Shown: in pieces, positions 1 through 44,877 of the stretch
Layout of the letters: the number at the start of each line of letters is the position of its first letter
Numbering within the stretch: the first letter of the stretch is position 1
Source of the DNA: a virus
DNA length: 44,877 nucleotides
Direction: 5' to 3' (one strand)
Virus record (IMG/VR): IMGVR_UViG_3300028615_000018
Location: 1-44,877 of that record
Notes under the pieces: generated by a model
Seen by the model: the letters and a program-made list of their open reading frames with translations, nothing else
Told to the model about the DNA's origin: nothing
Database searches by the model: none
Position numbers and translations under genes: made by a program

Positions 1-51
1 ATGAATATGTCTGGGAAGAACGGGAACCAGAGCATAGAACTATTTGTTTAA
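1..51 (+). CDS. 3' end of an unidentified gene (partial)
   Basis: An open frame of 16 codons runs from the window edge to TAA at 49-51. It has a Gly/Asn-rich stretch and ends in ELFV. It could be the C-terminus of a gene beginning outside the window or chance; too little is present to name it. Confidence 0.3.
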   Translation: MNMSGKNGNQSIELFV

Positions 52-128
52 ATTGTTGCAATCACGCGGCGTAAGCCTCTTATTTGCACGCTAGCGAGGG
101 TTAAACACCTAACCAAATTGGAGAAAAT

Positions 129-611
129 ATGAGCGACATAGTTGATAAATACAACCGAATATTTGATGCCGTTAAACGCTTGGAAATGACACCGGTAGTA
201 GACGACGACTTTCCAGAAGTGAAGCACGACTTTGACAAGGCTGTTATTTCGCTTTTCAAGGATTATTTAAATTTTTCTTATGTTAGCCAGATCAACAAAG
301 AGCGGGCGCTCGAATGGCACAAAGGCGGCTTGGAAGAATGGTCACCTGCTGAATGGGGCAATGCGGCTGCCGGGGAAATGGGCGAACTCTGCAACGTACT
401 TAAAAAGATTTTACGGGCCGATAGCGGCATACAGCAGGCCAGCGGTATTACTCGTGGTGAACTATTAGAAAAAGCCGCTCAGGAGATAGGAGATACATTT
501 TTGTATCTAGATTTGATCGCCAGTCGGCTTGGCCTGAGTATCGGTACATGTATTCGGGACACGTTCAATAGAGTTAGTGAGCGCGAAGGTTTTCCACAGA
601 AAATAGACTGA
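129..611 (+). CDS. MazG-like nucleotide pyrophosphohydrolase
   Basis: All-alpha NTP pyrophosphatase (MazG/dUTPase-like) expected to cleave NTPs or dNTPs to NMP and pyrophosphate in the cytoplasm. The family metal-binding signature is visible as E83-x2-E86 followed by E119-x2-D122. The 160-residue length fits phage MazG-like proteins, with about 70 extra N-terminal residues before the catalytic core. The ATG follows GGAG at 121-124. A second MazG-like gene lies at 17398. The substrate (normal dNTP, modified dNTP or alarmone) cannot be told from sequence. Confidence 0.75.
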   Translation: MSDIVDKYNRIFDAVKRLEMTPVVDDDFPEVKHDFDKAVISLFKDYLNFSYVSQINKERALEWHKGGLEEWSPAEWGNAAAGEMGELCNVLKKILRADSGIQQASGITRGELLEKAAQEIGDTFLYLDLIASRLGLSIGTCIRDTFNRVSEREGFPQKID

Positions 612-646
612 ACAGAATTTCTGCACACATAACGGAGCGTTAAATT

Positions 647-868
647 ATGCCAACATCAAAAGTAACGGCTGTGACAATTAGTCATCAATGGGATGACGAT
701 AGCTCAAGCGACATAATTGTATCGCGTGGATCATTTTCGGATTTAGGCCCCTACGTATCGATCAAAGAAGACGGTGGCGACTGTATCTATATTCGCCCCG
801 AGTCGTGGCCGGAGATCAGAGACCAAGCACAAGGCTTTTTCGATGATATGGCAGAAGACAACAAGTAA
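647..868 (+). CDS. Small acidic hypothetical protein
   Basis: A 73-residue acidic protein with no domain I recognise. It is Asp/Ser-rich near the N-terminus (a run of DDDSSSD) and ends with an acidic stretch. The ATG follows CGGAG about 12 bases upstream, within a gap that carries a CTGCAC motif. It belongs to the left group of small cassette-like genes. Confidence 0.6.
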   Translation: MPTSKVTAVTISHQWDDDSSSDIIVSRGSFSDLGPYVSIKEDGGDCIYIRPESWPEIRDQAQGFFDDMAEDNK

Positions 869-888
869 TTTTGCACGGTAATTTAGTT

Positions 889-1071
889 ATGGATGAACCA
901 ACCAAAGCAACAATTTTAGATCGTCTTTACGGGTCTAGTTCGATATGCGGGTTTTGTGGTAGCTCCAGTTGCGCTCATGAAGGGTATCGACAACTGCCGC
1001 CTACTTTAAAGACAGATGATGTGTTAAAAGCTATAAACCTGGATAAATTTTATTTTAAAGAGCAAGACTAA
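889..1071 (+). CDS. Small Cys-rich protein, possible zinc knuckle
   Basis: A 60-residue protein with C20-x2-C23-x4-C28-x-H30, suggesting one metal site. I use ATG at 889 rather than an in-frame TTG at 871, because that TTG belongs to the intergenic TTGCAC motif. No strong ribosome binding site is visible. Its last residues (EQD), stop codon and following bases are identical to the end of the gene at 27731 (24-bp repeat). Function unknown. Confidence 0.55.
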   Translation: MDEPTKATILDRLYGSSSICGFCGSSSCAHEGYRQLPPTLKTDDVLKAINLDKFYFKEQD

Positions 1072-1082
1072 TTCTTGCACAA
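1059..1082 (+). repeat. 24-bp exact repeat, copy 1
   Basis: Twenty-four bases spanning the last codons, stop codon and TTGCAC motif are identical to 27943-27966. The two genes ending here share no other obvious similarity. Confidence 0.85.
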
Positions 1083-1158
1083 AATTTTAGTCAGAATGGT
1101 GATAGCTAAAAACCGACTAGAGAAGACCTTTACTGTCCGTTTATAGGCGTGGAAGCAT

Positions 1159-1638
1159 ATGAAGCTAGCTAAGTTTGTAACCCTTGCTTTACTTTTCTTT
1201 ACAAACACCAGTCTTGCGCACATTGACGTGACCCTGCAAGATGTGCTATGTTTGGCTAAGAATGTCTATCATGAGTCCAGCATTGAGTCAACAGAAGGTA
1301 AAATAGCTGTAGCTTGGGTAGTGCTTAACAGATACAATGATATTTCAGGAGAGTGGCCTAATGATATTTGTGGAGTGGTCTATGAACCTTCTAGGAATCC
1401 ATTAAAACCACGGGGTTGTGCGTTCTCTTGGACATGCGACTCTAGGGAGGATGTTATAGATGAACAAAGCGTGAGTTGGGCATTGTCTATGACGGCGGCT
1501 TGGTTAGTGTTATCAGGACAAGAGCACTATGACCCTACATTTGGTGCTAAGCACTATGTCCAGTGCGGGATAAGAAGAGGCTGGTTAGACAATTTAGAAT
1601 TTATTGTTAGGATTGGGAGACATTGTTTTTATGAGTGA
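1159..1638 (+). CDS. SleB-type cell-wall hydrolase with signal peptide
   Basis: A 159-residue protein with a signal sequence (positive MKLAK, hydrophobic core, likely cleavage after SLA at residue 20) followed by a Hydrolase_2/SleB-like domain. The motif CLAKNVYHES (31-40) matches the catalytic region of this family, with E39 as probable catalytic Glu, followed by GKIAVAWVVLNR. The family cleaves peptidoglycan, so this is a candidate Sec-exported endolysin. A short membrane peptide gene two genes downstream could assist release. A second, unrelated endolysin lies at 12725. Confidence 0.8.
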   Translation: MKLAKFVTLALLFFTNTSLAHIDVTLQDVLCLAKNVYHESSIESTEGKIAVAWVVLNRYNDISGEWPNDICGVVYEPSRNPLKPRGCAFSWTCDSREDVIDEQSVSWALSMTAAWLVLSGQEHYDPTFGAKHYVQCGIRRGWLDNLEFIVRIGRHCFYE

Positions 1639-1966
1639 AATCAGTTCTGCTGCCGTAATGGACATAGAAGACTGCGCAAAAAAGATCATGCAGGGGGCTT
1701 GCCCACATGAACAATGGTGTTTTGCATTTTCTAATTGGTTGGATGATGAGGATACCCAATCGCTCCTCACCAAAACCTTACAAAGATGGAACACTGATAC
1801 TATAAAAGCCGCAGATGAGGTGTTTTTAGAATTAATAGTGGCCGATGCAATGGATGCTGCCAGTATTTTCCTAACAGATAAGCCTTTAGAGGAGGCGTTT
1901 GGAGCCATGGATACTGACAAATGGAGCAGGGAATTTACAACATCGCTATTAAAGGTAAATCTATGA
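1631..1966 (+). CDS. Hypothetical protein coupled to the SleB hydrolase gene
   Basis: A 111-residue acidic, mostly helical-looking protein with no family I recognise. I choose ATG 1631, which overlaps the end of the hydrolase gene (ATGAGTGA), over a longer in-frame start at 1604; the overlap suggests translational coupling. It overlaps the next small gene through ATGA at 1963. It contains no membrane segment. Confidence 0.6.
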   Translation: MSEISSAAVMDIEDCAKKIMQGACPHEQWCFAFSNWLDDEDTQSLLTKTLQRWNTDTIKAADEVFLELIVADAMDAASIFLTDKPLEEAFGAMDTDKWSREFTTSLLKVNL

Positions 1967-2067
1967 TAAATGGAGGACCAGTAGTTGTTTTATTGCAAAT
2001 GGTTGTGTTACTGGCATACTTTCAATTGTTCAAAAGAAAATTACATAAGGAGGCACGGGATGGATAA
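1963..2067 (+). CDS. Short single-TM peptide next to the endolysin genes
   Basis: A 34-residue ORF coupled on both sides: its ATG overlaps the upstream stop (ATGA) and its end overlaps the next start at 2060. It has one hydrophobic helix (about residues 6-21, VVVLLQMVVLLAY) followed by a basic tail (KRKLHKEARDG). A small inner-membrane protein such as a spanin-like or holin-accessory peptide is possible from its place near the SleB hydrolase, but no family match is visible. Confidence 0.5.
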   Translation: MINGGPVVVLLQMVVLLAYFQLFKRKLHKEARDG

Positions 2068-2302
2068 AAAACCAAGTGATTATATTTTGGAGCCCATTTA
2101 CAAAGCAGTCCAGCCGGTAACTCTTCAGGCTGACTACGAATTCGAGCCCTTAGACTCTGACCTGATAAGAGCATTGACGGTCTATGACTCTGAACGTCTA
2201 TATAATGCAATTTTAAGATGCCCGTCTGAAGTAAGGGATAAGTTAGAGGGTGTTCTTTATGCTGTAGCTCAGGAACACAATGCACAATATCCAGAGATTT
2301 AA
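2060..2302 (+). CDS. Hypothetical acidic protein
   Basis: An 80-residue protein of unknown function. ATG 2060 is preceded by a strong AAGGAGGCA at 2047-2055 and is preferred to an upstream in-frame start at 1985. The ribosome binding site lies inside the preceding 34-codon ORF. Confidence 0.6.
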   Translation: MDKKPSDYILEPIYKAVQPVTLQADYEFEPLDSDLIRALTVYDSERLYNAILRCPSEVRDKLEGVLYAVAQEHNAQYPEI

Positions 2303-2305
2303 GCT

Positions 2306-2527
2306 ATGTTAGATAACTTACACCCAAAACCAACTAAAGCTTCGCTGTTGTCAGCTTTCTTTGCAAGTGTTTTTGGCAAGAGAGTGTGGATAGAAAGCAG
2401 CAGAACCGAGGACCTGCCGTACTATGTACTGGCTATAAAGTGGAGAGGGTGTTACCATCTATTAGACTATAGATACTCCAAGCCAGACCTATACCAGCGC
2501 ATGTACTCGGGAGAGATTGGCATATGA
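2306..2527 (+). CDS. Hypothetical protein
   Basis: A 73-residue basic/aromatic protein with no recognised domain. It lies three bases after the previous gene and overlaps the next by ATGA at 2524, so it belongs to the same transcription and translation unit. The ribosome binding site is weak. Confidence 0.55.
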   Translation: MLDNLHPKPTKASLLSAFFASVFGKRVWIESSRTEDLPYYVLAIKWRGCYHLLDYRYSKPDLYQRMYSGEIGI

Positions 2528-2787
2528 CAGATAAAGATACGATGCGTTTTGCTTTTCAAAAACTGTCACCGTGTAGTAGAGATGTAGTGGTGATACAACC
2601 TATTGAAGACATAACGCTGGACCAGTATGAACACATAGCACGACAAGTGCAGGATATTTTGGCTGAAATTCAATGCACAGTGCTAATAATGAGCCCTTAC
2701 ACAAGCATAGCTCACCTGCCCGAAGAAACCATGAACCAGCATGGTTGGTACAAAATTGAAAACATTCCAAAGGAGTTTAAGCATTAA
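2524..2787 (+). CDS. Hypothetical protein upstream of primase-helicase
   Basis: An 87-residue protein of unknown function, alternating hydrophobic and polar, without membrane segments. Its start overlaps the preceding stop and its last base is the first base of the primase-helicase ATG at 2787. Coupling to a replication gene suggests an early role, but nothing in the sequence says which. Confidence 0.6.
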   Translation: MTDKDTMRFAFQKLSPCSRDVVVIQPIEDITLDQYEHIARQVQDILAEIQCTVLIMSPYTSIAHLPEETMNQHGWYKIENIPKEFKH

Positions 2788-4637
2788 TGTCGGACACTTG
2801 TGAAAAAGAAAGTGGTGTTTTTGTTGGTCATTTTGAGTGTATTGGAGAGGACTGTGATAGTTCAGATGCTTTAGCTGTATATCAAGATGATAACGGGAAA
2901 TTTAATGGCTATTGTTTCAGTTGCGAAGAGTCTTTTACATCTGAAGATATTAATGAATCGTATCTAGGAGATGAATTAGGCAGTGTTGAGGTAGATACGA
3001 AAAAACCAAAGAGACAGCCTATAACAAAAGATCAAGTAAGAGAAATAGTGTCCTCCACTGTGGTAGATGATACTAATTACCGTGGCATAGGAAAGGAAGC
3101 TAATAAAGTATACAAAGTTAGAACAAAGATGGCTAATGGGGTTGTTACCGAGCGCCACTACCCTATAACTAAGAAAGGAAGGCCGTCCGCATACAAAAAA
3201 CGAGTACACCCTAAAGATTTTCGTAAAGGCTACATAGGTCTTAATAGCAAAGACTGTGACCTGTTTGGCCAGGCACGGTTCCCTGCCGGGGGCAAGTATG
3301 TCTTGTTAACTGGTGGTGAGGAAGACGCCTTGGCAGCTTATCACATGCTGAGGAAAGATCAGAAACGAAGAGGTAAAGATCATTTTGAGCCCGTAGCGGT
3401 GGTAAGCACCACTATAGGTGAGGGTGGGGTGTCTCAAATAAAAAACAACTACGATTACTTAGTTAGCTTTTCAAAGATAATCGTGTGCCCGGACAAAGAT
3501 GACGCTGGGGAAAAGGCTTTAAAGAACATACTCAAAGTATTACCTGTTGGACAAACATATGTAATGGAGTGTCCTGAAAAAGACCCTAATGAGTGCCTGT
3601 TGACTGGGTTTGAAAGCAAGTTTGTTAGAGCTTTCTATGCAGCGGCTGAATACAATCCTGGCGGTATTGTTGGAAGCGACATACTGATTGATAAACTGAA
3701 GGAATATGTAAAACTTCCTCGGCTAGGGTTACCACCTTTTCTTAAAAAACTAGAGCAGATGCAGGCTGGTGGCCCCCCACTGGGCACTGTTATAAATCTT
3801 GCTTCGGGATCGGGGAGTGGAAAGACCACCTTAATTAACGAGGTTTTGTATTATTGGATATTTAACAGTGAATACAGAATGGCAGTTTGTCCGCTAGAAG
3901 GTGGCCTAGACTACTTTGCCGAGTGCTTGTTGAGCAGGCATTTGGGGAAAAAATTAGCTTTAATGTCAGACCCAGATCAAAAGTTATCATACTTAGAAGA
4001 CCCCGCTATCGTAGACAAAATGAATGAACTATTCATGGATGAGCATGGGGATGAAAGGTTTGATCTTATTGATGCCGAGGGGTCGCTTACTATAGATCTG
4101 TTCAAACATCGTGCTGAACATCTTGTTAGAGCAAAGGATTGCAAAGTAATCGTAGTAGATACTTTGACTAAAATGATAGAGGGCGAGGGCACAGATGTAG
4201 CTTACAGCTTTATGAAGTGGCAAAACAACTTTGTCGTACAAAATAAGTGCATCATTGTTAATATTTGCCAAGTTAGAAAAAGCCCCAGTGGTAAAAAAGG
4301 CAGTTCTACGGGTGCATCTATTGATGAAGAAAGCATATCTGGCCTGGGTGCTATATTACAGACAGCAGCGTGTAACTTGTTGTTTATGAGAAACAAAGAA
4401 GCCGAGGATGAAGTAGAAAGGAACACTACGAAGGTTGTTCAATCCAAATGTCGTTGGACAGGAGTAACCGGCCCTGTAGGGTACTTATACTACGATAACC
4501 CTACACACACGCTGCACGAGAAAGACCAGTATTTCTTGGAAAAAACTGATCAGAGTTTTGCAGAGGAAGAGGAGATGTTTAAAAAGGAAGGTGCTTTTGA
4601 AGCACCAGAGGGCAGTTTTGATGACCTTAACCTGTAA
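2787..4637 (+). CDS. T7 gp4-like DNA primase-helicase
   Basis: A 616-residue bifunctional replisome protein. An N-terminal zinc-binding domain has C18, C23, C43 and C46. A TOPRIM primase core has the conserved Glu near 178 (LLTGGEEDA) and D236-K-D238. A C-terminal RecA/DnaB-fold helicase has Walker A G341-SGSGKT and a Walker B-like VIVVDT. It would unwind the fork and lay RNA primers for the T7-like polymerase at 5680-7942. Length is close to T7 gp4 (566). The acidic C-terminal tail (EEEE, ending DDLNL) resembles the T7 gp4 tail that contacts polymerase. Confidence 0.93.
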   Translation: MSDTCEKESGVFVGHFECIGEDCDSSDALAVYQDDNGKFNGYCFSCEESFTSEDINESYLGDELGSVEVDTKKPKRQPITKDQVREIVSSTVVDDTNYRGIGKEANKVYKVRTKMANGVVTERHYPITKKGRPSAYKKRVHPKDFRKGYIGLNSKDCDLFGQARFPAGGKYVLLTGGEEDALAAYHMLRKDQKRRGKDHFEPVAVVSTTIGEGGVSQIKNNYDYLVSFSKIIVCPDKDDAGEKALKNILKVLPVGQTYVMECPEKDPNECLLTGFESKFVRAFYAAAEYNPGGIVGSDILIDKLKEYVKLPRLGLPPFLKKLEQMQAGGPPLGTVINLASGSGSGKTTLINEVLYYWIFNSEYRMAVCPLEGGLDYFAECLLSRHLGKKLALMSDPDQKLSYLEDPAIVDKMNELFMDEHGDERFDLIDAEGSLTIDLFKHRAEHLVRAKDCKVIVVDTLTKMIEGEGTDVAYSFMKWQNNFVVQNKCIIVNICQVRKSPSGKKGSSTGASIDEESISGLGAILQTAACNLLFMRNKEAEDEVERNTTKVVQSKCRWTGVTGPVGYLYYDNPTHTLHEKDQYFLEKTDQSFAEEEEMFKKEGAFEAPEGSFDDLNL

Positions 4638-4677
4638 CATCCGGGGCTGCATAGCCATATCAAGAGGAGGGTAAGAC

Positions 4678-5247
4678 ATGCCACGAGCAATAGACCTGAT
4701 AGAAAAATACTGGCCCTGCCTTACGGCAGTAAAATGGCTAGGTGATATGGCAGCAGAGGAGGCTTGGGAGACATGCGAACGCGGAGACTGGATGCTGTGG
4801 ACACTACAGCGGAGACACGTAGACATACAGAAGCTCACTTTGGCTAAAGTCCGGTGCGCCAGATTGGTCGAGCATCTTATGATAGACGAGCGGAGCATCA
4901 AGGCTTTGCAGGTAGCAGAGGCATTTGCGGCGGGCGAAGCTACAAGAGAGGAGTTGGAGATTGCCGCTGATGCTGCTGCTGATGCTACTGCTGATGCTGA
5001 TGCTGCTGATTATGTTGCTGCTTATGTTGCTTATGTTGCTGCTGCCGCTGACGTTGCTGCTGATGCTGCTGACGTTGCTGCTGATGCTGCTGACGTTGCC
5101 GCTGATGCTGCTGACGTTGCCGCTGATGTTGCTGCTGCTGATGCTGCTGTTAGTCATGCTGCTTACAGAGCTACTAGGCAGGACGTACTGCGCCAGGCTG
5201 CGGACATCGTCAGAGAGGTCATTGCCTTTGGGGACCTTGGCCTGTAA
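4678..5247 (+). CDS. Ala/Asp-repeat protein, Imm5-like putative immunity family
   Basis: A 189-residue protein. Residues 1-95 contain a W-L-G-D...AWE.CERGDWMLW arrangement seen in the putative immunity protein (Imm5-like) family, found widely in bacteria and phages. Residues about 96-160 are an (A)A-D-V-A-A-D-A repeat, and the C-terminal part is helical. The repeat would form a long Ala-rich helix. A strong GAGGAGG precedes the ATG. Whether it acts as an immunity or anti-host factor is not shown. The repeat DNA could change in copy number. Confidence 0.6.
   Translation: MPRAIDLIEKYWPCLTAVKWLGDMAAEEAWETCERGDWMLWTLQRRHVDIQKLTLAKVRCARLVEHLMIDERSIKALQVAEAFAAGEATREELEIAADAAADATADADAADYVAAYVAYVAAAADVAADAADVAADAADVAADAADVAADVAAADAAVSHAAYRATRQDVLRQAADIVREVIAFGDLGL
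4963..5160 (+). repeat. Degenerate GCTGAY trinucleotide/hexanucleotide tract
   Basis: About 200 bases of tandem GCT-GAT/GAC/GTT codons inside the preceding gene. An 18-base unit (GCTGCTGATGCTGCTGAC-type) is repeated with few changes at about 5050-5125. This is a typical substrate for replication slippage. Confidence 0.85.
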
Positions 5248-5281
5248 CACAGTATTCATTAACTAAAGAAGGAGATGATAT
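5242..5281 (+). promoter_or_regulatory. 40-bp duplicated leader, copy 1
   Basis: Exact 40-base match to 26299-26338. It ends in TTAACTAAAGAAGGAGATGA, a strong Shine-Dalgarno leader resembling the T7 gene 10 leader. It directly precedes ATG 5283. It begins at the stop codon of the Ala/Asp-repeat gene. Confidence 0.8.
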
Positions 5282-5282
5282 T

Positions 5283-5486
5283 ATGATAGTACAAAAACCT
5301 AATCGATTTTTTATGTACAAAAACGAAAACAGAACGCCCGGACAACCTAGCTTCCGGTTATATGCTAACATAAATGGACAGCAATATAAGCTTGCAGCTT
5401 TTCCTGGAGTAGGGACAGACGAAAAAATATACTATAATGGGCCTATCACATTAAATGAAGAAGGAGAAGAAGAGAGAAGAAGATAA
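5283..5486 (+). CDS. Small hypothetical protein under the duplicated leader
   Basis: A 67-residue protein with an aromatic/basic N-terminus and a Glu/Arg C-terminal tail. It looks like a small beta-rich protein (FRLYANINGQQYKLAAF). The start is fixed by the strong AAAGAAGGAGA leader. No family recognised. It shares its leader, but not its coding sequence, with the lipoprotein gene at 26339, suggesting both need high expression. Confidence 0.65.
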   Translation: MIVQKPNRFFMYKNENRTPGQPSFRLYANINGQQYKLAAFPGVGTDEKIYYNGPITLNEEGEEERRR

Positions 5487-5503
5487 TAATGATTAACAAT
5501 TAT

Positions 5504-5580
5504 GCCCCTGGGAGGTAAATGGATAGCCCATCGATCTTCTAAATCGATCTGTGCAGGTTCGAATCCTGCCGGGGGCACCA
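5504..5580 (+). tRNA. tRNA-Arg (anticodon TCT)
   Basis: A cloverleaf can be folded: acceptor GCCCCTG with CGGGGGC (one G-T pair), anticodon stem TCGAT/ATCGA with loop CTTCTAA (anticodon TCT), T arm GCAGG-TTCGAAT-CCTGC, discriminator A and encoded CCA. The D arm is weak, with one mismatched pair. It reads AGA (and AGG by wobble), codons that appear frequent in the phage genes. Confidence 0.9.
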
Positions 5581-5584
5581 ATGG

Positions 5585-5661
5585 GGGCCCGTAGCTCAAT
5601 TGGTTAGAGCAGTCGACTCATAATCGATTAGTCGAAGGTTCAAGTCTTTCTGGGCCCACCA
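5585..5661 (+). tRNA. tRNA with CAT anticodon, probably Ile2 (reads AUA)
   Basis: Acceptor GGGCCCG/TGGGCCC, D arm GCTC/GAGC, anticodon stem GTCGA/TCGAT with loop CTCATAA, T arm GAAGG-TTCAAGT-CTTTC, encoded CCA. The anticodon arm and following region closely resemble E. coli ileX as I recall it, so after lysidine modification by host TilS it would decode AUA as Ile. Elongator Met is the alternative. AUA codons appear common in the phage genes. Confidence 0.85.
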
Positions 5662-5679
5662 TTATAGAGGCAGACTATT

Positions 5680-6285
5680 ATGCTAGCAGTTCCTAAATTT
5701 ATAAATAAATACAAAAATGTTGTGTTCGATTGGGAAACCAACGGTCTCCTACATGAAGTAACTCAGTGCTGGTGCATGACGGCTTATGACTTAGACACTG
5801 ATGAATACTTTACTTTTTCTCAACTAACAGGCCCAAAAGAATCTTGGCATGAAGACGCGCTAGATCTTTTGGAGAATGCTAAGCTGCACAGCAGCCACAA
5901 CGGGTATGGTTTTGACTACCCTCTAATGGAAATGATGTATGGTGCAGAATGGTCAATGAAGCCCGATATGTTCAGGGGTAACACTAAGCTGGAGATATAT
6001 GACACTTATATACTTAGCCAAATGGCTGATCCCGAAAGAGAAGATTGCAATGCTGTTCAAATTAACAAAGACACTGGTGAGAAGAAGAGAGTAGGTAAGC
6101 ATAGCGTAGAATCATATGGTTATCAGTTTGGTGTCCTCAAGAAGTATATCCAATACTGGGACAAGTTTAGTGGGGACATTATTGATAGGTGTGAGGGTGA
6201 CGTAGCAATACAAGCCAGGGTGCACAAGTATTTGATGAAAAAGCTGCACAGGCAAGCGGAGATGTTAAATGATAAGACCGCCTAA
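5680..6285 (+). CDS. DNA polymerase, 3'-5' exonuclease subunit (T7 gp5 N-terminal half)
   Basis: A 201-residue protein aligning with the N-terminal proofreading domain of T7 DNA polymerase. Exo I is D17-x-E19 (FDWET), Exo II is HNGYGFD with D79, and a third Asp is D173 (CEGDVAIQ); all metal ligands look present. It ends where T7 gp5 passes from exonuclease to polymerase, and the next gene starts 17 bases before its stop in the +1 frame. The two products probably associate as one enzyme. It starts after the tRNA pair with AGAGG upstream. Confidence 0.9.
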   Translation: MLAVPKFINKYKNVVFDWETNGLLHEVTQCWCMTAYDLDTDEYFTFSQLTGPKESWHEDALDLLENAKLHSSHNGYGFDYPLMEMMYGAEWSMKPDMFRGNTKLEIYDTYILSQMADPEREDCNAVQINKDTGEKKRVGKHSVESYGYQFGVLKKYIQYWDKFSGDIIDRCEGDVAIQARVHKYLMKKLHRQAEMLNDKTA

Positions 6286-7942
6286 ACAATTAGCAAAAGC
6301 TGTAGCCCTTGAGCATCGGTTGGCTAGTATTATCGGCCTGCAAGAAAGAGACGGTGTTTGGCTAGACGAAGCGTTGGCTAATGACACAGTCAAGGAGATA
6401 AATGAAAAAGCAGATGAGATTGAAAAAGAACTAGAACCTATGCTACCTATGCAGATAGAGATGATGGACACTAAAGTAAAGGGCGAGCAGTTTACTCATG
6501 GTGTTAAGAGGTGGAGTACAACAAAGGGGTTGTCTAAAACAACAAAAGAGTGGTTCGATCCCAACAAAGATGTAGTTGTAAAAGAGAGAGGCCAGAAAAG
6601 GAAGGACGGTACCAAGGCCAAAAGGACTTATGTATTCCCACCCTTTCCCTACGATGCTGAAGACATTGTGGAAGGGCCATATTGCAGGGTAGGTTGGTTT
6701 AAGTTGGAGTTAACCTCTGCTGGCCAAGTATCAGACTTTTTATTAAAAGAGGGGTGGGTGCCGACTGAGTACAACGTTAAAAAGGTCACTAAAAACGAAT
6801 CTAAAGATCCCGCCAGCCCTTATTATGGCCAAGTGGTTGGAAAAACTGCAAGGAATGACAAAGGCGAAGAGATATTCACTTCCCCTAAGTTGACAGAAGA
6901 CAGTTTTGACACCATCAAAGGGGATACAGGTAAGCTGATAGTGACACACAGAAGCCTGTTGGCCAGGAAGAAGTTTATCTCTGGTATGCTCCGGTCTGTC
7001 CGAGATGATGGAAGAATAAGCCAAGGTGCTGTCACAGTTGGTGCTGTAACAACAAGGGTGCAGCACAGGACGATTGTCAATACCCCAAGGGCATCCTCCT
7101 TCTATGGCAAGCCTTGTAGAGCTATTTTTTACGCTGAATATCCATATTTTAATTTCGGTGCAGACTTATCGGGCTTAGAAGATAGGATGAAAGCCCACTA
7201 TACATATAATTACCCTGGTGGTAAAGAATACGCACAGAAGATCCTGGACCCTGACTTTTCTGTTCACGAAGAGAATATGGCTTTGTGGAATGTAGATAAA
7301 GAAACGGCTAAACCTGGGGCATACGCCTTGTCTTATAATTGTGGACCACCAAAGCTTGCTAAGACACTCGGTGTGTCACTAGAAGTAGGGCAGAAGTATT
7401 TTGATGCCTATTGGGAAAAGAATATGCCTCTTAAGCTATTCAATGATGAGGTTGTGGAATTGTTTAAGGCGCGTAAGGCTGTTCACGGCAAGGGGTATGT
7501 TGTTGGTATTGACGGAAGACTACTATTCCCCCGTAGTCCTCACTCAGCAAGCAACACACTGTTTCAATCAGCAGGTAATATTGTAGCAAAAACAGCGGTG
7601 TGCCTGATGCACGGGTGGAAACTAAAACATAATCTAGATGGATGGCAATGGTCATTCAATCACGATGAATACCAATGGTGTGTGCATGAGCAGCACATAG
7701 AAGGTTTTTATGAATTTGATGATGAGGAAGAAGCTATAGAATTTTGGAAAGCCAATAATACCCCGATGAAGTCCTACAGGTTTTCTAAGCCAAGCCCTGT
7801 AGATGGTAAATTTTGGGTTATAGAGAGCCCGGTATGCGATGCAATGATTAAAGCATTTTTATTGGCCGGGAGGAGGCACAAAATTAGGGTTCCCACAACC
7901 GGGGAGTGTATGGTTGGACGGAACTGGTCACATTGCCACTAA
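6269..7942 (+). CDS. DNA polymerase, polymerase subunit (T7 gp5 C-terminal part)
   Basis: A 557-residue family A polymerase. It begins at the T7 segment where the polymerase domain starts (AVALEHRLASI aligns with AVDIEHRAAWL) and ends like T7 gp5 (GRNWSHCH versus GPNWAICH). Motif A has D299 (GADLSGLE) and motif C has H465-D466-E467. The O helix is unusual: K344 replaces the normally invariant Arg (T7 R518), K348 and Y352 are kept (T7 K522, Y526), and N357 replaces Gly. The ATG lies inside the exonuclease gene. Together the two genes encode 758 residues, against 704 in T7. Confidence 0.92.
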   Translation: MIRPPKQLAKAVALEHRLASIIGLQERDGVWLDEALANDTVKEINEKADEIEKELEPMLPMQIEMMDTKVKGEQFTHGVKRWSTTKGLSKTTKEWFDPNKDVVVKERGQKRKDGTKAKRTYVFPPFPYDAEDIVEGPYCRVGWFKLELTSAGQVSDFLLKEGWVPTEYNVKKVTKNESKDPASPYYGQVVGKTARNDKGEEIFTSPKLTEDSFDTIKGDTGKLIVTHRSLLARKKFISGMLRSVRDDGRISQGAVTVGAVTTRVQHRTIVNTPRASSFYGKPCRAIFYAEYPYFNFGADLSGLEDRMKAHYTYNYPGGKEYAQKILDPDFSVHEENMALWNVDKETAKPGAYALSYNCGPPKLAKTLGVSLEVGQKYFDAYWEKNMPLKLFNDEVVELFKARKAVHGKGYVVGIDGRLLFPRSPHSASNTLFQSAGNIVAKTAVCLMHGWKLKHNLDGWQWSFNHDEYQWCVHEQHIEGFYEFDDEEEAIEFWKANNTPMKSYRFSKPSPVDGKFWVIESPVCDAMIKAFLLAGRRHKIRVPTTGECMVGRNWSHCH

Positions 7943-7958
7943 GGAGGCGTATAAGATT

Positions 7959-8273
7959 ATGGAACTGGAACACAAAGTTAGATGGGCAGAGCATTTAAAA
8001 ATATTGAGTAGCGCGATATTTAGTCTAACACCTGCCCTGGCGTTTGTAACATTTGCGTATTACTGGGGTCCCGCTAATAAAGAGCCAGAAGTGGCGCTCT
8101 GGGTATCAGTGTTATGTTATTTAAAATTTATAGCCCTGGGCTTTGCAATACAAGTGGGGTGGTACGTCCTATATACGAATATTCTTAAAGAACTAAAGAA
8201 GGAGGAGGAAATACTTGAATCAGAAAAAGGCAAAGAGGCTAAGAAGAGAAGCCAAACAAAAAGCTACCACTGA
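7959..8273 (+). CDS. Small two-TM membrane protein
   Basis: A 104-residue protein with hydrophobic segments at about residues 15-36 and 44-68 and a highly charged, Lys/Glu-rich cytoplasmic-looking tail. ATG 7959 follows AAGGAGGCG at 7941-7949 and is preferred to an in-frame start at 7914 inside the polymerase gene. Function unknown. Confidence 0.65.
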   Translation: MELEHKVRWAEHLKILSSAIFSLTPALAFVTFAYYWGPANKEPEVALWVSVLCYLKFIALGFAIQVGWYVLYTNILKELKKEEEILESEKGKEAKKRSQTKSYH

Positions 8274-8421
8274 GATGGTGCCAGACGATGGCTATCAATC
8301 TGATGAGAAAAAAAGCTACTTATATAAAAACAAAGAAGTCATTATGAGCACCATAAATGTACACCCAGGTACACGAAAGGGTATTTACAAACAACTTAAG
8401 AAGGAGGCAAAAGCAAACTAA
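8215..8421 (+). CDS. Small basic hypothetical protein (TTG start)
   Basis: A 68-residue Lys/Arg-rich protein, possibly nucleic-acid binding. The TTG start at 8215 sits 5 bases after a very strong AAGGAGGAGGAA and overlaps the end of the membrane protein gene by 59 bases. Its stop overlaps the ATG at 8421. Placement between polymerase and SSB suggests a replication accessory role, but no domain is recognised. Confidence 0.5.
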   Translation: MNQKKAKRLRREAKQKATTEMVPDDGYQSDEKKSYLYKNKEVIMSTINVHPGTRKGIYKQLKKEAKAN

Positions 8422-9314
8422 TGGCACTTAAAAATGTAACTGGTAAAGTTAAAAAGTGTGGAGCATACCCGCTTAAAAAAGCAATCCCCAATCCGTTTGA
8501 TTCGGACGGCCCCGACTTCACTCACCGTTTGGCTATCCAGATGGATGATGGTAATTGGTATGGCTTTGGTAACACCGATAAGGAGGAGTTTTATGTCAAA
8601 AATGCCGAAACTGGTAATTGGGAGATACTAGGTGATGGCAGTGAAGTGCTTATCCAGTATACTCTATCAGACTGTGGCAAATACCGGAATGCCAAAAAGA
8701 GCAATCTAACCGTTCTAAACTTGGAGCCTGGACAGCCTTTCAATAAAGGCGGCAGCAAAGGCGGAAATAGTGGTGGTAGTTCTTATGACCTTACGGGGGT
8801 AAAAGTTGGCCATGCTATTAATGCAGCCATGCTGCTACTAAACAACAAACCGAAAAACCCTAGTGAATTGGTCAACACCGCAAAGCAATTGCATGACATC
8901 AGTTCTAAGGTAGAAGAGGATTACAAAGCCGCTAACCCATCTATGTCGCTTAAAGATACAGGATCTGCTAGTGGACATGCTGTCTTGAATGCTTGTAAGC
9001 TCACCAATGATATTGAAGAAGTTGAGAAGAAATCCAAAAACTTGTTGACCAAAGTAGTCCCTGTTATCACCGCATATGTTCGTGGTGAGAGCAAGCAGGA
9101 AGAAAAAGAAGAGGGTCAGGAGCAAGCCGAGCAAAAGGAAGAAAAACCTGCGCCGAAAAAGGAAACCCCTACAAAGAAAAAATCACCTCCTAAGCCCCAG
9201 AATAAGAAACCAGCTCCAAAACCGGAGCCTGCACCTGAAGAAGGGCGAGAAGAAGGCGACGCTGAGAATTTTGAAGGGTTTGATGATATGGACGATGATA
9301 ATTTAGACTTTTAA
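8421..9314 (+). CDS. Probable ssDNA-binding protein
   Basis: A 297-residue protein. The N-terminal ~115 residues look like a beta-rich OB-fold domain, followed by a Gly/Ser linker, a helical middle part, and a long Lys/Pro/Glu low-complexity region. It ends in a highly acidic tail, DDMDDDNLDF; acidic tails ending in Phe are typical of bacterial and phage SSBs (E. coli SSB, T7 gp2.5). Position between polymerase and flap exonuclease supports this. Direct similarity to T7 gp2.5 is not obvious, so the call rests on tail, fold guess and context. Confidence 0.7.
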   Translation: MALKNVTGKVKKCGAYPLKKAIPNPFDSDGPDFTHRLAIQMDDGNWYGFGNTDKEEFYVKNAETGNWEILGDGSEVLIQYTLSDCGKYRNAKKSNLTVLNLEPGQPFNKGGSKGGNSGGSSYDLTGVKVGHAINAAMLLLNNKPKNPSELVNTAKQLHDISSKVEEDYKAANPSMSLKDTGSASGHAVLNACKLTNDIEEVEKKSKNLLTKVVPVITAYVRGESKQEEKEEGQEQAEQKEEKPAPKKETPTKKKSPPKPQNKKPAPKPEPAPEEGREEGDAENFEGFDDMDDDNLDF

Positions 9315-9323
9315 GGAGGGGAA

Positions 9324-10385
9324 GTGGCAAAGTATAAGTGGCTGTATTTAGATGCAGATACGCCTCTTCTGCAAGCTGCCTTGTATGTCCAAGAATCATA
9401 TGTAACAGTAACGCATAAACCGACTGGCAAGGTAAGGAAGTTTAAAAACCAGACGGTGTTCTGGGGACACCACATGAAAAAGAATGCTGGATGGCTTGCA
9501 GATCTCAATCTCAGGAGAAAAGCAGTGGGCAAGGATGCCCTGCCTCCCGAAGATTTTGAAATAGAGAATTGTGTTGAGTTAAGAGATGATGTAGAGGATC
9601 ACATTGATGAAGCTGTACGACAATGGGATTTTTATATTGGAAGGGTGAAGGCGCTAGGGCTAGCAAACAACTATAAAGCTTGTATTGGCGGAGAAGGTAA
9701 TTTCAGGTATGATCTGGCTCAGGTTGCTCCATACAAGGGTCATAGGCCCGCCAAGCCAATTTTGTTTGAGGAGGTGCGGGAGGAAATATTATCTAAGTAT
9801 GGTGCTAAGATTGAAGTAATAGACGGGTGTGAAGCAGATGACTACCTTAGTCAAATTGGATGGGAGAACTACTTAAAGTACAAGCAAACAGGGAAATGGG
9901 AGCACGTAATAGGGTTTATAGACAAAGACCTTGAGATGATCATTGGCCCTTATTTTAAATTTAATGAGGATAATCCAGAAGTAAGGGTTAGAACTCCTAA
10001 AGAAGCCGCCAAAGCTTTTTGTATACAACTCTTGATGGGGGATAGAACGGACAATATCATTGGCTTGCCCCAGCTTACAGATAAGATGTGTGATAAGTAC
10101 GGGACCAGGAAAGGCAAGGGATTGGGAGAAGTCAAAGCCAGGGCTATAATAGACCCCTGTGAGTCAACAAAGGAGATGTTTGAAAGGGTTGTAGAGTGTT
10201 ACAAAGACTACTACGGTACCGAGAAAAAACCATTTGAAACTCATAGAGGCGAAGTACTACACTGGAATTATATGGACTACTTGGAAGAGAATGCAGGCTT
10301 GCTATGGCTGCGAAGGGACATTAACAAGCCTTACAGTATTATGGACAGCCTGAACAAAGTGGGGATAGACCCAAATGAGGTGTAA
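9324..10385 (+). CDS. 5'-3' exonuclease / flap endonuclease (T7 gp6/T5 D15 type)
   Basis: A 353-residue protein of the FEN/PIN-like 5' nuclease family. Acidic metal-binding motifs are visible: LYLDADT at the N-terminus, E170-A-D-D173 in the central cluster, FIDKDLEM, and GDRTDNIIGLP near 240-250. A helix-hairpin-helix-like region follows. It would remove RNA primers or degrade dsDNA 5' ends during replication and host DNA breakdown. It starts with GTG after AAGGAGGGGAA. It is the last of the replisome genes. Confidence 0.88.
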   Translation: MAKYKWLYLDADTPLLQAALYVQESYVTVTHKPTGKVRKFKNQTVFWGHHMKKNAGWLADLNLRRKAVGKDALPPEDFEIENCVELRDDVEDHIDEAVRQWDFYIGRVKALGLANNYKACIGGEGNFRYDLAQVAPYKGHRPAKPILFEEVREEILSKYGAKIEVIDGCEADDYLSQIGWENYLKYKQTGKWEHVIGFIDKDLEMIIGPYFKFNEDNPEVRVRTPKEAAKAFCIQLLMGDRTDNIIGLPQLTDKMCDKYGTRKGKGLGEVKARAIIDPCESTKEMFERVVECYKDYYGTEKKPFETHRGEVLHWNYMDYLEENAGLLWLRRDINKPYSIMDSLNKVGIDPNEV

Positions 10386-10386
10386 A

Positions 10387-10557
10387 ATGTTGGAGCCCGA
10401 GTTCGTTGAAAGAGTATTTCCTGTGTTGGTTATGGTGCTGTGTGCTTTGGGCAGTGCTGTTTATTTATTTAACGGTAAATGGGGGAGTGCTATGTACTGG
10501 ATAGCTGCGTTTCTAATAAACTTTTCCATTGTATTTCTTGTACCAAAGTTTGGATAA
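10387..10557 (+). CDS. Small two-TM membrane protein
   Basis: A 56-residue protein with hydrophobic helices at about residues 10-27 and 34-51. ATG 10387 is preceded by GAGGTG 6 bases upstream; an in-frame ATG at 10375 inside the upstream gene lacks a site. Function unknown. Confidence 0.6.
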   Translation: MLEPEFVERVFPVLVMVLCALGSAVYLFNGKWGSAMYWIAAFLINFSIVFLVPKFG

Positions 10558-10561
10558 GCAT

Positions 10562-10633
10562 ATGGATAAAGAAGATAAAGTACTGGTGGCCTTGGCTATA
10601 TTATTTACGGTGATATTTTATGTTATCAATTGA
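10562..10633 (+). CDS. 23-residue single-TM micropeptide
   Basis: An ORF of 23 codons begins 4 bases after the preceding stop. The first six residues are charged (MDKEDK) and the remainder is one hydrophobic helix. It overlaps the next gene (ATG 10620). The ribosome binding site is weak (GGATAAG), so translation is uncertain. Confidence 0.35.
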   Translation: MDKEDKVLVALAILFTVIFYVIN

Positions 10634-10817
10634 ACAACCCGACAGCAATGGAATTAAGCAAAACCAGCCAATCAGATTTGTAGGGTACCCAAGTATGTAT
10701 CAGAAGAAGAAAGCCAAGGTAATAGCCAAATCCAAGTACATGCAGGACCATTATTTGATTGAGTTTGATAACGGACATGCGCTGTGGGCGCATATAAGCG
10801 ATATGGAGGGCCTATGA
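10620..10817 (+). CDS. Small basic hypothetical protein
   Basis: A 65-residue protein with an SH3-like or KOW-like look (KKAKVIAKSKYMQDHYLIEF followed by DNGHALWAHISD), suggestive of a small beta barrel. No family assigned. The stop at 10815-10817 overlaps the next ATG at 10814. Confidence 0.55.
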   Translation: MLSIEQPDSNGIKQNQPIRFVGYPSMYQKKKAKVIAKSKYMQDHYLIEFDNGHALWAHISDMEGL

Positions 10818-11134
10818 TCAGTGTGCTGTATGTATGCCACAATCAAATAAAGGCCAGAGAACTACACGAGGCTATGGTAAACTACTTTGTCGGTCCTAAA
10901 ACTGTGTATGAAAGCCCCTTAACCATAGAGTGTGAAGGTCTTGTTGTTGTTGTAATATCGCCTCCTAGGCTTGACAAGCTAAAGGACTGCTTTTTTAATT
11001 ACATAGGTTTTGATGAAGAAGGGGTATTTACTGGCAGTGATATTTCTCAAATCTTAGAGTTGGCTAAGGTAACAGATATACAAACTTTTAATATAGATGA
11101 ATACAAGGAGGCAACACGTCATGGAAAGCAATGA
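10814..11134 (+). CDS. Hypothetical protein
   Basis: A 106-residue protein with alternating beta/alpha pattern (ISVLYVCHNQ, VVVVIS). ATG 10814 follows ATGGAGGG and is chosen over an upstream in-frame start at 10784. No domain recognised. It overlaps the HNH-like gene by 14 bases. Confidence 0.6.
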   Translation: MISVLYVCHNQIKARELHEAMVNYFVGPKTVYESPLTIECEGLVVVVISPPRLDKLKDCFFNYIGFDEEGVFTGSDISQILELAKVTDIQTFNIDEYKEATRHGKQ

Positions 11135-11738
11135 AATAGAAACCCCTACCACCCCCTGGGAGTGTCTGCCAGAGGTATGGCCTACAGAGGCTAGGTTTTG
11201 GAGTTGGGTTAGGGGGGCTTTGAGGAAGGAGGCATGGGCAAGGCACCCAATAAAAATGGAGTTTATTCGTAGGAATAGGATAAAAGTACCAAATCCTAAT
11301 CCTAATGGTCGGAAGGCTGAAGTTTATGGGATGCAGTGCAAAAGGTGCAAGGGGTTGTTTATACTACCCCCTGACAGAAAAACCAGAACTAGGATAGAAA
11401 CTCTGACAGGGGAGCCATTAAACTATATCGAAATTAACCACAGATACGAGGCTGGGACTCTCTCATGTAAGGAAGATTTGGGGAGGTTTGCAGCCAACCT
11501 ACTACATGTTGTCTTTGATGACTTGGAGTCGCTATGTAAACAGTGCCATGGTATAGTTACGTATGCCCAGCGGTTTGGGGTGTCTGAGGAAGAGGCCGAG
11601 GTCGAGAAGGAAGTAATCAAGGTGTGCGGTGGCAAAGCAGCCGAGGTGAAGGCTTGGCTACAAGGCAGGGGCGTAGAGCCTGGCCCCAACGCAAAGATCA
11701 GGAGGGGGCAGGTGAGAGACGTGCTAGCAGGAGGCTGA
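11121..11738 (+). CDS. HNH-like nuclease
   Basis: A 205-residue protein with paired zinc-binding motifs C73-x2-C76 and C139-x2-C142-H143 and a central IEINHRYEAG (N106-H107), an arrangement typical of HNH endonucleases with a zinc ribbon. ATG 11121 follows AAGGAGGCAAC. It could be a DNA-degrading or packaging-associated HNH enzyme, or a free-standing homing-type nuclease; the gene is not inserted in another gene. Catalytic activity is inferred only. Confidence 0.6.
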   Translation: MESNEIETPTTPWECLPEVWPTEARFWSWVRGALRKEAWARHPIKMEFIRRNRIKVPNPNPNGRKAEVYGMQCKRCKGLFILPPDRKTRTRIETLTGEPLNYIEINHRYEAGTLSCKEDLGRFAANLLHVVFDDLESLCKQCHGIVTYAQRFGVSEEEAEVEKEVIKVCGGKAAEVKAWLQGRGVEPGPNAKIRRGQVRDVLAGG

Positions 11739-11926
11739 GAGTCCAGGGATCAGGGTATGTGTTGGGCCGGCTCAGTCCAAAACTCCACCACAGGGCTTAT
11801 ACAGGCCCACACGGCCTATTCACATTCGCTATATAGGGGGGCTATTTATATGATAGGAAGTAATATAATTGAAGCGGCTAAGAAGGCAGGCTATTAATTG
11901 AAAAGAAACAGGAGGCTAGGAGTATA
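11739..11926 (+). other. 188-bp gap before the holin-like gene
   Basis: No convincing gene is visible. A 15-codon ORF (11850-11897) starts at ATGATAGG. AGGCC...GGCCT at about 11802-11815 can form a short hairpin without a T tract. An AT-rich TATTTATATGAT near 11843-11852 could be a promoter -10 region, but no good -35 box is positioned for it. A clear AACAGGAGG precedes the next gene. Confidence 0.4.
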
Positions 11927-12496
11927 ATGAAATTTAAAGAGATACTAGGAATGGCAGGCAACGTCCTGGGCACAGTGAACCCTTTGGTGGGCGGTGCTAT
12001 TAAAGCAGTTAACCAGTTTTTACCAGAAGAGGACAAGCTACCAGAAACAGCTAGTGTCAATCAAGTTAAAGACGCTGTTTACAAACTGTCCCCTGCTGAA
12101 CAGTCGGCTGTGATGGAGAAAGAAATCGACCTTGAAATAGCTAAAGTGGAAAGCTTTGCAGACGTACAGAAGGCTTTAGCTGAAGCGGATGCAAAAGGTG
12201 CTAGCACCCGCCCGCATATTGCTGTGTTGATGGGCTGGGCTATAACACTGTGCGTTACCCCGCTTGCATGGGCTCTGGTATACGCAATCATCGCAAGCGA
12301 TGAGCAGATGATTAATTCAATAAATGACTCTTATATGATTGTGTTGGCTCTTTTGGCCCCTATGGTGACTATTGTACATACTTATTTTGGCAAGCGTACT
12401 AAAGAAAAGGAAGCCCGGTACAAGGTTGCTGCCAACCAGCCCGTGGAAAAAGAAAGTGGCTTAGCAACTCTCATTTCAGCGATAGCTAAGAGGTAG
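11927..12496 (+). CDS. Holin-like membrane protein (3TM/GTA-holin type)
   Basis: A 189-residue protein with a hydrophobic, Gly-rich N-terminus (ILGMAGNVLGTVNPLVGG), a helical middle with STRPHIAVLMGWAITL starting a transmembrane segment near residue 90, and a second hydrophobic segment (YMIVLALLAPMVTIVHTYF) near 130. This layout and the RP.IA.LMGW-like sequence resemble the holin of 3TMs family. Position upstream of an M15 endolysin supports a lysis role: forming inner-membrane lesions that release the soluble hydrolase. Confidence 0.65.
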   Translation: MKFKEILGMAGNVLGTVNPLVGGAIKAVNQFLPEEDKLPETASVNQVKDAVYKLSPAEQSAVMEKEIDLEIAKVESFADVQKALAEADAKGASTRPHIAVLMGWAITLCVTPLAWALVYAIIASDEQMINSINDSYMIVLALLAPMVTIVHTYFGKRTKEKEARYKVAANQPVEKESGLATLISAIAKR

Positions 12497-12499
12497 TCC

Positions 12500-12712
12500 A
12501 TGAAAAGAGAGTGGCACAAAAGAAGCGCTTTACCGGAAGACGGAGACTTGCCCTCACTAGACCAGTTGGTGTTGGTGGACACCGCTCTAGGGATGGGGCT
12601 TAGGTACAGGTGTTCGGACGACAATGGTAATCTCTGTTGGTTCGATGAAAACAATAACCTAGATGATTCTGGATACCCGCCTGTTTACTGGTGGGAACTC
12701 CCCCGATATTAA
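12500..12712 (+). CDS. Small protein resembling DUF551-type phage proteins
   Basis: A 70-residue protein. The pattern EDGDLPS..QLVLVD...YPPVYWWELPRY resembles the short DUF551-like proteins (LP...VLV...THW.PLP) common in phages, though the match is loose. It lies between holin-like and endolysin genes, three bases after the former. Function unknown. Confidence 0.55.
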   Translation: MKREWHKRSALPEDGDLPSLDQLVLVDTALGMGLRYRCSDDNGNLCWFDENNNLDDSGYPPVYWWELPRY

Positions 12713-12724
12713 CAAGGTAAGTTT

Positions 12725-13207
12725 ATGGGATATACTATACACGCAATAGACTGGGATAACCCCAGAGCCAAAATATCAGACAACTTCACAGTGCATGAGG
12801 CCACATGGCTACCAAGTTGGAGGGTTTATCATACCCCCTCCGAAAAAGAAAAACAAAATATTGTAGACATGGCCAGAGTCATGCAAAAGATTCGGGATAA
12901 AGTGAAGACCCCTATTATAATACACTGTTGGATTAGACCAAATGTAGCTTGGTGCCCCAACTCTGAATGGCATGGTCAAGACTACAATGCTTACGTGGGG
13001 AGCAAAGCTAAGCGCTCTCCGCATATCTACGGCAAGGCTGTAGACTTCCATGTGGCTGGTTTTTCTGGGCCGGCTGGTTGCAATACTATTAGGAGAACTA
13101 TTCTCCCGTTCTTAGAAGAGTGGGGGGCTAGAATGGAGGATATTAATGGTTCGTGGATACATGTGGACATAGCCAAAGTCAAGTATAAGAGATTTTTTAA
13201 GCCATAG
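12725..13207 (+). CDS. M15-family peptidase endolysin
   Basis: A 160-residue zinc D,D-/L-Ala-D-Glu-type peptidase. The zinc ligands of the family are visible: H100-x6-D107 (SPHIYGKAVD) and W144-I-H146-V-D148. There is no signal peptide, so export needs a holin, consistent with the membrane protein at 11927. It would cleave peptidoglycan cross-bridges or stems during lysis. The N-terminal ~50 residues (FTVHEATWLPSW...) resemble the peptidase_M15_3 start. Confidence 0.82.
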   Translation: MGYTIHAIDWDNPRAKISDNFTVHEATWLPSWRVYHTPSEKEKQNIVDMARVMQKIRDKVKTPIIIHCWIRPNVAWCPNSEWHGQDYNAYVGSKAKRSPHIYGKAVDFHVAGFSGPAGCNTIRRTILPFLEEWGARMEDINGSWIHVDIAKVKYKRFFKP

Positions 13208-13215
13208 GTATTGGT

Positions 13216-13671
13216 ATGCAAATAGTCCCCATAACACTGAAAACAGCAAAAGAGTTTGTAGCAGAGCACCACAGACACAATAAGCCACCAACAGGGCATA
13301 AGTTCTCAATCGGACTAGATAAAGACGGCATACTAGTAGGAGTAGCCACGGCAGGCAGGCCGGTAGCTAGGCATTTTGATGACGGTTTTACATTAGAGGT
13401 CAATAGGACCTGTACTACCGGAGAACCTAACGCTAATGGTATGCTTTATGGAGCTATATGGCGATGTGCTAAGGCCATGGGCTACAGAAGGTTAATTACT
13501 TACACTCAGGCTGACGAAACAGGTGCATCACTTAGGGCAGTTGGATGGAACAGAGTAAAGGAATTACCGGCAAGAAAGAGTTGGGCTGAATCTAGTGTGA
13601 AGTTTAGACATAAAAAAGACCCCGTAGGAAATGGTGGCGTAGCCAGAGTTCTATGGGAAATTAAAAGATAG
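13216..13671 (+). CDS. XF1762-family acetyltransferase-like protein
   Basis: A 151-residue protein with strong family features: AKEFVAEHHRHNKPP, GHKFSIGL, VNRTCTTG and GYRRLITYT, ending RVLWEIKR. This family has a GNAT-like fold and is frequent in phages and mobile elements, but substrate and role are unknown. Starts 8 bases after the endolysin; the ATG follows a weak AGGTATTGGT. Confidence 0.8.
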   Translation: MQIVPITLKTAKEFVAEHHRHNKPPTGHKFSIGLDKDGILVGVATAGRPVARHFDDGFTLEVNRTCTTGEPNANGMLYGAIWRCAKAMGYRRLITYTQADETGASLRAVGWNRVKELPARKSWAESSVKFRHKKDPVGNGGVARVLWEIKR

Positions 13672-13693
13672 CAGTTGTAAAGGAGGAAGGTAG

Positions 13694-15286
13694 TTGAGCC
13701 TTAATGACGACAATATAAAACTAGAGGTTATCAGGCTGTGTGAGAACGAGGGTTTTACAAAAACTCACGTATCTTACAAATTAGGTATCCCTAGACAAAC
13801 GATTAGTGACTTTTTAAATAAGAAAACACATACGGAATGGTGGGAACAACTAAAAGACAAACCTTTGGCATCTGGAACACTCACTCCCCCAGAGGAAAGA
13901 CGGAGTAAATTGTCAGGTAAACGGTATGTGTTTACATCCGCCCAGAACAACACTTACGTTTTTGGTGAGTTTTTAGATTCTCTATTGACCTACTGCAATC
14001 ATACAGGTGCTGAGTTAAAAATAGGAACATTCACGTACAATAAGAAGGGATTTCAAAATCTTCAGAAAGACGAGGGAGAGTGGTACGACCCTAAGATTGT
14101 AGAATTTATAGACAACAGCCCCGGATCTCTTAGAGACAAAATTATCTGGTGTGGAGAGTTAAATATACTGCCTACTGCTGTAAATCCGCTATCTGGGTTT
14201 GATACATATACTAAAGCGGCAAGCGGGGTTATCCCACATCCTAAAGTTAGGTTGCAGAGTTGTCCTGTTGGTAAGAACAGCGACCCTAAGTTCCTATACA
14301 CTACAGGGGCCGTAACAAAAGCTAACTATATTCAGAAAACTGCTGGGCAGAAAGCAGAGTTTCATCATATAAATGGGGCTCTCGTTGTAGAATTTGATGA
14401 GCGTGGAGACTGGTTTGCTAGACACATAATTGCTGACACAGATGGTAGCTTTTATGACCTTGACAATAAGTATAACCCAGATGGTAGTGTACTGTCTAAC
14501 CAAAGAGTTGAAGCTGTTAATTACGGAGATCTGCACTCTGAAAAGCCAGATCCAGAGGTCTATGCAGGTAGTTTTATAGACTCTGATTCGTTGTTAGACA
14601 CTTTAAAGCCCAGATACCAGTTTGCTCACGATACATTGGATTTTACGAGTCGTAATCATCATAATATCGCTGACATGTACTTTAGGCTCAAGAATCAAGT
14701 ATCAAGAGCCGATACTGTAGAAGATGATATTAGAATGGCTGGCGGTGTACTCCATGCTATGGAAAGGCCATTTTGTCAGACCGTTGTAGTAGCCTCTAAT
14801 CATGACCTGGCGCTCCACAGGTGGCTAAAGAATACAGATGTTAGGTTTGATAACATAAATAACGTATTGTTTTATCATCGCTGTCAGGTTAGGATGATCG
14901 AGGCCATTGCACAAGGCACTGATGAAGACTTCAGTATATTTGAGAGCTGTGTAAAAGATATGTATCCTGCTCTAAAAGCTAAGTTCTTAAAAGAAGATGA
15001 GTCTTTCGTTATTTGTGATAGCATAGAATGTGGTAATCACGGACATTTAGGTCCAAACGGAGCAAGAGGAGCTGTCGGATCGTTCAAGAAGCTAGACACC
15101 AAACAGAACGTAGGACATGGCCACTCTGCTTCGATAGTTGAGGGTGTCTACATGGCAGGTATATCTGGTAATAAAGATCAAGGGTACAACAAAGGCCCCA
15201 GTAGTTGGTCACACAGTCACATAGTTACCTACGCTAACGGCAAACGGGCCATAATAACTATGAGAGGGAGGAAATACAAAGCATGA
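13694..15286 (+). CDS. HTH plus calcineurin-like metallophosphoesterase (T5 A1-like)
   Basis: A 530-residue protein. Residues about 18-45 (TKTHVSYKLGIPRQTISDFL) look like a helix-turn-helix. The C-terminal part has metallophosphoesterase motifs: NYGDLHSEK, FTSRNHHNIAD, VASNHDLALHRW and GHGHS. The architecture resembles large phage phosphoesterases, including T5 A1, which is needed for host DNA breakdown and full DNA entry; that link is inferred. TTG start at 13694 follows AAAGGAGGAAG. The stop overlaps the dNMP kinase ATG. It could instead be a DNA repair nuclease subunit. Confidence 0.7.
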   Translation: MSLNDDNIKLEVIRLCENEGFTKTHVSYKLGIPRQTISDFLNKKTHTEWWEQLKDKPLASGTLTPPEERRSKLSGKRYVFTSAQNNTYVFGEFLDSLLTYCNHTGAELKIGTFTYNKKGFQNLQKDEGEWYDPKIVEFIDNSPGSLRDKIIWCGELNILPTAVNPLSGFDTYTKAASGVIPHPKVRLQSCPVGKNSDPKFLYTTGAVTKANYIQKTAGQKAEFHHINGALVVEFDERGDWFARHIIADTDGSFYDLDNKYNPDGSVLSNQRVEAVNYGDLHSEKPDPEVYAGSFIDSDSLLDTLKPRYQFAHDTLDFTSRNHHNIADMYFRLKNQVSRADTVEDDIRMAGGVLHAMERPFCQTVVVASNHDLALHRWLKNTDVRFDNINNVLFYHRCQVRMIEAIAQGTDEDFSIFESCVKDMYPALKAKFLKEDESFVICDSIECGNHGHLGPNGARGAVGSFKKLDTKQNVGHGHSASIVEGVYMAGISGNKDQGYNKGPSSWSHSHIVTYANGKRAIITMRGRKYKA

Positions 15287-15888
15287 GCGTAAATAAATAC
15301 CAGGGGGTTTTAAAAGGCAAAGTGATTCTTTTAAACTCCCCGAAAGGTGCTGGTAAGGATTATCTAGCAAGTAGATTGTGTGAGCTAACAGGGTGTCATC
15401 ATGGGCAATTTAAAGAACACTTATATCTAATCACATCAATACTGTTCAATATACGGGTACAGGACTTTATTAAAATAGCCACTGACAGGGACACTAAAGA
15501 GAAGGAATTCCCTGTTCTTGGGAACATTTCACCACGGCAAGCTTTGATTGCAGTGTCTGAAGGTATGATAAAACCCAACTTTGGTAAAGCTTACTTCGGA
15601 ACTATTGAGGCGGCCAAGTTGCCCAACAGGATGGACACTGGCGTTACATACTCAGATTCTGGGTTTATCGAAGAGGCTCAGCCTTTGATTGAAGTGGCTG
15701 GTGCTGAGAACGTGTTTATCATCAAATTTACTAGGAAAGGAGCAGATAGTTTTGAAGGGGACAGTAGAAACTGGTTGCCGAGTATTGAAGGAACAAAGGT
15801 ACTCAAAACAGCCAATAATGGAACTATAGACGAGCTGGCGATAAGAGTGTTAGACTTTGTAAAAAGAGATGGCGAGTCCATCTACTAG
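15283..15888 (+). CDS. Deoxynucleoside monophosphate kinase
   Basis: A 201-residue P-loop kinase with LNSPKGAGKD (Walker A, residues 18-26), the variant GAGKD motif of T5/T4-type dNMP kinases. It would phosphorylate dNMPs from degraded host DNA, and dTMP from ThyX, to dNDPs. It overlaps the preceding gene by ATGA and sits at the head of the nucleotide cluster. A broader P-loop kinase assignment is the main alternative. Confidence 0.78.
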   Translation: MSVNKYQGVLKGKVILLNSPKGAGKDYLASRLCELTGCHHGQFKEHLYLITSILFNIRVQDFIKIATDRDTKEKEFPVLGNISPRQALIAVSEGMIKPNFGKAYFGTIEAAKLPNRMDTGVTYSDSGFIEEAQPLIEVAGAENVFIIKFTRKGADSFEGDSRNWLPSIEGTKVLKTANNGTIDELAIRVLDFVKRDGESIY

Positions 15889-15899
15889 AGGTACTTACT

Positions 15900-16496
15900 A
15901 TGGCAGTTATTACAGTTGACGTGGACTATACGGTTATAGACCTCGTCCCCATTTGGTGGAGATGGCTGGAAGGTGTTACCCATTGTGAGAAAGACATTAA
16001 AATTCTTGACGGCCTGGAATCTATAGATTACAACTTGTCTGTATACTTTAAGGATGAGTTATCGGTTGTTAATAGGGACGGGTTAGATTTCTACAGGCAG
16101 GATGGTCTCTATGACACGCTAAAGCCAGACCCTAAGAGTATAGAGGTTTTACGCAACTTGAGTGACGCAGGCCATGAAATAGTGTTTGTATCCAGCATTA
16201 AAGGTAGACACTCCAAAAGCAAGGCGGAATTTATTAATAGGAACTACCCTTTCAGAGCCGGAATTGTATATACTAAGGAGAAACAGTTCATACACTCCGA
16301 GGTTTTTATTGATGACAGAGTCGATCATATTAATAAGTCTCGTGCGCCGATAAAAATATTGTTTGACACCAGATCAGGACAATATGAGGATTTAAAAGTT
16401 CCCGCAGTAAAATTAAGAAGTTGGAAGGGTATTGGGGAGTATCTATATCCTTATTTTTTAATAGGAGGTAATTCTAATGCTAACAGAAAGCAATGA
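15900..16496 (+). CDS. 5'(3')-deoxyribonucleotidase, HAD family
   Basis: A 198-residue HAD hydrolase: ITVDVDYTVIDL gives catalytic D7 and D9, VFVSSI is motif II, and FIDDRVDHIN is motif IV. This matches NT5C-type 5'(3')-deoxyribonucleotidases that dephosphorylate dNMPs. Next to a dNMP kinase and MazG it may trim specific nucleotides or help remove host-type dNMPs. Confidence 0.78.
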   Translation: MAVITVDVDYTVIDLVPIWWRWLEGVTHCEKDIKILDGLESIDYNLSVYFKDELSVVNRDGLDFYRQDGLYDTLKPDPKSIEVLRNLSDAGHEIVFVSSIKGRHSKSKAEFINRNYPFRAGIVYTKEKQFIHSEVFIDDRVDHINKSRAPIKILFDTRSGQYEDLKVPAVKLRSWKGIGEYLYPYFLIGGNSNANRKQ

Positions 16497-17154
16497 GGAA
16501 GATGATTACAGTTTTCTGGCTCCTATGAAAATAACACCTGAGTACGCAAAACCACTAGTTAGGTATATAAAGAATGAATGCAAAGAGAATGGTATAAAAC
16601 TTGGGCTTGTAAATAAGAGGTTACTGAAAACAGATGTAGGACCGTGTTCTGGATATTTTAGCGAAGAAGAAGAAATGTTAGCTGTAGCAGTAGACAGAGA
16701 CCCTGCGGATTGGTTACCAGTCCTAGCACATGAAAGTTGTCATATGGACCAGTGGAGAGAAGACGCAAAAGCTTGGCAGGTATGTATGTCGAACGGCCAT
16801 GACTCTTACACGCTGATGAATGCGTGGTTATCTGGAGAAGTTGAGTTCAATACCACCCAACTTAAAAATCACATCTCAAGAGTAAGGAATCTTGAAGCAG
16901 ATTGTGAGGCAAGGACTGTTAAAAGGTTACGAGAATATAAACTCCCATTAGATATTGAATTGCAAATACGTAAAGCTAATTCCTACATAGTATTCTACAA
17001 CATGGTAGCACATACAAGGAAGTGGTATACGGTGTCTCCAACCTACATACAACCCATATTAGAGGCTATGCCGACGAAAATTATAAAACCAAAATTTGGA
17101 AACTTCAAGGTCCCTAGGCGTATCAAAGAGCTGTATTTGAAACATGTTTTCTGA
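16477..17154 (+). CDS. HExxH metallopeptidase-like protein
   Basis: A 225-residue protein with LAHESCHMDQW, giving H85-E86-x2-H89, the zincin motif. A downstream ExxxCE (NLEADCEART) could supply the third ligand. No close family is recognised. The ATG follows a strong ATAGGAGGTAATT inside the upstream gene and overlaps it by 20 bases. No signal peptide is seen, so any proteolysis would be cytoplasmic. Target unknown. Confidence 0.6.
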   Translation: MLTESNEEDDYSFLAPMKITPEYAKPLVRYIKNECKENGIKLGLVNKRLLKTDVGPCSGYFSEEEEMLAVAVDRDPADWLPVLAHESCHMDQWREDAKAWQVCMSNGHDSYTLMNAWLSGEVEFNTTQLKNHISRVRNLEADCEARTVKRLREYKLPLDIELQIRKANSYIVFYNMVAHTRKWYTVSPTYIQPILEAMPTKIIKPKFGNFKVPRRIKELYLKHVF

Positions 17155-17323
17155 CAACGATACAATTGTCCTTGCCAAGTTGAAAAGAGGCAATTTGTAC
17201 TACTACAATGGTAATTTCTATTATCCGTTTTTAAGCCTCACGCAAAGAGACAAAAATTTAATTAGTGTGCATGTAAATAAGTTTAAAAAGAAAAAAAAAA
17301 AAAGAGAGAGAATAAAGATTTGA
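17144..17323 (+). CDS. 59-residue basic protein with A13 tract
   Basis: An ORF of 59 codons overlapping the end of the metallopeptidase-like gene by 11 bases. It is aromatic in the middle (NLYYYNGNFYYPF) and ends in a Lys run encoded by 13 consecutive A at 17291-17303. No clear ribosome binding site, so translation may depend on coupling. It fills an otherwise empty gap. Function unknown. Confidence 0.45.
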   Translation: MFSDNDTIVLAKLKRGNLYYYNGNFYYPFLSLTQRDKNLISVHVNKFKKKKKKRERIKI

Positions 17324-17397
17324 TTAAGTTAGACAGATCAAAACCAACATACAGAACAAAGTTGCAATTATTTGATGAACAGATGGAGAACTTGTGA
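17320..17397 (+). CDS. 25-residue ORF (TTG start)
   Basis: The TTG overlaps the preceding stop (TTGA) and the stop is immediately followed by the MazG-like ATG at 17398, the compact packing expected of real phage genes. The product is polar and basic at the N-terminus. Evidence is positional only. Confidence 0.3.
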   Translation: MIKLDRSKPTYRTKLQLFDEQMENL

Positions 17398-17964
17398 ATG
17401 TTTGAAGAAAGCTACTGTAACATGGTTAAACGATTGGCCAAGCCTGGAGAGGAGATATTAAAATCGTTAACATCTGAGAAGGTACATATGTGGCATATGG
17501 CTACAGGTATTTCAGGGGAGGCTGGAGAAATAGTAGAAGCTGTGGAAATAAACAGTACTCGGCCTATGTCAGAGATCATCAAACACTTGACTGAGGAGTT
17601 AGGAGACTTAACCTTTTATCTACATGGATTTTGTCAAGGGCTAGATCTCCCGGTGCCTAAAGGCAGGACATGGCCTTGCCAAAATCTGGGTAGATTAGCA
17701 ACAAATGTATCTGTTTCAGCTTCTAAATTATTAGATTACACTAAGAAGGCTTGTGTATACAATAAACATGTGGATATTGAACTCTTTTATGATCTCATTC
17801 AAGAGATAGCAGATTACATATCATGTATTTGTAGTATGATAAAAGTTATGGAACAAGATGTGCGGAGTCAAAACCAGTACAAATTGTCTGTTAAGCGTTA
17901 TCCTAGGGGTTATTCGGATAAGGCAGCTCAAGAAAGGGCGGATAAAGATGGAGAGCGAGCATGA
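17398..17964 (+). CDS. MazG-like nucleotide pyrophosphohydrolase (second)
   Basis: A 188-residue protein with the MazG signature E41-x2-E44 and E67-x2-D70, in the context GISGEAGEIVEA and TEELGDLTFYL. The C-terminal KRYPRGYSDKAA resembles the end of phage MazG-like proteins. It lies directly upstream of thyX with a 4-base overlap, placing it in dNTP synthesis; removing dUTP, non-canonical dNTPs or alarmones is possible. Confidence 0.78.
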   Translation: MFEESYCNMVKRLAKPGEEILKSLTSEKVHMWHMATGISGEAGEIVEAVEINSTRPMSEIIKHLTEELGDLTFYLHGFCQGLDLPVPKGRTWPCQNLGRLATNVSVSASKLLDYTKKACVYNKHVDIELFYDLIQEIADYISCICSMIKVMEQDVRSQNQYKLSVKRYPRGYSDKAAQERADKDGERA

Positions 17965-18920
17965 TGATAGAGGCTAAAATTATTGCACATAGCAGGTCTT
18001 CGATTGACGGCTCTGAGATAGTGACATTCGAGCTTACTTATCCAAGATTTATTCATTCTGAACTCCTCACTCATAGGGTATTTTCAAGGAATGCAGCATC
18101 TTCTCGGGCTATTCCAGTAGACAGAGTTATAGAACAGGTTGAAGCAGCACCCGCCTCTCCCGAGGCATGGGGTATTAACCAACCGGGTATGCAAGCAGAG
18201 AAAGAGCTTAAAGAGAAGTATAAGATTGCAACAGCAAAGTATGTTTGGCTGGAAGCTGCTAAGAGGGCTGCTCATAGTGCTAAAGAGTTAAAAGAACTAG
18301 GACTCCATAAGCAAATTGTAAACCGTGTCCTAGAGCCGTTTGTGCATATGCGAACAGTTATTACAACAACAGAGCTAGATAACTTTTTCTGGTTACGTTG
18401 TCACAAGGATGCCCAGCCTGAATTTAGACTGCTGGCCGAAGCAATGAGTGAACAATTGGATGCGTCCAAGCCAACAGTACTATCCATTGGTCATTGGCAT
18501 GTGCCTTACTATGAGGGCAACTATGGGAATGGTATCTGGAAACCATCTGGCTATGGCAAGTTCCTTGCTGACGGTAATGCTATCGAAACCGATCATAAGC
18601 GTGGCTACACTTTGCAAGAAGCTTTAAAAATATCTGCATCTTGTTGTGCCCAAGTAAGCTACCGTAAAAATGATAAAAGCGTAGAAAAGGCTGACAAAAT
18701 ATATGATAAATTGATCAGCAGCGACAGGCTACATGCCAGCCCATTTGAGCACCAAGCCACACCTATGCGACCTAACGCAGGGCATGGCGATGTTAATGAT
18801 AGTGGTGACGTGGATACATGGGAGCCTGGTATTACACACGTAAATAAAGAAGGCGAGTTTTGGAGTGGGAACTTCAAAGGATGGAGACAGCATAGACAAT
18901 TAATTAGCATAGAGACATAG
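17961..18920 (+). CDS. thyX: FAD-dependent thymidylate synthase ThyX
   Basis: A 319-residue flavoprotein making dTMP from dUMP with methylene-THF and NADPH. The ThyX motif is seen as T37-H-R-x2-S42-x-N44-x2-S47-x-R49, with Thr in place of the first Arg. The region LHKQIVNRVLEPFVHM and VSYRKND are typical. It is longer than short bacterial ThyX (about 220-250) but like other phage versions. An intact ThyX explains why the ThyA remnant at 23692 is dispensable. Confidence 0.9.
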   Translation: MMIEAKIIAHSRSSIDGSEIVTFELTYPRFIHSELLTHRVFSRNAASSRAIPVDRVIEQVEAAPASPEAWGINQPGMQAEKELKEKYKIATAKYVWLEAAKRAAHSAKELKELGLHKQIVNRVLEPFVHMRTVITTTELDNFFWLRCHKDAQPEFRLLAEAMSEQLDASKPTVLSIGHWHVPYYEGNYGNGIWKPSGYGKFLADGNAIETDHKRGYTLQEALKISASCCAQVSYRKNDKSVEKADKIYDKLISSDRLHASPFEHQATPMRPNAGHGDVNDSGDVDTWEPGITHVNKEGEFWSGNFKGWRQHRQLISIET

Positions 18921-18923
18921 GGT

Positions 18924-19289
18924 ATGAGTAACTTTAGTTTATCGTTCAGTGACCTTTTATTAGTAGACGGGTTTGCTGAACAATACGGAGCTGGTGGCAA
19001 TGAGGCTGTTTTATCCTTTTTGTACGCCTCTGGTATGGATGTAAGTCAGCCTATAGAGGCTATAGAAATACAACATAGAAACTTAAGGAATCAAGTCGTT
19101 AAGTGTATCCGGTACTGCGGGACAGAGCGTACAGACAAGGCTTGGATCAGATCTGGAGCAGCCTCACTAGACGCAATTATAGCTTCCAGCGACGACAAAG
19201 ACTTAAGAAGAGAGTTGAAAGAGATGTCAAAAGAAGTTCCATTTGATCAGGCTTTTAATGGCCCTTTTCATGAAAACCTAGGCGAGTGA
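18924..19289 (+). CDS. Hypothetical protein between thyX and nrdB
   Basis: A 121-residue acidic, mostly helical protein without a recognised domain. It contains IRYCGTERTDKAWIR. It lies 3 bases after thyX and 9 before nrdB, so is co-expressed with nucleotide genes. It does not have a glutaredoxin CxxC motif, so it is not the missing reductant. Confidence 0.6.
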   Translation: MSNFSLSFSDLLLVDGFAEQYGAGGNEAVLSFLYASGMDVSQPIEAIEIQHRNLRNQVVKCIRYCGTERTDKAWIRSGAASLDAIIASSDDKDLRRELKEMSKEVPFDQAFNGPFHENLGE

Positions 19290-19298
19290 GGAGAATAA

Positions 19299-20270
19299 AT
19301 GACAAAGCCAAGGCTTTTAACCAAAAAGTCTGAATATACTTTTGATTACCCGCAAGCACTGGATTTTGAAAATCAGCAACTTAGTATATTTTGGCTACCA
19401 GACGAGATAGAGGTAGAGAAAGATTTACACGACATAAAAACAAACTTCACAGAGGCGGAAGTCCACGGTGTTGTCACAGTATTGAAACTGTTCACATTGT
19501 ATGAACTACAAGCTGGAAACGAATACTGGGGAGGAAAGGTAAAAAGGAACTTTAACAGGCCAGACATTCAAAGAATGGCATCTTGTTTTTCTTTTTTTGA
19601 AGTAAATGTCCATGCACCTTTTTACAATAAACTTAATGAGGTTCTTGGATTAAACACGGATGAGTTTTATAGCAGCTACGTAAAAGACTCCGTACTAAAA
19701 GATAGGATGAATTGGATAGCGGAAATCATTAAAGACAAAAACATGCTAAGGTCTTTGGCTGCCTTTACATTTATTGAAGGGGCTGTATTGTACTCCAGCT
19801 TTGCATTCCTTAAGCATTTTCAAGCCGAGGGGAAGAACAAGCTTGTTAATGTTACCGCAGGTATAAACTTTTCCGTAAGGGATGAAAATCTTCACGCACA
19901 GGCAGGCGCTTGGTTATTTAGGGCGTTGTTAGAAGAAAGTAATCTTAGCAAACAAGAGAAACAACAACTCAAAGAAGAGATTATAAAGATAGCTACAAAG
20001 ACTTATGAACATGAAGCTAGGATTGTTGAAATGATATTTGAGAAAGGCAATATCATAGGTATTACCGCTAACCAATTAGATAACTTTGTGCAGAGCCGCG
20101 TTGATATATGTCTGGCAAATCTAGGCTATGACCCTGTATACAAGCCCACCTACAATCCGATAGGCAAGTGGTTTTATAAAAATATCAGTGGTGGCCAATT
20201 TACAGACTTCTTTCATAAGGTGGGGTCAGAGTACAACAGGATGTGGAAGGAGAAAAGCTTTATATGGTAA
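19299..20270 (+). CDS. nrdB: Class I ribonucleotide reductase small subunit
   Basis: A 323-residue ferritin-like R2 protein that would generate the radical for NrdA. Recognisable ligand regions are LYELQAG (E69), FFEVNVHAPFY (E101, H105, Y109), FIEGAVLYSSF and RDENLHAQAG. The Y109 position matches the radical Tyr. In this protein Glu and His of the second ligand motif are four apart (E-x3-H) rather than the usual E-x2-H. AGGAG precedes the ATG. The gene overlaps nrdA by 7 bases. Confidence 0.92.
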   Translation: MTKPRLLTKKSEYTFDYPQALDFENQQLSIFWLPDEIEVEKDLHDIKTNFTEAEVHGVVTVLKLFTLYELQAGNEYWGGKVKRNFNRPDIQRMASCFSFFEVNVHAPFYNKLNEVLGLNTDEFYSSYVKDSVLKDRMNWIAEIIKDKNMLRSLAAFTFIEGAVLYSSFAFLKHFQAEGKNKLVNVTAGINFSVRDENLHAQAGAWLFRALLEESNLSKQEKQQLKEEIIKIATKTYEHEARIVEMIFEKGNIIGITANQLDNFVQSRVDICLANLGYDPVYKPTYNPIGKWFYKNISGGQFTDFFHKVGSEYNRMWKEKSFIW

Positions 20271-21955
20271 TCAATGTATACAAAGAGTTGGGTAAAGAAA
20301 GAAGGCAAGGGCAAAAAGATGGAGATATACCTGAATGGTTTACCACGCTGTCTTGGCAGATGTTTAAGGAGAAATTTCAATATAAAAATGAAACTGTAAA
20401 AGAGACCTATCAGCGCATATCTAACTGTGCAGCCTCCTATACCGACAACCCTGACATGTGGGCGGAGAGGTTCTTTGACTTGATGTGGAAAGGATGGTTG
20501 GCTTGTTCAACACCTGTATTAGCAAATATGGGTACCGAGCGGGGTTGCTCTGTAAGCTGCTCTGGCGGATACATTGGAGACAGCGTATACCAGTTTTACG
20601 AAGGTATGCAAGAGTGCGCTGTCCTGTCTCAAAACGGATTCGGGACTAGTTCATACTTGGGCGATGTCAGGGAGAGGGGTGCCCCAATCTCAAGGGGAGG
20701 CACTGCGTCAGGCATACTCCCGGTGCTGCGAGGTTTTGTTCAAGTCGCCCGCGATATTTCCCAAGGAGGGGTTCGCAGGGGCGCTTGGGCCGGGTATGTC
20801 CCAATAGACCATACAGATTTCTGGGAGTGCGCCGAATACTTAAAAAACCACCCCGATGATTGTAATATTGGATGGTGCGTCCCTGGCAGTTTTATTGAAG
20901 CCCTCGAAGCTGGTAACGAGGATGCTGTAGCTCGCTACCAGAGGGCTATGAAAGTCAAAGTTCTCACTGGAAAGGGGTATTTCTTCTTTACAGACAAGGC
21001 TGAAAAACTCAGCCCCCCTATGTACAAAGAACTAGGATTGGAGGTTAAGGCCAGTAATTTGTGTTCCGAGATTATGTTGCATTCGGATCAAGACCACACA
21101 TTTTCTTGCGTCCTCTCCAGTATGAATCTAGCTAAGTGGGATGAATGGAAGGACACCATGGCTGTGTTTGACTCCATTGTATTTTTGGATTGCGTAGCTG
21201 AAGACCTAATCCATAAAGGAAAGAACATAAGGGGGTTGGAAAAGGTTGTACGGTTTACGGAAAAGTCCAGGGCGTTGGGGTTAGGGGCTCTGGGGTTTCA
21301 TACTTTACTGCAATCAAAAAACTTACCTATAGAGGGCTTGCAAGCTCAGTTTTTGAATACAGAAATATTCAAGCACATTAAGCAGGAGGCCGACAGAGCA
21401 ACAAGATGGATGGCGGAGATGTGGGGAGAACCAGAATGGTGCAAAGGCTATGGTGTTAGGAACTCTCACTGTTTAGCTGTTGCTCCTAATACAACATCCG
21501 CTTTGATATGTGGGTCAGTGTCTCAAGGTATAGAGCCTGTTTATAAAAACGTGTATACCCAAGGCAGCGCTGCTGGAGAAATGAATAGAATAAATCCATG
21601 TCTCGTACCCGTAATGAAAGACAAAGGTGTATATAACGATGATGTTATACAAGATATTTTAGATAACAAAGGGTCAGTGCAGCATGTTGACTGGCTTAGT
21701 GATGAAGAAAAGCTTGTATTCAAAACAGCATTTGAGATAAACCAAGAGGTGCTGGTTAGGTTGGCTAGCCAAAGGCAACAGTACATATGTCAAAGCCAGT
21801 CTTTGAATCTATTCTTTTCTGCTGACGAGAAGGAAGAGAGGATAAGCGAAGTACATAAACAAGCCTTTCTTGATCCATACATCAAATCATTGTATTATCT
21901 GAGGTCTGAAGCCGGGGTAAAGCCTAGTAGTGAATGCGAGGCTTGTTCAGGATGA
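20264..21955 (+). CDS. nrdA: Class I ribonucleotide reductase large subunit
   Basis: A 563-residue catalytic subunit reducing ribonucleotides. Active-site features: GCSVSCSGG (first redox Cys), NLCSEI (Asn, catalytic Cys, Glu), SCVLSSMNL (second redox Cys), SLYYLR (Tyr pair of the radical path) and C-terminal CEAC (tail Cys pair). The N-terminal ATP-cone is missing, as in many phage enzymes, so dATP feedback control is probably lost. ATG 20264 is chosen because AAGGAG precedes it and it overlaps the nrdB stop. Confidence 0.93.
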   Translation: MVINVYKELGKERRQGQKDGDIPEWFTTLSWQMFKEKFQYKNETVKETYQRISNCAASYTDNPDMWAERFFDLMWKGWLACSTPVLANMGTERGCSVSCSGGYIGDSVYQFYEGMQECAVLSQNGFGTSSYLGDVRERGAPISRGGTASGILPVLRGFVQVARDISQGGVRRGAWAGYVPIDHTDFWECAEYLKNHPDDCNIGWCVPGSFIEALEAGNEDAVARYQRAMKVKVLTGKGYFFFTDKAEKLSPPMYKELGLEVKASNLCSEIMLHSDQDHTFSCVLSSMNLAKWDEWKDTMAVFDSIVFLDCVAEDLIHKGKNIRGLEKVVRFTEKSRALGLGALGFHTLLQSKNLPIEGLQAQFLNTEIFKHIKQEADRATRWMAEMWGEPEWCKGYGVRNSHCLAVAPNTTSALICGSVSQGIEPVYKNVYTQGSAAGEMNRINPCLVPVMKDKGVYNDDVIQDILDNKGSVQHVDWLSDEEKLVFKTAFEINQEVLVRLASQRQQYICQSQSLNLFFSADEKEERISEVHKQAFLDPYIKSLYYLRSEAGVKPSSECEACSG

Positions 21956-22035
21956 TCAGATGGCCGGAAAGAACCCTTATTGAAAGGTTTGAGGGTAAGT
22001 TTAAGAAGGAAGGCAGGGATGAGTATTGGGAGTGA
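21952..22035 (+). CDS. 27-residue ORF coupled to nrdA
   Basis: The ATG overlaps the nrdA stop (ATGA). The product is charged and aromatic (MIRWPERTLIERFEGKF...). Similar tiny coupled ORFs occur elsewhere in this window. Evidence is positional; function unknown. Confidence 0.4.
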   Translation: MIRWPERTLIERFEGKFKKEGRDEYWE

Positions 22036-22134
22036 AAACCTCCCGGAGCCAAGTCAATAGGCACGTCTAAAGGTGCTATAAATGGGAGCAATGTCGCTTA
22101 TACGTCTTGCCATACCATAGATAGGCTAAAAAGT

Positions 22135-22150
22135 GTAAAGAAACGTAAAG
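22135..22150 (+). repeat. GTAAAG-N4-GTAAAG motif, copy 1
   Basis: Two GTAAAG units with a 10-base period, directly abutting the terminator stem. Related copies are at 25658-25673 and 26254-26269. Confidence 0.5.
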
Positions 22151-22185
22151 CCCCTTGCCAGAGATGGTTAGGGGCTTTATTATTT
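22147..22185 (+). terminator. Rho-independent terminator after the nrd block
   Basis: Stem AAAGCCCCT (22147-22155) pairs with AGGGGCTTT (22170-22178), with an inner CCA/TGG pairing in the loop and an AT-rich ATTATTT after it. Confidence 0.8.
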
Positions 22186-22225
22186 GTGGGAGCAATATAA
22201 GTGATCAAACACGGAGCAATATTGC

Positions 22226-23512
22226 ATGACCGAAGTAAAAAATGTAGTGGACACTGTTGTGAGCAACACCCCAAGTGTTGACCAGTTAGTATCAAGTATG
22301 GTTTCCAATGATGTATTCATGGGTTTCTTGGCACTGTCCTTGCTAGGGATGGCGGCCATGGGTATAAAGACCACTGCTAAACCTGTGTTTGAGTTTATTA
22401 AGAGACAAACAAGTGTTAAGCTGGAGATAACTAATAATGATGACGCATTTATATGGTTCTCCAAGTGGCTGGAGGACAGAGGTGCCACTAAGAAAATTAG
22501 GAGACTGAGAACCAGCAATTTATATGTAAAAGGAGAATGCCCAGTGGCCCTTGGCGAGGGCAGGCACTTCATGTTTATAAAGGGGCGACCTTATTTTATC
22601 TCCAAAACCATGGGAGATACTAAGAGCAAGGCAGTATTTGAACAATACACTGTTACTTACTTTGGACGCAGCAAAGAGCCCATTATGCGGCTACTAGGAG
22701 AGCTTCAAGATATGGTAAGAGGTGATGAAAGCTCTACAAGGGTGTTTAGCTGGGTGTCTAATGGCTGGGCTCTGGTGTCCAAGGATTGCAGCAGGAAAAT
22801 GGACACAGTGGTGTTGGACCCTAGCCAGAAGAGCGACATAGTAAGTGACTTAGGGTGGTTCATAGGTAACAAAGAGTGGTTTACAGAGAGAGGCGTCCCC
22901 TACCGAAGAGGTTACTTATTTTATGGCCCTCCTGGGACAGGGAAAAGCTCTTTAGTGTCCGCTTTAGCTAGTCATTTTAACAGAAACGTATACTCTATAA
23001 ACCTTAAATCGCTGTGCTCTGATTCTGAGCTTCAAGACGCCTTCTTTAGTGCCTCCAGAGAGGGAATAATCCTTCTGGAAGACATTGATTGCGTGGACGT
23101 TGTTGCTGCTAGGTCTAGCTCTCTTCGGCACCCTGTAGGGGCCAATAACAGCGCATTGGGGGAGGACAATGATAGCGACAAACCTCTCATTCCTATGGGG
23201 ATAACTTTGTCAGGGCTTCTCAATGTTATTGACGGAGTAGGGGCTTCGGAGGACAGAGTCATAATCATGACCACGAATAACCCTGATAATCTAGATAAGG
23301 CCCTTATGCGGCCAGGAAGAGTAGACAGGAAGTGGGAAATTGGCCTGCCAGACTGGCATGCTAGGAAAGAAATGTATATCAGGTTCTTTCCAGAAGATGA
23401 AGAAGGCAAGGCAGAGGCTATGGCCAACAAAACAGTGGACTACACTCCGGCAGAGATGCAATGCCTGTTCATGCAAAACATTAGCGGAGAAGATCAAAAT
23501 GCCAGTATTTAG
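22226..23512 (+). CDS. Bcs1-like AAA ATPase, membrane anchored
   Basis: A 428-residue protein laid out like mitochondrial Bcs1: an N-terminal transmembrane helix (about 30-47, VFMGFLALSLLGMAAMGI), a Bcs1-N-type middle domain (from DDAFIWFSKWLEDRG), and a C-terminal AAA module with Walker A GPPGTGKSS (234-242), Walker B ILLEDID (282-288), LSGLLNVIDGV, and IIMTTNNPDNLDKALMRPGRVD as sensor and Arg-finger region. Mitochondrial Bcs1 moves a folded Rieske protein across a membrane; phage and bacterial homologues have unknown roles. GGAG at 22213 sets the start. Confidence 0.85.
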   Translation: MTEVKNVVDTVVSNTPSVDQLVSSMVSNDVFMGFLALSLLGMAAMGIKTTAKPVFEFIKRQTSVKLEITNNDDAFIWFSKWLEDRGATKKIRRLRTSNLYVKGECPVALGEGRHFMFIKGRPYFISKTMGDTKSKAVFEQYTVTYFGRSKEPIMRLLGELQDMVRGDESSTRVFSWVSNGWALVSKDCSRKMDTVVLDPSQKSDIVSDLGWFIGNKEWFTERGVPYRRGYLFYGPPGTGKSSLVSALASHFNRNVYSINLKSLCSDSELQDAFFSASREGIILLEDIDCVDVVAARSSSLRHPVGANNSALGEDNDSDKPLIPMGITLSGLLNVIDGVGASEDRVIIMTTNNPDNLDKALMRPGRVDRKWEIGLPDWHARKEMYIRFFPEDEEGKAEAMANKTVDYTPAEMQCLFMQNISGEDQNASI

Positions 23513-23726
23513 AACAGGAAATATGTGGGAAGCATTGGCTAGGGTGGACTACTTTATAGTCACTACTAACGCCATTGTAAAGCAAAATGGTGCTGTTGTA
23601 ATGGGACGTGGGATAGCCAAAGAAATGCGAGACAAGTTTCCTGGTGTTGATAAGGCTATTGGTAAGGCCATACGAGAAAAAGGCCAAGACTATGGCCTTA
23701 TCCTTGGCAAGAAGGTTGGGGCATGA
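23499..23726 (+). pseudogene. Truncated macro-domain protein (N-terminal half)
   Basis: A 75-residue frame starting inside the end of the Bcs1-like gene. It matches the first half of phage macro (ADP-ribose-binding) domains: FRTGNMWEAL, DYFIVTTNAIVKQNGAVVMG and RGIAKEMRDKFPG, then DYGLIL. The family is normally about 140-150 residues. Here homology stops near 23707 and the frame closes at TGA 23724, next to ThyA-like sequence in another frame. The ligand-binding N-terminal loop is present but the C-terminal strands are missing, so a working fold is unlikely. Confidence 0.7.
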
Positions 23727-24273
23727 TGATCTTGGGTGTATATATGGCGTACAAGCCAGATGCTGGAGAACTGTAAACAACACAGCCTGCATAGATCAGC
23801 TACAAGGAGTTGTAGATAAACTAAAACAAGGGGTAGATGACCGACGTTTAATTGTTACGCATTGGAACCCAGGCGAGCTTAACATGATGTCTCTGCCACC
23901 ATGCCATTTATTGTACCAATTCGGCATTGAAAATGATAGACTGAACATGTCTATGTACCAAAGAAGCTGTGGCCTACCCTTGGGAGTCCCGTTCAACATC
24001 GCTGGGTATGCTTGGCTATTGAGTGTTGTGGCTCATATAACAGGATTTAAACCTGGAGTCTTTACACACTTCATGCACGACATACACATTTATGAGAATC
24101 AATTAAATGGTTTAGTGGAGCAATTGGAAAGAAAACCCTATCCTCTCCCTAGCCTTTACGTTAACTCCAAGATAAAGACCTTGGAAGATTTAGAAACTTG
24201 GGTTACACCGGATGATTTTGAGTTGATTAACTACGTCCACCACCCAGCTATTAATTATCCATTTGCTGTTTAA
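23692..24273 (+). pseudogene. thyA: Truncated thymidylate synthase ThyA (C-terminal two thirds)
   Basis: From about 23716 the +1 frame relative to the macro fragment is clear ThyA: DLGCIYGVQARCW, RRLIVTHWNPGEL, LPPCH with the catalytic Cys, YQRSCGLPLGVPFNIAGYAW, DIHIYENQL and HPAINYPFAV at the end. About 85 N-terminal residues of E. coli-length ThyA are absent, including the phosphate-binding Arg region. ATG 23692 is the nearest in-frame ATG but has no good ribosome binding site. The catalytic part is intact at sequence level, so decay seems recent. ThyX at 17961 can supply dTMP. Confidence 0.8.
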
Positions 24274-24286
24274 GGAGAAAAAAATT

Positions 24287-24679
24287 ATGGCTCTTATTAA
24301 CTCCTCTCCATTCTACACAACCCCTGAAGACATTCAAGGCGGGGAATTGGGGCACTATGGACGAGGTCCTTGCTTTAAGCCAGTAAAGACAAAACCCAAA
24401 AATATTACCATTTTGTACGACAATGGGAAGACATACACAACAACTTGCCTAGAGACATATGTTCCTAGTCCCTACGGAGTCAACAGAAACGTCCTTAAGT
24501 ACACCAGAGACAAGACTTTAAAAGGAGACAATGGTATTGTGTCGGAAGTGACGGAGAGGATTACAGTGCCGCTCTCAGACGTAGCTGCTGTTGTTGTAGA
24601 GGACAGAGAAACAAACACATACAAGGTTTTTAAATATAAGCCTTGTGCAAAAGTACATATCACTTTAAGCAAAACCTAA
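24287..24679 (+). CDS. Hypothetical protein
   Basis: A 130-residue, beta-rich looking protein (repeated Thr/Val strands, YKVFKYKP). ATG 24287 follows AAGGAGAAA 9 bases upstream, preferred to an in-frame start at 24263 inside the ThyA frame. No family recognised. Confidence 0.6.
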   Translation: MALINSSPFYTTPEDIQGGELGHYGRGPCFKPVKTKPKNITILYDNGKTYTTTCLETYVPSPYGVNRNVLKYTRDKTLKGDNGIVSEVTERITVPLSDVAAVVVEDRETNTYKVFKYKPCAKVHITLSKT

Positions 24680-24692
24680 TAGGGGGTGAAAA

Positions 24693-25079
24693 ATGACTCA
24701 AGGTAAGCCGGTTAAAGGCTTCACGGATGACTGTGCAACTAACAACACTGTAGAAACAAAAAACAACCGGCCTGGTGAGCCCATAGACGCTAGTGAACCA
24801 ATGCACTTGCGGTATAACATGATGACCGCTTACGATAAAAATTTACCAGACCACCCACAGAGGGTTATGCAGAGTCTGGGAATAAAGTATACGCATGCTA
24901 TTGCTCAGTCTGTAGGGGACCAGTGGTGGTTCTGGAACTGTATAAACTTACCAGACACTCTGCCGGACTACTTGTCTCGGCTTGCTCCTGACCCACTGGA
25001 ATATGTAGGGCGGGGGCTAAGTTATAAAGAGGCACTCGAGATAGAATACCTTGGTCTTAGGCTGGCAGGGGAGTTGTAA
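24693..25079 (+). CDS. Hypothetical protein
   Basis: A 128-residue protein with a disordered polar N-terminus and an aromatic middle (GDQWWFWNCINLP). The ATG follows AGGGGGTG. The gene is directly abutted by the small membrane gene at 25080. No family recognised. Confidence 0.6.
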   Translation: MTQGKPVKGFTDDCATNNTVETKNNRPGEPIDASEPMHLRYNMMTAYDKNLPDHPQRVMQSLGIKYTHAIAQSVGDQWWFWNCINLPDTLPDYLSRLAPDPLEYVGRGLSYKEALEIEYLGLRLAGEL

Positions 25080-25238
25080 ATGAAAAGGGCAGGCAAGCAC
25101 GTAGAGGTTTATGAATACCCTCAACCAGCAGCGGAAATAAAAGACACCCGTTCCTCTGTATTTATTACAGCCCTGTCTGTTTATTTGGTCTCTTACGCAC
25201 TACCCATCTGGGAGGCCGTTCTTAATTACGCAGGATAA
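25080..25238 (+). CDS. 52-residue single-TM protein
   Basis: An ORF beginning at the base after the preceding stop. It has a polar N-terminus and one hydrophobic helix (about residues 26-45, SVFITALSVYLVSYALPIW). GGGGAG lies 8 bases upstream of the ATG. Function unknown. Confidence 0.5.
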   Translation: MKRAGKHVEVYEYPQPAAEIKDTRSSVFITALSVYLVSYALPIWEAVLNYAG

Positions 25239-25249
25239 GGAGAGAGTCA

Positions 25250-25450
25250 GTGAATAGAATTATACATATCCCCTACCCAGAGGGGTCGCACAGGCTATCA
25301 TCAGAAGAGTTTCTGGCCGCTGTTGACAGGCGCATTGCAGAAGAAGACCCGCAGCCAGGCGACTGGGTTGTGATTGACAACTTTACTATCCGCGAAGTAT
25401 CCCGAATTTTACGTGGGAGGCGGGATCTTGGAGAAGGTAAGTATGAATAG
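25250..25450 (+). CDS. Small hypothetical protein (GTG start)
   Basis: A 66-residue acidic protein (PQPGDWVVIDNFTIREVSRIL). GTG 25250 follows AAGGAGAGAGTC. The sequence suggests a compact beta/alpha fold but no family is recognised. Confidence 0.55.
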   Translation: MNRIIHIPYPEGSHRLSSEEFLAAVDRRIAEEDPQPGDWVVIDNFTIREVSRILRGRRDLGEGKYE

Positions 25451-25484
25451 AGTGCTTAAACTAAAAGAGGCAGAAGCAGCATAG

Positions 25485-25681
25485 ATGCACAAACTTGAAG
25501 TATATAGACCAGGGTCTGTAAGCGCTATAGTAGAGGCGACAGCAGAGAAAATAGAACTGACAGTTATGGTGTAGTACATATTTTTAAAAAGACCACCAGT
25601 GTCAGGCCCTACAAGGCTTATGTGATAAAGCCAGGAGAAATGGCCAAGATTACAGAAGTAAAGAAATGTAAAGACCATTGA
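25485..25681 (+). pseudogene. Frameshifted small gene
   Basis: ATG 25485 opens a 29-codon frame stopping at TAG 25572-25574. From about 25560 the reading continues coherently in another frame (YGVVHIFKKTTSVRPYKAYV...) to TGA 25679-25681. Inserting one base near 25563 would give a single ~65-residue protein. It is either a broken gene, an assembly error, or a natural frameshift site; no slippery heptamer is visible. Family unknown. Confidence 0.5.
25658..25673 (+). repeat. GTAAAG-N4-GTAAAG motif, copy 2
   Basis: GTAAAGAAATGTAAAG, 15 of 16 identical to 22135-22150, 38 bases upstream of the terminator at 25711 and overlapping the end of the frameshifted gene. Confidence 0.5.
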
Positions 25682-25710
25682 CCACATACAATTAAATATC
25701 TACTATAAAG

Positions 25711-25739
25711 GCTGTGTACTTCGGTACATGGCTTTTTTT
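25711..25739 (+). terminator. Rho-independent terminator
   Basis: A 9-bp stem GCTGTGTAC/GTACATGGC with a TTCG tetraloop and two G-T pairs, followed by seven T (25733-25739). A strong intrinsic terminator closing the 22226-25681 unit. Confidence 0.88.
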
Positions 25740-25766
25740 ATCTGTTAATAGCAGAGGAGACACTCT

Positions 25767-26252
25767 ATGATACCAATTGCCAGTTCCGGGTTTTTCAAAG
25801 GAGTTCTGTACAGGCTCGCTTGGTATGGGTCTGTATTTGATAATACGGCCATACCAAATAATCTGTGTCCATTTATTAGGAGAATAACCTCTGGTATACT
25901 CGTAGTAGTATCAATGATATGTGTAGGTTCAGTGCTGGCAATAGCACTGCTAGACCCCGTAGCATCTGCTATATTGCATATATTTGTAGGTCCTGGGCAG
26001 TTGCATTTTATAGATGAAAGCTTTTTTGTTCTGGGATGCGCGATATATACTGCAATACTCGGTTTAGGCGTGTACTTGTTCGTGTACTTGTTGATGAAGA
26101 TTCTTATGTGCAGATTGGTACTAAAGCCAATTAGACCTAAGCGAACTATAATCACTGACCAAGGGAGGCATGTACTGACTACATACGGAGTGATCTGTGA
26201 ATACTTATCTGCATTACATGACAAAATATGCCCAAAAATCGAGTTCAAGTAA
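25767..26252 (+). CDS. Multi-pass membrane protein, unknown
   Basis: A 161-residue protein with hydrophobic segments at about 42-66 (GILVVVSMICVGSVLAIALL) and 84-112 (FFVLGCAIYTAILGLGVYLF). The C-terminal soluble tail is mixed charged. ATG 25767 follows GAGGAGACAC. It is the first gene after the terminator. No family recognised. Confidence 0.6.
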   Translation: MIPIASSGFFKGVLYRLAWYGSVFDNTAIPNNLCPFIRRITSGILVVVSMICVGSVLAIALLDPVASAILHIFVGPGQLHFIDESFFVLGCAIYTAILGLGVYLFVYLLMKILMCRLVLKPIRPKRTIITDQGRHVLTTYGVICEYLSALHDKICPKIEFK

Positions 26253-26253
26253 T

Positions 26254-26269
26254 GTAAAATAATGTAAAG
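26254..26269 (+). repeat. GTAAAG-like 10-bp-period motif, copy 3
   Basis: GTAAAATAATGTAAAG, related to copies at 22135 and 25658, starting two bases after the stop codon at 26252 and 30 bases before the duplicated leader. Confidence 0.4.
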
Positions 26270-26298
26270 GTTGTTGATAATCTGAGCTTATAGTAGTG

Positions 26299-26338
26299 CT
26301 GTAACACAGTATTCATTAACTAAAGAAGGAGATGATAT
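26299..26338 (+). promoter_or_regulatory. 40-bp duplicated leader, copy 2
   Basis: Identical to 5242-5281. It ends in the strong AAAGAAGGAGATGATAT and directly precedes the lipoprotein ATG 26339. The sequences before and after differ from copy 1. Confidence 0.8.
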
Positions 26339-26572
26339 ATGAAACATTTAATAAACATTCTCGTAGCTATTGTAACCGTTATAATCATCGCAGGTTGTAG
26401 TTCGCTTGGCACTTCCGGTGGAAACCAGAGTAGTCGGCAAACCCAACGTGCTGACGTTGTTGAAGCATCTGACGCCTGTGCTCGTGGTACACTGGCCGGG
26501 TATGAAGTAGAATCCAACTATTACCTTGAGGGTGAATCAGAACAACGTAAAGAACAGGTTACCTGTAAATGA
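26339..26572 (+). CDS. Small lipoprotein
   Basis: A 77-residue protein with a lipoprotein signal peptide: hydrophobic core ending in the lipobox IIAGC (lipidated C20), then SSLGTSGG and a hydrophilic mature part. It would be processed by signal peptidase II and anchored in the host membrane. Superinfection exclusion and Rz1-like spanin are both possible; there is no Pro-rich domain, and no Rz partner is adjacent. A strong leader suggests high expression. Confidence 0.75.
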   Translation: MKHLINILVAIVTVIIIAGCSSLGTSGGNQSSRQTQRADVVEASDACARGTLAGYEVESNYYLEGESEQRKEQVTCK

Positions 26573-26853
26573 CAATTACTGGCCATTGGAGAGGGCACAC
26601 TATTGAGTATATGCCTGAAGAAAATCATTGGATGTATGCTAACAATGGCAAACCCGTACCAGACAACCCCCATCGCACTTGCAAAAAATGTGGTATACGG
26701 GCTGAAACAGCAGACGACCCAGACCCCTGCCTAGGGTTGCTTCCAGGCGTAAGAAATGCTTGTTGTGGACATGGAGACCCCAGCCACTCTTACATCCAAT
26801 TTGAAAATGGGGCGGTGGTTAGGGGTTTCAACATCGTAGAGCCAAGACGTTAA
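26569..26853 (+). CDS. Small Cys-rich protein of a phage-wide family
   Basis: A 94-residue protein with C38-x2-C41, C54 and the distinctive NACCGHGD (C65, C66, H68) followed by SYIQFENGAVVRG. I recognise this NACCGHG pattern from small phage proteins of unknown function; a zinc site is likely. It overlaps the lipoprotein gene by ATGA and starts the right-hand cassette group. Confidence 0.65.
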   Translation: MTITGHWRGHTIEYMPEENHWMYANNGKPVPDNPHRTCKKCGIRAETADDPDPCLGLLPGVRNACCGHGDPSHSYIQFENGAVVRGFNIVEPRR

Positions 26854-26880
26854 TTTTGCATGATAAGAGAGTATTAAATT

Positions 26881-27294
26881 ATGAATATTTTGGAAGGAAA
26901 AACATTAAACGCGATCAAAATCGCTGAGGACAAACAGGCGCTTTTGTTTCAAACAACCGATGGCGACTTTAAGGTTTTATGCTATGGTGATTGCTGCTCT
27001 TATACTTGGGTGGAATCAATCGAACTGCCAGCGCTTGGGTTTCCTTGTGTAGTGAACAAGGTTGAAGACCTTGAAATGCCAGATCTTGGGGATATGGAAG
27101 GTTGTGATGTGGTCGCTTATTACGGATGCAAAATCTCGACCGATAAAGGCGACTTGGTTATCGACTACCGGAATGATTCAAATGGTTACTATGGCGGCAA
27201 TCTGGTATGGCCAGATGAATCATATTTTTATGGTGGCGTCTACGGTCAGAATATCTCTATAGAAGAATGGCGAGAAGTGGTAGACGCCGGTTAA
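26881..27294 (+). CDS. DUF7448-like protein
   Basis: A 137-residue protein with the pattern CYGDCCSYTWVESIELPALG, a VEDLEMPD segment and DYRNDSNGYYGGNL. These fit a DUF7448-type family of small proteins frequent in phages and prophages. It probably binds metal through the Cys cluster; function is unknown. The ATG follows AGAGAGTATTAAATT in a gap carrying TTGCAT. Confidence 0.7.
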   Translation: MNILEGKTLNAIKIAEDKQALLFQTTDGDFKVLCYGDCCSYTWVESIELPALGFPCVVNKVEDLEMPDLGDMEGCDVVAYYGCKISTDKGDLVIDYRNDSNGYYGGNLVWPDESYFYGGVYGQNISIEEWREVVDAG

Positions 27295-27332
27295 CCAGAA
27301 TATTTGCACTGTAAAAACTTCACGTTGATTTT

Positions 27333-27497
27333 ATGAGCAAACACCACAAAGCTAACGATGCAATTGCAAAGTCTGCAAAATGGCTTGCCGATGGTAATCG
27401 GGCGAACGAATCAGGCGATAAAGAAAAAGCCGAGCGTTGCTACGAAAAATCACAACGTTGGTTAGATCGATACAATCGCTTAACCAACCAGAATTAA
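27333..27497 (+). CDS. 54-residue helical protein
   Basis: A 54-codon ORF between the TTGCAC motif at 27304 and the next gene. The sequence (AIAKSAKWLADGN..., GDKEKAERCYEKSQRWL) resembles a TPR-like helix pair. No strong ribosome binding site. It shows the cassette-like spacing of its neighbours. Confidence 0.5.
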   Translation: MSKHHKANDAIAKSAKWLADGNRANESGDKEKAERCYEKSQRWLDRYNRLTNQN

Positions 27498-27514
27498 TAC
27501 ACGGTAAAAACGTT

Positions 27515-27730
27515 ATGAATCAGAAAGAGTTTAAAGCTTTGTATACTGGTGAGTGGAAATCAGACACAGAGGTTTTCGACTGTGTTGATTTTTTAAAAAC
27601 TCAGTCCTCAGAGATTATTAGGCAAGCAAAAAGAGAGCGATGGTTTAGGCCGGAAGCGCTCAGAGCCGCAAGGCAAATTATTGAAAAAGAAGATTCAACC
27701 GGAAGTAATGCACCTATGGAGGCAAGTTAA
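27515..27730 (+). CDS. Small helical hypothetical protein
   Basis: A 71-residue charged protein. ATG 27515 is chosen; it follows ACGGTAAAAACGTT, a decayed copy of the boundary motif, and the upstream in-frame start at 27437 would overlap the 54-residue gene. The next gene begins at the base after its stop. Function unknown. Confidence 0.55.
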   Translation: MNQKEFKALYTGEWKSDTEVFDCVDFLKTQSSEIIRQAKRERWFRPEALRAARQIIEKEDSTGSNAPMEAS

Positions 27731-27955
27731 ATGGCTGACTGCACACAGTGCCCCCACGCGGTAGGCGACAGTTACCAGCGAGATTGTGACTTCCCGCACT
27801 GTATGGGCTGGAGTATTGAGCGTAATAAAAAGCCAATTCCGACAAACAAACATGACTGGGATTTTTGGCACGAAGATTCAGAGGTTTTTCATACAGCCGA
27901 GAGTTACCAAGACGCTGTAAATCAAATTGCGGAAATTATTAGAGAGCAAGACTAA
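27731..27955 (+). CDS. Small Cys-rich protein, probable zinc site
   Basis: A 74-residue protein with C4-x2-C7...C19-x4-C24 and a Trp-rich middle (HDWDFWHED). It ends REQD, and the codons, stop and following bases are shared with the gene ending at 1071. Function unknown. Confidence 0.6.
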   Translation: MADCTQCPHAVGDSYQRDCDFPHCMGWSIERNKKPIPTNKHDWDFWHEDSEVFHTAESYQDAVNQIAEIIREQD

Positions 27956-27966
27956 TTCTTGCACAA
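27943..27966 (+). repeat. 24-bp exact repeat, copy 2
   Basis: Identical to 1059-1082, covering the codons for the terminal EQD, the stop and the TTGCAC motif. Confidence 0.85.
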
Positions 27967-27996
27967 TTCTAGCTGCGAAGATTGACGGAGACAGAA

Positions 27997-28446
27997 ATGA
28001 ACGATTTGCCTAAGTGCCTATTGTGTGGTGAACCACCAAGCAATTATGAAAATTTTCAAGGGGTAAAGCACCACTGCTCTACGCCAGATTGTACGCTGCA
28101 TCTTGTATTGTTTGATCAGTTTCAATGGCGCACCCTCATGGGCGGCGGGGAGGCTGTGGCTTGGTTAGTGACAAAGGGCAGGATATTTAAAGATAGAGCC
28201 TTCATCAGCAAACAAGGCGCTGAAAACAGCCGCGATGAACGGAACGATGGGGCAGTTGTTGTCCCCCTCTACACCACACCCCAACCCCAGGCGGTGCCGG
28301 ACGGTTTAACAGAAATACATGATTGGCTTTTGTCGCTGTTAACATACCCAGATGATTACCCCATGGATGCAATGAAGCGACATTTAGAACGACTGCAAAG
28401 ACAAATGCGCGAGATTATAGTTCCACCCCAAGACCAGGAGCGATGA
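27997..28446 (+). CDS. Zinc-ribbon protein, Lar-like N-terminus
   Basis: A 149-residue protein. Residues 5-45 (LPKCLLCGEPP with C7, C10, C27, C32, then F-QW) resemble the Lar restriction-alleviation zinc ribbon. A second segment, EAVAWLVTKG...VVPLYTTPQP, is a widespread phage small-protein module. ATG 27997 follows ACGGAG; a TTG at 27982 is upstream in frame. A role against host restriction is possible but only inferred from the ribbon. Confidence 0.55.
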   Translation: MNDLPKCLLCGEPPSNYENFQGVKHHCSTPDCTLHLVLFDQFQWRTLMGGGEAVAWLVTKGRIFKDRAFISKQGAENSRDERNDGAVVVPLYTTPQPQAVPDGLTEIHDWLLSLLTYPDDYPMDAMKRHLERLQRQMREIIVPPQDQER

Positions 28447-28447
28447 T

Positions 28448-28777
28448 ATGGACATGACATTACGTGATTTTTTGTCCCGGCTGGCTAATGCCTACGGCGA
28501 TGAAGTTATAGACATTGTTGGAGATTTTCAGTCCGGGGGACTGACTGTTGAGAATATAAGCGTTGATGATGTGGAGAATGCCCGCGACGACGAGAGAGGG
28601 GGGGGAATGTGTGCTCGTGATGATTGTCCGTTGGCCGAATCATGCTATCGACAACAAGCGGAGCCCGACAAGTTTCGTCAGAGCCATTTTCGACCGGAAT
28701 TCGCGGGGCACGATTGCGGGTACTATTTGCCGGTGCCTGCCGATCACTGCGAACAACCAACCAGTGAGGGAGGGTGA
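28448..28777 (+). CDS. Two-part small protein joined across a G8 tract
   Basis: A 109-residue frame. Residues 1-52 form an acidic helical part. Eight G (28598-28605) then encode GlyGlyGly, followed by MCARDDCPLAESCYR...CGYYLPV, which looks like a complete small Cys-rich phage protein with its own Met. The tract could act as a ribosome binding site for that ATG (28607) or as a slippage site switching between fused and separate products. The start follows CAGGAG. Confidence 0.55.
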   Translation: MDMTLRDFLSRLANAYGDEVIDIVGDFQSGGLTVENISVDDVENARDDERGGGMCARDDCPLAESCYRQQAEPDKFRQSHFRPEFAGHDCGYYLPVPADHCEQPTSEGG

Positions 28778-28778
28778 T

Positions 28779-28961
28779 ATGAATCAGATACCAGAGCACA
28801 AAACCAGAACCACATCCGTTGGCAGCTATTACGAGATGTTCAGGGCTGTTTGTGACTGCGGATGGAGGAGTCCATTGAGACATGATTACGAGCAATGTGA
28901 TGCAGATGCGGCTTGCCATTTAGCAGATTATAACTTTGAGTTAGTCAAGAACTGGGGGTAA
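28779..28961 (+). CDS. Small Cys-rich protein
   Basis: A 60-residue protein with C25-x-C27 and C40...C46-H47, a probable zinc site (VCDCGWRSPLRHDYEQC). The ATG follows GAGGGAGGGTGAT. Looks like the small host-protein-mimic zinc fingers common in phage accessory regions; no specific family. Confidence 0.55.
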   Translation: MNQIPEHKTRTTSVGSYYEMFRAVCDCGWRSPLRHDYEQCDADAACHLADYNFELVKNWG

Positions 28962-28964
28962 GCG

Positions 28965-29174
28965 ATGATATTTAAATTGGAAAAGGAAGAAATTAGAAAA
29001 GTGCTGGCTGAACACCTGGGCCGATCAGCTAGCTGGGAAGTAAACCCCGATCCAGATGAATGCTGGTTTGAAGTGGAAGCTGGGGTAAGAGTAATAGAAG
29101 GCGAAAAAGTGGACGACATCCACAATGTGCGCTTTTGCTACAGAGAATCAACCAGACTAACAAGCGGCGGATAG
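28965..29174 (+). CDS. Small hypothetical protein
   Basis: A 69-residue acidic protein starting 3 bases after the preceding stop. It contains a helix (EKEEIRKVLAEHLG) followed by beta-like WFEVEAGVRV, but no recognised family. The CTGCAC motif follows directly after its stop. Confidence 0.55.
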   Translation: MIFKLEKEEIRKVLAEHLGRSASWEVNPDPDECWFEVEAGVRVIEGEKVDDIHNVRFCYRESTRLTSGG

Positions 29175-29205
29175 CTGCACAAAATTAAATACAGAAGGAG
29201 CAGCT

Positions 29206-29427
29206 ATGTGGTTTAGACGCAAGGTTTATAAATTTTCGCACCCGAAAGCAGACAATCCGATTCTGGTGAGGGCGTGGAATGAGGAAGGCGCGTGGGACAA
29301 ATTCCATAACCTGTTGGTTGCGAAGATATACGGCAAATGGGCGCTAAGTTACAACCTGGGTGTGATCAACGAAATTAAAAAGGACTGCAAGTGCGAAATT
29401 CACCATCCTGCACGAAAGGAGCTTTGA
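29206..29427 (+). CDS. Small basic hypothetical protein
   Basis: A 73-residue aromatic, basic protein (MWFRRKVYKFSHP). The ATG follows AGAAGGAGCAGCT. It is the last gene of the TTGCAC group. Function unknown. Confidence 0.55.
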   Translation: MWFRRKVYKFSHPKADNPILVRAWNEEGAWDKFHNLLVAKIYGKWALSYNLGVINEIKKDCKCEIHHPARKEL

Positions 29428-29429
29428 CT

Positions 29430-29840
29430 ATGGAAAATGTATTAAATAAAAAGCAAGTCATATTCAGTATTATAATTGGATTGTATTCTGTCTGGGCGTA
29501 TTATAATTTCTTAGGCGCAGTGCTGGTACTACTGCCTTTGACATACTTTATTATGCCGATATGGCTGTTTACTGCGGGTATACATGCCAAAGGCATTGTA
29601 GAACGTGGTGAGGCCAATACCCTTCTGAAGTATGTATACGGTCCACTAGTTGTATTGGTGGTAGTGATAGACGTAGTATGGAATATTACTATTGGCAGCC
29701 TAGTGTACAAGGAGTTGCCCAGGGAGTGGTTGTTTACTACAAGAACCAAACGACATATTACAGAGTCAGAGGGTGCACAATTTAAAACTGCTGCATACTG
29801 GGCCGAAGTGTTGAATGCAATTGACCCTGGACATGTGTGA
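29430..29840 (+). CDS. Multi-pass membrane protein, unknown
   Basis: A 136-residue protein with hydrophobic segments near 10-28, 31-52 and 70-90. ATG 29430 follows AAGGAGCTTTGACT and is two bases after the preceding stop; an upstream in-frame start at 29391 is less likely. No family recognised. Confidence 0.6.
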   Translation: MENVLNKKQVIFSIIIGLYSVWAYYNFLGAVLVLLPLTYFIMPIWLFTAGIHAKGIVERGEANTLLKYVYGPLVVLVVVIDVVWNITIGSLVYKELPREWLFTTRTKRHITESEGAQFKTAAYWAEVLNAIDPGHV

Positions 29841-30057
29841 GTAGTTATGGCTGAGCAGAGTCTGTAGCAAAGACTATCCAAGTTAAGTGCATATGCGACA
29901 AATGCGGTGTGGGCTCCATGGACAATAGAAGGGGCAGGAGCTGAATATGAGTACAAATACGATTAAAGGCATCACAATATAAGTCACTGGAAAGTTTTAA
30001 AAAACGATGCACCACCCAGAATTAACCTCATTGCCTAACTTTAAGGAGGGATAAACC
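29841..30057 (+). other. 217-bp gap, likely gene remnant
   Basis: There is no intact gene. In one frame, about 29856-29941, a short Cys-containing stretch (VKCICDKCGVGSM) is open without a start codon, while a 6-codon MAEQSL frame overlaps it, as though a small gene had been broken by a frameshift. AAGGAGGG at 30043-30050 belongs to the next gene. Confidence 0.35.
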
Positions 30058-31260
30058 TTGCATATACTAGAAGTCGAGATATCTAACACTAAGAAAATTA
30101 AAGCCTTCAGAGTAAAAATTGATGGCCGCAATATGCGTGTAGCTGGAGACACAGGTCAAGGAAAAACAACAGCAATCTCTGCTTTATGGGATATTATCGA
30201 GAAGAAAGCCGATGCCCTAACGCATGGCAAGAAGAAAGGCCACATTAAAATCACCTTGGGTGGCGGTAACAAAACTATTGTGGCCAAGCGAGTAAACACT
30301 AAATCAGCCTCTACTATTAAGTTGTCTGATGCTGAAGGAAAAGCTGTTAGTATCAAAGACTTCAAACTGATGATAAGTGACCTATCTGTGAACCCTCACA
30401 AGATAGCGAACATGAAACCCAAGGAGCAGGTGGCCACGTTACTTAAAGCCGCCAACCTTGGAGACTTTGACATGGAGAGTGTAGATGGCGATATTGCTAA
30501 ACTTGAGCAAGAGCGCTTAGAACAGTACAGAATTGCTGAAAATTACAAGCCAGGGCCTGAACCCGAGAAAGTTGAGCGTGTCAACACATCCGACCTTGTT
30601 GAACAAGTATCCGCTGCTAATGAAGCCCAAAGGGTGTATAAAGACAAAAGTAAACTGTTGAGTAGCCTCGAAGAGGAGAGGCAGGAGTTGGAAAGCCGTC
30701 TTGAAAAAGTAAATGAACGGATTGCCGCAGGCAAGCCAATTGTAAAGAAATTGAAGAGCAAGTTAGTAGATCCAGAGCCTTTAAAAGAAAAACTCCGCAA
30801 TGTAGAAGAGATAAATTCGAAAGCGAATACATATGAAAAATGGCTGGAAAAGAATAAAAGTTACAAAGACCATAAACAACGCCATGCGGACATAAACGAA
30901 AAAATAAGAGAACTTAGAGATGCCAAAGAAGAGGCCCTTGATAATGCCGATTGGCCTTTAGAAGGGTTGTCGATAGAAGATGGTGAAATCCTATACAACG
31001 GGTCTTTGCTATCCAACCTTGGGCAGAGTGAGCAGATGCTTGTCTGTGCAGCCCTGGCGATGGAAGATATTAAAAACCACCCTGTCCGGGTCGTAAGGAT
31101 GGATGGTATTGAGAGCATGAGCACAGAGGATTTTGACAAACTGGAATCCATGTTTAATGGTAATGGTGTGCAAGTGTTGAGTTCGAGGGTTGCTAGAAAG
31201 GACGTAGAAGAAGGTGAAATAGAGATTGTGGAGGGAGAGTATGTCGATGGCAGACTTTAA
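30058..31260 (+). CDS. SbcC/Rad50/RecF-like ATPase
   Basis: A 400-residue protein. Walker A is G30-DTGQGKT37, preceded by an N-terminal strand as in Rad50/RecF (LEVEISNTKKIKAF). A coiled coil spans about 150-290. The C-terminal lobe has an ABC-type signature-like LGQSEQMLVCAALAM and Walker B VVRMDG, then VLSSR. It is short for Rad50 (SbcC about 1050, T4 gp46 560), and no nuclease partner is adjacent. Likely role in DNA end processing or recombination. TTG start follows AAGGAGGG. Confidence 0.75.
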   Translation: MHILEVEISNTKKIKAFRVKIDGRNMRVAGDTGQGKTTAISALWDIIEKKADALTHGKKKGHIKITLGGGNKTIVAKRVNTKSASTIKLSDAEGKAVSIKDFKLMISDLSVNPHKIANMKPKEQVATLLKAANLGDFDMESVDGDIAKLEQERLEQYRIAENYKPGPEPEKVERVNTSDLVEQVSAANEAQRVYKDKSKLLSSLEEERQELESRLEKVNERIAAGKPIVKKLKSKLVDPEPLKEKLRNVEEINSKANTYEKWLEKNKSYKDHKQRHADINEKIRELRDAKEEALDNADWPLEGLSIEDGEILYNGSLLSNLGQSEQMLVCAALAMEDIKNHPVRVVRMDGIESMSTEDFDKLESMFNGNGVQVLSSRVARKDVEEGEIEIVEGEYVDGRL

Positions 31261-31321
31261 ATTTGCAGTTTGGCTAGCTATACTTAAGATTTACCCGGAG
31301 CATGATGGAGAGGCAGAATGA
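31241..31321 (+). CDS. 26-residue peptide between ATPase and PcfJ genes
   Basis: ATG 31241 follows a strong GGAGGGAGAGT; the ORF overlaps the ATPase end by 20 bases and its stop overlaps the PcfJ ATG (ATGA at 31318). The product (MSMADFKFAVWLAILKIYPE...) has a short amphipathic helix. Strong signals on both sides support translation. Confidence 0.55.
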   Translation: MSMADFKFAVWLAILKIYPEHDGEAE

Positions 31322-32706
31322 CGCAAGAAAGGAGATTTGTTGAGATTGTAGCCGACCATGAGAATAAGAGAGTGACAGTTGGTAATGTGGTCTTTGACAG
31401 GCCATATTTTTTCTTGCATGGTAAAGTTAACCGGCCCTCCTCAGCCCCCCGGTGGTTGAGACCTCTACACCAAGACATCATACGCAAGCTGGATGGATGC
31501 TTCTATGCGACCCCAGGTCCTCCGTATGAAAACAAAAAAACCCCACCTGCCAAAAGTCCCGAACATAATTGCTACCTCGTGTTTACAATGATACTAGGTG
31601 TAAGGCCAGCAAAGTTTGTCCGTATCTTCAATGCAAAAATGTTTGATGTGTTTCTTAGGGAGCATAAATACTGGGCTAAAAAATTTTGTTACAGTAACCG
31701 TGGTTTGAATACCAGAAGAGCTGAAAAGCTACTAGCGTCTGTAGACCTGCTTAACCAATGCAAAGAGGATGGTATAGAAAATGTCACTCCCTTTGTCTTT
31801 CATGCCAACCAATCACCACAGGAGTTAAAACAGCGTCTGGGGAAATCCGCATGGAAAAAGATATGTAAAAATAGCTTTCATAGAAACAAGATATTAGCAG
31901 ACAGGTATTCCGGTATACTAAGTGCCGACCCCCTCACTAGTGGACATGTTCATAAGCTTACTGCTGCGCTAGAAATGCCAACCTCGGCAATTAAATTTAT
32001 TCTTGAACCTCATTTGAGTATTGGAATCGATACTAAGTATGAGATTGTCCGACTCGCCAAGAAATTTAAACAACTGGCTCAATTGGATAAAAAGGGTACA
32101 ACATGGTCAAATATGTACTCCGATATATTGATTATGGCATCAAAACTAGAATATAAAAATATAAAGAAGGACATTAGAAAGGCTAGAAGCTTTGATGACA
32201 TAACGACCTTACACGACTCCCTGTCCACAAAGATGCAAGAACTAAGAGAAGCTGATTTTAATGCTGAATTTTCATGGTACAAGAACACTAAGTTGCCTAA
32301 GCAGTTTGAACACAACGGGTACAAGTTTACGCTACTGTCTTCGAAAAGGGAGCTACACGAAGAGGGCAAGAGACAAAAACATTGTGTCTACTCTTACGCA
32401 AGTTCCATGGCCGCAGGATCATACTTAGTGTACAAAGTGGGAGGGAAGGAGAGAGCTACACTGGGCCTTATCAGTGAGAGCGAGGGTTTCGGCGCCCCTG
32501 ATTACGATGATTACGACACCCAAGCGCAAAGAACGTGGATTGTTCAACAGATGTACAAAGCGTGCAATCAGCACGTCAGCAGTAATGCCAGAGACGCTGC
32601 CAAGCAGCTTGAAAAAGCTCTTAACAAAGAAGAGAACGCTACTAAAAAGATAAAAGGTGCAAAGGCAACAAATGTATGGTATGATGAGGCTGTCAACATT
32701 GCATAG
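31318..32706 (+). CDS. PcfJ-domain protein
   Basis: A 462-residue protein. Residues about 330-440 match the PcfJ family: FTLLSSKRELHEEGKRQ, then H355-C356-V-Y-S-Y, AAGSYLVYKVGGKERATLGL and a final helical part with a KACNQH segment. Residues 1-320 are a helical, basic region with no recognised domain. PcfJ-like proteins occur on conjugative plasmids and phages; their biochemical function is not established. Coupling to a Rad50-like ATPase suggests a DNA-related role here, which is inference. Confidence 0.72.
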   Translation: MTQERRFVEIVADHENKRVTVGNVVFDRPYFFLHGKVNRPSSAPRWLRPLHQDIIRKLDGCFYATPGPPYENKKTPPAKSPEHNCYLVFTMILGVRPAKFVRIFNAKMFDVFLREHKYWAKKFCYSNRGLNTRRAEKLLASVDLLNQCKEDGIENVTPFVFHANQSPQELKQRLGKSAWKKICKNSFHRNKILADRYSGILSADPLTSGHVHKLTAALEMPTSAIKFILEPHLSIGIDTKYEIVRLAKKFKQLAQLDKKGTTWSNMYSDILIMASKLEYKNIKKDIRKARSFDDITTLHDSLSTKMQELREADFNAEFSWYKNTKLPKQFEHNGYKFTLLSSKRELHEEGKRQKHCVYSYASSMAAGSYLVYKVGGKERATLGLISESEGFGAPDYDDYDTQAQRTWIVQQMYKACNQHVSSNARDAAKQLEKALNKEENATKKIKGAKATNVWYDEAVNIA

Positions 32707-32714
32707 GAGGATTT

Positions 32715-32855
32715 ATGAGAGAAGGATTTGAACTATTATTACTAATAGTTGTAACGGCTACTGTTGGAGCCATTGCCACTGGTACATGCCACGCAGTTTA
32801 TACTGCCATTAAAGGTTTTTTCACTAAGGATTATCGCGATGAAGACACAGACTAG
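32715..32855 (+). CDS. 46-residue single-TM protein
   Basis: ATG 32715 follows TAGGAGGATTT. One long hydrophobic segment (ELLLLIVVTATVGAIATGT) is followed by a charged tail ending DEDTD. It overlaps the next gene's start. Function unknown. Confidence 0.55.
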   Translation: MREGFELLLLIVVTATVGAIATGTCHAVYTAIKGFFTKDYRDEDTD

Positions 32856-33345
32856 TACCGGACATTTGCGGTATAACAACATATTTGATGCTGTTACAGG
32901 TGACCCGATAGAAGCCAGTGGGCTCAAAGCACAAGCCGATTTGGCATTACTGTTACGTGACCACTACCAGGAGGGCAGTCATGATGAGTGGAACCTGGCC
33001 CCCCGGGTGAAAACGATTATGGAAATGATTGGGGAGAGGAAGGAAGCTTTTATTGAGGAGAACCTAAGAAACTGGTGCACCCTAGCCTATGGCCTTGAGG
33101 CGCCACCAGCAGACGTAAAACCAACGATAGCACAAACCCATACAACAGACTACAAGTCCGTAGTTATGCTCCTGAGAGTGGAGGATACTACTGTTGCAGC
33201 CCTGGAAGTGCGCACTGGCGGGGAGGGGTTGGAAGAGGGTGCTCTGAGCATCCATTTCCATGAAACGCGCTATTATGAGGATTGGAGAAAAGCTACTGAG
33301 AATCCTTTTGATTCTACGGTGCCAGCGCAGACACAAACTTTCTAA
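32839..33345 (+). CDS. Hypothetical protein
   Basis: A 168-residue acidic protein without recognised domains; helical N-terminal half and a beta-like C-terminal half. ATG 32839 lies in the end of the preceding TM gene after AAGGATTATCG; an in-frame start at 32764 would lie wholly inside that gene. Function unknown. Confidence 0.6.
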   Translation: MKTQTSTGHLRYNNIFDAVTGDPIEASGLKAQADLALLLRDHYQEGSHDEWNLAPRVKTIMEMIGERKEAFIEENLRNWCTLAYGLEAPPADVKPTIAQTHTTDYKSVVMLLRVEDTTVAALEVRTGGEGLEEGALSIHFHETRYYEDWRKATENPFDSTVPAQTQTF

Positions 33346-33418
33346 ATAGGCCCTGTAGGGTGGGGTGGGTATTTTTAAACTCGCTGAGACAGCCTTATAT
33401 TAGCTATAGGAGGCATAG

Positions 33419-33466
33419 GTGATATTGAGCACCAAGATAAAGTTTCCAAAAGGGCAGCTTACATGA
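33419..33466 (+). CDS. 15-residue leader-type ORF (GTG start)
   Basis: GTG 33419 follows AGGAGGCATAG, and the stop overlaps the next ATG at 33463 (ATGA). It may be a short coupling peptide delivering ribosomes to the next gene, which lacks its own clear ribosome binding site. Confidence 0.4.
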   Translation: MILSTKIKFPKGQLT

Positions 33467-33795
33467 TAGACTGGAAAACCCTAGCCACGCCAGACCCGGA
33501 CCAGACACCTTCCTCTGACATTGATAGGAATGGGGGTGTATTACGGTTTTATGAAGGTAAGAGGCTCTTAGTCACTGTGGACCTGCCTTGGGCATACCTG
33601 AAGGTGGCTGAAATGAAAGGGACACGAGAGACCTTAACCACCAGGGTTATGGAAACGGGCCGGCCAGATAAGTACGAGTTGGTGAGGTACGGAAGAAAAC
33701 CAATGACCGGGGATGCTGCGCTGTTCGAGCTAAAAGGACAATTGCTGATCAAAGGCAACCCGTTTCTGTTGAACGGTCTGAAAGTGCAAAACTAG
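33463..33795 (+). CDS. Hypothetical protein, last rightward gene
   Basis: A 110-residue basic protein with regularly alternating polar/hydrophobic strands (GVLRFYEGKRLLVTVDLPWA). No domain recognised. It ends 8 bases before the terminator stem that separates the convergent operons. Confidence 0.6.
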   Translation: MIDWKTLATPDPDQTPSSDIDRNGGVLRFYEGKRLLVTVDLPWAYLKVAEMKGTRETLTTRVMETGRPDKYELVRYGRKPMTGDAALFELKGQLLIKGNPFLLNGLKVQN

Positions 33796-33803
33796 AGCAA
33801 AAA

Positions 33804-33835
33804 AGCCCTGCCACTCCCGTAAGAATGGCAGGGCT
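33804..33835 (-). terminator. Terminator of the leftward late operon
   Basis: A perfect 10-bp stem AGCCCTGCCA (33804-33813) / TGGCAGGGCT (33826-33835). Read on the minus strand it is followed by a T run from the six A at 33799-33804. Confidence 0.88.
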
Positions 33836-33844
33836 AGTCGCGAG

Positions 33845-33868
33845 GGAGTCATGGCAGACTCCTTTCTT
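33845..33868 (+). terminator. Terminator of the rightward genes
   Basis: GGAGTC (33845-33850) pairs with GACTCC (33857-33862) around ATGGCA, extendable by two pairs, followed by TTTCTT. It would stop transcription before it enters the tail-fibre gene antisense. Confidence 0.7.
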
Positions 33869-33882
33869 ATAACTATTATCTA

Positions 33883-35148
33883 TTAAGGCGGTGTTACCCA
33901 TCCGCAAGCCCAAGCAACGCCAGCAGTTAAAGTACCAGTTCCTGTGGGTACATGACTCAAAGTAATGCCAGAGGAACTCCAACTGTTTGTTCTCCAACCG
34001 GAGTTTCCTGAGTTGGGGCCTGACGAAGTATTATGCGTACCCACCATTGGAGCCGTTAATACAGTAAAGCTCGTTATAGGCCATGTCAAAGTATATGTAG
34101 AGTTGTTGTTTGTGAATGGGCTTCTCACCCACTGTAAACAAAGCCTTTGACCGGGGTTTGATGGGTTTTTTATACCATCAAATATGATATAGCCATCCTC
34201 TGATGAGCCATTTACATTTAAACTGTCTGCTGTTGTGGCACTATCAAGCCCAAGACCATCAATTACAGATGCAAGACCTGCCGGGGTTACTGCCCTTGAT
34301 GTATCTGAACCAGCCTGCGTCTCAGAATTAGTTGCAAGTTCTACAAGCCCTGTGCGGGATGACGTAGCCGTTCTGGCCAAAAGACCTTGAGGGGTTACAG
34401 CTCTCGTATCCGTAGACCCGGCAGCAACTTCTGAGCTGGAAGCTATTTCTATAAGCCCCCTTCTGCTCTCCGTAGCTGTTAAAGATGCCAAGCTATTTGG
34501 TGTAACAGCCCTAGAACCATCCGAGCCCGCCTGAGTTTCTGCATCCGTGGCAAGCTCAACCACACCCCTTCGAGACGTAGTCGCTGTTTTCCCGTTCAAC
34601 GTATCAGGAGTAACATACCTTGTGGTGTCTGTCCCAGTGTTAACCTCCGTCTGTGTTGCTATCTCGGACAGCCCACGTCTTGATGTGGTAGCTGTCAAGG
34701 ATGCCAGTCCAGATGGTGTCACCGCCCGGGATGTGTCACTGCCTGCTTGGGTTTCGCTGTTTGTTGCTAGCTCTACAAGCCCCTCTATGGATACTGTAGC
34801 GCTAGGCGTTGGCGGTGGGTACACACCCCATTGCGTGGGTGAAGCTGAGGGCTCATTACCAGAGTTGTCCGTTTTCGCTCTATAGATAAGCCCATCTACT
34901 GGGGAGGTGACGTAGCTTATGTTTGCCGAATAGTTTGTATCCGGGTCCCACTCAACAACGCCCCTCTCATTAATATGAGCAAAACCTTTTGTAAATAAGT
35001 TTTGAAGGAAGTTAAAATGTTCGTATGGTGGGATCTCTGATTCCCACCCCAAGTCAAACTTCCCAGGAGTTGTTACGTCTGGATCTACAACATCCGCTGG
35101 TGCTGCTCCGTCAGCCCATATTCTCGTTAATACTGGTTTATCTACCAT
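33883..35148 (-). CDS. Tail fibre protein with tandem repeats and gp53-like tip
   Basis: A 421-residue fibre. Residues 1-115 attach or fold at the base (EHFNFLQNLFTKGFAHINE, NEPSASPTQWGVY). Residues about 119-300 contain five repeats of ~36 residues of the type GLVELATNSETQAGS...SRAVTP.GLAS, a common phage fibre shaft repeat. The C-terminal ~90 residues (RLCLQWVRSPF... GVAWACGWVTPP) resemble the gp53-like receptor-binding tip. It is the last gene of the late operon and probably decides host range. Confidence 0.85.
   Translation of the reverse strand: MVDKPVLTRIWADGAAPADVVDPDVTTPGKFDLGWESEIPPYEHFNFLQNLFTKGFAHINERGVVEWDPDTNYSANISYVTSPVDGLIYRAKTDNSGNEPSASPTQWGVYPPPTPSATVSIEGLVELATNSETQAGSDTSRAVTPSGLASLTATTSRRGLSEIATQTEVNTGTDTTRYVTPDTLNGKTATTSRRGVVELATDAETQAGSDGSRAVTPNSLASLTATESRRGLIEIASSSEVAAGSTDTRAVTPQGLLARTATSSRTGLVELATNSETQAGSDTSRAVTPAGLASVIDGLGLDSATTADSLNVNGSSEDGYIIFDGIKNPSNPGQRLCLQWVRSPFTNNNSTYTLTWPITSFTVLTAPMVGTHNTSSGPNSGNSGWRTNSWSSSGITLSHVPTGTGTLTAGVAWACGWVTPP
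34242..34794 (-). repeat. Five tandem ~36-residue shaft repeats
   Basis: Coding repeats in the tail fibre; the first and last units are most alike (LVELATNSETQAGSDTSRAV in both). Unit number could change by recombination and alter fibre length. Confidence 0.8.
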
Positions 35149-35169
35149 AGGTGATCCGATAATTGGTTA

Positions 35170-38025
35170 TTAAACAGTCTTGACAAGTTCGAATATTAAA
35201 TAAGACCCTGCCCCCACATAAATGAAGTCTGCTGAACTTGTATTTTGGCTCCACTGAACATCGACAGTAGCTCCAGAGGCACCTGTAGTGGCTACACCTT
35301 CTATCAAGTACTGTTCTTGACTAGAACCATCCAAATTTATAGTCTGTATGGTTGTGAAGGCATAATCTCCAGCCCTTACAAACGTCCCAGGCTCTCTGAA
35401 CTGCTGGTAGTATACTCTGGATGTGTTTACATCAACCAAGGAGCCCGCAGATATAGCGAGACCTATATCTACTTCTGGAGTAGAACTGTCTGCATCCAGC
35501 CTAAATATGCCCTTAAACCTGTAAGTTGAGTTAGGAGCAAGCGTGTACCCAGTAAAACCTGTTAAGTTAATTTGTGCTGACTGGTTGTTTATAGATACCC
35601 CACCCGAACCAGCATGACCGGCCTGTATGGGAGCAATGCTATCCCCATTAACATACACCTTTTCCGCATTTATTGTACCCGCTCCCTGGGGGCCGCCGGG
35701 GGGGGAACCGTATACCATACCGGCATCTTTCGACATCGACGCCCACTTATCAGCCGTCCCGTCCGCGTTATAAAAATCGAATACCACATCGCCGGTTGTC
35801 GATGTCAATCTTCCTAACCGTACAGTAAGCGCACCAGTTGTTAGCGCAGTTGCATCGAGATCAAAAAAGTGGGTTAACGTTGGGTCTCCTCTTACTATGT
35901 CAAATGTTGACGACGACTTAAGAATTTGGGTATCAGAGCTAAAATCATTCTGTCGATTCTCTTCCGCTATCGTCCCCCCATTAGCCGCCAAATCCGTGGA
36001 GTCTAGGACGGTGTTGCCGCCAGTTGATAACGTTCCAGTTGGAAAATCCACCCCGGTATCAGGGTCTGCAATAATAAGATTTCTATCTACTCCACCTGCA
36101 TCGTTAGAATGTATTGTTACAGGCTGTCCATTAACTACGTTTCTTAAAAATACTCCCGCAGAAGTGGATTGTAGACTGCCCAATAGTGTGTCTGTACTGT
36201 CTCTAAAGCTGACGACAACACTATCAGATGATGGGTCTTTTAATACAATATCTCCTGTGCCATTCCCTTGCAGAACAAGATCTGTATTAGAAGCAGTGAC
36301 AAGTAATACATTGTCATCTATACGAACATCATCCGCATTAAGCTGTGTAAAAGAATTACTACCGTCTAACTTAGCCAACTCTACAGACTGAGCCTGCACC
36401 ACACCGCCTAGATTGACTGTATTAACAGCAGTGTTTGTCCTGGTAACAGTAAGTATGTCATCACCACCAGCACCGCTGTCTGCTAATGTTTGGAGGACAA
36501 ACTGCTCTCCGTCTGCATAAAATCTCCATCTACCGCTGTCTGCTGTTACGCCAGTCTCAGTAAAATCAAAATAGGGGACTATTGAAGACAATGCTAGTGA
36601 TGCAGCCCCAGTGATATTGTCACTGTCATCAATTATAACGCCAGAGTTTTGACCGAGCTTGCCGCCTGTACCATCAAATCTAACTATAGCATTATCTGTA
36701 GAAGAAGCAGGGCCAGAAAAGTCACCACCAATGCCACTTAAATCCCCTGTGGTTAATACTCTTTCAAAACCAACACCAGTTAAGGTGTTGTTTACTTCCA
36801 AACCGCCACTAGCTGCATCTACAGTTCTTATAGTACCGGCTGCTAAAAACTGCCCGTTCGGTATATTAACTGTCGTTACACTAGAACCTGATCGATACAC
36901 ACCAATAGCAACTTCAGTAGGCACTGGCGTGTCATCAAATAGTTGGACTTCAAAGCCGTTGCTTACTGATGCTAAGTTCCAAATACCTTCGTTTGCGGCA
37001 GAAGCATTATTCCATAAAACCAGACTAGGGTCTGCTGCCAGAATTTGTTGGGTATCAGTAAATATATTAAAAGCGGCCAGCTGGGCATACTTTGCAGAGA
37101 GGTTTGTACCGGCTTCTTGTAGGTTGCTGGTTGCATTTATAGTAGCCCCGGTTAGTGTAGCAACACCGGTAACATTATCACTGTCATCAATTATAACGCC
37201 ACTGTTTTGAATTAAGTTACCTGTAGTAGCATCATACCTAGCAACAGCATTATCTGTAGCAGAGCCCGGACCATCTACAGAATCGGCAATCTCTGAAGCG
37301 GTTACAACTCTTTCAAAACCAACACCAGTTAAGGTGTTGTTTACTTCCAAACCGCCACTAGCTGCCGCAAGTGTTCTTACAACCTCAGCACCAGCATAGT
37401 TTAGAGCAAAATCACCTATGACTGGGTCGCCAGTAAAGAAATCTACAACTGCGCCTGAATCGTCCTTACCAGATGCCCTCAATAACCCAGACCATTGAAG
37501 GTTTTCCAATCGCAGAGTGCTAGATGATTGAGTAAACCCCAGGTTAGCTGCACCAGCACCGCTCGTAGTTTGCAATTGTACATTGGCATCTTGAGCAGAC
37601 AACGGTGTAGTCGGGCTGTTATCAAGCGTACCACGAACCCCAGCACCAGTGGTAACAGCTATAACTTTTGTGTCACCATTAAGTTTCAACTCCAGAGTGT
37701 CATCAGGACTCAGCGGAGAAAGCGTAGTTGTACCATCGTAATAAACTTCCTCCTCCGTACCTTTAAGAGTGAAGTCTGTTCCCAATGGTACAGGCGAGCT
37801 ATACCAAGTACTGTTAGCTCGGTAGTATACCCTCTGGTCTGTCGTGTTAAAATACGCTTCACCGTCTACAGGTGTAGGGGGCAACGTACTAACAGAGCCG
37901 TCCAACCTTCTATTATGAAAGAAGGCAAATTTGACGAGATCAGCGTTTAAGGACGGACCCCAGCCATCCTCACCTTCGCTATAGCCCCATTTTACCTCTA
38001 AAAAGGGATCAGTAAGTTCAGCCAT
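35170..38025 (-). CDS. Large tail fibre / receptor-binding structural protein
   Basis: A 951-residue, Thr/Ser/Gly/Asn-rich beta protein. The N-terminus (LPPTPVDGEAYFNTTDQRVYY, then STWYSSP) resembles fibre and tail-adapter entry domains. The middle holds internally duplicated segments (GGLEVNNTLTGVGFERV twice; NAIVRFDGTGG/NAVARYDATTG with NSGVIIDDSDN), typical of trimeric fibre shafts. The C-terminal ~150 residues look like a beta-sandwich. A C8 homopolymer encodes part of SPPGGPQGAG. It lies upstream of the second fibre gene in the late operon. Confidence 0.75.
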   Translation of the reverse strand: MAELTDPFLEVKWGYSEGEDGWGPSLNADLVKFAFFHNRRLDGSVSTLPPTPVDGEAYFNTTDQRVYYRANSTWYSSPVPLGTDFTLKGTEEEVYYDGTTTLSPLSPDDTLELKLNGDTKVIAVTTGAGVRGTLDNSPTTPLSAQDANVQLQTTSGAGAANLGFTQSSSTLRLENLQWSGLLRASGKDDSGAVVDFFTGDPVIGDFALNYAGAEVVRTLAAASGGLEVNNTLTGVGFERVVTASEIADSVDGPGSATDNAVARYDATTGNLIQNSGVIIDDSDNVTGVATLTGATINATSNLQEAGTNLSAKYAQLAAFNIFTDTQQILAADPSLVLWNNASAANEGIWNLASVSNGFEVQLFDDTPVPTEVAIGVYRSGSSVTTVNIPNGQFLAAGTIRTVDAASGGLEVNNTLTGVGFERVLTTGDLSGIGGDFSGPASSTDNAIVRFDGTGGKLGQNSGVIIDDSDNITGAASLALSSIVPYFDFTETGVTADSGRWRFYADGEQFVLQTLADSGAGGDDILTVTRTNTAVNTVNLGGVVQAQSVELAKLDGSNSFTQLNADDVRIDDNVLLVTASNTDLVLQGNGTGDIVLKDPSSDSVVVSFRDSTDTLLGSLQSTSAGVFLRNVVNGQPVTIHSNDAGGVDRNLIIADPDTGVDFPTGTLSTGGNTVLDSTDLAANGGTIAEENRQNDFSSDTQILKSSSTFDIVRGDPTLTHFFDLDATALTTGALTVRLGRLTSTTGDVVFDFYNADGTADKWASMSKDAGMVYGSPPGGPQGAGTINAEKVYVNGDSIAPIQAGHAGSGGVSINNQSAQINLTGFTGYTLAPNSTYRFKGIFRLDADSSTPEVDIGLAISAGSLVDVNTSRVYYQQFREPGTFVRAGDYAFTTIQTINLDGSSQEQYLIEGVATTGASGATVDVQWSQNTSSADFIYVGAGSYLIFELVKTV
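35698..35705 (-). repeat. G8/C8 homopolymer in fibre gene
   Basis: Eight G on the plus strand (C on the coding strand). A one-base change would truncate the C-terminal ~170 residues of the fibre. Confidence 0.8.
36758..36816 (-). repeat. 59-bp internal repeat, copy 1
   Basis: Exact match to 37307-37365 in the same fibre gene, encoding the duplicated SGGLEVNNTLTGVGFER segment. Confidence 0.9.
37307..37365 (-). repeat. 59-bp internal repeat, copy 2
   Basis: Exact match to 36758-36816; recombination between copies would remove 549 bases in frame (183 codons). Confidence 0.9.
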
Positions 38026-38046
38026 TGCTTCCTCTTAAAAATTAAT

Positions 38047-38739
38047 TTAACCATAGGTTCCACCCCAATCGTAGCCCCAGTTGTTACCCCATCCGGGTTC
38101 ACCAATAGCAACTTGTAGGTTGAGCTTTACACCTGCTGGTTTGGGTATTATATTAGATTCTGTTAGAATAAGGCCCTCTGTTATGGTTAGCGCCCTATCA
38201 ACACCTAGATTGAAAGCTGCTGGCCCTATTGTATCCGGGTCCTCTTCAACAAACACTACATTAATATTATCAAGGATAAATTTAACACTACGTATCATAT
38301 CCTCTATAGTGCCCTTACCAACATTTTTGATAATCTTGGCCTTGATAAAGAATCTGTATTCTTCGTCTGTAAATGTTCTAGCTGTGGTCAACGACTCATT
38401 TATTGATCTAAATCGACCACCAACTACAGGGTCTTTAACAGTACCAAAACTGTGTGCCAACAGATTCGGGGAAAAACCAAAGTACTCGATAACGCTAGCC
38501 AATATAGTTTCCCTTGGCTGACCAACTATCCTGCCTATTATATCCAGCTGTGCTCCTTTAGCCTGGTCTATACTCCTGTTTTGCGCCAAATCTTTGAGGG
38601 TTCCTTGCACAGAATTATAATGGTATAACAATAGTTGTAAATACCTATCAAATACGTCTTTATTTTTAAACTGCTGTGTTACATTCTCTCGGGCTTCAGC
38701 TAGGTAGTCTTTTTCTTCAAATGGAACAACTTCCGTCAT
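38047..38739 (-). CDS. DUF2612 baseplate protein
   Basis: A 230-residue protein with the DUF2612 hallmark GAQLDIIGRIVGQPRE near residue 60 and a helical N-terminus. Such proteins sit next to baseplate J in contractile-tailed phages and are tail/baseplate wedge components equivalent in place to P2 gpI. The C-terminus is Trp/Gly-rich (GWGNNWGYDWGGTYG), likely the link to the fibre. Confidence 0.85.
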   Translation of the reverse strand: MTEVVPFEEKDYLAEARENVTQQFKNKDVFDRYLQLLLYHYNSVQGTLKDLAQNRSIDQAKGAQLDIIGRIVGQPRETILASVIEYFGFSPNLLAHSFGTVKDPVVGGRFRSINESLTTARTFTDEEYRFFIKAKIIKNVGKGTIEDMIRSVKFILDNINVVFVEEDPDTIGPAAFNLGVDRALTITEGLILTESNIIPKPAGVKLNLQVAIGEPGWGNNWGYDWGGTYG

Positions 38740-38740
38740 A

Positions 38741-40192
38741 CTAAGACACCGTTATTGATATGTTTCCCTTAATAAAATCAGCAAGCTCATCGAAACCGAT
38801 CACAAGGTCGGAAGTGCCAAGGCTTCCTGCACTAAACCCTATCTGCAAGTTGTCAACTCTGTGACCTTCAATCTTATTTATAGGCGTATACAGCCTAGAT
38901 AACACGACATCATCGGCTATACCTAAATTTTCAGAAGCATACTTTACGATCTCGTCTCTTATCAAATCTTCGCCGCCCACGGGAAAATCAGAATCAGTCG
39001 TTAGTTCGATGTCAACATATATCTCTATAAGGCTGGGCCTGCTAAAAGATATATCATGAGGCAAACCTTGGGAATCTAATACAGCTATAGTTATATCACC
39101 AAAAGATTGTATGCCCGCAGGCTTGTTTAAGTAAATTGCATCTGCTATGTCCTGCTGTGTACCACCAACAACCACAGGATAAAAGCTATGGGCCGGTAAA
39201 CCATTAGCATCAACGGAGTCCGTGTCGTTTTCATACACTTTAAGTTCTGTAACCCCATCAACTAAGGATATGTCAGAAACAATAGCATCTATTGTATTGA
39301 TACCCCGAGTGAACTTGGCACTAGCAAACCGAAGCCTAAGCTCCTCATCTGTCTCTCTAAGCCTGCCTAGCGAGGCTGCTGTTGGGTTAGTAACGCTATC
39401 CCACCCACTTATGGGGGTAACTATTTGCGTGACAGTGCCTGCCGGAGCCTCCAGTGGGCCAGCAACAGTCGCTGTGCCGTTTACAAGCTTTGACACCTTA
39501 GTAACAGTAAGCTCTGAAGATAGGGAAAAGTCTGTTAGTTGGAAACTGTCTGTAACAGTGACAACAAGCGTGCTGTTGTCAATAGAAGCTGTTAACCTTG
39601 GGTGGTTACTGTCCACCTCGGCTTTTAATCCGTTTAATATCTCTGTCTCGGTGGCATTGGAATCTGACGTGTACTCTACTACATCCGTGCCAGCTGCGGC
39701 TGAGGTGTACGTAATTGTATAAAGTGTACTGTTAGTTACTGTATTTATTGTAACGTCCAAGCCAATAGCACCTTCCAGATCCAGAGTTACATCCGAGTTG
39801 GTTGCAAACCTATTGCTAGTAGATGGCGACTCCACAAAGCTGCCAGACGCTATATTGGTATTGAAATCACCTTTTAAAATTAATGCAACAATAGAAAATG
39901 ACTCATCAAACCTGAACAGCCCGCCGTATGCTACCAAGTTATCTAAAGCAATACCTGTGGCTGTATTAGGATCAAATGCAGAGTAAACCTCTTGCATAGC
40001 TTCCCAAAGTTCTGAGTCACCCTCGGAATCAAGATTTATCAGTCTCCCTAGAGCGCTGCTATCGGTAGTGTCTACTACATCACCTGGGGGCACGAGGTCA
40101 CCAAAAATGCTGGCAGCGGCTTCCCTGCTTTCTTGTAGAATATCGGGAAGGCGTTTTAAAACAAAACCCTCTTCAGTTACTCCAAATGCCAT
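38741..40192 (-). CDS. Baseplate J-like protein
   Basis: A 483-residue baseplate wedge protein. N-terminal FGVTEEGFVLKRLPDIL and the central GWDSVTNPTAASLGRLRETDEELRLRF are typical of baseplate J proteins (T4 gp6/P2 J). A beta-rich insertion (about 110-235, Thr/Val-rich) looks like an added Ig-like domain. It lies one base from the DUF2612 gene. Confidence 0.9.
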   Translation of the reverse strand: MAFGVTEEGFVLKRLPDILQESREAAASIFGDLVPPGDVVDTTDSSALGRLINLDSEGDSELWEAMQEVYSAFDPNTATGIALDNLVAYGGLFRFDESFSIVALILKGDFNTNIASGSFVESPSTSNRFATNSDVTLDLEGAIGLDVTINTVTNSTLYTITYTSAAAGTDVVEYTSDSNATETEILNGLKAEVDSNHPRLTASIDNSTLVVTVTDSFQLTDFSLSSELTVTKVSKLVNGTATVAGPLEAPAGTVTQIVTPISGWDSVTNPTAASLGRLRETDEELRLRFASAKFTRGINTIDAIVSDISLVDGVTELKVYENDTDSVDANGLPAHSFYPVVVGGTQQDIADAIYLNKPAGIQSFGDITIAVLDSQGLPHDISFSRPSLIEIYVDIELTTDSDFPVGGEDLIRDEIVKYASENLGIADDVVLSRLYTPINKIEGHRVDNLQIGFSAGSLGTSDLVIGFDELADFIKGNISITVS

Positions 40193-40195
40193 CTA

Positions 40196-40555
40196 TTACA
40201 CCCCTGGTGAAATTTGTATAGGATCTGTTACGTCCCCAGTGTCAATTCTTACTCTGAATTCCAGGGAATACTCCCTGTCCTGGAGAGATGATTCAAACGA
40301 TATTATACTTTTTACTCCAGGCTCTTTTAAAATTTCAGTCTGGAATACCGTGTCTATGTCTGTTTTTCTGTTTTTAATACCTAGCAACCTTTCAAAGTAG
40401 GGCACGCCATAGGTTGTGTTATATCTCCACTCCCCTAAGAACGTCAACAACCTCACAGTCAATCTTTGGGCTATTACATCCCGTCTATCAACTGTAACTG
40501 GGGTTTCCCCGTTTATAAAAACAGCATCATGTGTAGAGTCTAGTAAAAGGTCCAT
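40196..40555 (-). CDS. gp25/W-like baseplate wedge protein
   Basis: A 119-residue protein. VIAQRLTVRLLTFLGEWRYNT and YGVPYF..LLGIKN fit the gp25-like / Mu gp46-like wedge family, and the order spike, gp25-like, J matches other contractile tails. It assembles into the baseplate wedge in the virion. Confidence 0.82.
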   Translation of the reverse strand: MDLLLDSTHDAVFINGETPVTVDRRDVIAQRLTVRLLTFLGEWRYNTTYGVPYFERLLGIKNRKTDIDTVFQTEILKEPGVKSIISFESSLQDREYSLEFRVRIDTGDVTDPIQISPGV

Positions 40556-40563
40556 ATGCCCTC

Positions 40564-41298
40564 TTAAGCTGAATTGTTATTGTCACTGCCCGATATAATC
40601 GTGCCTTGGTAAGTCCCGGCACTAGACCCAGACGGGATAACAACTTCTATGTCATCACCTAACCTAGCAATAGGGGCACCCCCATCACCAAGGTTGACAC
40701 TACCAGCGTGAACATCAACAGACGCTGCTGTGAGGTCCGCCTTGCCACCTGCATCAACAACTATATCCCCCGGAGTTGTGATCTTTATGCCTCCGTCATT
40801 CAAAAGCCTGATCTCACACTCGTTCTGAGTACCTATATTGTGAGAAACTACCGCATCTTGAGTCGAGTGGGGAAGTGTTCTTTTAGAGGGGTTATTTATA
40901 GCCATGTTAAAAGGGAACAGACCCGGTATGGCTATGGCGTCTTTACCTTCATAAGAAGAAAAATCTAGTGGGTCTCTTTCTTGACCCTCGCTACTTTTAA
41001 AAGCTTCTAACCCCCTCATTGAAAACACACACAACACCACATCATTGGTATTTACAGGGAAAGTGAATGCACTGGACTTAGAAGCTGGAAAAATTAATGG
41101 TACAGAGTATATTACGGGCCTTCGTTTAAACTGTCCATTCTTTGCTACTTGATTTATTAAAGGCACTACATCAACAGACTGGTCTGAAAGACTATTGTTG
41201 ATCCTCAGGATCTTGCAAGGGATGGCTGTCCATACGCCCCTTATCATATTGGAGAAGGCTGCTCTTAATGTCTCTTCAAGTCCTATAGTTCTACTCAT
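40564..41298 (-). CDS. Gp138-type membrane-puncturing spike
   Basis: A 244-residue protein. The N-terminal part (IPCKILRINNSLSDQSVDVVPLI, then VPLIFPASKSSAFTFPV) fits the Gp138 OB-like domain. The C-terminus (GGIKITTPGDIVVDAGGKADLTA...) is a repetitive beta-helix-like spike shaft. It would sit at the centre of the baseplate and pierce the outer membrane. Confidence 0.85.
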   Translation of the reverse strand: MSRTIGLEETLRAAFSNMIRGVWTAIPCKILRINNSLSDQSVDVVPLINQVAKNGQFKRRPVIYSVPLIFPASKSSAFTFPVNTNDVVLCVFSMRGLEAFKSSEGQERDPLDFSSYEGKDAIAIPGLFPFNMAINNPSKRTLPHSTQDAVVSHNIGTQNECEIRLLNDGGIKITTPGDIVVDAGGKADLTAASVDVHAGSVNLGDGGAPIARLGDDIEVVIPSGSSAGTYQGTIISGSDNNNSA

Positions 41299-41306
41299 CG
41301 GCCACC

Positions 41307-42206
41307 CTAACCTTTAACCACCTTCTCAATAGCAGAGCATTGAACGTCTGCAAACCAACTTCCGCCCCTGTAATCGCCGCTATACTTGACATCATCAACT
41401 TTGAAAAATCCAGATATTAACGTATCCTGTAAAGAGATAATCTGACCAGGTATAATTGTGGCATCCATCAGCATCCTAAACTTGACCCCGTTCTTTTTTG
41501 CAGGATCATCTTTAGCTCTGGTGTTATCACCCGCTTCGTAGTAAGCATTTTCTATCAAGCCAGAGTCTCTGCTTACAACCGGAGCATTAGCAAAATTATT
41601 ATTTTCGGCGCCTTCAACGTCGTTCACATACAATGTATTGTTGTCTACTCGCCACTCAAATCCATAAATGTTGGCAAGCTTGTTTAGCATGTCTTTAGGA
41701 CTGCCAGAGAGTGGGAAACCATATACGAGATCTTTTTCTATAGCCGTGCCGTTAAGCACATAACCAGGAACAACACCAAACCCAAATCCTTTTCTTATTT
41801 GCTGAACAGCATCCCTTACCTTGCTTCCAGGGGGTACACTGGCGCTTAACACAGAATGATTTAGACCCGTATAGTTTGGTGACAACTCAAGGTTAGTTAT
41901 TCTATCTGGACCTTTTTTAATTGTCTTATAGTGCGTAACTTCTGCTACCAGTAATCTCTTTAGACCCTCGTATTTAGAGTAGCCTACAGACAAGGCTGCA
42001 ACGGGATAGTCCGACTCCAAAACTTTTAAATCAGAGTCCTTTAAATTAAAAATCTTAATACTTGCTTTGTTAGACTTAGCAGAGTTGTCACTAGACTTCT
42101 GAACAACAAACTTTATCTGGTGATCAGTGAATGTTACAACTTGACTAGGATTGGCCAACTCTGCTATTGTAAGCTCGTAAATTCGATCTCTCTGCTGCTG
42201 TTCCAT
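41307..42206 (-). CDS. Baseplate hub protein
   Basis: A 299-residue protein placed between baseplate plug and Gp138 spike genes, the usual place of the gp27/gpD-like hub. Sequence features (SKNKASIKIFNL-like start, VRDAVQQIRKGFG, GSPKDMLNKLANIYGFEWRVDNNTLYV, IIPGQIISL) are typical of such hubs. It forms the base of the tube and holds the spike. Confidence 0.82.
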   Translation of the reverse strand: MEQQQRDRIYELTIAELANPSQVVTFTDHQIKFVVQKSSDNSAKSNKASIKIFNLKDSDLKVLESDYPVAALSVGYSKYEGLKRLLVAEVTHYKTIKKGPDRITNLELSPNYTGLNHSVLSASVPPGSKVRDAVQQIRKGFGFGVVPGYVLNGTAIEKDLVYGFPLSGSPKDMLNKLANIYGFEWRVDNNTLYVNDVEGAENNNFANAPVVSRDSGLIENAYYEAGDNTRAKDDPAKKNGVKFRMLMDATIIPGQIISLQDTLISGFFKVDDVKYSGDYRGGSWFADVQCSAIEKVVKG

Positions 42207-42211
42207 CCACT

Positions 42212-42541
42212 CTATGCCTCATATGCGTATAGGAGATCGTAATACTGGTCTATCTGACTAGGGTGATCCTTATAAGCCTCAGAGTTGGTATTGGCTTTTG
42301 GTATTAAATAAAATATACCAGTCAAATCTTCAAGAGCATAATCACCAATTATAGGGTAACTGGGTACAAGCCCCACGCCTCTCAATTTAGGGTTTTTAGC
42401 AGAGTCATAAATATCCAATAAATACAGTTTGAGCCTGTCAACATATGTAAATCTTAATATGTGTGATTGCCCCTCTAAAGAGACAGACTGCTCGTAGACA
42501 GGATCTGGATAAAGAGGTATGTTAATAACCCTTGTCGTCAT
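42212..42541 (-). CDS. Baseplate plug protein (DUF6983-like)
   Basis: A 109-residue protein with IPLYPDPVYEQSVSLEGQSHILRF and YLLDIYDSAKNPKLRGVGLVP, fitting the phage baseplate plug/DUF6983 family. It sits between Dit-like and hub genes in the late operon. Confidence 0.78.
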   Translation of the reverse strand: MTTRVINIPLYPDPVYEQSVSLEGQSHILRFTYVDRLKLYLLDIYDSAKNPKLRGVGLVPSYPIIGDYALEDLTGIFYLIPKANTNSEAYKDHPSQIDQYYDLLYAYEA

Positions 42542-42553
42542 GATAACCTACTG

Positions 42554-43369
42554 TTATTCTAAGAAGCTTGATACTGAAGAGTCAGCGGCTGAAAGTATTG
42601 AATTAAAAAACCTCAGCATAGGTGTACCTTGTTCAGCGTTCTCTATTGTGGCCTCAGTACTGTCTTGCTTGCCCTTGTTCTCTACTGTGGCTGCCTTAGC
42701 CTCTAAACTTTCAGCCACATCCTCTGAGAGTGATTCTGACCTTTTCCTTGCAAACCGTATCTGTTCAAGTGTTATGTCACAATATAACGCATCCCCGCTA
42801 TTAGCATCCTCTTGGAAAGTAATATTAACCGCTACAAGATTTTCTAATATAGCCCTTATCACAGTCCCATCGTACTCATACAACTTTAGTAGTTGCATGT
42901 TATTAGTGACTGTGTTAGATATTTCATTAAACTTTTCTCCCGATATGAGATTAACCATTCCTTGTTTTATCTCTTCCACCAAATCTACATCTGGAAAGGG
43001 GTCAAAAGTTATCTCAGGATCTTGTGGAGAAAACAGTTGACCAATATTCTCCGGTAGCAAAGAGTTTAATTGGCTTGTACTGGTATTTACATCTACTGCT
43101 TGTGGGGCTGCTTTAGCGTTTATAGGTGACTCGTCCGATTCATTGGTTATGTTCTCCCTTCCTTGGGATATGTCAGCTCCTGTTATAACCCCCGATATGT
43201 TTATCCTGGGGTTTATTTTAACAAAATGGTCCGTTATGGTGGACCCACCATCGATAGGGTGTTCAGTTACTTTTCCTCTGTACTCTGTTTTATAAGAAGT
43301 TACGGCATCAAAATAAATAAACAGCGCCTGATCACTATCAGGATCTCCCCATTCTATGGCTAAGCTCAT
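42554..43369 (-). CDS. Dit-like baseplate/tail protein
   Basis: A 271-residue protein. The N-terminal ~65 residues and about residues 145-215 (LYEYDGTVIRAILENL, ALYCDITLEQIRFARKR) fit the Dit-like N-terminal domain seen beside the tape measure in contractile-tailed phages; a long acidic linker interrupts it. The C-terminal ~50 residues look like a polar helix. It follows the tape measure gene. Confidence 0.68.
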   Translation of the reverse strand: MSLAIEWGDPDSDQALFIYFDAVTSYKTEYRGKVTEHPIDGGSTITDHFVKINPRINISGVITGADISQGRENITNESDESPINAKAAPQAVDVNTSTSQLNSLLPENIGQLFSPQDPEITFDPFPDVDLVEEIKQGMVNLISGEKFNEISNTVTNNMQLLKLYEYDGTVIRAILENLVAVNITFQEDANSGDALYCDITLEQIRFARKRSESLSEDVAESLEAKAATVENKGKQDSTEATIENAEQGTPMLRFFNSILSAADSSVSSFLE

Positions 43370-43380
43370 TTAAACTACCC

Positions 43381-44877
43381 TTAGTTGACATTTTGAGGGA
43401 ACTGAACAAGAGCCTCCCTGGCCCCTTCCTCTATAGCACTTTCAACATTCTTACGAACATTTTCTACTGCCTCTTCCGAGGATTCCGCATTAATATTAAT
43501 ATCGGCTTTTATAGAAATATCACCCCTAAGTTTAGCCAGATTTTCTTGTTCCGCTCTCCTGGCGAACTTATCGCCCATTTCATCCACAACAGAAGGGTCA
43601 TACCCTGCATCAATAAGGCTACGTTCATACCGCAGTTCGTTTTCATTTATTTCAGCGGCACGAGTTAGGTATCGTAACATTTTTTCAGAAGGCGGCTTAG
43701 CAACAACCCCCGCTGGATTCTCTTCTCCATAGGGCGTGAAAGTTACGTCCCGACCCATCTCATGCAACTTTACCCTCTGAGCCGGTAGCAGGTTGCCAGA
43801 CTGAACATCTATCCTCTTCACTCCGGCCCTAGCCTGTAGTAAGTTTTCCATTTCTCCAGGACGCAACGGATCTTTACTGTATAGTCTATCCGTAATACGC
43901 TGTCTTTGTTTTTGCCTGTACTCATATGGGAAATCAGATACTTTTCTACTAATCTTCCTACCAATATTGCCTAGAAACGGCCGTGTAGTTCTGAACATTA
44001 AGCCACCCATTGCCAGCCCTATATCACCTATGCCAAGCTCCCCTATTTTTATTTGGTCGTTCAGCATGGACCAGCCTTGGACCATGTGTCCTACGATCCC
44101 AACTCCAGCTTCAAGCACGTTAGTAGTTTTTTCAAAAGCGGAAGCTATTCCAAGTGCCAAGGGTTCGGATTGCTGCAAACCAGAACTGAATGTTCTGAAT
44201 ATCCGACTAAAAGCTTTTTCTGTTTTCGGTTCGGCCAATATTAATAAGTTATCAATAGTGTTTTGAAACCGTTCTTGTTCAGAAGCCGAAGTTCTTGTAG
44301 CAACTGCCAATCCAGGAGCTGCTTTCTCACTCATCAATTGGGCAACTAATGGTAAAATCTTTCCAGACTCCACATTGCCTTTACTGACTTCCTCTAGCAA
44401 CTTAGCAATAGCCTTTTGACCAGTTAAGCCGCCACCTGTCATACGCTGATATGCTTCGGCAAATAGAGGCATTGTACCAGGTAAGGACTCAGCCATTTGG
44501 CGTTTAAGCTCTTCCATGCTTATGACGCCTTTACCCATCATCTGTCCCAGTGCCTGGTTTACAAGCTTCATTTTTGCCTTCGGTACACCCTGTACCTTTG
44601 AAAACTCTGTAAAGCCTCTAAAAACTTCCTGGGCACCTTCTACGGACATGTCCGCGCCAAGAGCGTTAGCCATGAATGTGTTATAGCCTTGCACAGCATC
44701 CATGTAACTAAAACCTAAGCGCTGTCCCTGTTTTCGTAGCCAATCGAAAGACTGATTGCCTTCTTCCCTGGTTCCACCAAACATTGTAGTAACGGCTCTG
44801 GTGGCAATCCTAGCTGACAGAATCTCCTGATTACGCCGGTTGACCGCAGCTAATCCACGAAAACCCATGTAACCGGC
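43381..44877 (-). CDS. Tape measure protein (5' end outside the window)
   Basis: An open frame continues through the right edge; the Met codon at 44866-44868 is probably internal. At least 498 residues. The visible start of the fragment (GNQSFDWLRKQGQRLGFSY, GAQEVFRGFTEFSKVQG, QMMGKGVISMEELKRQMAES, PGTMPLFAEAY) is the conserved tape measure domain. A hydrophobic stretch (IVGHMVQGW... LAMGGLMF) and a charged helical tail follow. It sets tail length and is ejected with DNA. Confidence 0.9.
   Translation of the reverse strand, partial: AGYMGFRGLAAVNRRNQEILSARIATRAVTTMFGGTREEGNQSFDWLRKQGQRLGFSYMDAVQGYNTFMANALGADMSVEGAQEVFRGFTEFSKVQGVPKAKMKLVNQALGQMMGKGVISMEELKRQMAESLPGTMPLFAEAYQRMTGGGLTGQKAIAKLLEEVSKGNVESGKILPLVAQLMSEKAAPGLAVATRTSASEQERFQNTIDNLLILAEPKTEKAFSRIFRTFSSGLQQSEPLALGIASAFEKTTNVLEAGVGIVGHMVQGWSMLNDQIKIGELGIGDIGLAMGGLMFRTTRPFLGNIGRKISRKVSDFPYEYRQKQRQRITDRLYSKDPLRPGEMENLLQARAGVKRIDVQSGNLLPAQRVKLHEMGRDVTFTPYGEENPAGVVAKPPSEKMLRYLTRAAEINENELRYERSLIDAGYDPSVVDEMGDKFARRAEQENLAKLRGDISIKADININAESSEEAVENVRKNVESAIEEGAREALVQFPQNVN

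Follow-up and report, generated by a model that had tools for sequence, protein, structure and literature searches.

Macrodomains encoded by phages are believed to act against ADP-ribose-based defence of the host (PMC9503650). In the DarG/TARG1 proteins, the catalytic lysine resides in a TKKHW/TKK stretch and loop 117-121 contacts ADP-ribose, and both K80A and G119E impair DarG (PMC5179494). As for the synthesis of dTMP, it is established that ThyA and ThyX replace each other by non-homologous exchange, with viruses being involved (PMC9931769; PMC9894754). Asp169 of Escherichia coli ThyA bonds N3 of the folate pteridine (PMC6514825).

The window, i.e., the whole stretch of DNA analysed here, is a phage contig of 44,877 bases (IMG/VR record IMGVR_UViG_3300028615_000018). 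On the + strand, thyX (17961) is followed by an ORF, nrdB, nrdA, a gene for a BCS1-like AAA ATPase, a macrodomain gene fragment (23499), a thyA fragment, and an ORF starting at 24287. A preliminary description made from the sequence had proposed that the first half of a macrodomain gene runs into the last two thirds of thyA in a different frame, with TGA TGA at the join. The ORFs and the relatives of both genes agree on this layout, and we regard the chimera as a real double pseudogene that is probably recent.

Two gene fragments on a phage contig

The macrodomain fragment (23499-23726, + strand) is a 75-codon frame that starts with ATG at 23499 and ends with TGA TGA at 23724-23729. It matches phrog_335 with an E-value of 9e-12, and its 75 residues are 61-68% identical to residues 1-75/77 of intact phage proteins of 146 amino acids. 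The match obtained by searching the window with one of these proteins (L003; tblastn, E-value of 2e-31) is far beyond chance. The intact relatives proceed from GNKVGA to FQVK, whereas the window reads GKKVGA followed by TGA TGA, and the missing C-terminus was found in none of the six frames of the window. Pfam recognized neither the fragment nor most of the intact relatives tested. On the other hand, a profile built from 12 relatives retrieved the DarG macrodomains of Mycobacterium tuberculosis (8e-15; 5m3i) and Thermus aquaticus (1e-12) and TARG1 (7e-8), and DarG and TARG1 were the best solved matches in Foldseek for the model of L003 (pLDDT of 93.5). By the profile and the predicted fold of its intact relatives, the family is DarG/TARG1-like. 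The same profile and fold place phrog_335 (L003, L020, and L021), which carries the name 'phosphatase', in the DarG/TARG1-like macrodomain family.

Lys81 of the phage family is invariant (12 of 12 sequences) and corresponds in the alignments to TKKHW/TKK of DarG/TARG1, and the PGIGNG loop aligns to the ADP-ribose loop 117-121 of DarG. Both the equivalent of the catalytic Lys80 of DarG and the Gly-rich loop lie beyond residue 75 and are missing from the window protein, which thus retains the N-terminal part of the pocket alone. Judging from these absences, the 75-residue peptide should be unable to hold and cleave ADP-ribose, in line with the loss of an ADP-ribose-binding protein proposed in the preliminary description. 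The peptide is nevertheless probably translated, given a GGAG directly ahead of its ATG and the overlap of this ATG with the last bases of the preceding gene. The macrodomain that was lost may have countered an ADP-ribose-based defence of the host.

The thyA fragment (23725-24273, + strand) corresponds to the C-terminal two thirds of the gene (about 182-183 amino acids plus the stop codon) and lacks the start codon and the N-terminal third. Read in the +1 frame from 23725, it begins with DDLGCIYGVQ and covers positions 87-266 of the 266 positions of Thymidylat_synt (PF00303) with an E-value of 2e-59, far beyond chance. The nearest intact ThyA sequences of the same group share 57-67% identity with the fragment, comprise roughly 275-310 residues, and begin approximately 100 residues earlier. 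The missing N-terminus was found in none of the six frames of the window, so that the complete fold of approximately 265 residues expected of a functional ThyA (EC 2.1.1.45) is not present. Near the join, the ThyA frame has no start codon preceded by a ribosome site; the only upstream start, GTG at 23644, resides inside the macrodomain gene and has no recognizable ribosome site. Altogether, the products of both gene parts should be dead, as far as their sequences tell.

The preliminary description regarded both parts as well conserved up to the join, including LPPCH of ThyA. The catalytic Cys is indeed retained in LPPCH, but some drift has already taken place. At 23737-23739 (+ strand), TGT encodes Cys instead of the Arg that is found in all 70 intact ThyA relatives (DDLG-R-IYG), and at 23971-23973 (+ strand) GGC encodes Gly instead of the Asp that is shared by the same 70 sequences and corresponds to the folate-binding Asp169 of E. 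coli (RSCD). Among the 70 intact relatives, 17 columns show no variation, and the window ThyA departs from them at two of these columns. Changes at columns invariant in all others were absent from 67 of the 70 intact sequences, while two of them bore one change and a single sequence (L146) bore two; as L146 is intact, the signal of decay in the window ThyA is modest. The two changes point to a constraint that was relaxed after the break. The ThyA frame contains no internal stop in 546 bases, where approximately 4.8% of random substitutions would create one, implying that the event is young rather than old. The recent date proposed beforehand is thus upheld in the sense of a fairly young event.

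A modified ThyA was also seen in another phage (L102:2804-4420); the second half of this protein shares 70% identity with the window fragment. A single open frame of 539 codons encodes it, with a large in-frame insert of >200 residues shortly after DDLGRIYG that includes an I-HmuI/NUMOD-like homing endonuclease segment. The insert is an intein, an intron, or an in-frame insertion.

The junction and its origin

Aligning the relatives at the join placed the breakpoint in the interval 23716-23725 (+ strand), and the position given in the preliminary description (23707-23716) turned out to be approximately 9 bases too far to the left. The similarity to the macrodomain relatives extends to the codon GCA at 23721-23723, and that to ThyA starts at GAT at 23725 at the latest and at R-x-G-x-D-D (approximately 23713) at the earliest. 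As the ThyA R-x-G-x-DD is readable over the last macrodomain codons, the exact base of the join is uncertain. The ThyA frame is +1 relative to the macrodomain frame, and the latter has two stops at the join. The two parts meet without filler, as is the case for a deletion or for illegitimate recombination with little or no homology.

Two other explanations of the interrupted frame were considered and rejected. Recoding of TGA does not account for the layout, since the TGA codons are in the macrodomain frame and ThyA is in another frame, and reading TGA as a residue would leave the two unconnected. The inserts in thyA and nrdA relatives prompted us to consider an intron or intein at the join, but at this locus sequence is missing and not inserted. 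It has also to be asked whether a +1 ribosomal frameshift at GGG GCA TGA TGA yields a functional fusion of the N-terminal half of the macrodomain and the C-terminal part of ThyA. The ThyA frame is indeed +1 of the macrodomain frame and open across the join. Nevertheless, both halves are incomplete domains: the macrodomain part lacks Lys81 and the PGIGNG loop, and the ThyA part lacks its N-terminus and Asp169. Moreover, no relative with such a layout was found, and we regard a frameshift fusion as extremely improbable.

Upstream of the join, the gene of the BCS1-like AAA ATPase (22226-23512, + strand; PF00004 and PF08740) is intact and overlaps the start of the macrodomain fragment. Its match to PF08740 concerns the BCS1 N-terminal domain, and large phages of Brevundimonas and Caulobacter have proteins with approximately 32% identity to it. 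Downstream, an intact ORF with no function assigned (24287-24679, + strand) is preceded by a ribosome site and has no relatives in the phage or viral collections. The genes flanking the join keep a normal order. Neither the AAA ATPase gene nor the downstream ORF led to a close relative of this phage, and megablast against phages retrieved none. The window is a mosaic, in which the polymerase, ThyX, and RNR are nearest to those of Aeromonas phage 2L372X, Pakpunavirus, and a Vibrio phage, respectively.

Some features elsewhere in the window are recorded here. DNA polymerase I is split between two ORFs, for the exonuclease (5680-6285) and the polymerase (6269-7942), with an overlap of 17 bases, in contrast to the single ORF of 2,274 bases in Aeromonas phage 2L372X, and represents either split genes or a frameshift. 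A tandem repeat with a unit of approximately 12 or 21 bases (4966-5149) resides inside the ORF 4678-5247 and gives the tail of the encoded protein Ala/Asp/Val repeats. Two adjoining tRNA genes, Arg (tct) and Met (cat), are located at 5504-5661.

We propose, with a probability of roughly 0.8, that the chimera is a dead remnant of two genes generated by illegitimate recombination, most simply as a deletion in a lineage in which the macrodomain gene and thyA were in tandem. Recombination with short or no homology would have connected codon 75 of the macrodomain gene to about codon 100 of thyA; in the simplest form, very roughly 0.5 kb or more would have been deleted. The ThyA part would then receive little or no translation, and its loss may have been tolerated as ThyX supplies dTMP. 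The intact relatives of both halves run through the break, as expected for a dead remnant. On the contrary side stand the lack of a relative with adjacent macrodomain and thyA genes, the lack of a second contig with the join, and the ThyA frame that is still open.

As a deletion requires that the two genes were formerly neighbours and no relative displayed that order, the tandem ancestor and the deletion are what we infer. The comparison named beforehand, i.e., a search for relatives with adjacent full-length macrodomain and thyA genes, gave none among 58 viral loci and four loci from bacterial genome assemblies: no close thyA was found within 4 kb of the macrodomain gene in any of the 58 or beside it in any of the four. 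At one viral locus (L058), a distant match to ThyA (24%) was detected upstream, and nothing closer. Reciprocally, the macrodomain gene was found in none of the 25 records with the nearest thyA genes, in a search performed without a positive control. Of the deletion claimed in the preliminary description, the clean join of two broken genes is therefore seen, but the neighbouring genes it presupposes are seen in no relative.

That the adjacency occurs in no relative brings up the main rival, illegitimate recombination between two phage genomes, one contributing the macrodomain gene with the left flank and the other a partial thyA with the right flank, which needs neither a tandem ancestor nor a deletion. 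The mosaic nature of the window agrees with such an exchange. Conversely, two donors are needed, and neither part differs from the remainder of the window in GC or GC3 content, albeit this argument is weak as the pieces are short. We regard the two-phage origin as doubtful.

The join might also be an artefact, two phage genomes of the metagenome having been fused during assembly or amplification. In favour of this, the window is a single contig, and a degenerate pattern search for the join found no match in other viral contigs. Against it, no more than about ten bases at the join could be common to both parents, which is not enough for ordinary assembly to merge them. Moreover, an intact gene as the source of the ThyA half would not be expected to bring the two changes at invariant sites, which are evidence against a mere mis-joining of such a gene, and on either side of the join the genes continue in normal order, the ORF at 24287 being preceded by a ribosome site. 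Thus, we consider the artefact unlikely. The same pattern search bears on the fused layout as an arrangement inherited under purifying selection, which the preliminary description had named as one observation that would overturn its claim; no relative with it was found.

ThyX and the loss of thyA

The thyX-type gene (17961-18920, + strand) is full-length, and its 319-residue product matches phrog_85 (E-value of 8e-105) and Pfam Thy1 (59 bits) and is 55.6% identical to ThyX of Pakpunavirus. The frame is intact, as stated in the preliminary description, but the FAD motif is non-canonical. The canonical ThyX motif is RHRxxSxNExSxR, in which the role of RHR has been described (PMC6514825). The window reads THRVFSRNAASSR, i.e., THR..SRNAxSSR, a variant present also in Pakpunavirus YS35 and in L014. 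The ORF, nrdB, and nrdA follow at 18924-21955 (+ strand) in the order seen in Pseudomonas phage YS35; the order thyX-orf-nrdB-nrdA is common to the window and Pakpunavirus, with the small ORF being 42% identical. From its sequence, the window ThyX is the predicted source of dTMP. In a related thyX-nrdB-nrdA cassette, nrdA is interrupted by a Hint/intein-like insert (L014:8291-8805), and nrdA of L017 shows an interruption of roughly 0.9 kb.

ThyX was detected in none of the 25 records with the nearest ThyA sequences and ThyA in none of the 10 RNR/ThyX-type records, with each single absence being weak as many of the records are fragments. The former count makes the presence of both enzymes, one of them broken, in the window unusual, and the pattern agrees with the known ThyA/ThyX dichotomy. 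The coexistence on one contig of a broken thyA with an intact frame for ThyX, together with these counts and the established exchange, would fit a lineage in which ThyX came, thyA became redundant, and was then lost, as the preliminary description had it. We hold this displacement to be possible and advance it tentatively, since another direction fits equally well: the cassette is conserved with Pakpunavirus, so that thyX may have resided in the lineage for longer, with thyA arriving late in a ThyX phage and failing there. The activity of ThyX is a prediction as well. Close relatives, if found, would give the order of gain and loss.

A combined scenario, in which the ThyX cassette made ThyA dispensable and one recombination removed ThyA and a DarG-like anti-ADP-ribosylation gene together, is in our judgement somewhat unlikely. 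If it were true, the phage would have lost a possible counter to a DarT-type defence in the same event.

Comparison with known systems

Gene loss by illegitimate recombination is of a kind already known, and the window is a fresh example of it, an ordinary pseudogene chimera. It is of value in showing that two functions with no relation to each other, in this case those of a nucleotide enzyme and of a DarG-like macrodomain, can be lost through a single illegitimate join. It also provides a concrete phage genome in which ThyA and ThyX, of which usually one or the other is present, are seen in mid-change. Compared to the DarG/TARG1-like macrodomains (PDB 5m31, 5m3i, and 4j5r), the first 75 residues in the window resemble the intact phage members that match DarG/TARG1, but the peptide ends just before the strand of the catalytic lysine and lacks the second ADP-ribose loop. 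Compared to phage ThyA (PF00303, phrog_160), the fragment is up to 67% identical over the last 183 residues and retains LPPCH, but has neither the N-terminal third nor a start of its own, and Asp169 is replaced by Gly. The non-homologous displacement between ThyA and ThyX differs from the case here, known from one phage contig, in that either direction fits and ThyX is predicted from its sequence; the two are alike in that a broken ThyA lies alongside an intact ThyX frame in one genome.

Follow-up and report, generated by a model that had tools for sequence, protein, structure and literature searches.

A recombination-type Rad50/SMC-head ATPase and a probably unrelated PcfJ-domain protein in one likely phage transcription unit

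A virus genome fragment of 44,877 nt (record IMGVR_UViG_3300028615_000018), analysed over its whole length and called the window below, carries a Rad50-like ATPase gene closely followed by a gene for a PcfJ-domain protein. The ATPase is probably of a type already known from phage recombination, and PcfJ an accessory gene unrelated to it that is transcribed along with it. Gene overlap alone hinted at a new complex; the comparative evidence does not support one, and a false lead was thus averted. The ATPase family, phrog_1499, has been labelled 'unknown function'; it gains a recombination context and a non-canonical ABC active site, which may be useful to specialists. The features of the locus are as follows:

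30043..30050, + strand: Shine-Dalgarno (SD) sequence of the ATPase gene, AAGGAGGG, 7 nt ahead of the TTG start
30058..31260, + strand: Rad50/SMC-head ATPase of 400 aa, phrog_1499 family, TTG start (phrog_1499 profile, AF2 model)
31241..31321, + strand: 26-codon ORF, a possible translational relay, with the SD GGAGGGAG at 31230-31237; its TGA overlaps the PcfJ ATG
31318..32706, + strand: PcfJ-domain protein of 462 aa, N-terminal part helical, C-terminal PcfJ domain at about 323-443 (PF14284, AF2 model)
32715..32855, + strand: small protein of 46 aa, single-TM type, directly 3' of PcfJ (SD AGGAGG; maximum 19-residue hydropathy 2.2)

The coordinates of the three overlapping ORFs (the ATPase gene, the 31241 start and the ATGA at 31318) agree with those of a first-pass annotation of this DNA, and both of its domain names were right: structure comparison gives a Rad50/SMC-type head for the first large protein, and PF14284 identifies PcfJ in the second. 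On sequence grounds the ATPase and PcfJ genes are real beyond doubt, because the former matches phrog_1499 at E 5e-49 and the latter scores 47.8 bits with the Pfam PcfJ profile against a gathering cut-off of 25. The SD before the ATPase TTG at 30058 is strong, and the N-terminus of the protein aligns with the family start. The ATG of the 26-codon ORF at 31241 lies 20 nt within the end of the ATPase gene, and the PcfJ gene starts in a 4-nt overlap (ATGA) with that ORF at 31318, with its own SD (GGAGAGG) at 31307-31313. Good SDs and tight overlaps make it likely that ATPase and PcfJ are coexpressed. Such overlaps are ordinary in this phage. Of the 52 gene junctions that the + strand of the window contains, 13 overlap, and in five of these the overlap is exactly 4 nt. 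The GC content of the two genes (0.43 and 0.42) is close to that of the window (0.43), so base composition does not point to a recent acquisition of the pair.

The 26-codon ORF is compatible with chance. In the window, ATG ORFs of 20-60 codons that stand behind an SD number 19 on the + strand and 10 on the - strand, and a tblastn search of 50,697 phage records found no relative of this one even at E 10. A functional peptide is unsupported. The ORF would at most pass ribosomes over the 57-nt gap between the ATPase and PcfJ genes.

The ATPase matches the phrog_1499 profile over its full length (E 5.2e-49, residues 1-394 to profile positions 3-422 of 427). Its AF2 model (pLDDT 75) resembles the heads of SMC, Rad50 and RecF (best Foldseek E 7.5e-12), with a Z score of 15.5 and 3.6 A over 223 residues in the comparison with Rad50. 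Members of phrog_1499 in Streptococcus, Enterococcus and Arthrobacter phages are annotated as AAA ATPase, 'chromosome segregation protein' or 'MRE11'. The window protein is about 25% identical to them, and shares with its relatives the N-terminus, the length, a short coiled coil, Walker A and a displaced Walker-B glutamate. It differs in its signature (GQSEQ, SGSEQ in the family) and in adjoining PcfJ rather than an annealing protein.

Rad50/SbcC and SMC heads have the ABC head fold in common with the window ATPase (Z about 15), whereas the zinc hook, the adjacent nuclease, the conserved Walker-B DE and the H-loop His of Rad50/SbcC are without counterpart in it. The protein lacks a zinc hook, a CxxC in a long coiled coil, because its 400 aa contain a single Cys (C330). 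No Pfam nuclease of the Mre11/SbcD type, or any other, was found among the neighbouring ORFs scanned in this genome fragment. Given its Rad50/SbcC-like fold, the protein could still be SbcC in a split SbcCD, with the nuclease half encoded beyond the fragment, and the relatives pf16 and Slickus01 do encode a longer SbcC-like protein (phrog_77). However, the zinc hook is absent, the coiled coil is short, Walker B and the H-loop are altered, and phrog_77 has no match in the window; we regard a split SbcCD as distinctly unlikely.

Motif counts from 69 non-redundant phrog_1499 sequences bring out a modest novelty, namely an ATPase family without the canonical Walker-B glutamate and H-loop histidine. 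The Walker-A K is invariant in the 69 sequences (G30..GK36 in the window protein). The Walker-B D349 is present in 64/69, and the residue that follows it is K, D or G, never Glu (D349-G350 in the window protein). Three residues past D349, at E352, a glutamate is found in 64/69, so that D-x-x-E replaces the Walker-B DE. The H-loop position is occupied by Arg (R377) instead of His in 66 of the 69, and the signature serine is Gly in the window protein and in its closest relative (L031). In an ABC ATPase, absence of the Walker-B glutamate and of the H-loop histidine is expected to slow ATP hydrolysis or to shift it to a displaced catalytic residue. With both canonical residues missing here, we would expect the ATPase to hydrolyse ATP slowly, or to rely on the displaced glutamate E352.

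The genomic context of the family is that of recombination. Among 57 non-redundant ATPase relatives with enough flanking sequence, mostly from Firmicutes phages, a Sak4 annealing protein is encoded within 3 kb in 52, and a DUF669 protein within 3 kb likewise in 52. In the closest relative (L031, 41% identity) the gene comes after genes for ERF (E 1.3e-16), a YqaJ exonuclease (E 1.7e-19) and HNH proteins, and the Arthrobacter relatives adjoin either RecE/RecT or an exonuclease and an ssDNA-binding protein (SSB). Context thus links the phrog_1499 family to recombination, since its neighbours include annealing proteins of three unrelated types, Sak4, ERF and RecT. The link is partly known already: a survey of Firmicutes phage annealing proteins places sbcC next to sak4 in phages of streptococci, and also notes SMC/AAA ATPases beside recT (PMC8093625). 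In the window, itself a fragment, no annealing protein, SSB or exonuclease was recognised beside the ATPase, and a 5'-3' exonuclease is encoded 20 kb away.

We infer from the fold, motifs and contexts that the ATPase is a compact Rad50/SMC head of the phage recombination/replication type. It would act as a pair of such heads, hookless and with short coiled coils. ATP binding would close the two heads on DNA, giving an ATP-controlled clamp or loader. In other phages such an ATPase would serve the annealing protein, the SSB and the exonuclease. PcfJ would be a separate accessory gene, merely cotranscribed with the ATPase here.

The first-pass annotation had instead proposed that ATPase and PcfJ, possibly joined by the 26-residue peptide, work as a single complex, perhaps in recombination or anti-defence. 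The overlaps and the good SD at every start favour such a unit, as do two Firmicutes phages (L099 and L061) whose PcfJ and ATPase genes share one gene block, in the order PcfJ, DUF3102-type gene, ATPase; the L099 block has a PcfK-like gene before it and Sak4 and DUF669-type genes after it. Because these blocks hold both genes, PcfJ can live beside a phrog_1499 ATPase. The neighbourhood search that the annotation had suggested nevertheless found essentially no co-occurrence in other phages. phrog_1499 is present in 0/23 PcfJ-bearing virus records, and PcfJ in 2/42 phrog_1499-bearing records, the two just named. No P-loop protein is encoded within 400 nt of PcfJ in about 160 other loci (80 bacterial, about 80 viral), and none of the 57 other ATPase neighbourhoods shows PcfJ directly adjacent. 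phrog_1499 is also absent from the Vibrio and Shewanella phages that hold the nearest PcfJ proteins, and the Shewanella phage vB_SspS_KASIA carries the ATPase alone. One complex of the two proteins is accordingly unlikely, and their association appears local to this phage. The annotation's suggestion of recombination holds for the ATPase family, by context, and does not extend to a module of ATPase and PcfJ together. One further locus (L140) was considered as a second pair, with PcfJ and an ATPase 4.5 kb apart, and was rejected; its ATPase is a long SbcC-like protein.

The PF14284 match of the PcfJ protein covers profile positions 1-106 of 147. Over most of its length the protein is about 25% identical to PcfJ proteins of Vibrio and Shewanella phages, and the PF14284 domains of these phages and of bacterial mobile elements contain all of the invariant residues found in the window domain. 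In 62 non-redundant sequences E349, G350, H355, C356, Y360 and T381 are invariant, Q411 and N417 nearly so, and position 414 is G in most; the sequences had been collected with a loose EG..HC..Y filter, which in part selected for those positions. The protein is probably an enzyme, because the H-C and Q/N positions are invariant. The AF2 model of the domain has the element order b-b-a-a-b-b-b-a, and in a structure search with it GNATs took almost all of the first 50 places; the best match had Z 7.9 and 3.9 A over 104 residues. The likeness covers only the first half of the GNAT fold, and the best Foldseek E value, 0.67, is not significant. A true GNAT was rejected: sequence-profile comparison with GNATs (hhalign) gave a probability of 0.1%, equal to that of NUDIX and glyoxalase decoys, while a GNAT-GNAT control gave 99.7%, which leaves a hint of fold only. 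As a lead, the domain may resemble half a GNAT. Here too the novelty is modest: a group of invariant residues of enzyme-like character (EG, HCV, Y, T, QxxGxxN) in a domain whose predicted fold is half-GNAT-like. A literature search for PcfJ function found none, the matches being mostly C. elegans pCFJ vectors, and a survey of polyvalent proteins (PMC5512222) does not mention PcfJ.

An ATP-bound, barely hydrolysing Rad50-type clamp that switches a minimal GNAT-like PcfJ enzyme, as a complex dedicated to this lineage, is in our view highly improbable. Equally improbable is a phage-borne, defence-like pair for superinfection exclusion, similar to PARIS or Septu, in which the ABC ATPase would be the sensor and PcfJ the effector. 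The ATPase weakly resembles the ABC ATPases AriA (E 3e-4) and PtuA (E 1e-3), and the invariant H-C-Y-T-Q-N positions of PcfJ are of enzyme type. However, these similarities are no stronger than shared superfamily membership would give and fall short of the phrog_1499 match, the pair does not recur elsewhere, and the cognate AriB or PtuB effector is not beside the ATPase: PcfJ and two other scanned neighbours gave no PADLOC match. That scan revealed no partner gene for defence or anti-defence.

Viral PcfJ genes elsewhere have varied neighbours. PcfK is the only clearly recurrent one (5/69 scanned neighbours), and the 44.9-kb window has no PcfK (PF14058) partner. Ro60 TROVE/vWA, PARP and WGR domains also occur among the scanned neighbours, and in a 133-kb IMG/VR contig (L020, 2535-8367) the PcfJ gene is followed by one for a protein with a WGR-like N-terminus. 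DNA polymerase A is one family match among these neighbours; a gene for a large polymerase-like protein lies directly 3' of PcfJ in two phages (L014, 1199-3073, and L017). Short hydrophobic ORFs follow PcfJ in L002, L004 and L015, and not in L003 or L010. Those of the Vibrio phages (L002:6005-6121 and L004:5079-5225) resemble each other and are of the single-TM type, like that at 32715-32855 (+) in the window.

The gene order of the whole window parallels that of the complete phage vB_SspS_KASIA. In the window, genes for a primase/helicase, DNA polymerase A, a phrog_4477 protein, a 5'-3' exonuclease and a T5 A1-like transfer protein are followed by nucleotide metabolism genes, small ORFs, the ATPase and PcfJ, and then by tail genes on the opposite strand. 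The A1-like protein shares 49.5% identity with its KASIA counterpart and 52.5% with that of Pseudomonas phage pf16. KASIA_p048 is of the same family as the window ATPase and occupies the same syntenic place, at the end of the early block and immediately ahead of opposite-strand lysis and tail genes. The two proteins are 20% identical, and the whole KASIA genome is without PcfJ. Microcystis phage Mwe-JY26 was rejected as a syntenic relative; it carries neither ATPase nor PcfJ. The window has no near DNA relatives among phages, and a DNA search in distant mode returned only pieces of 140-268 bases, all outside the ATPase-PcfJ pair. Viral contigs yielded no close relative of either protein, and a plasmid search with both as queries found none.

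Three other genes of the window deserve mention. The 428-aa AAA protein at 22226-23512 (+) combines a BCS1_N domain (PF08740, E 2e-14) with an AAA core (E 1.6e-21). This architecture is that of BCS1, a mitochondrial chaperone, but here it is encoded by a phage. Just ahead of the A1-like gene, the ORF at 13216-13671 (+) weakly matches PF25680, the family of the Mom DNA-modification protein (E 2.7e-4, short of the cut-off). At 33883-35148 (-), a tail-fibre-like protein contains several imperfect repeats of the type ATTSRRGLVELATNSETQAGSDTSRAVTP.
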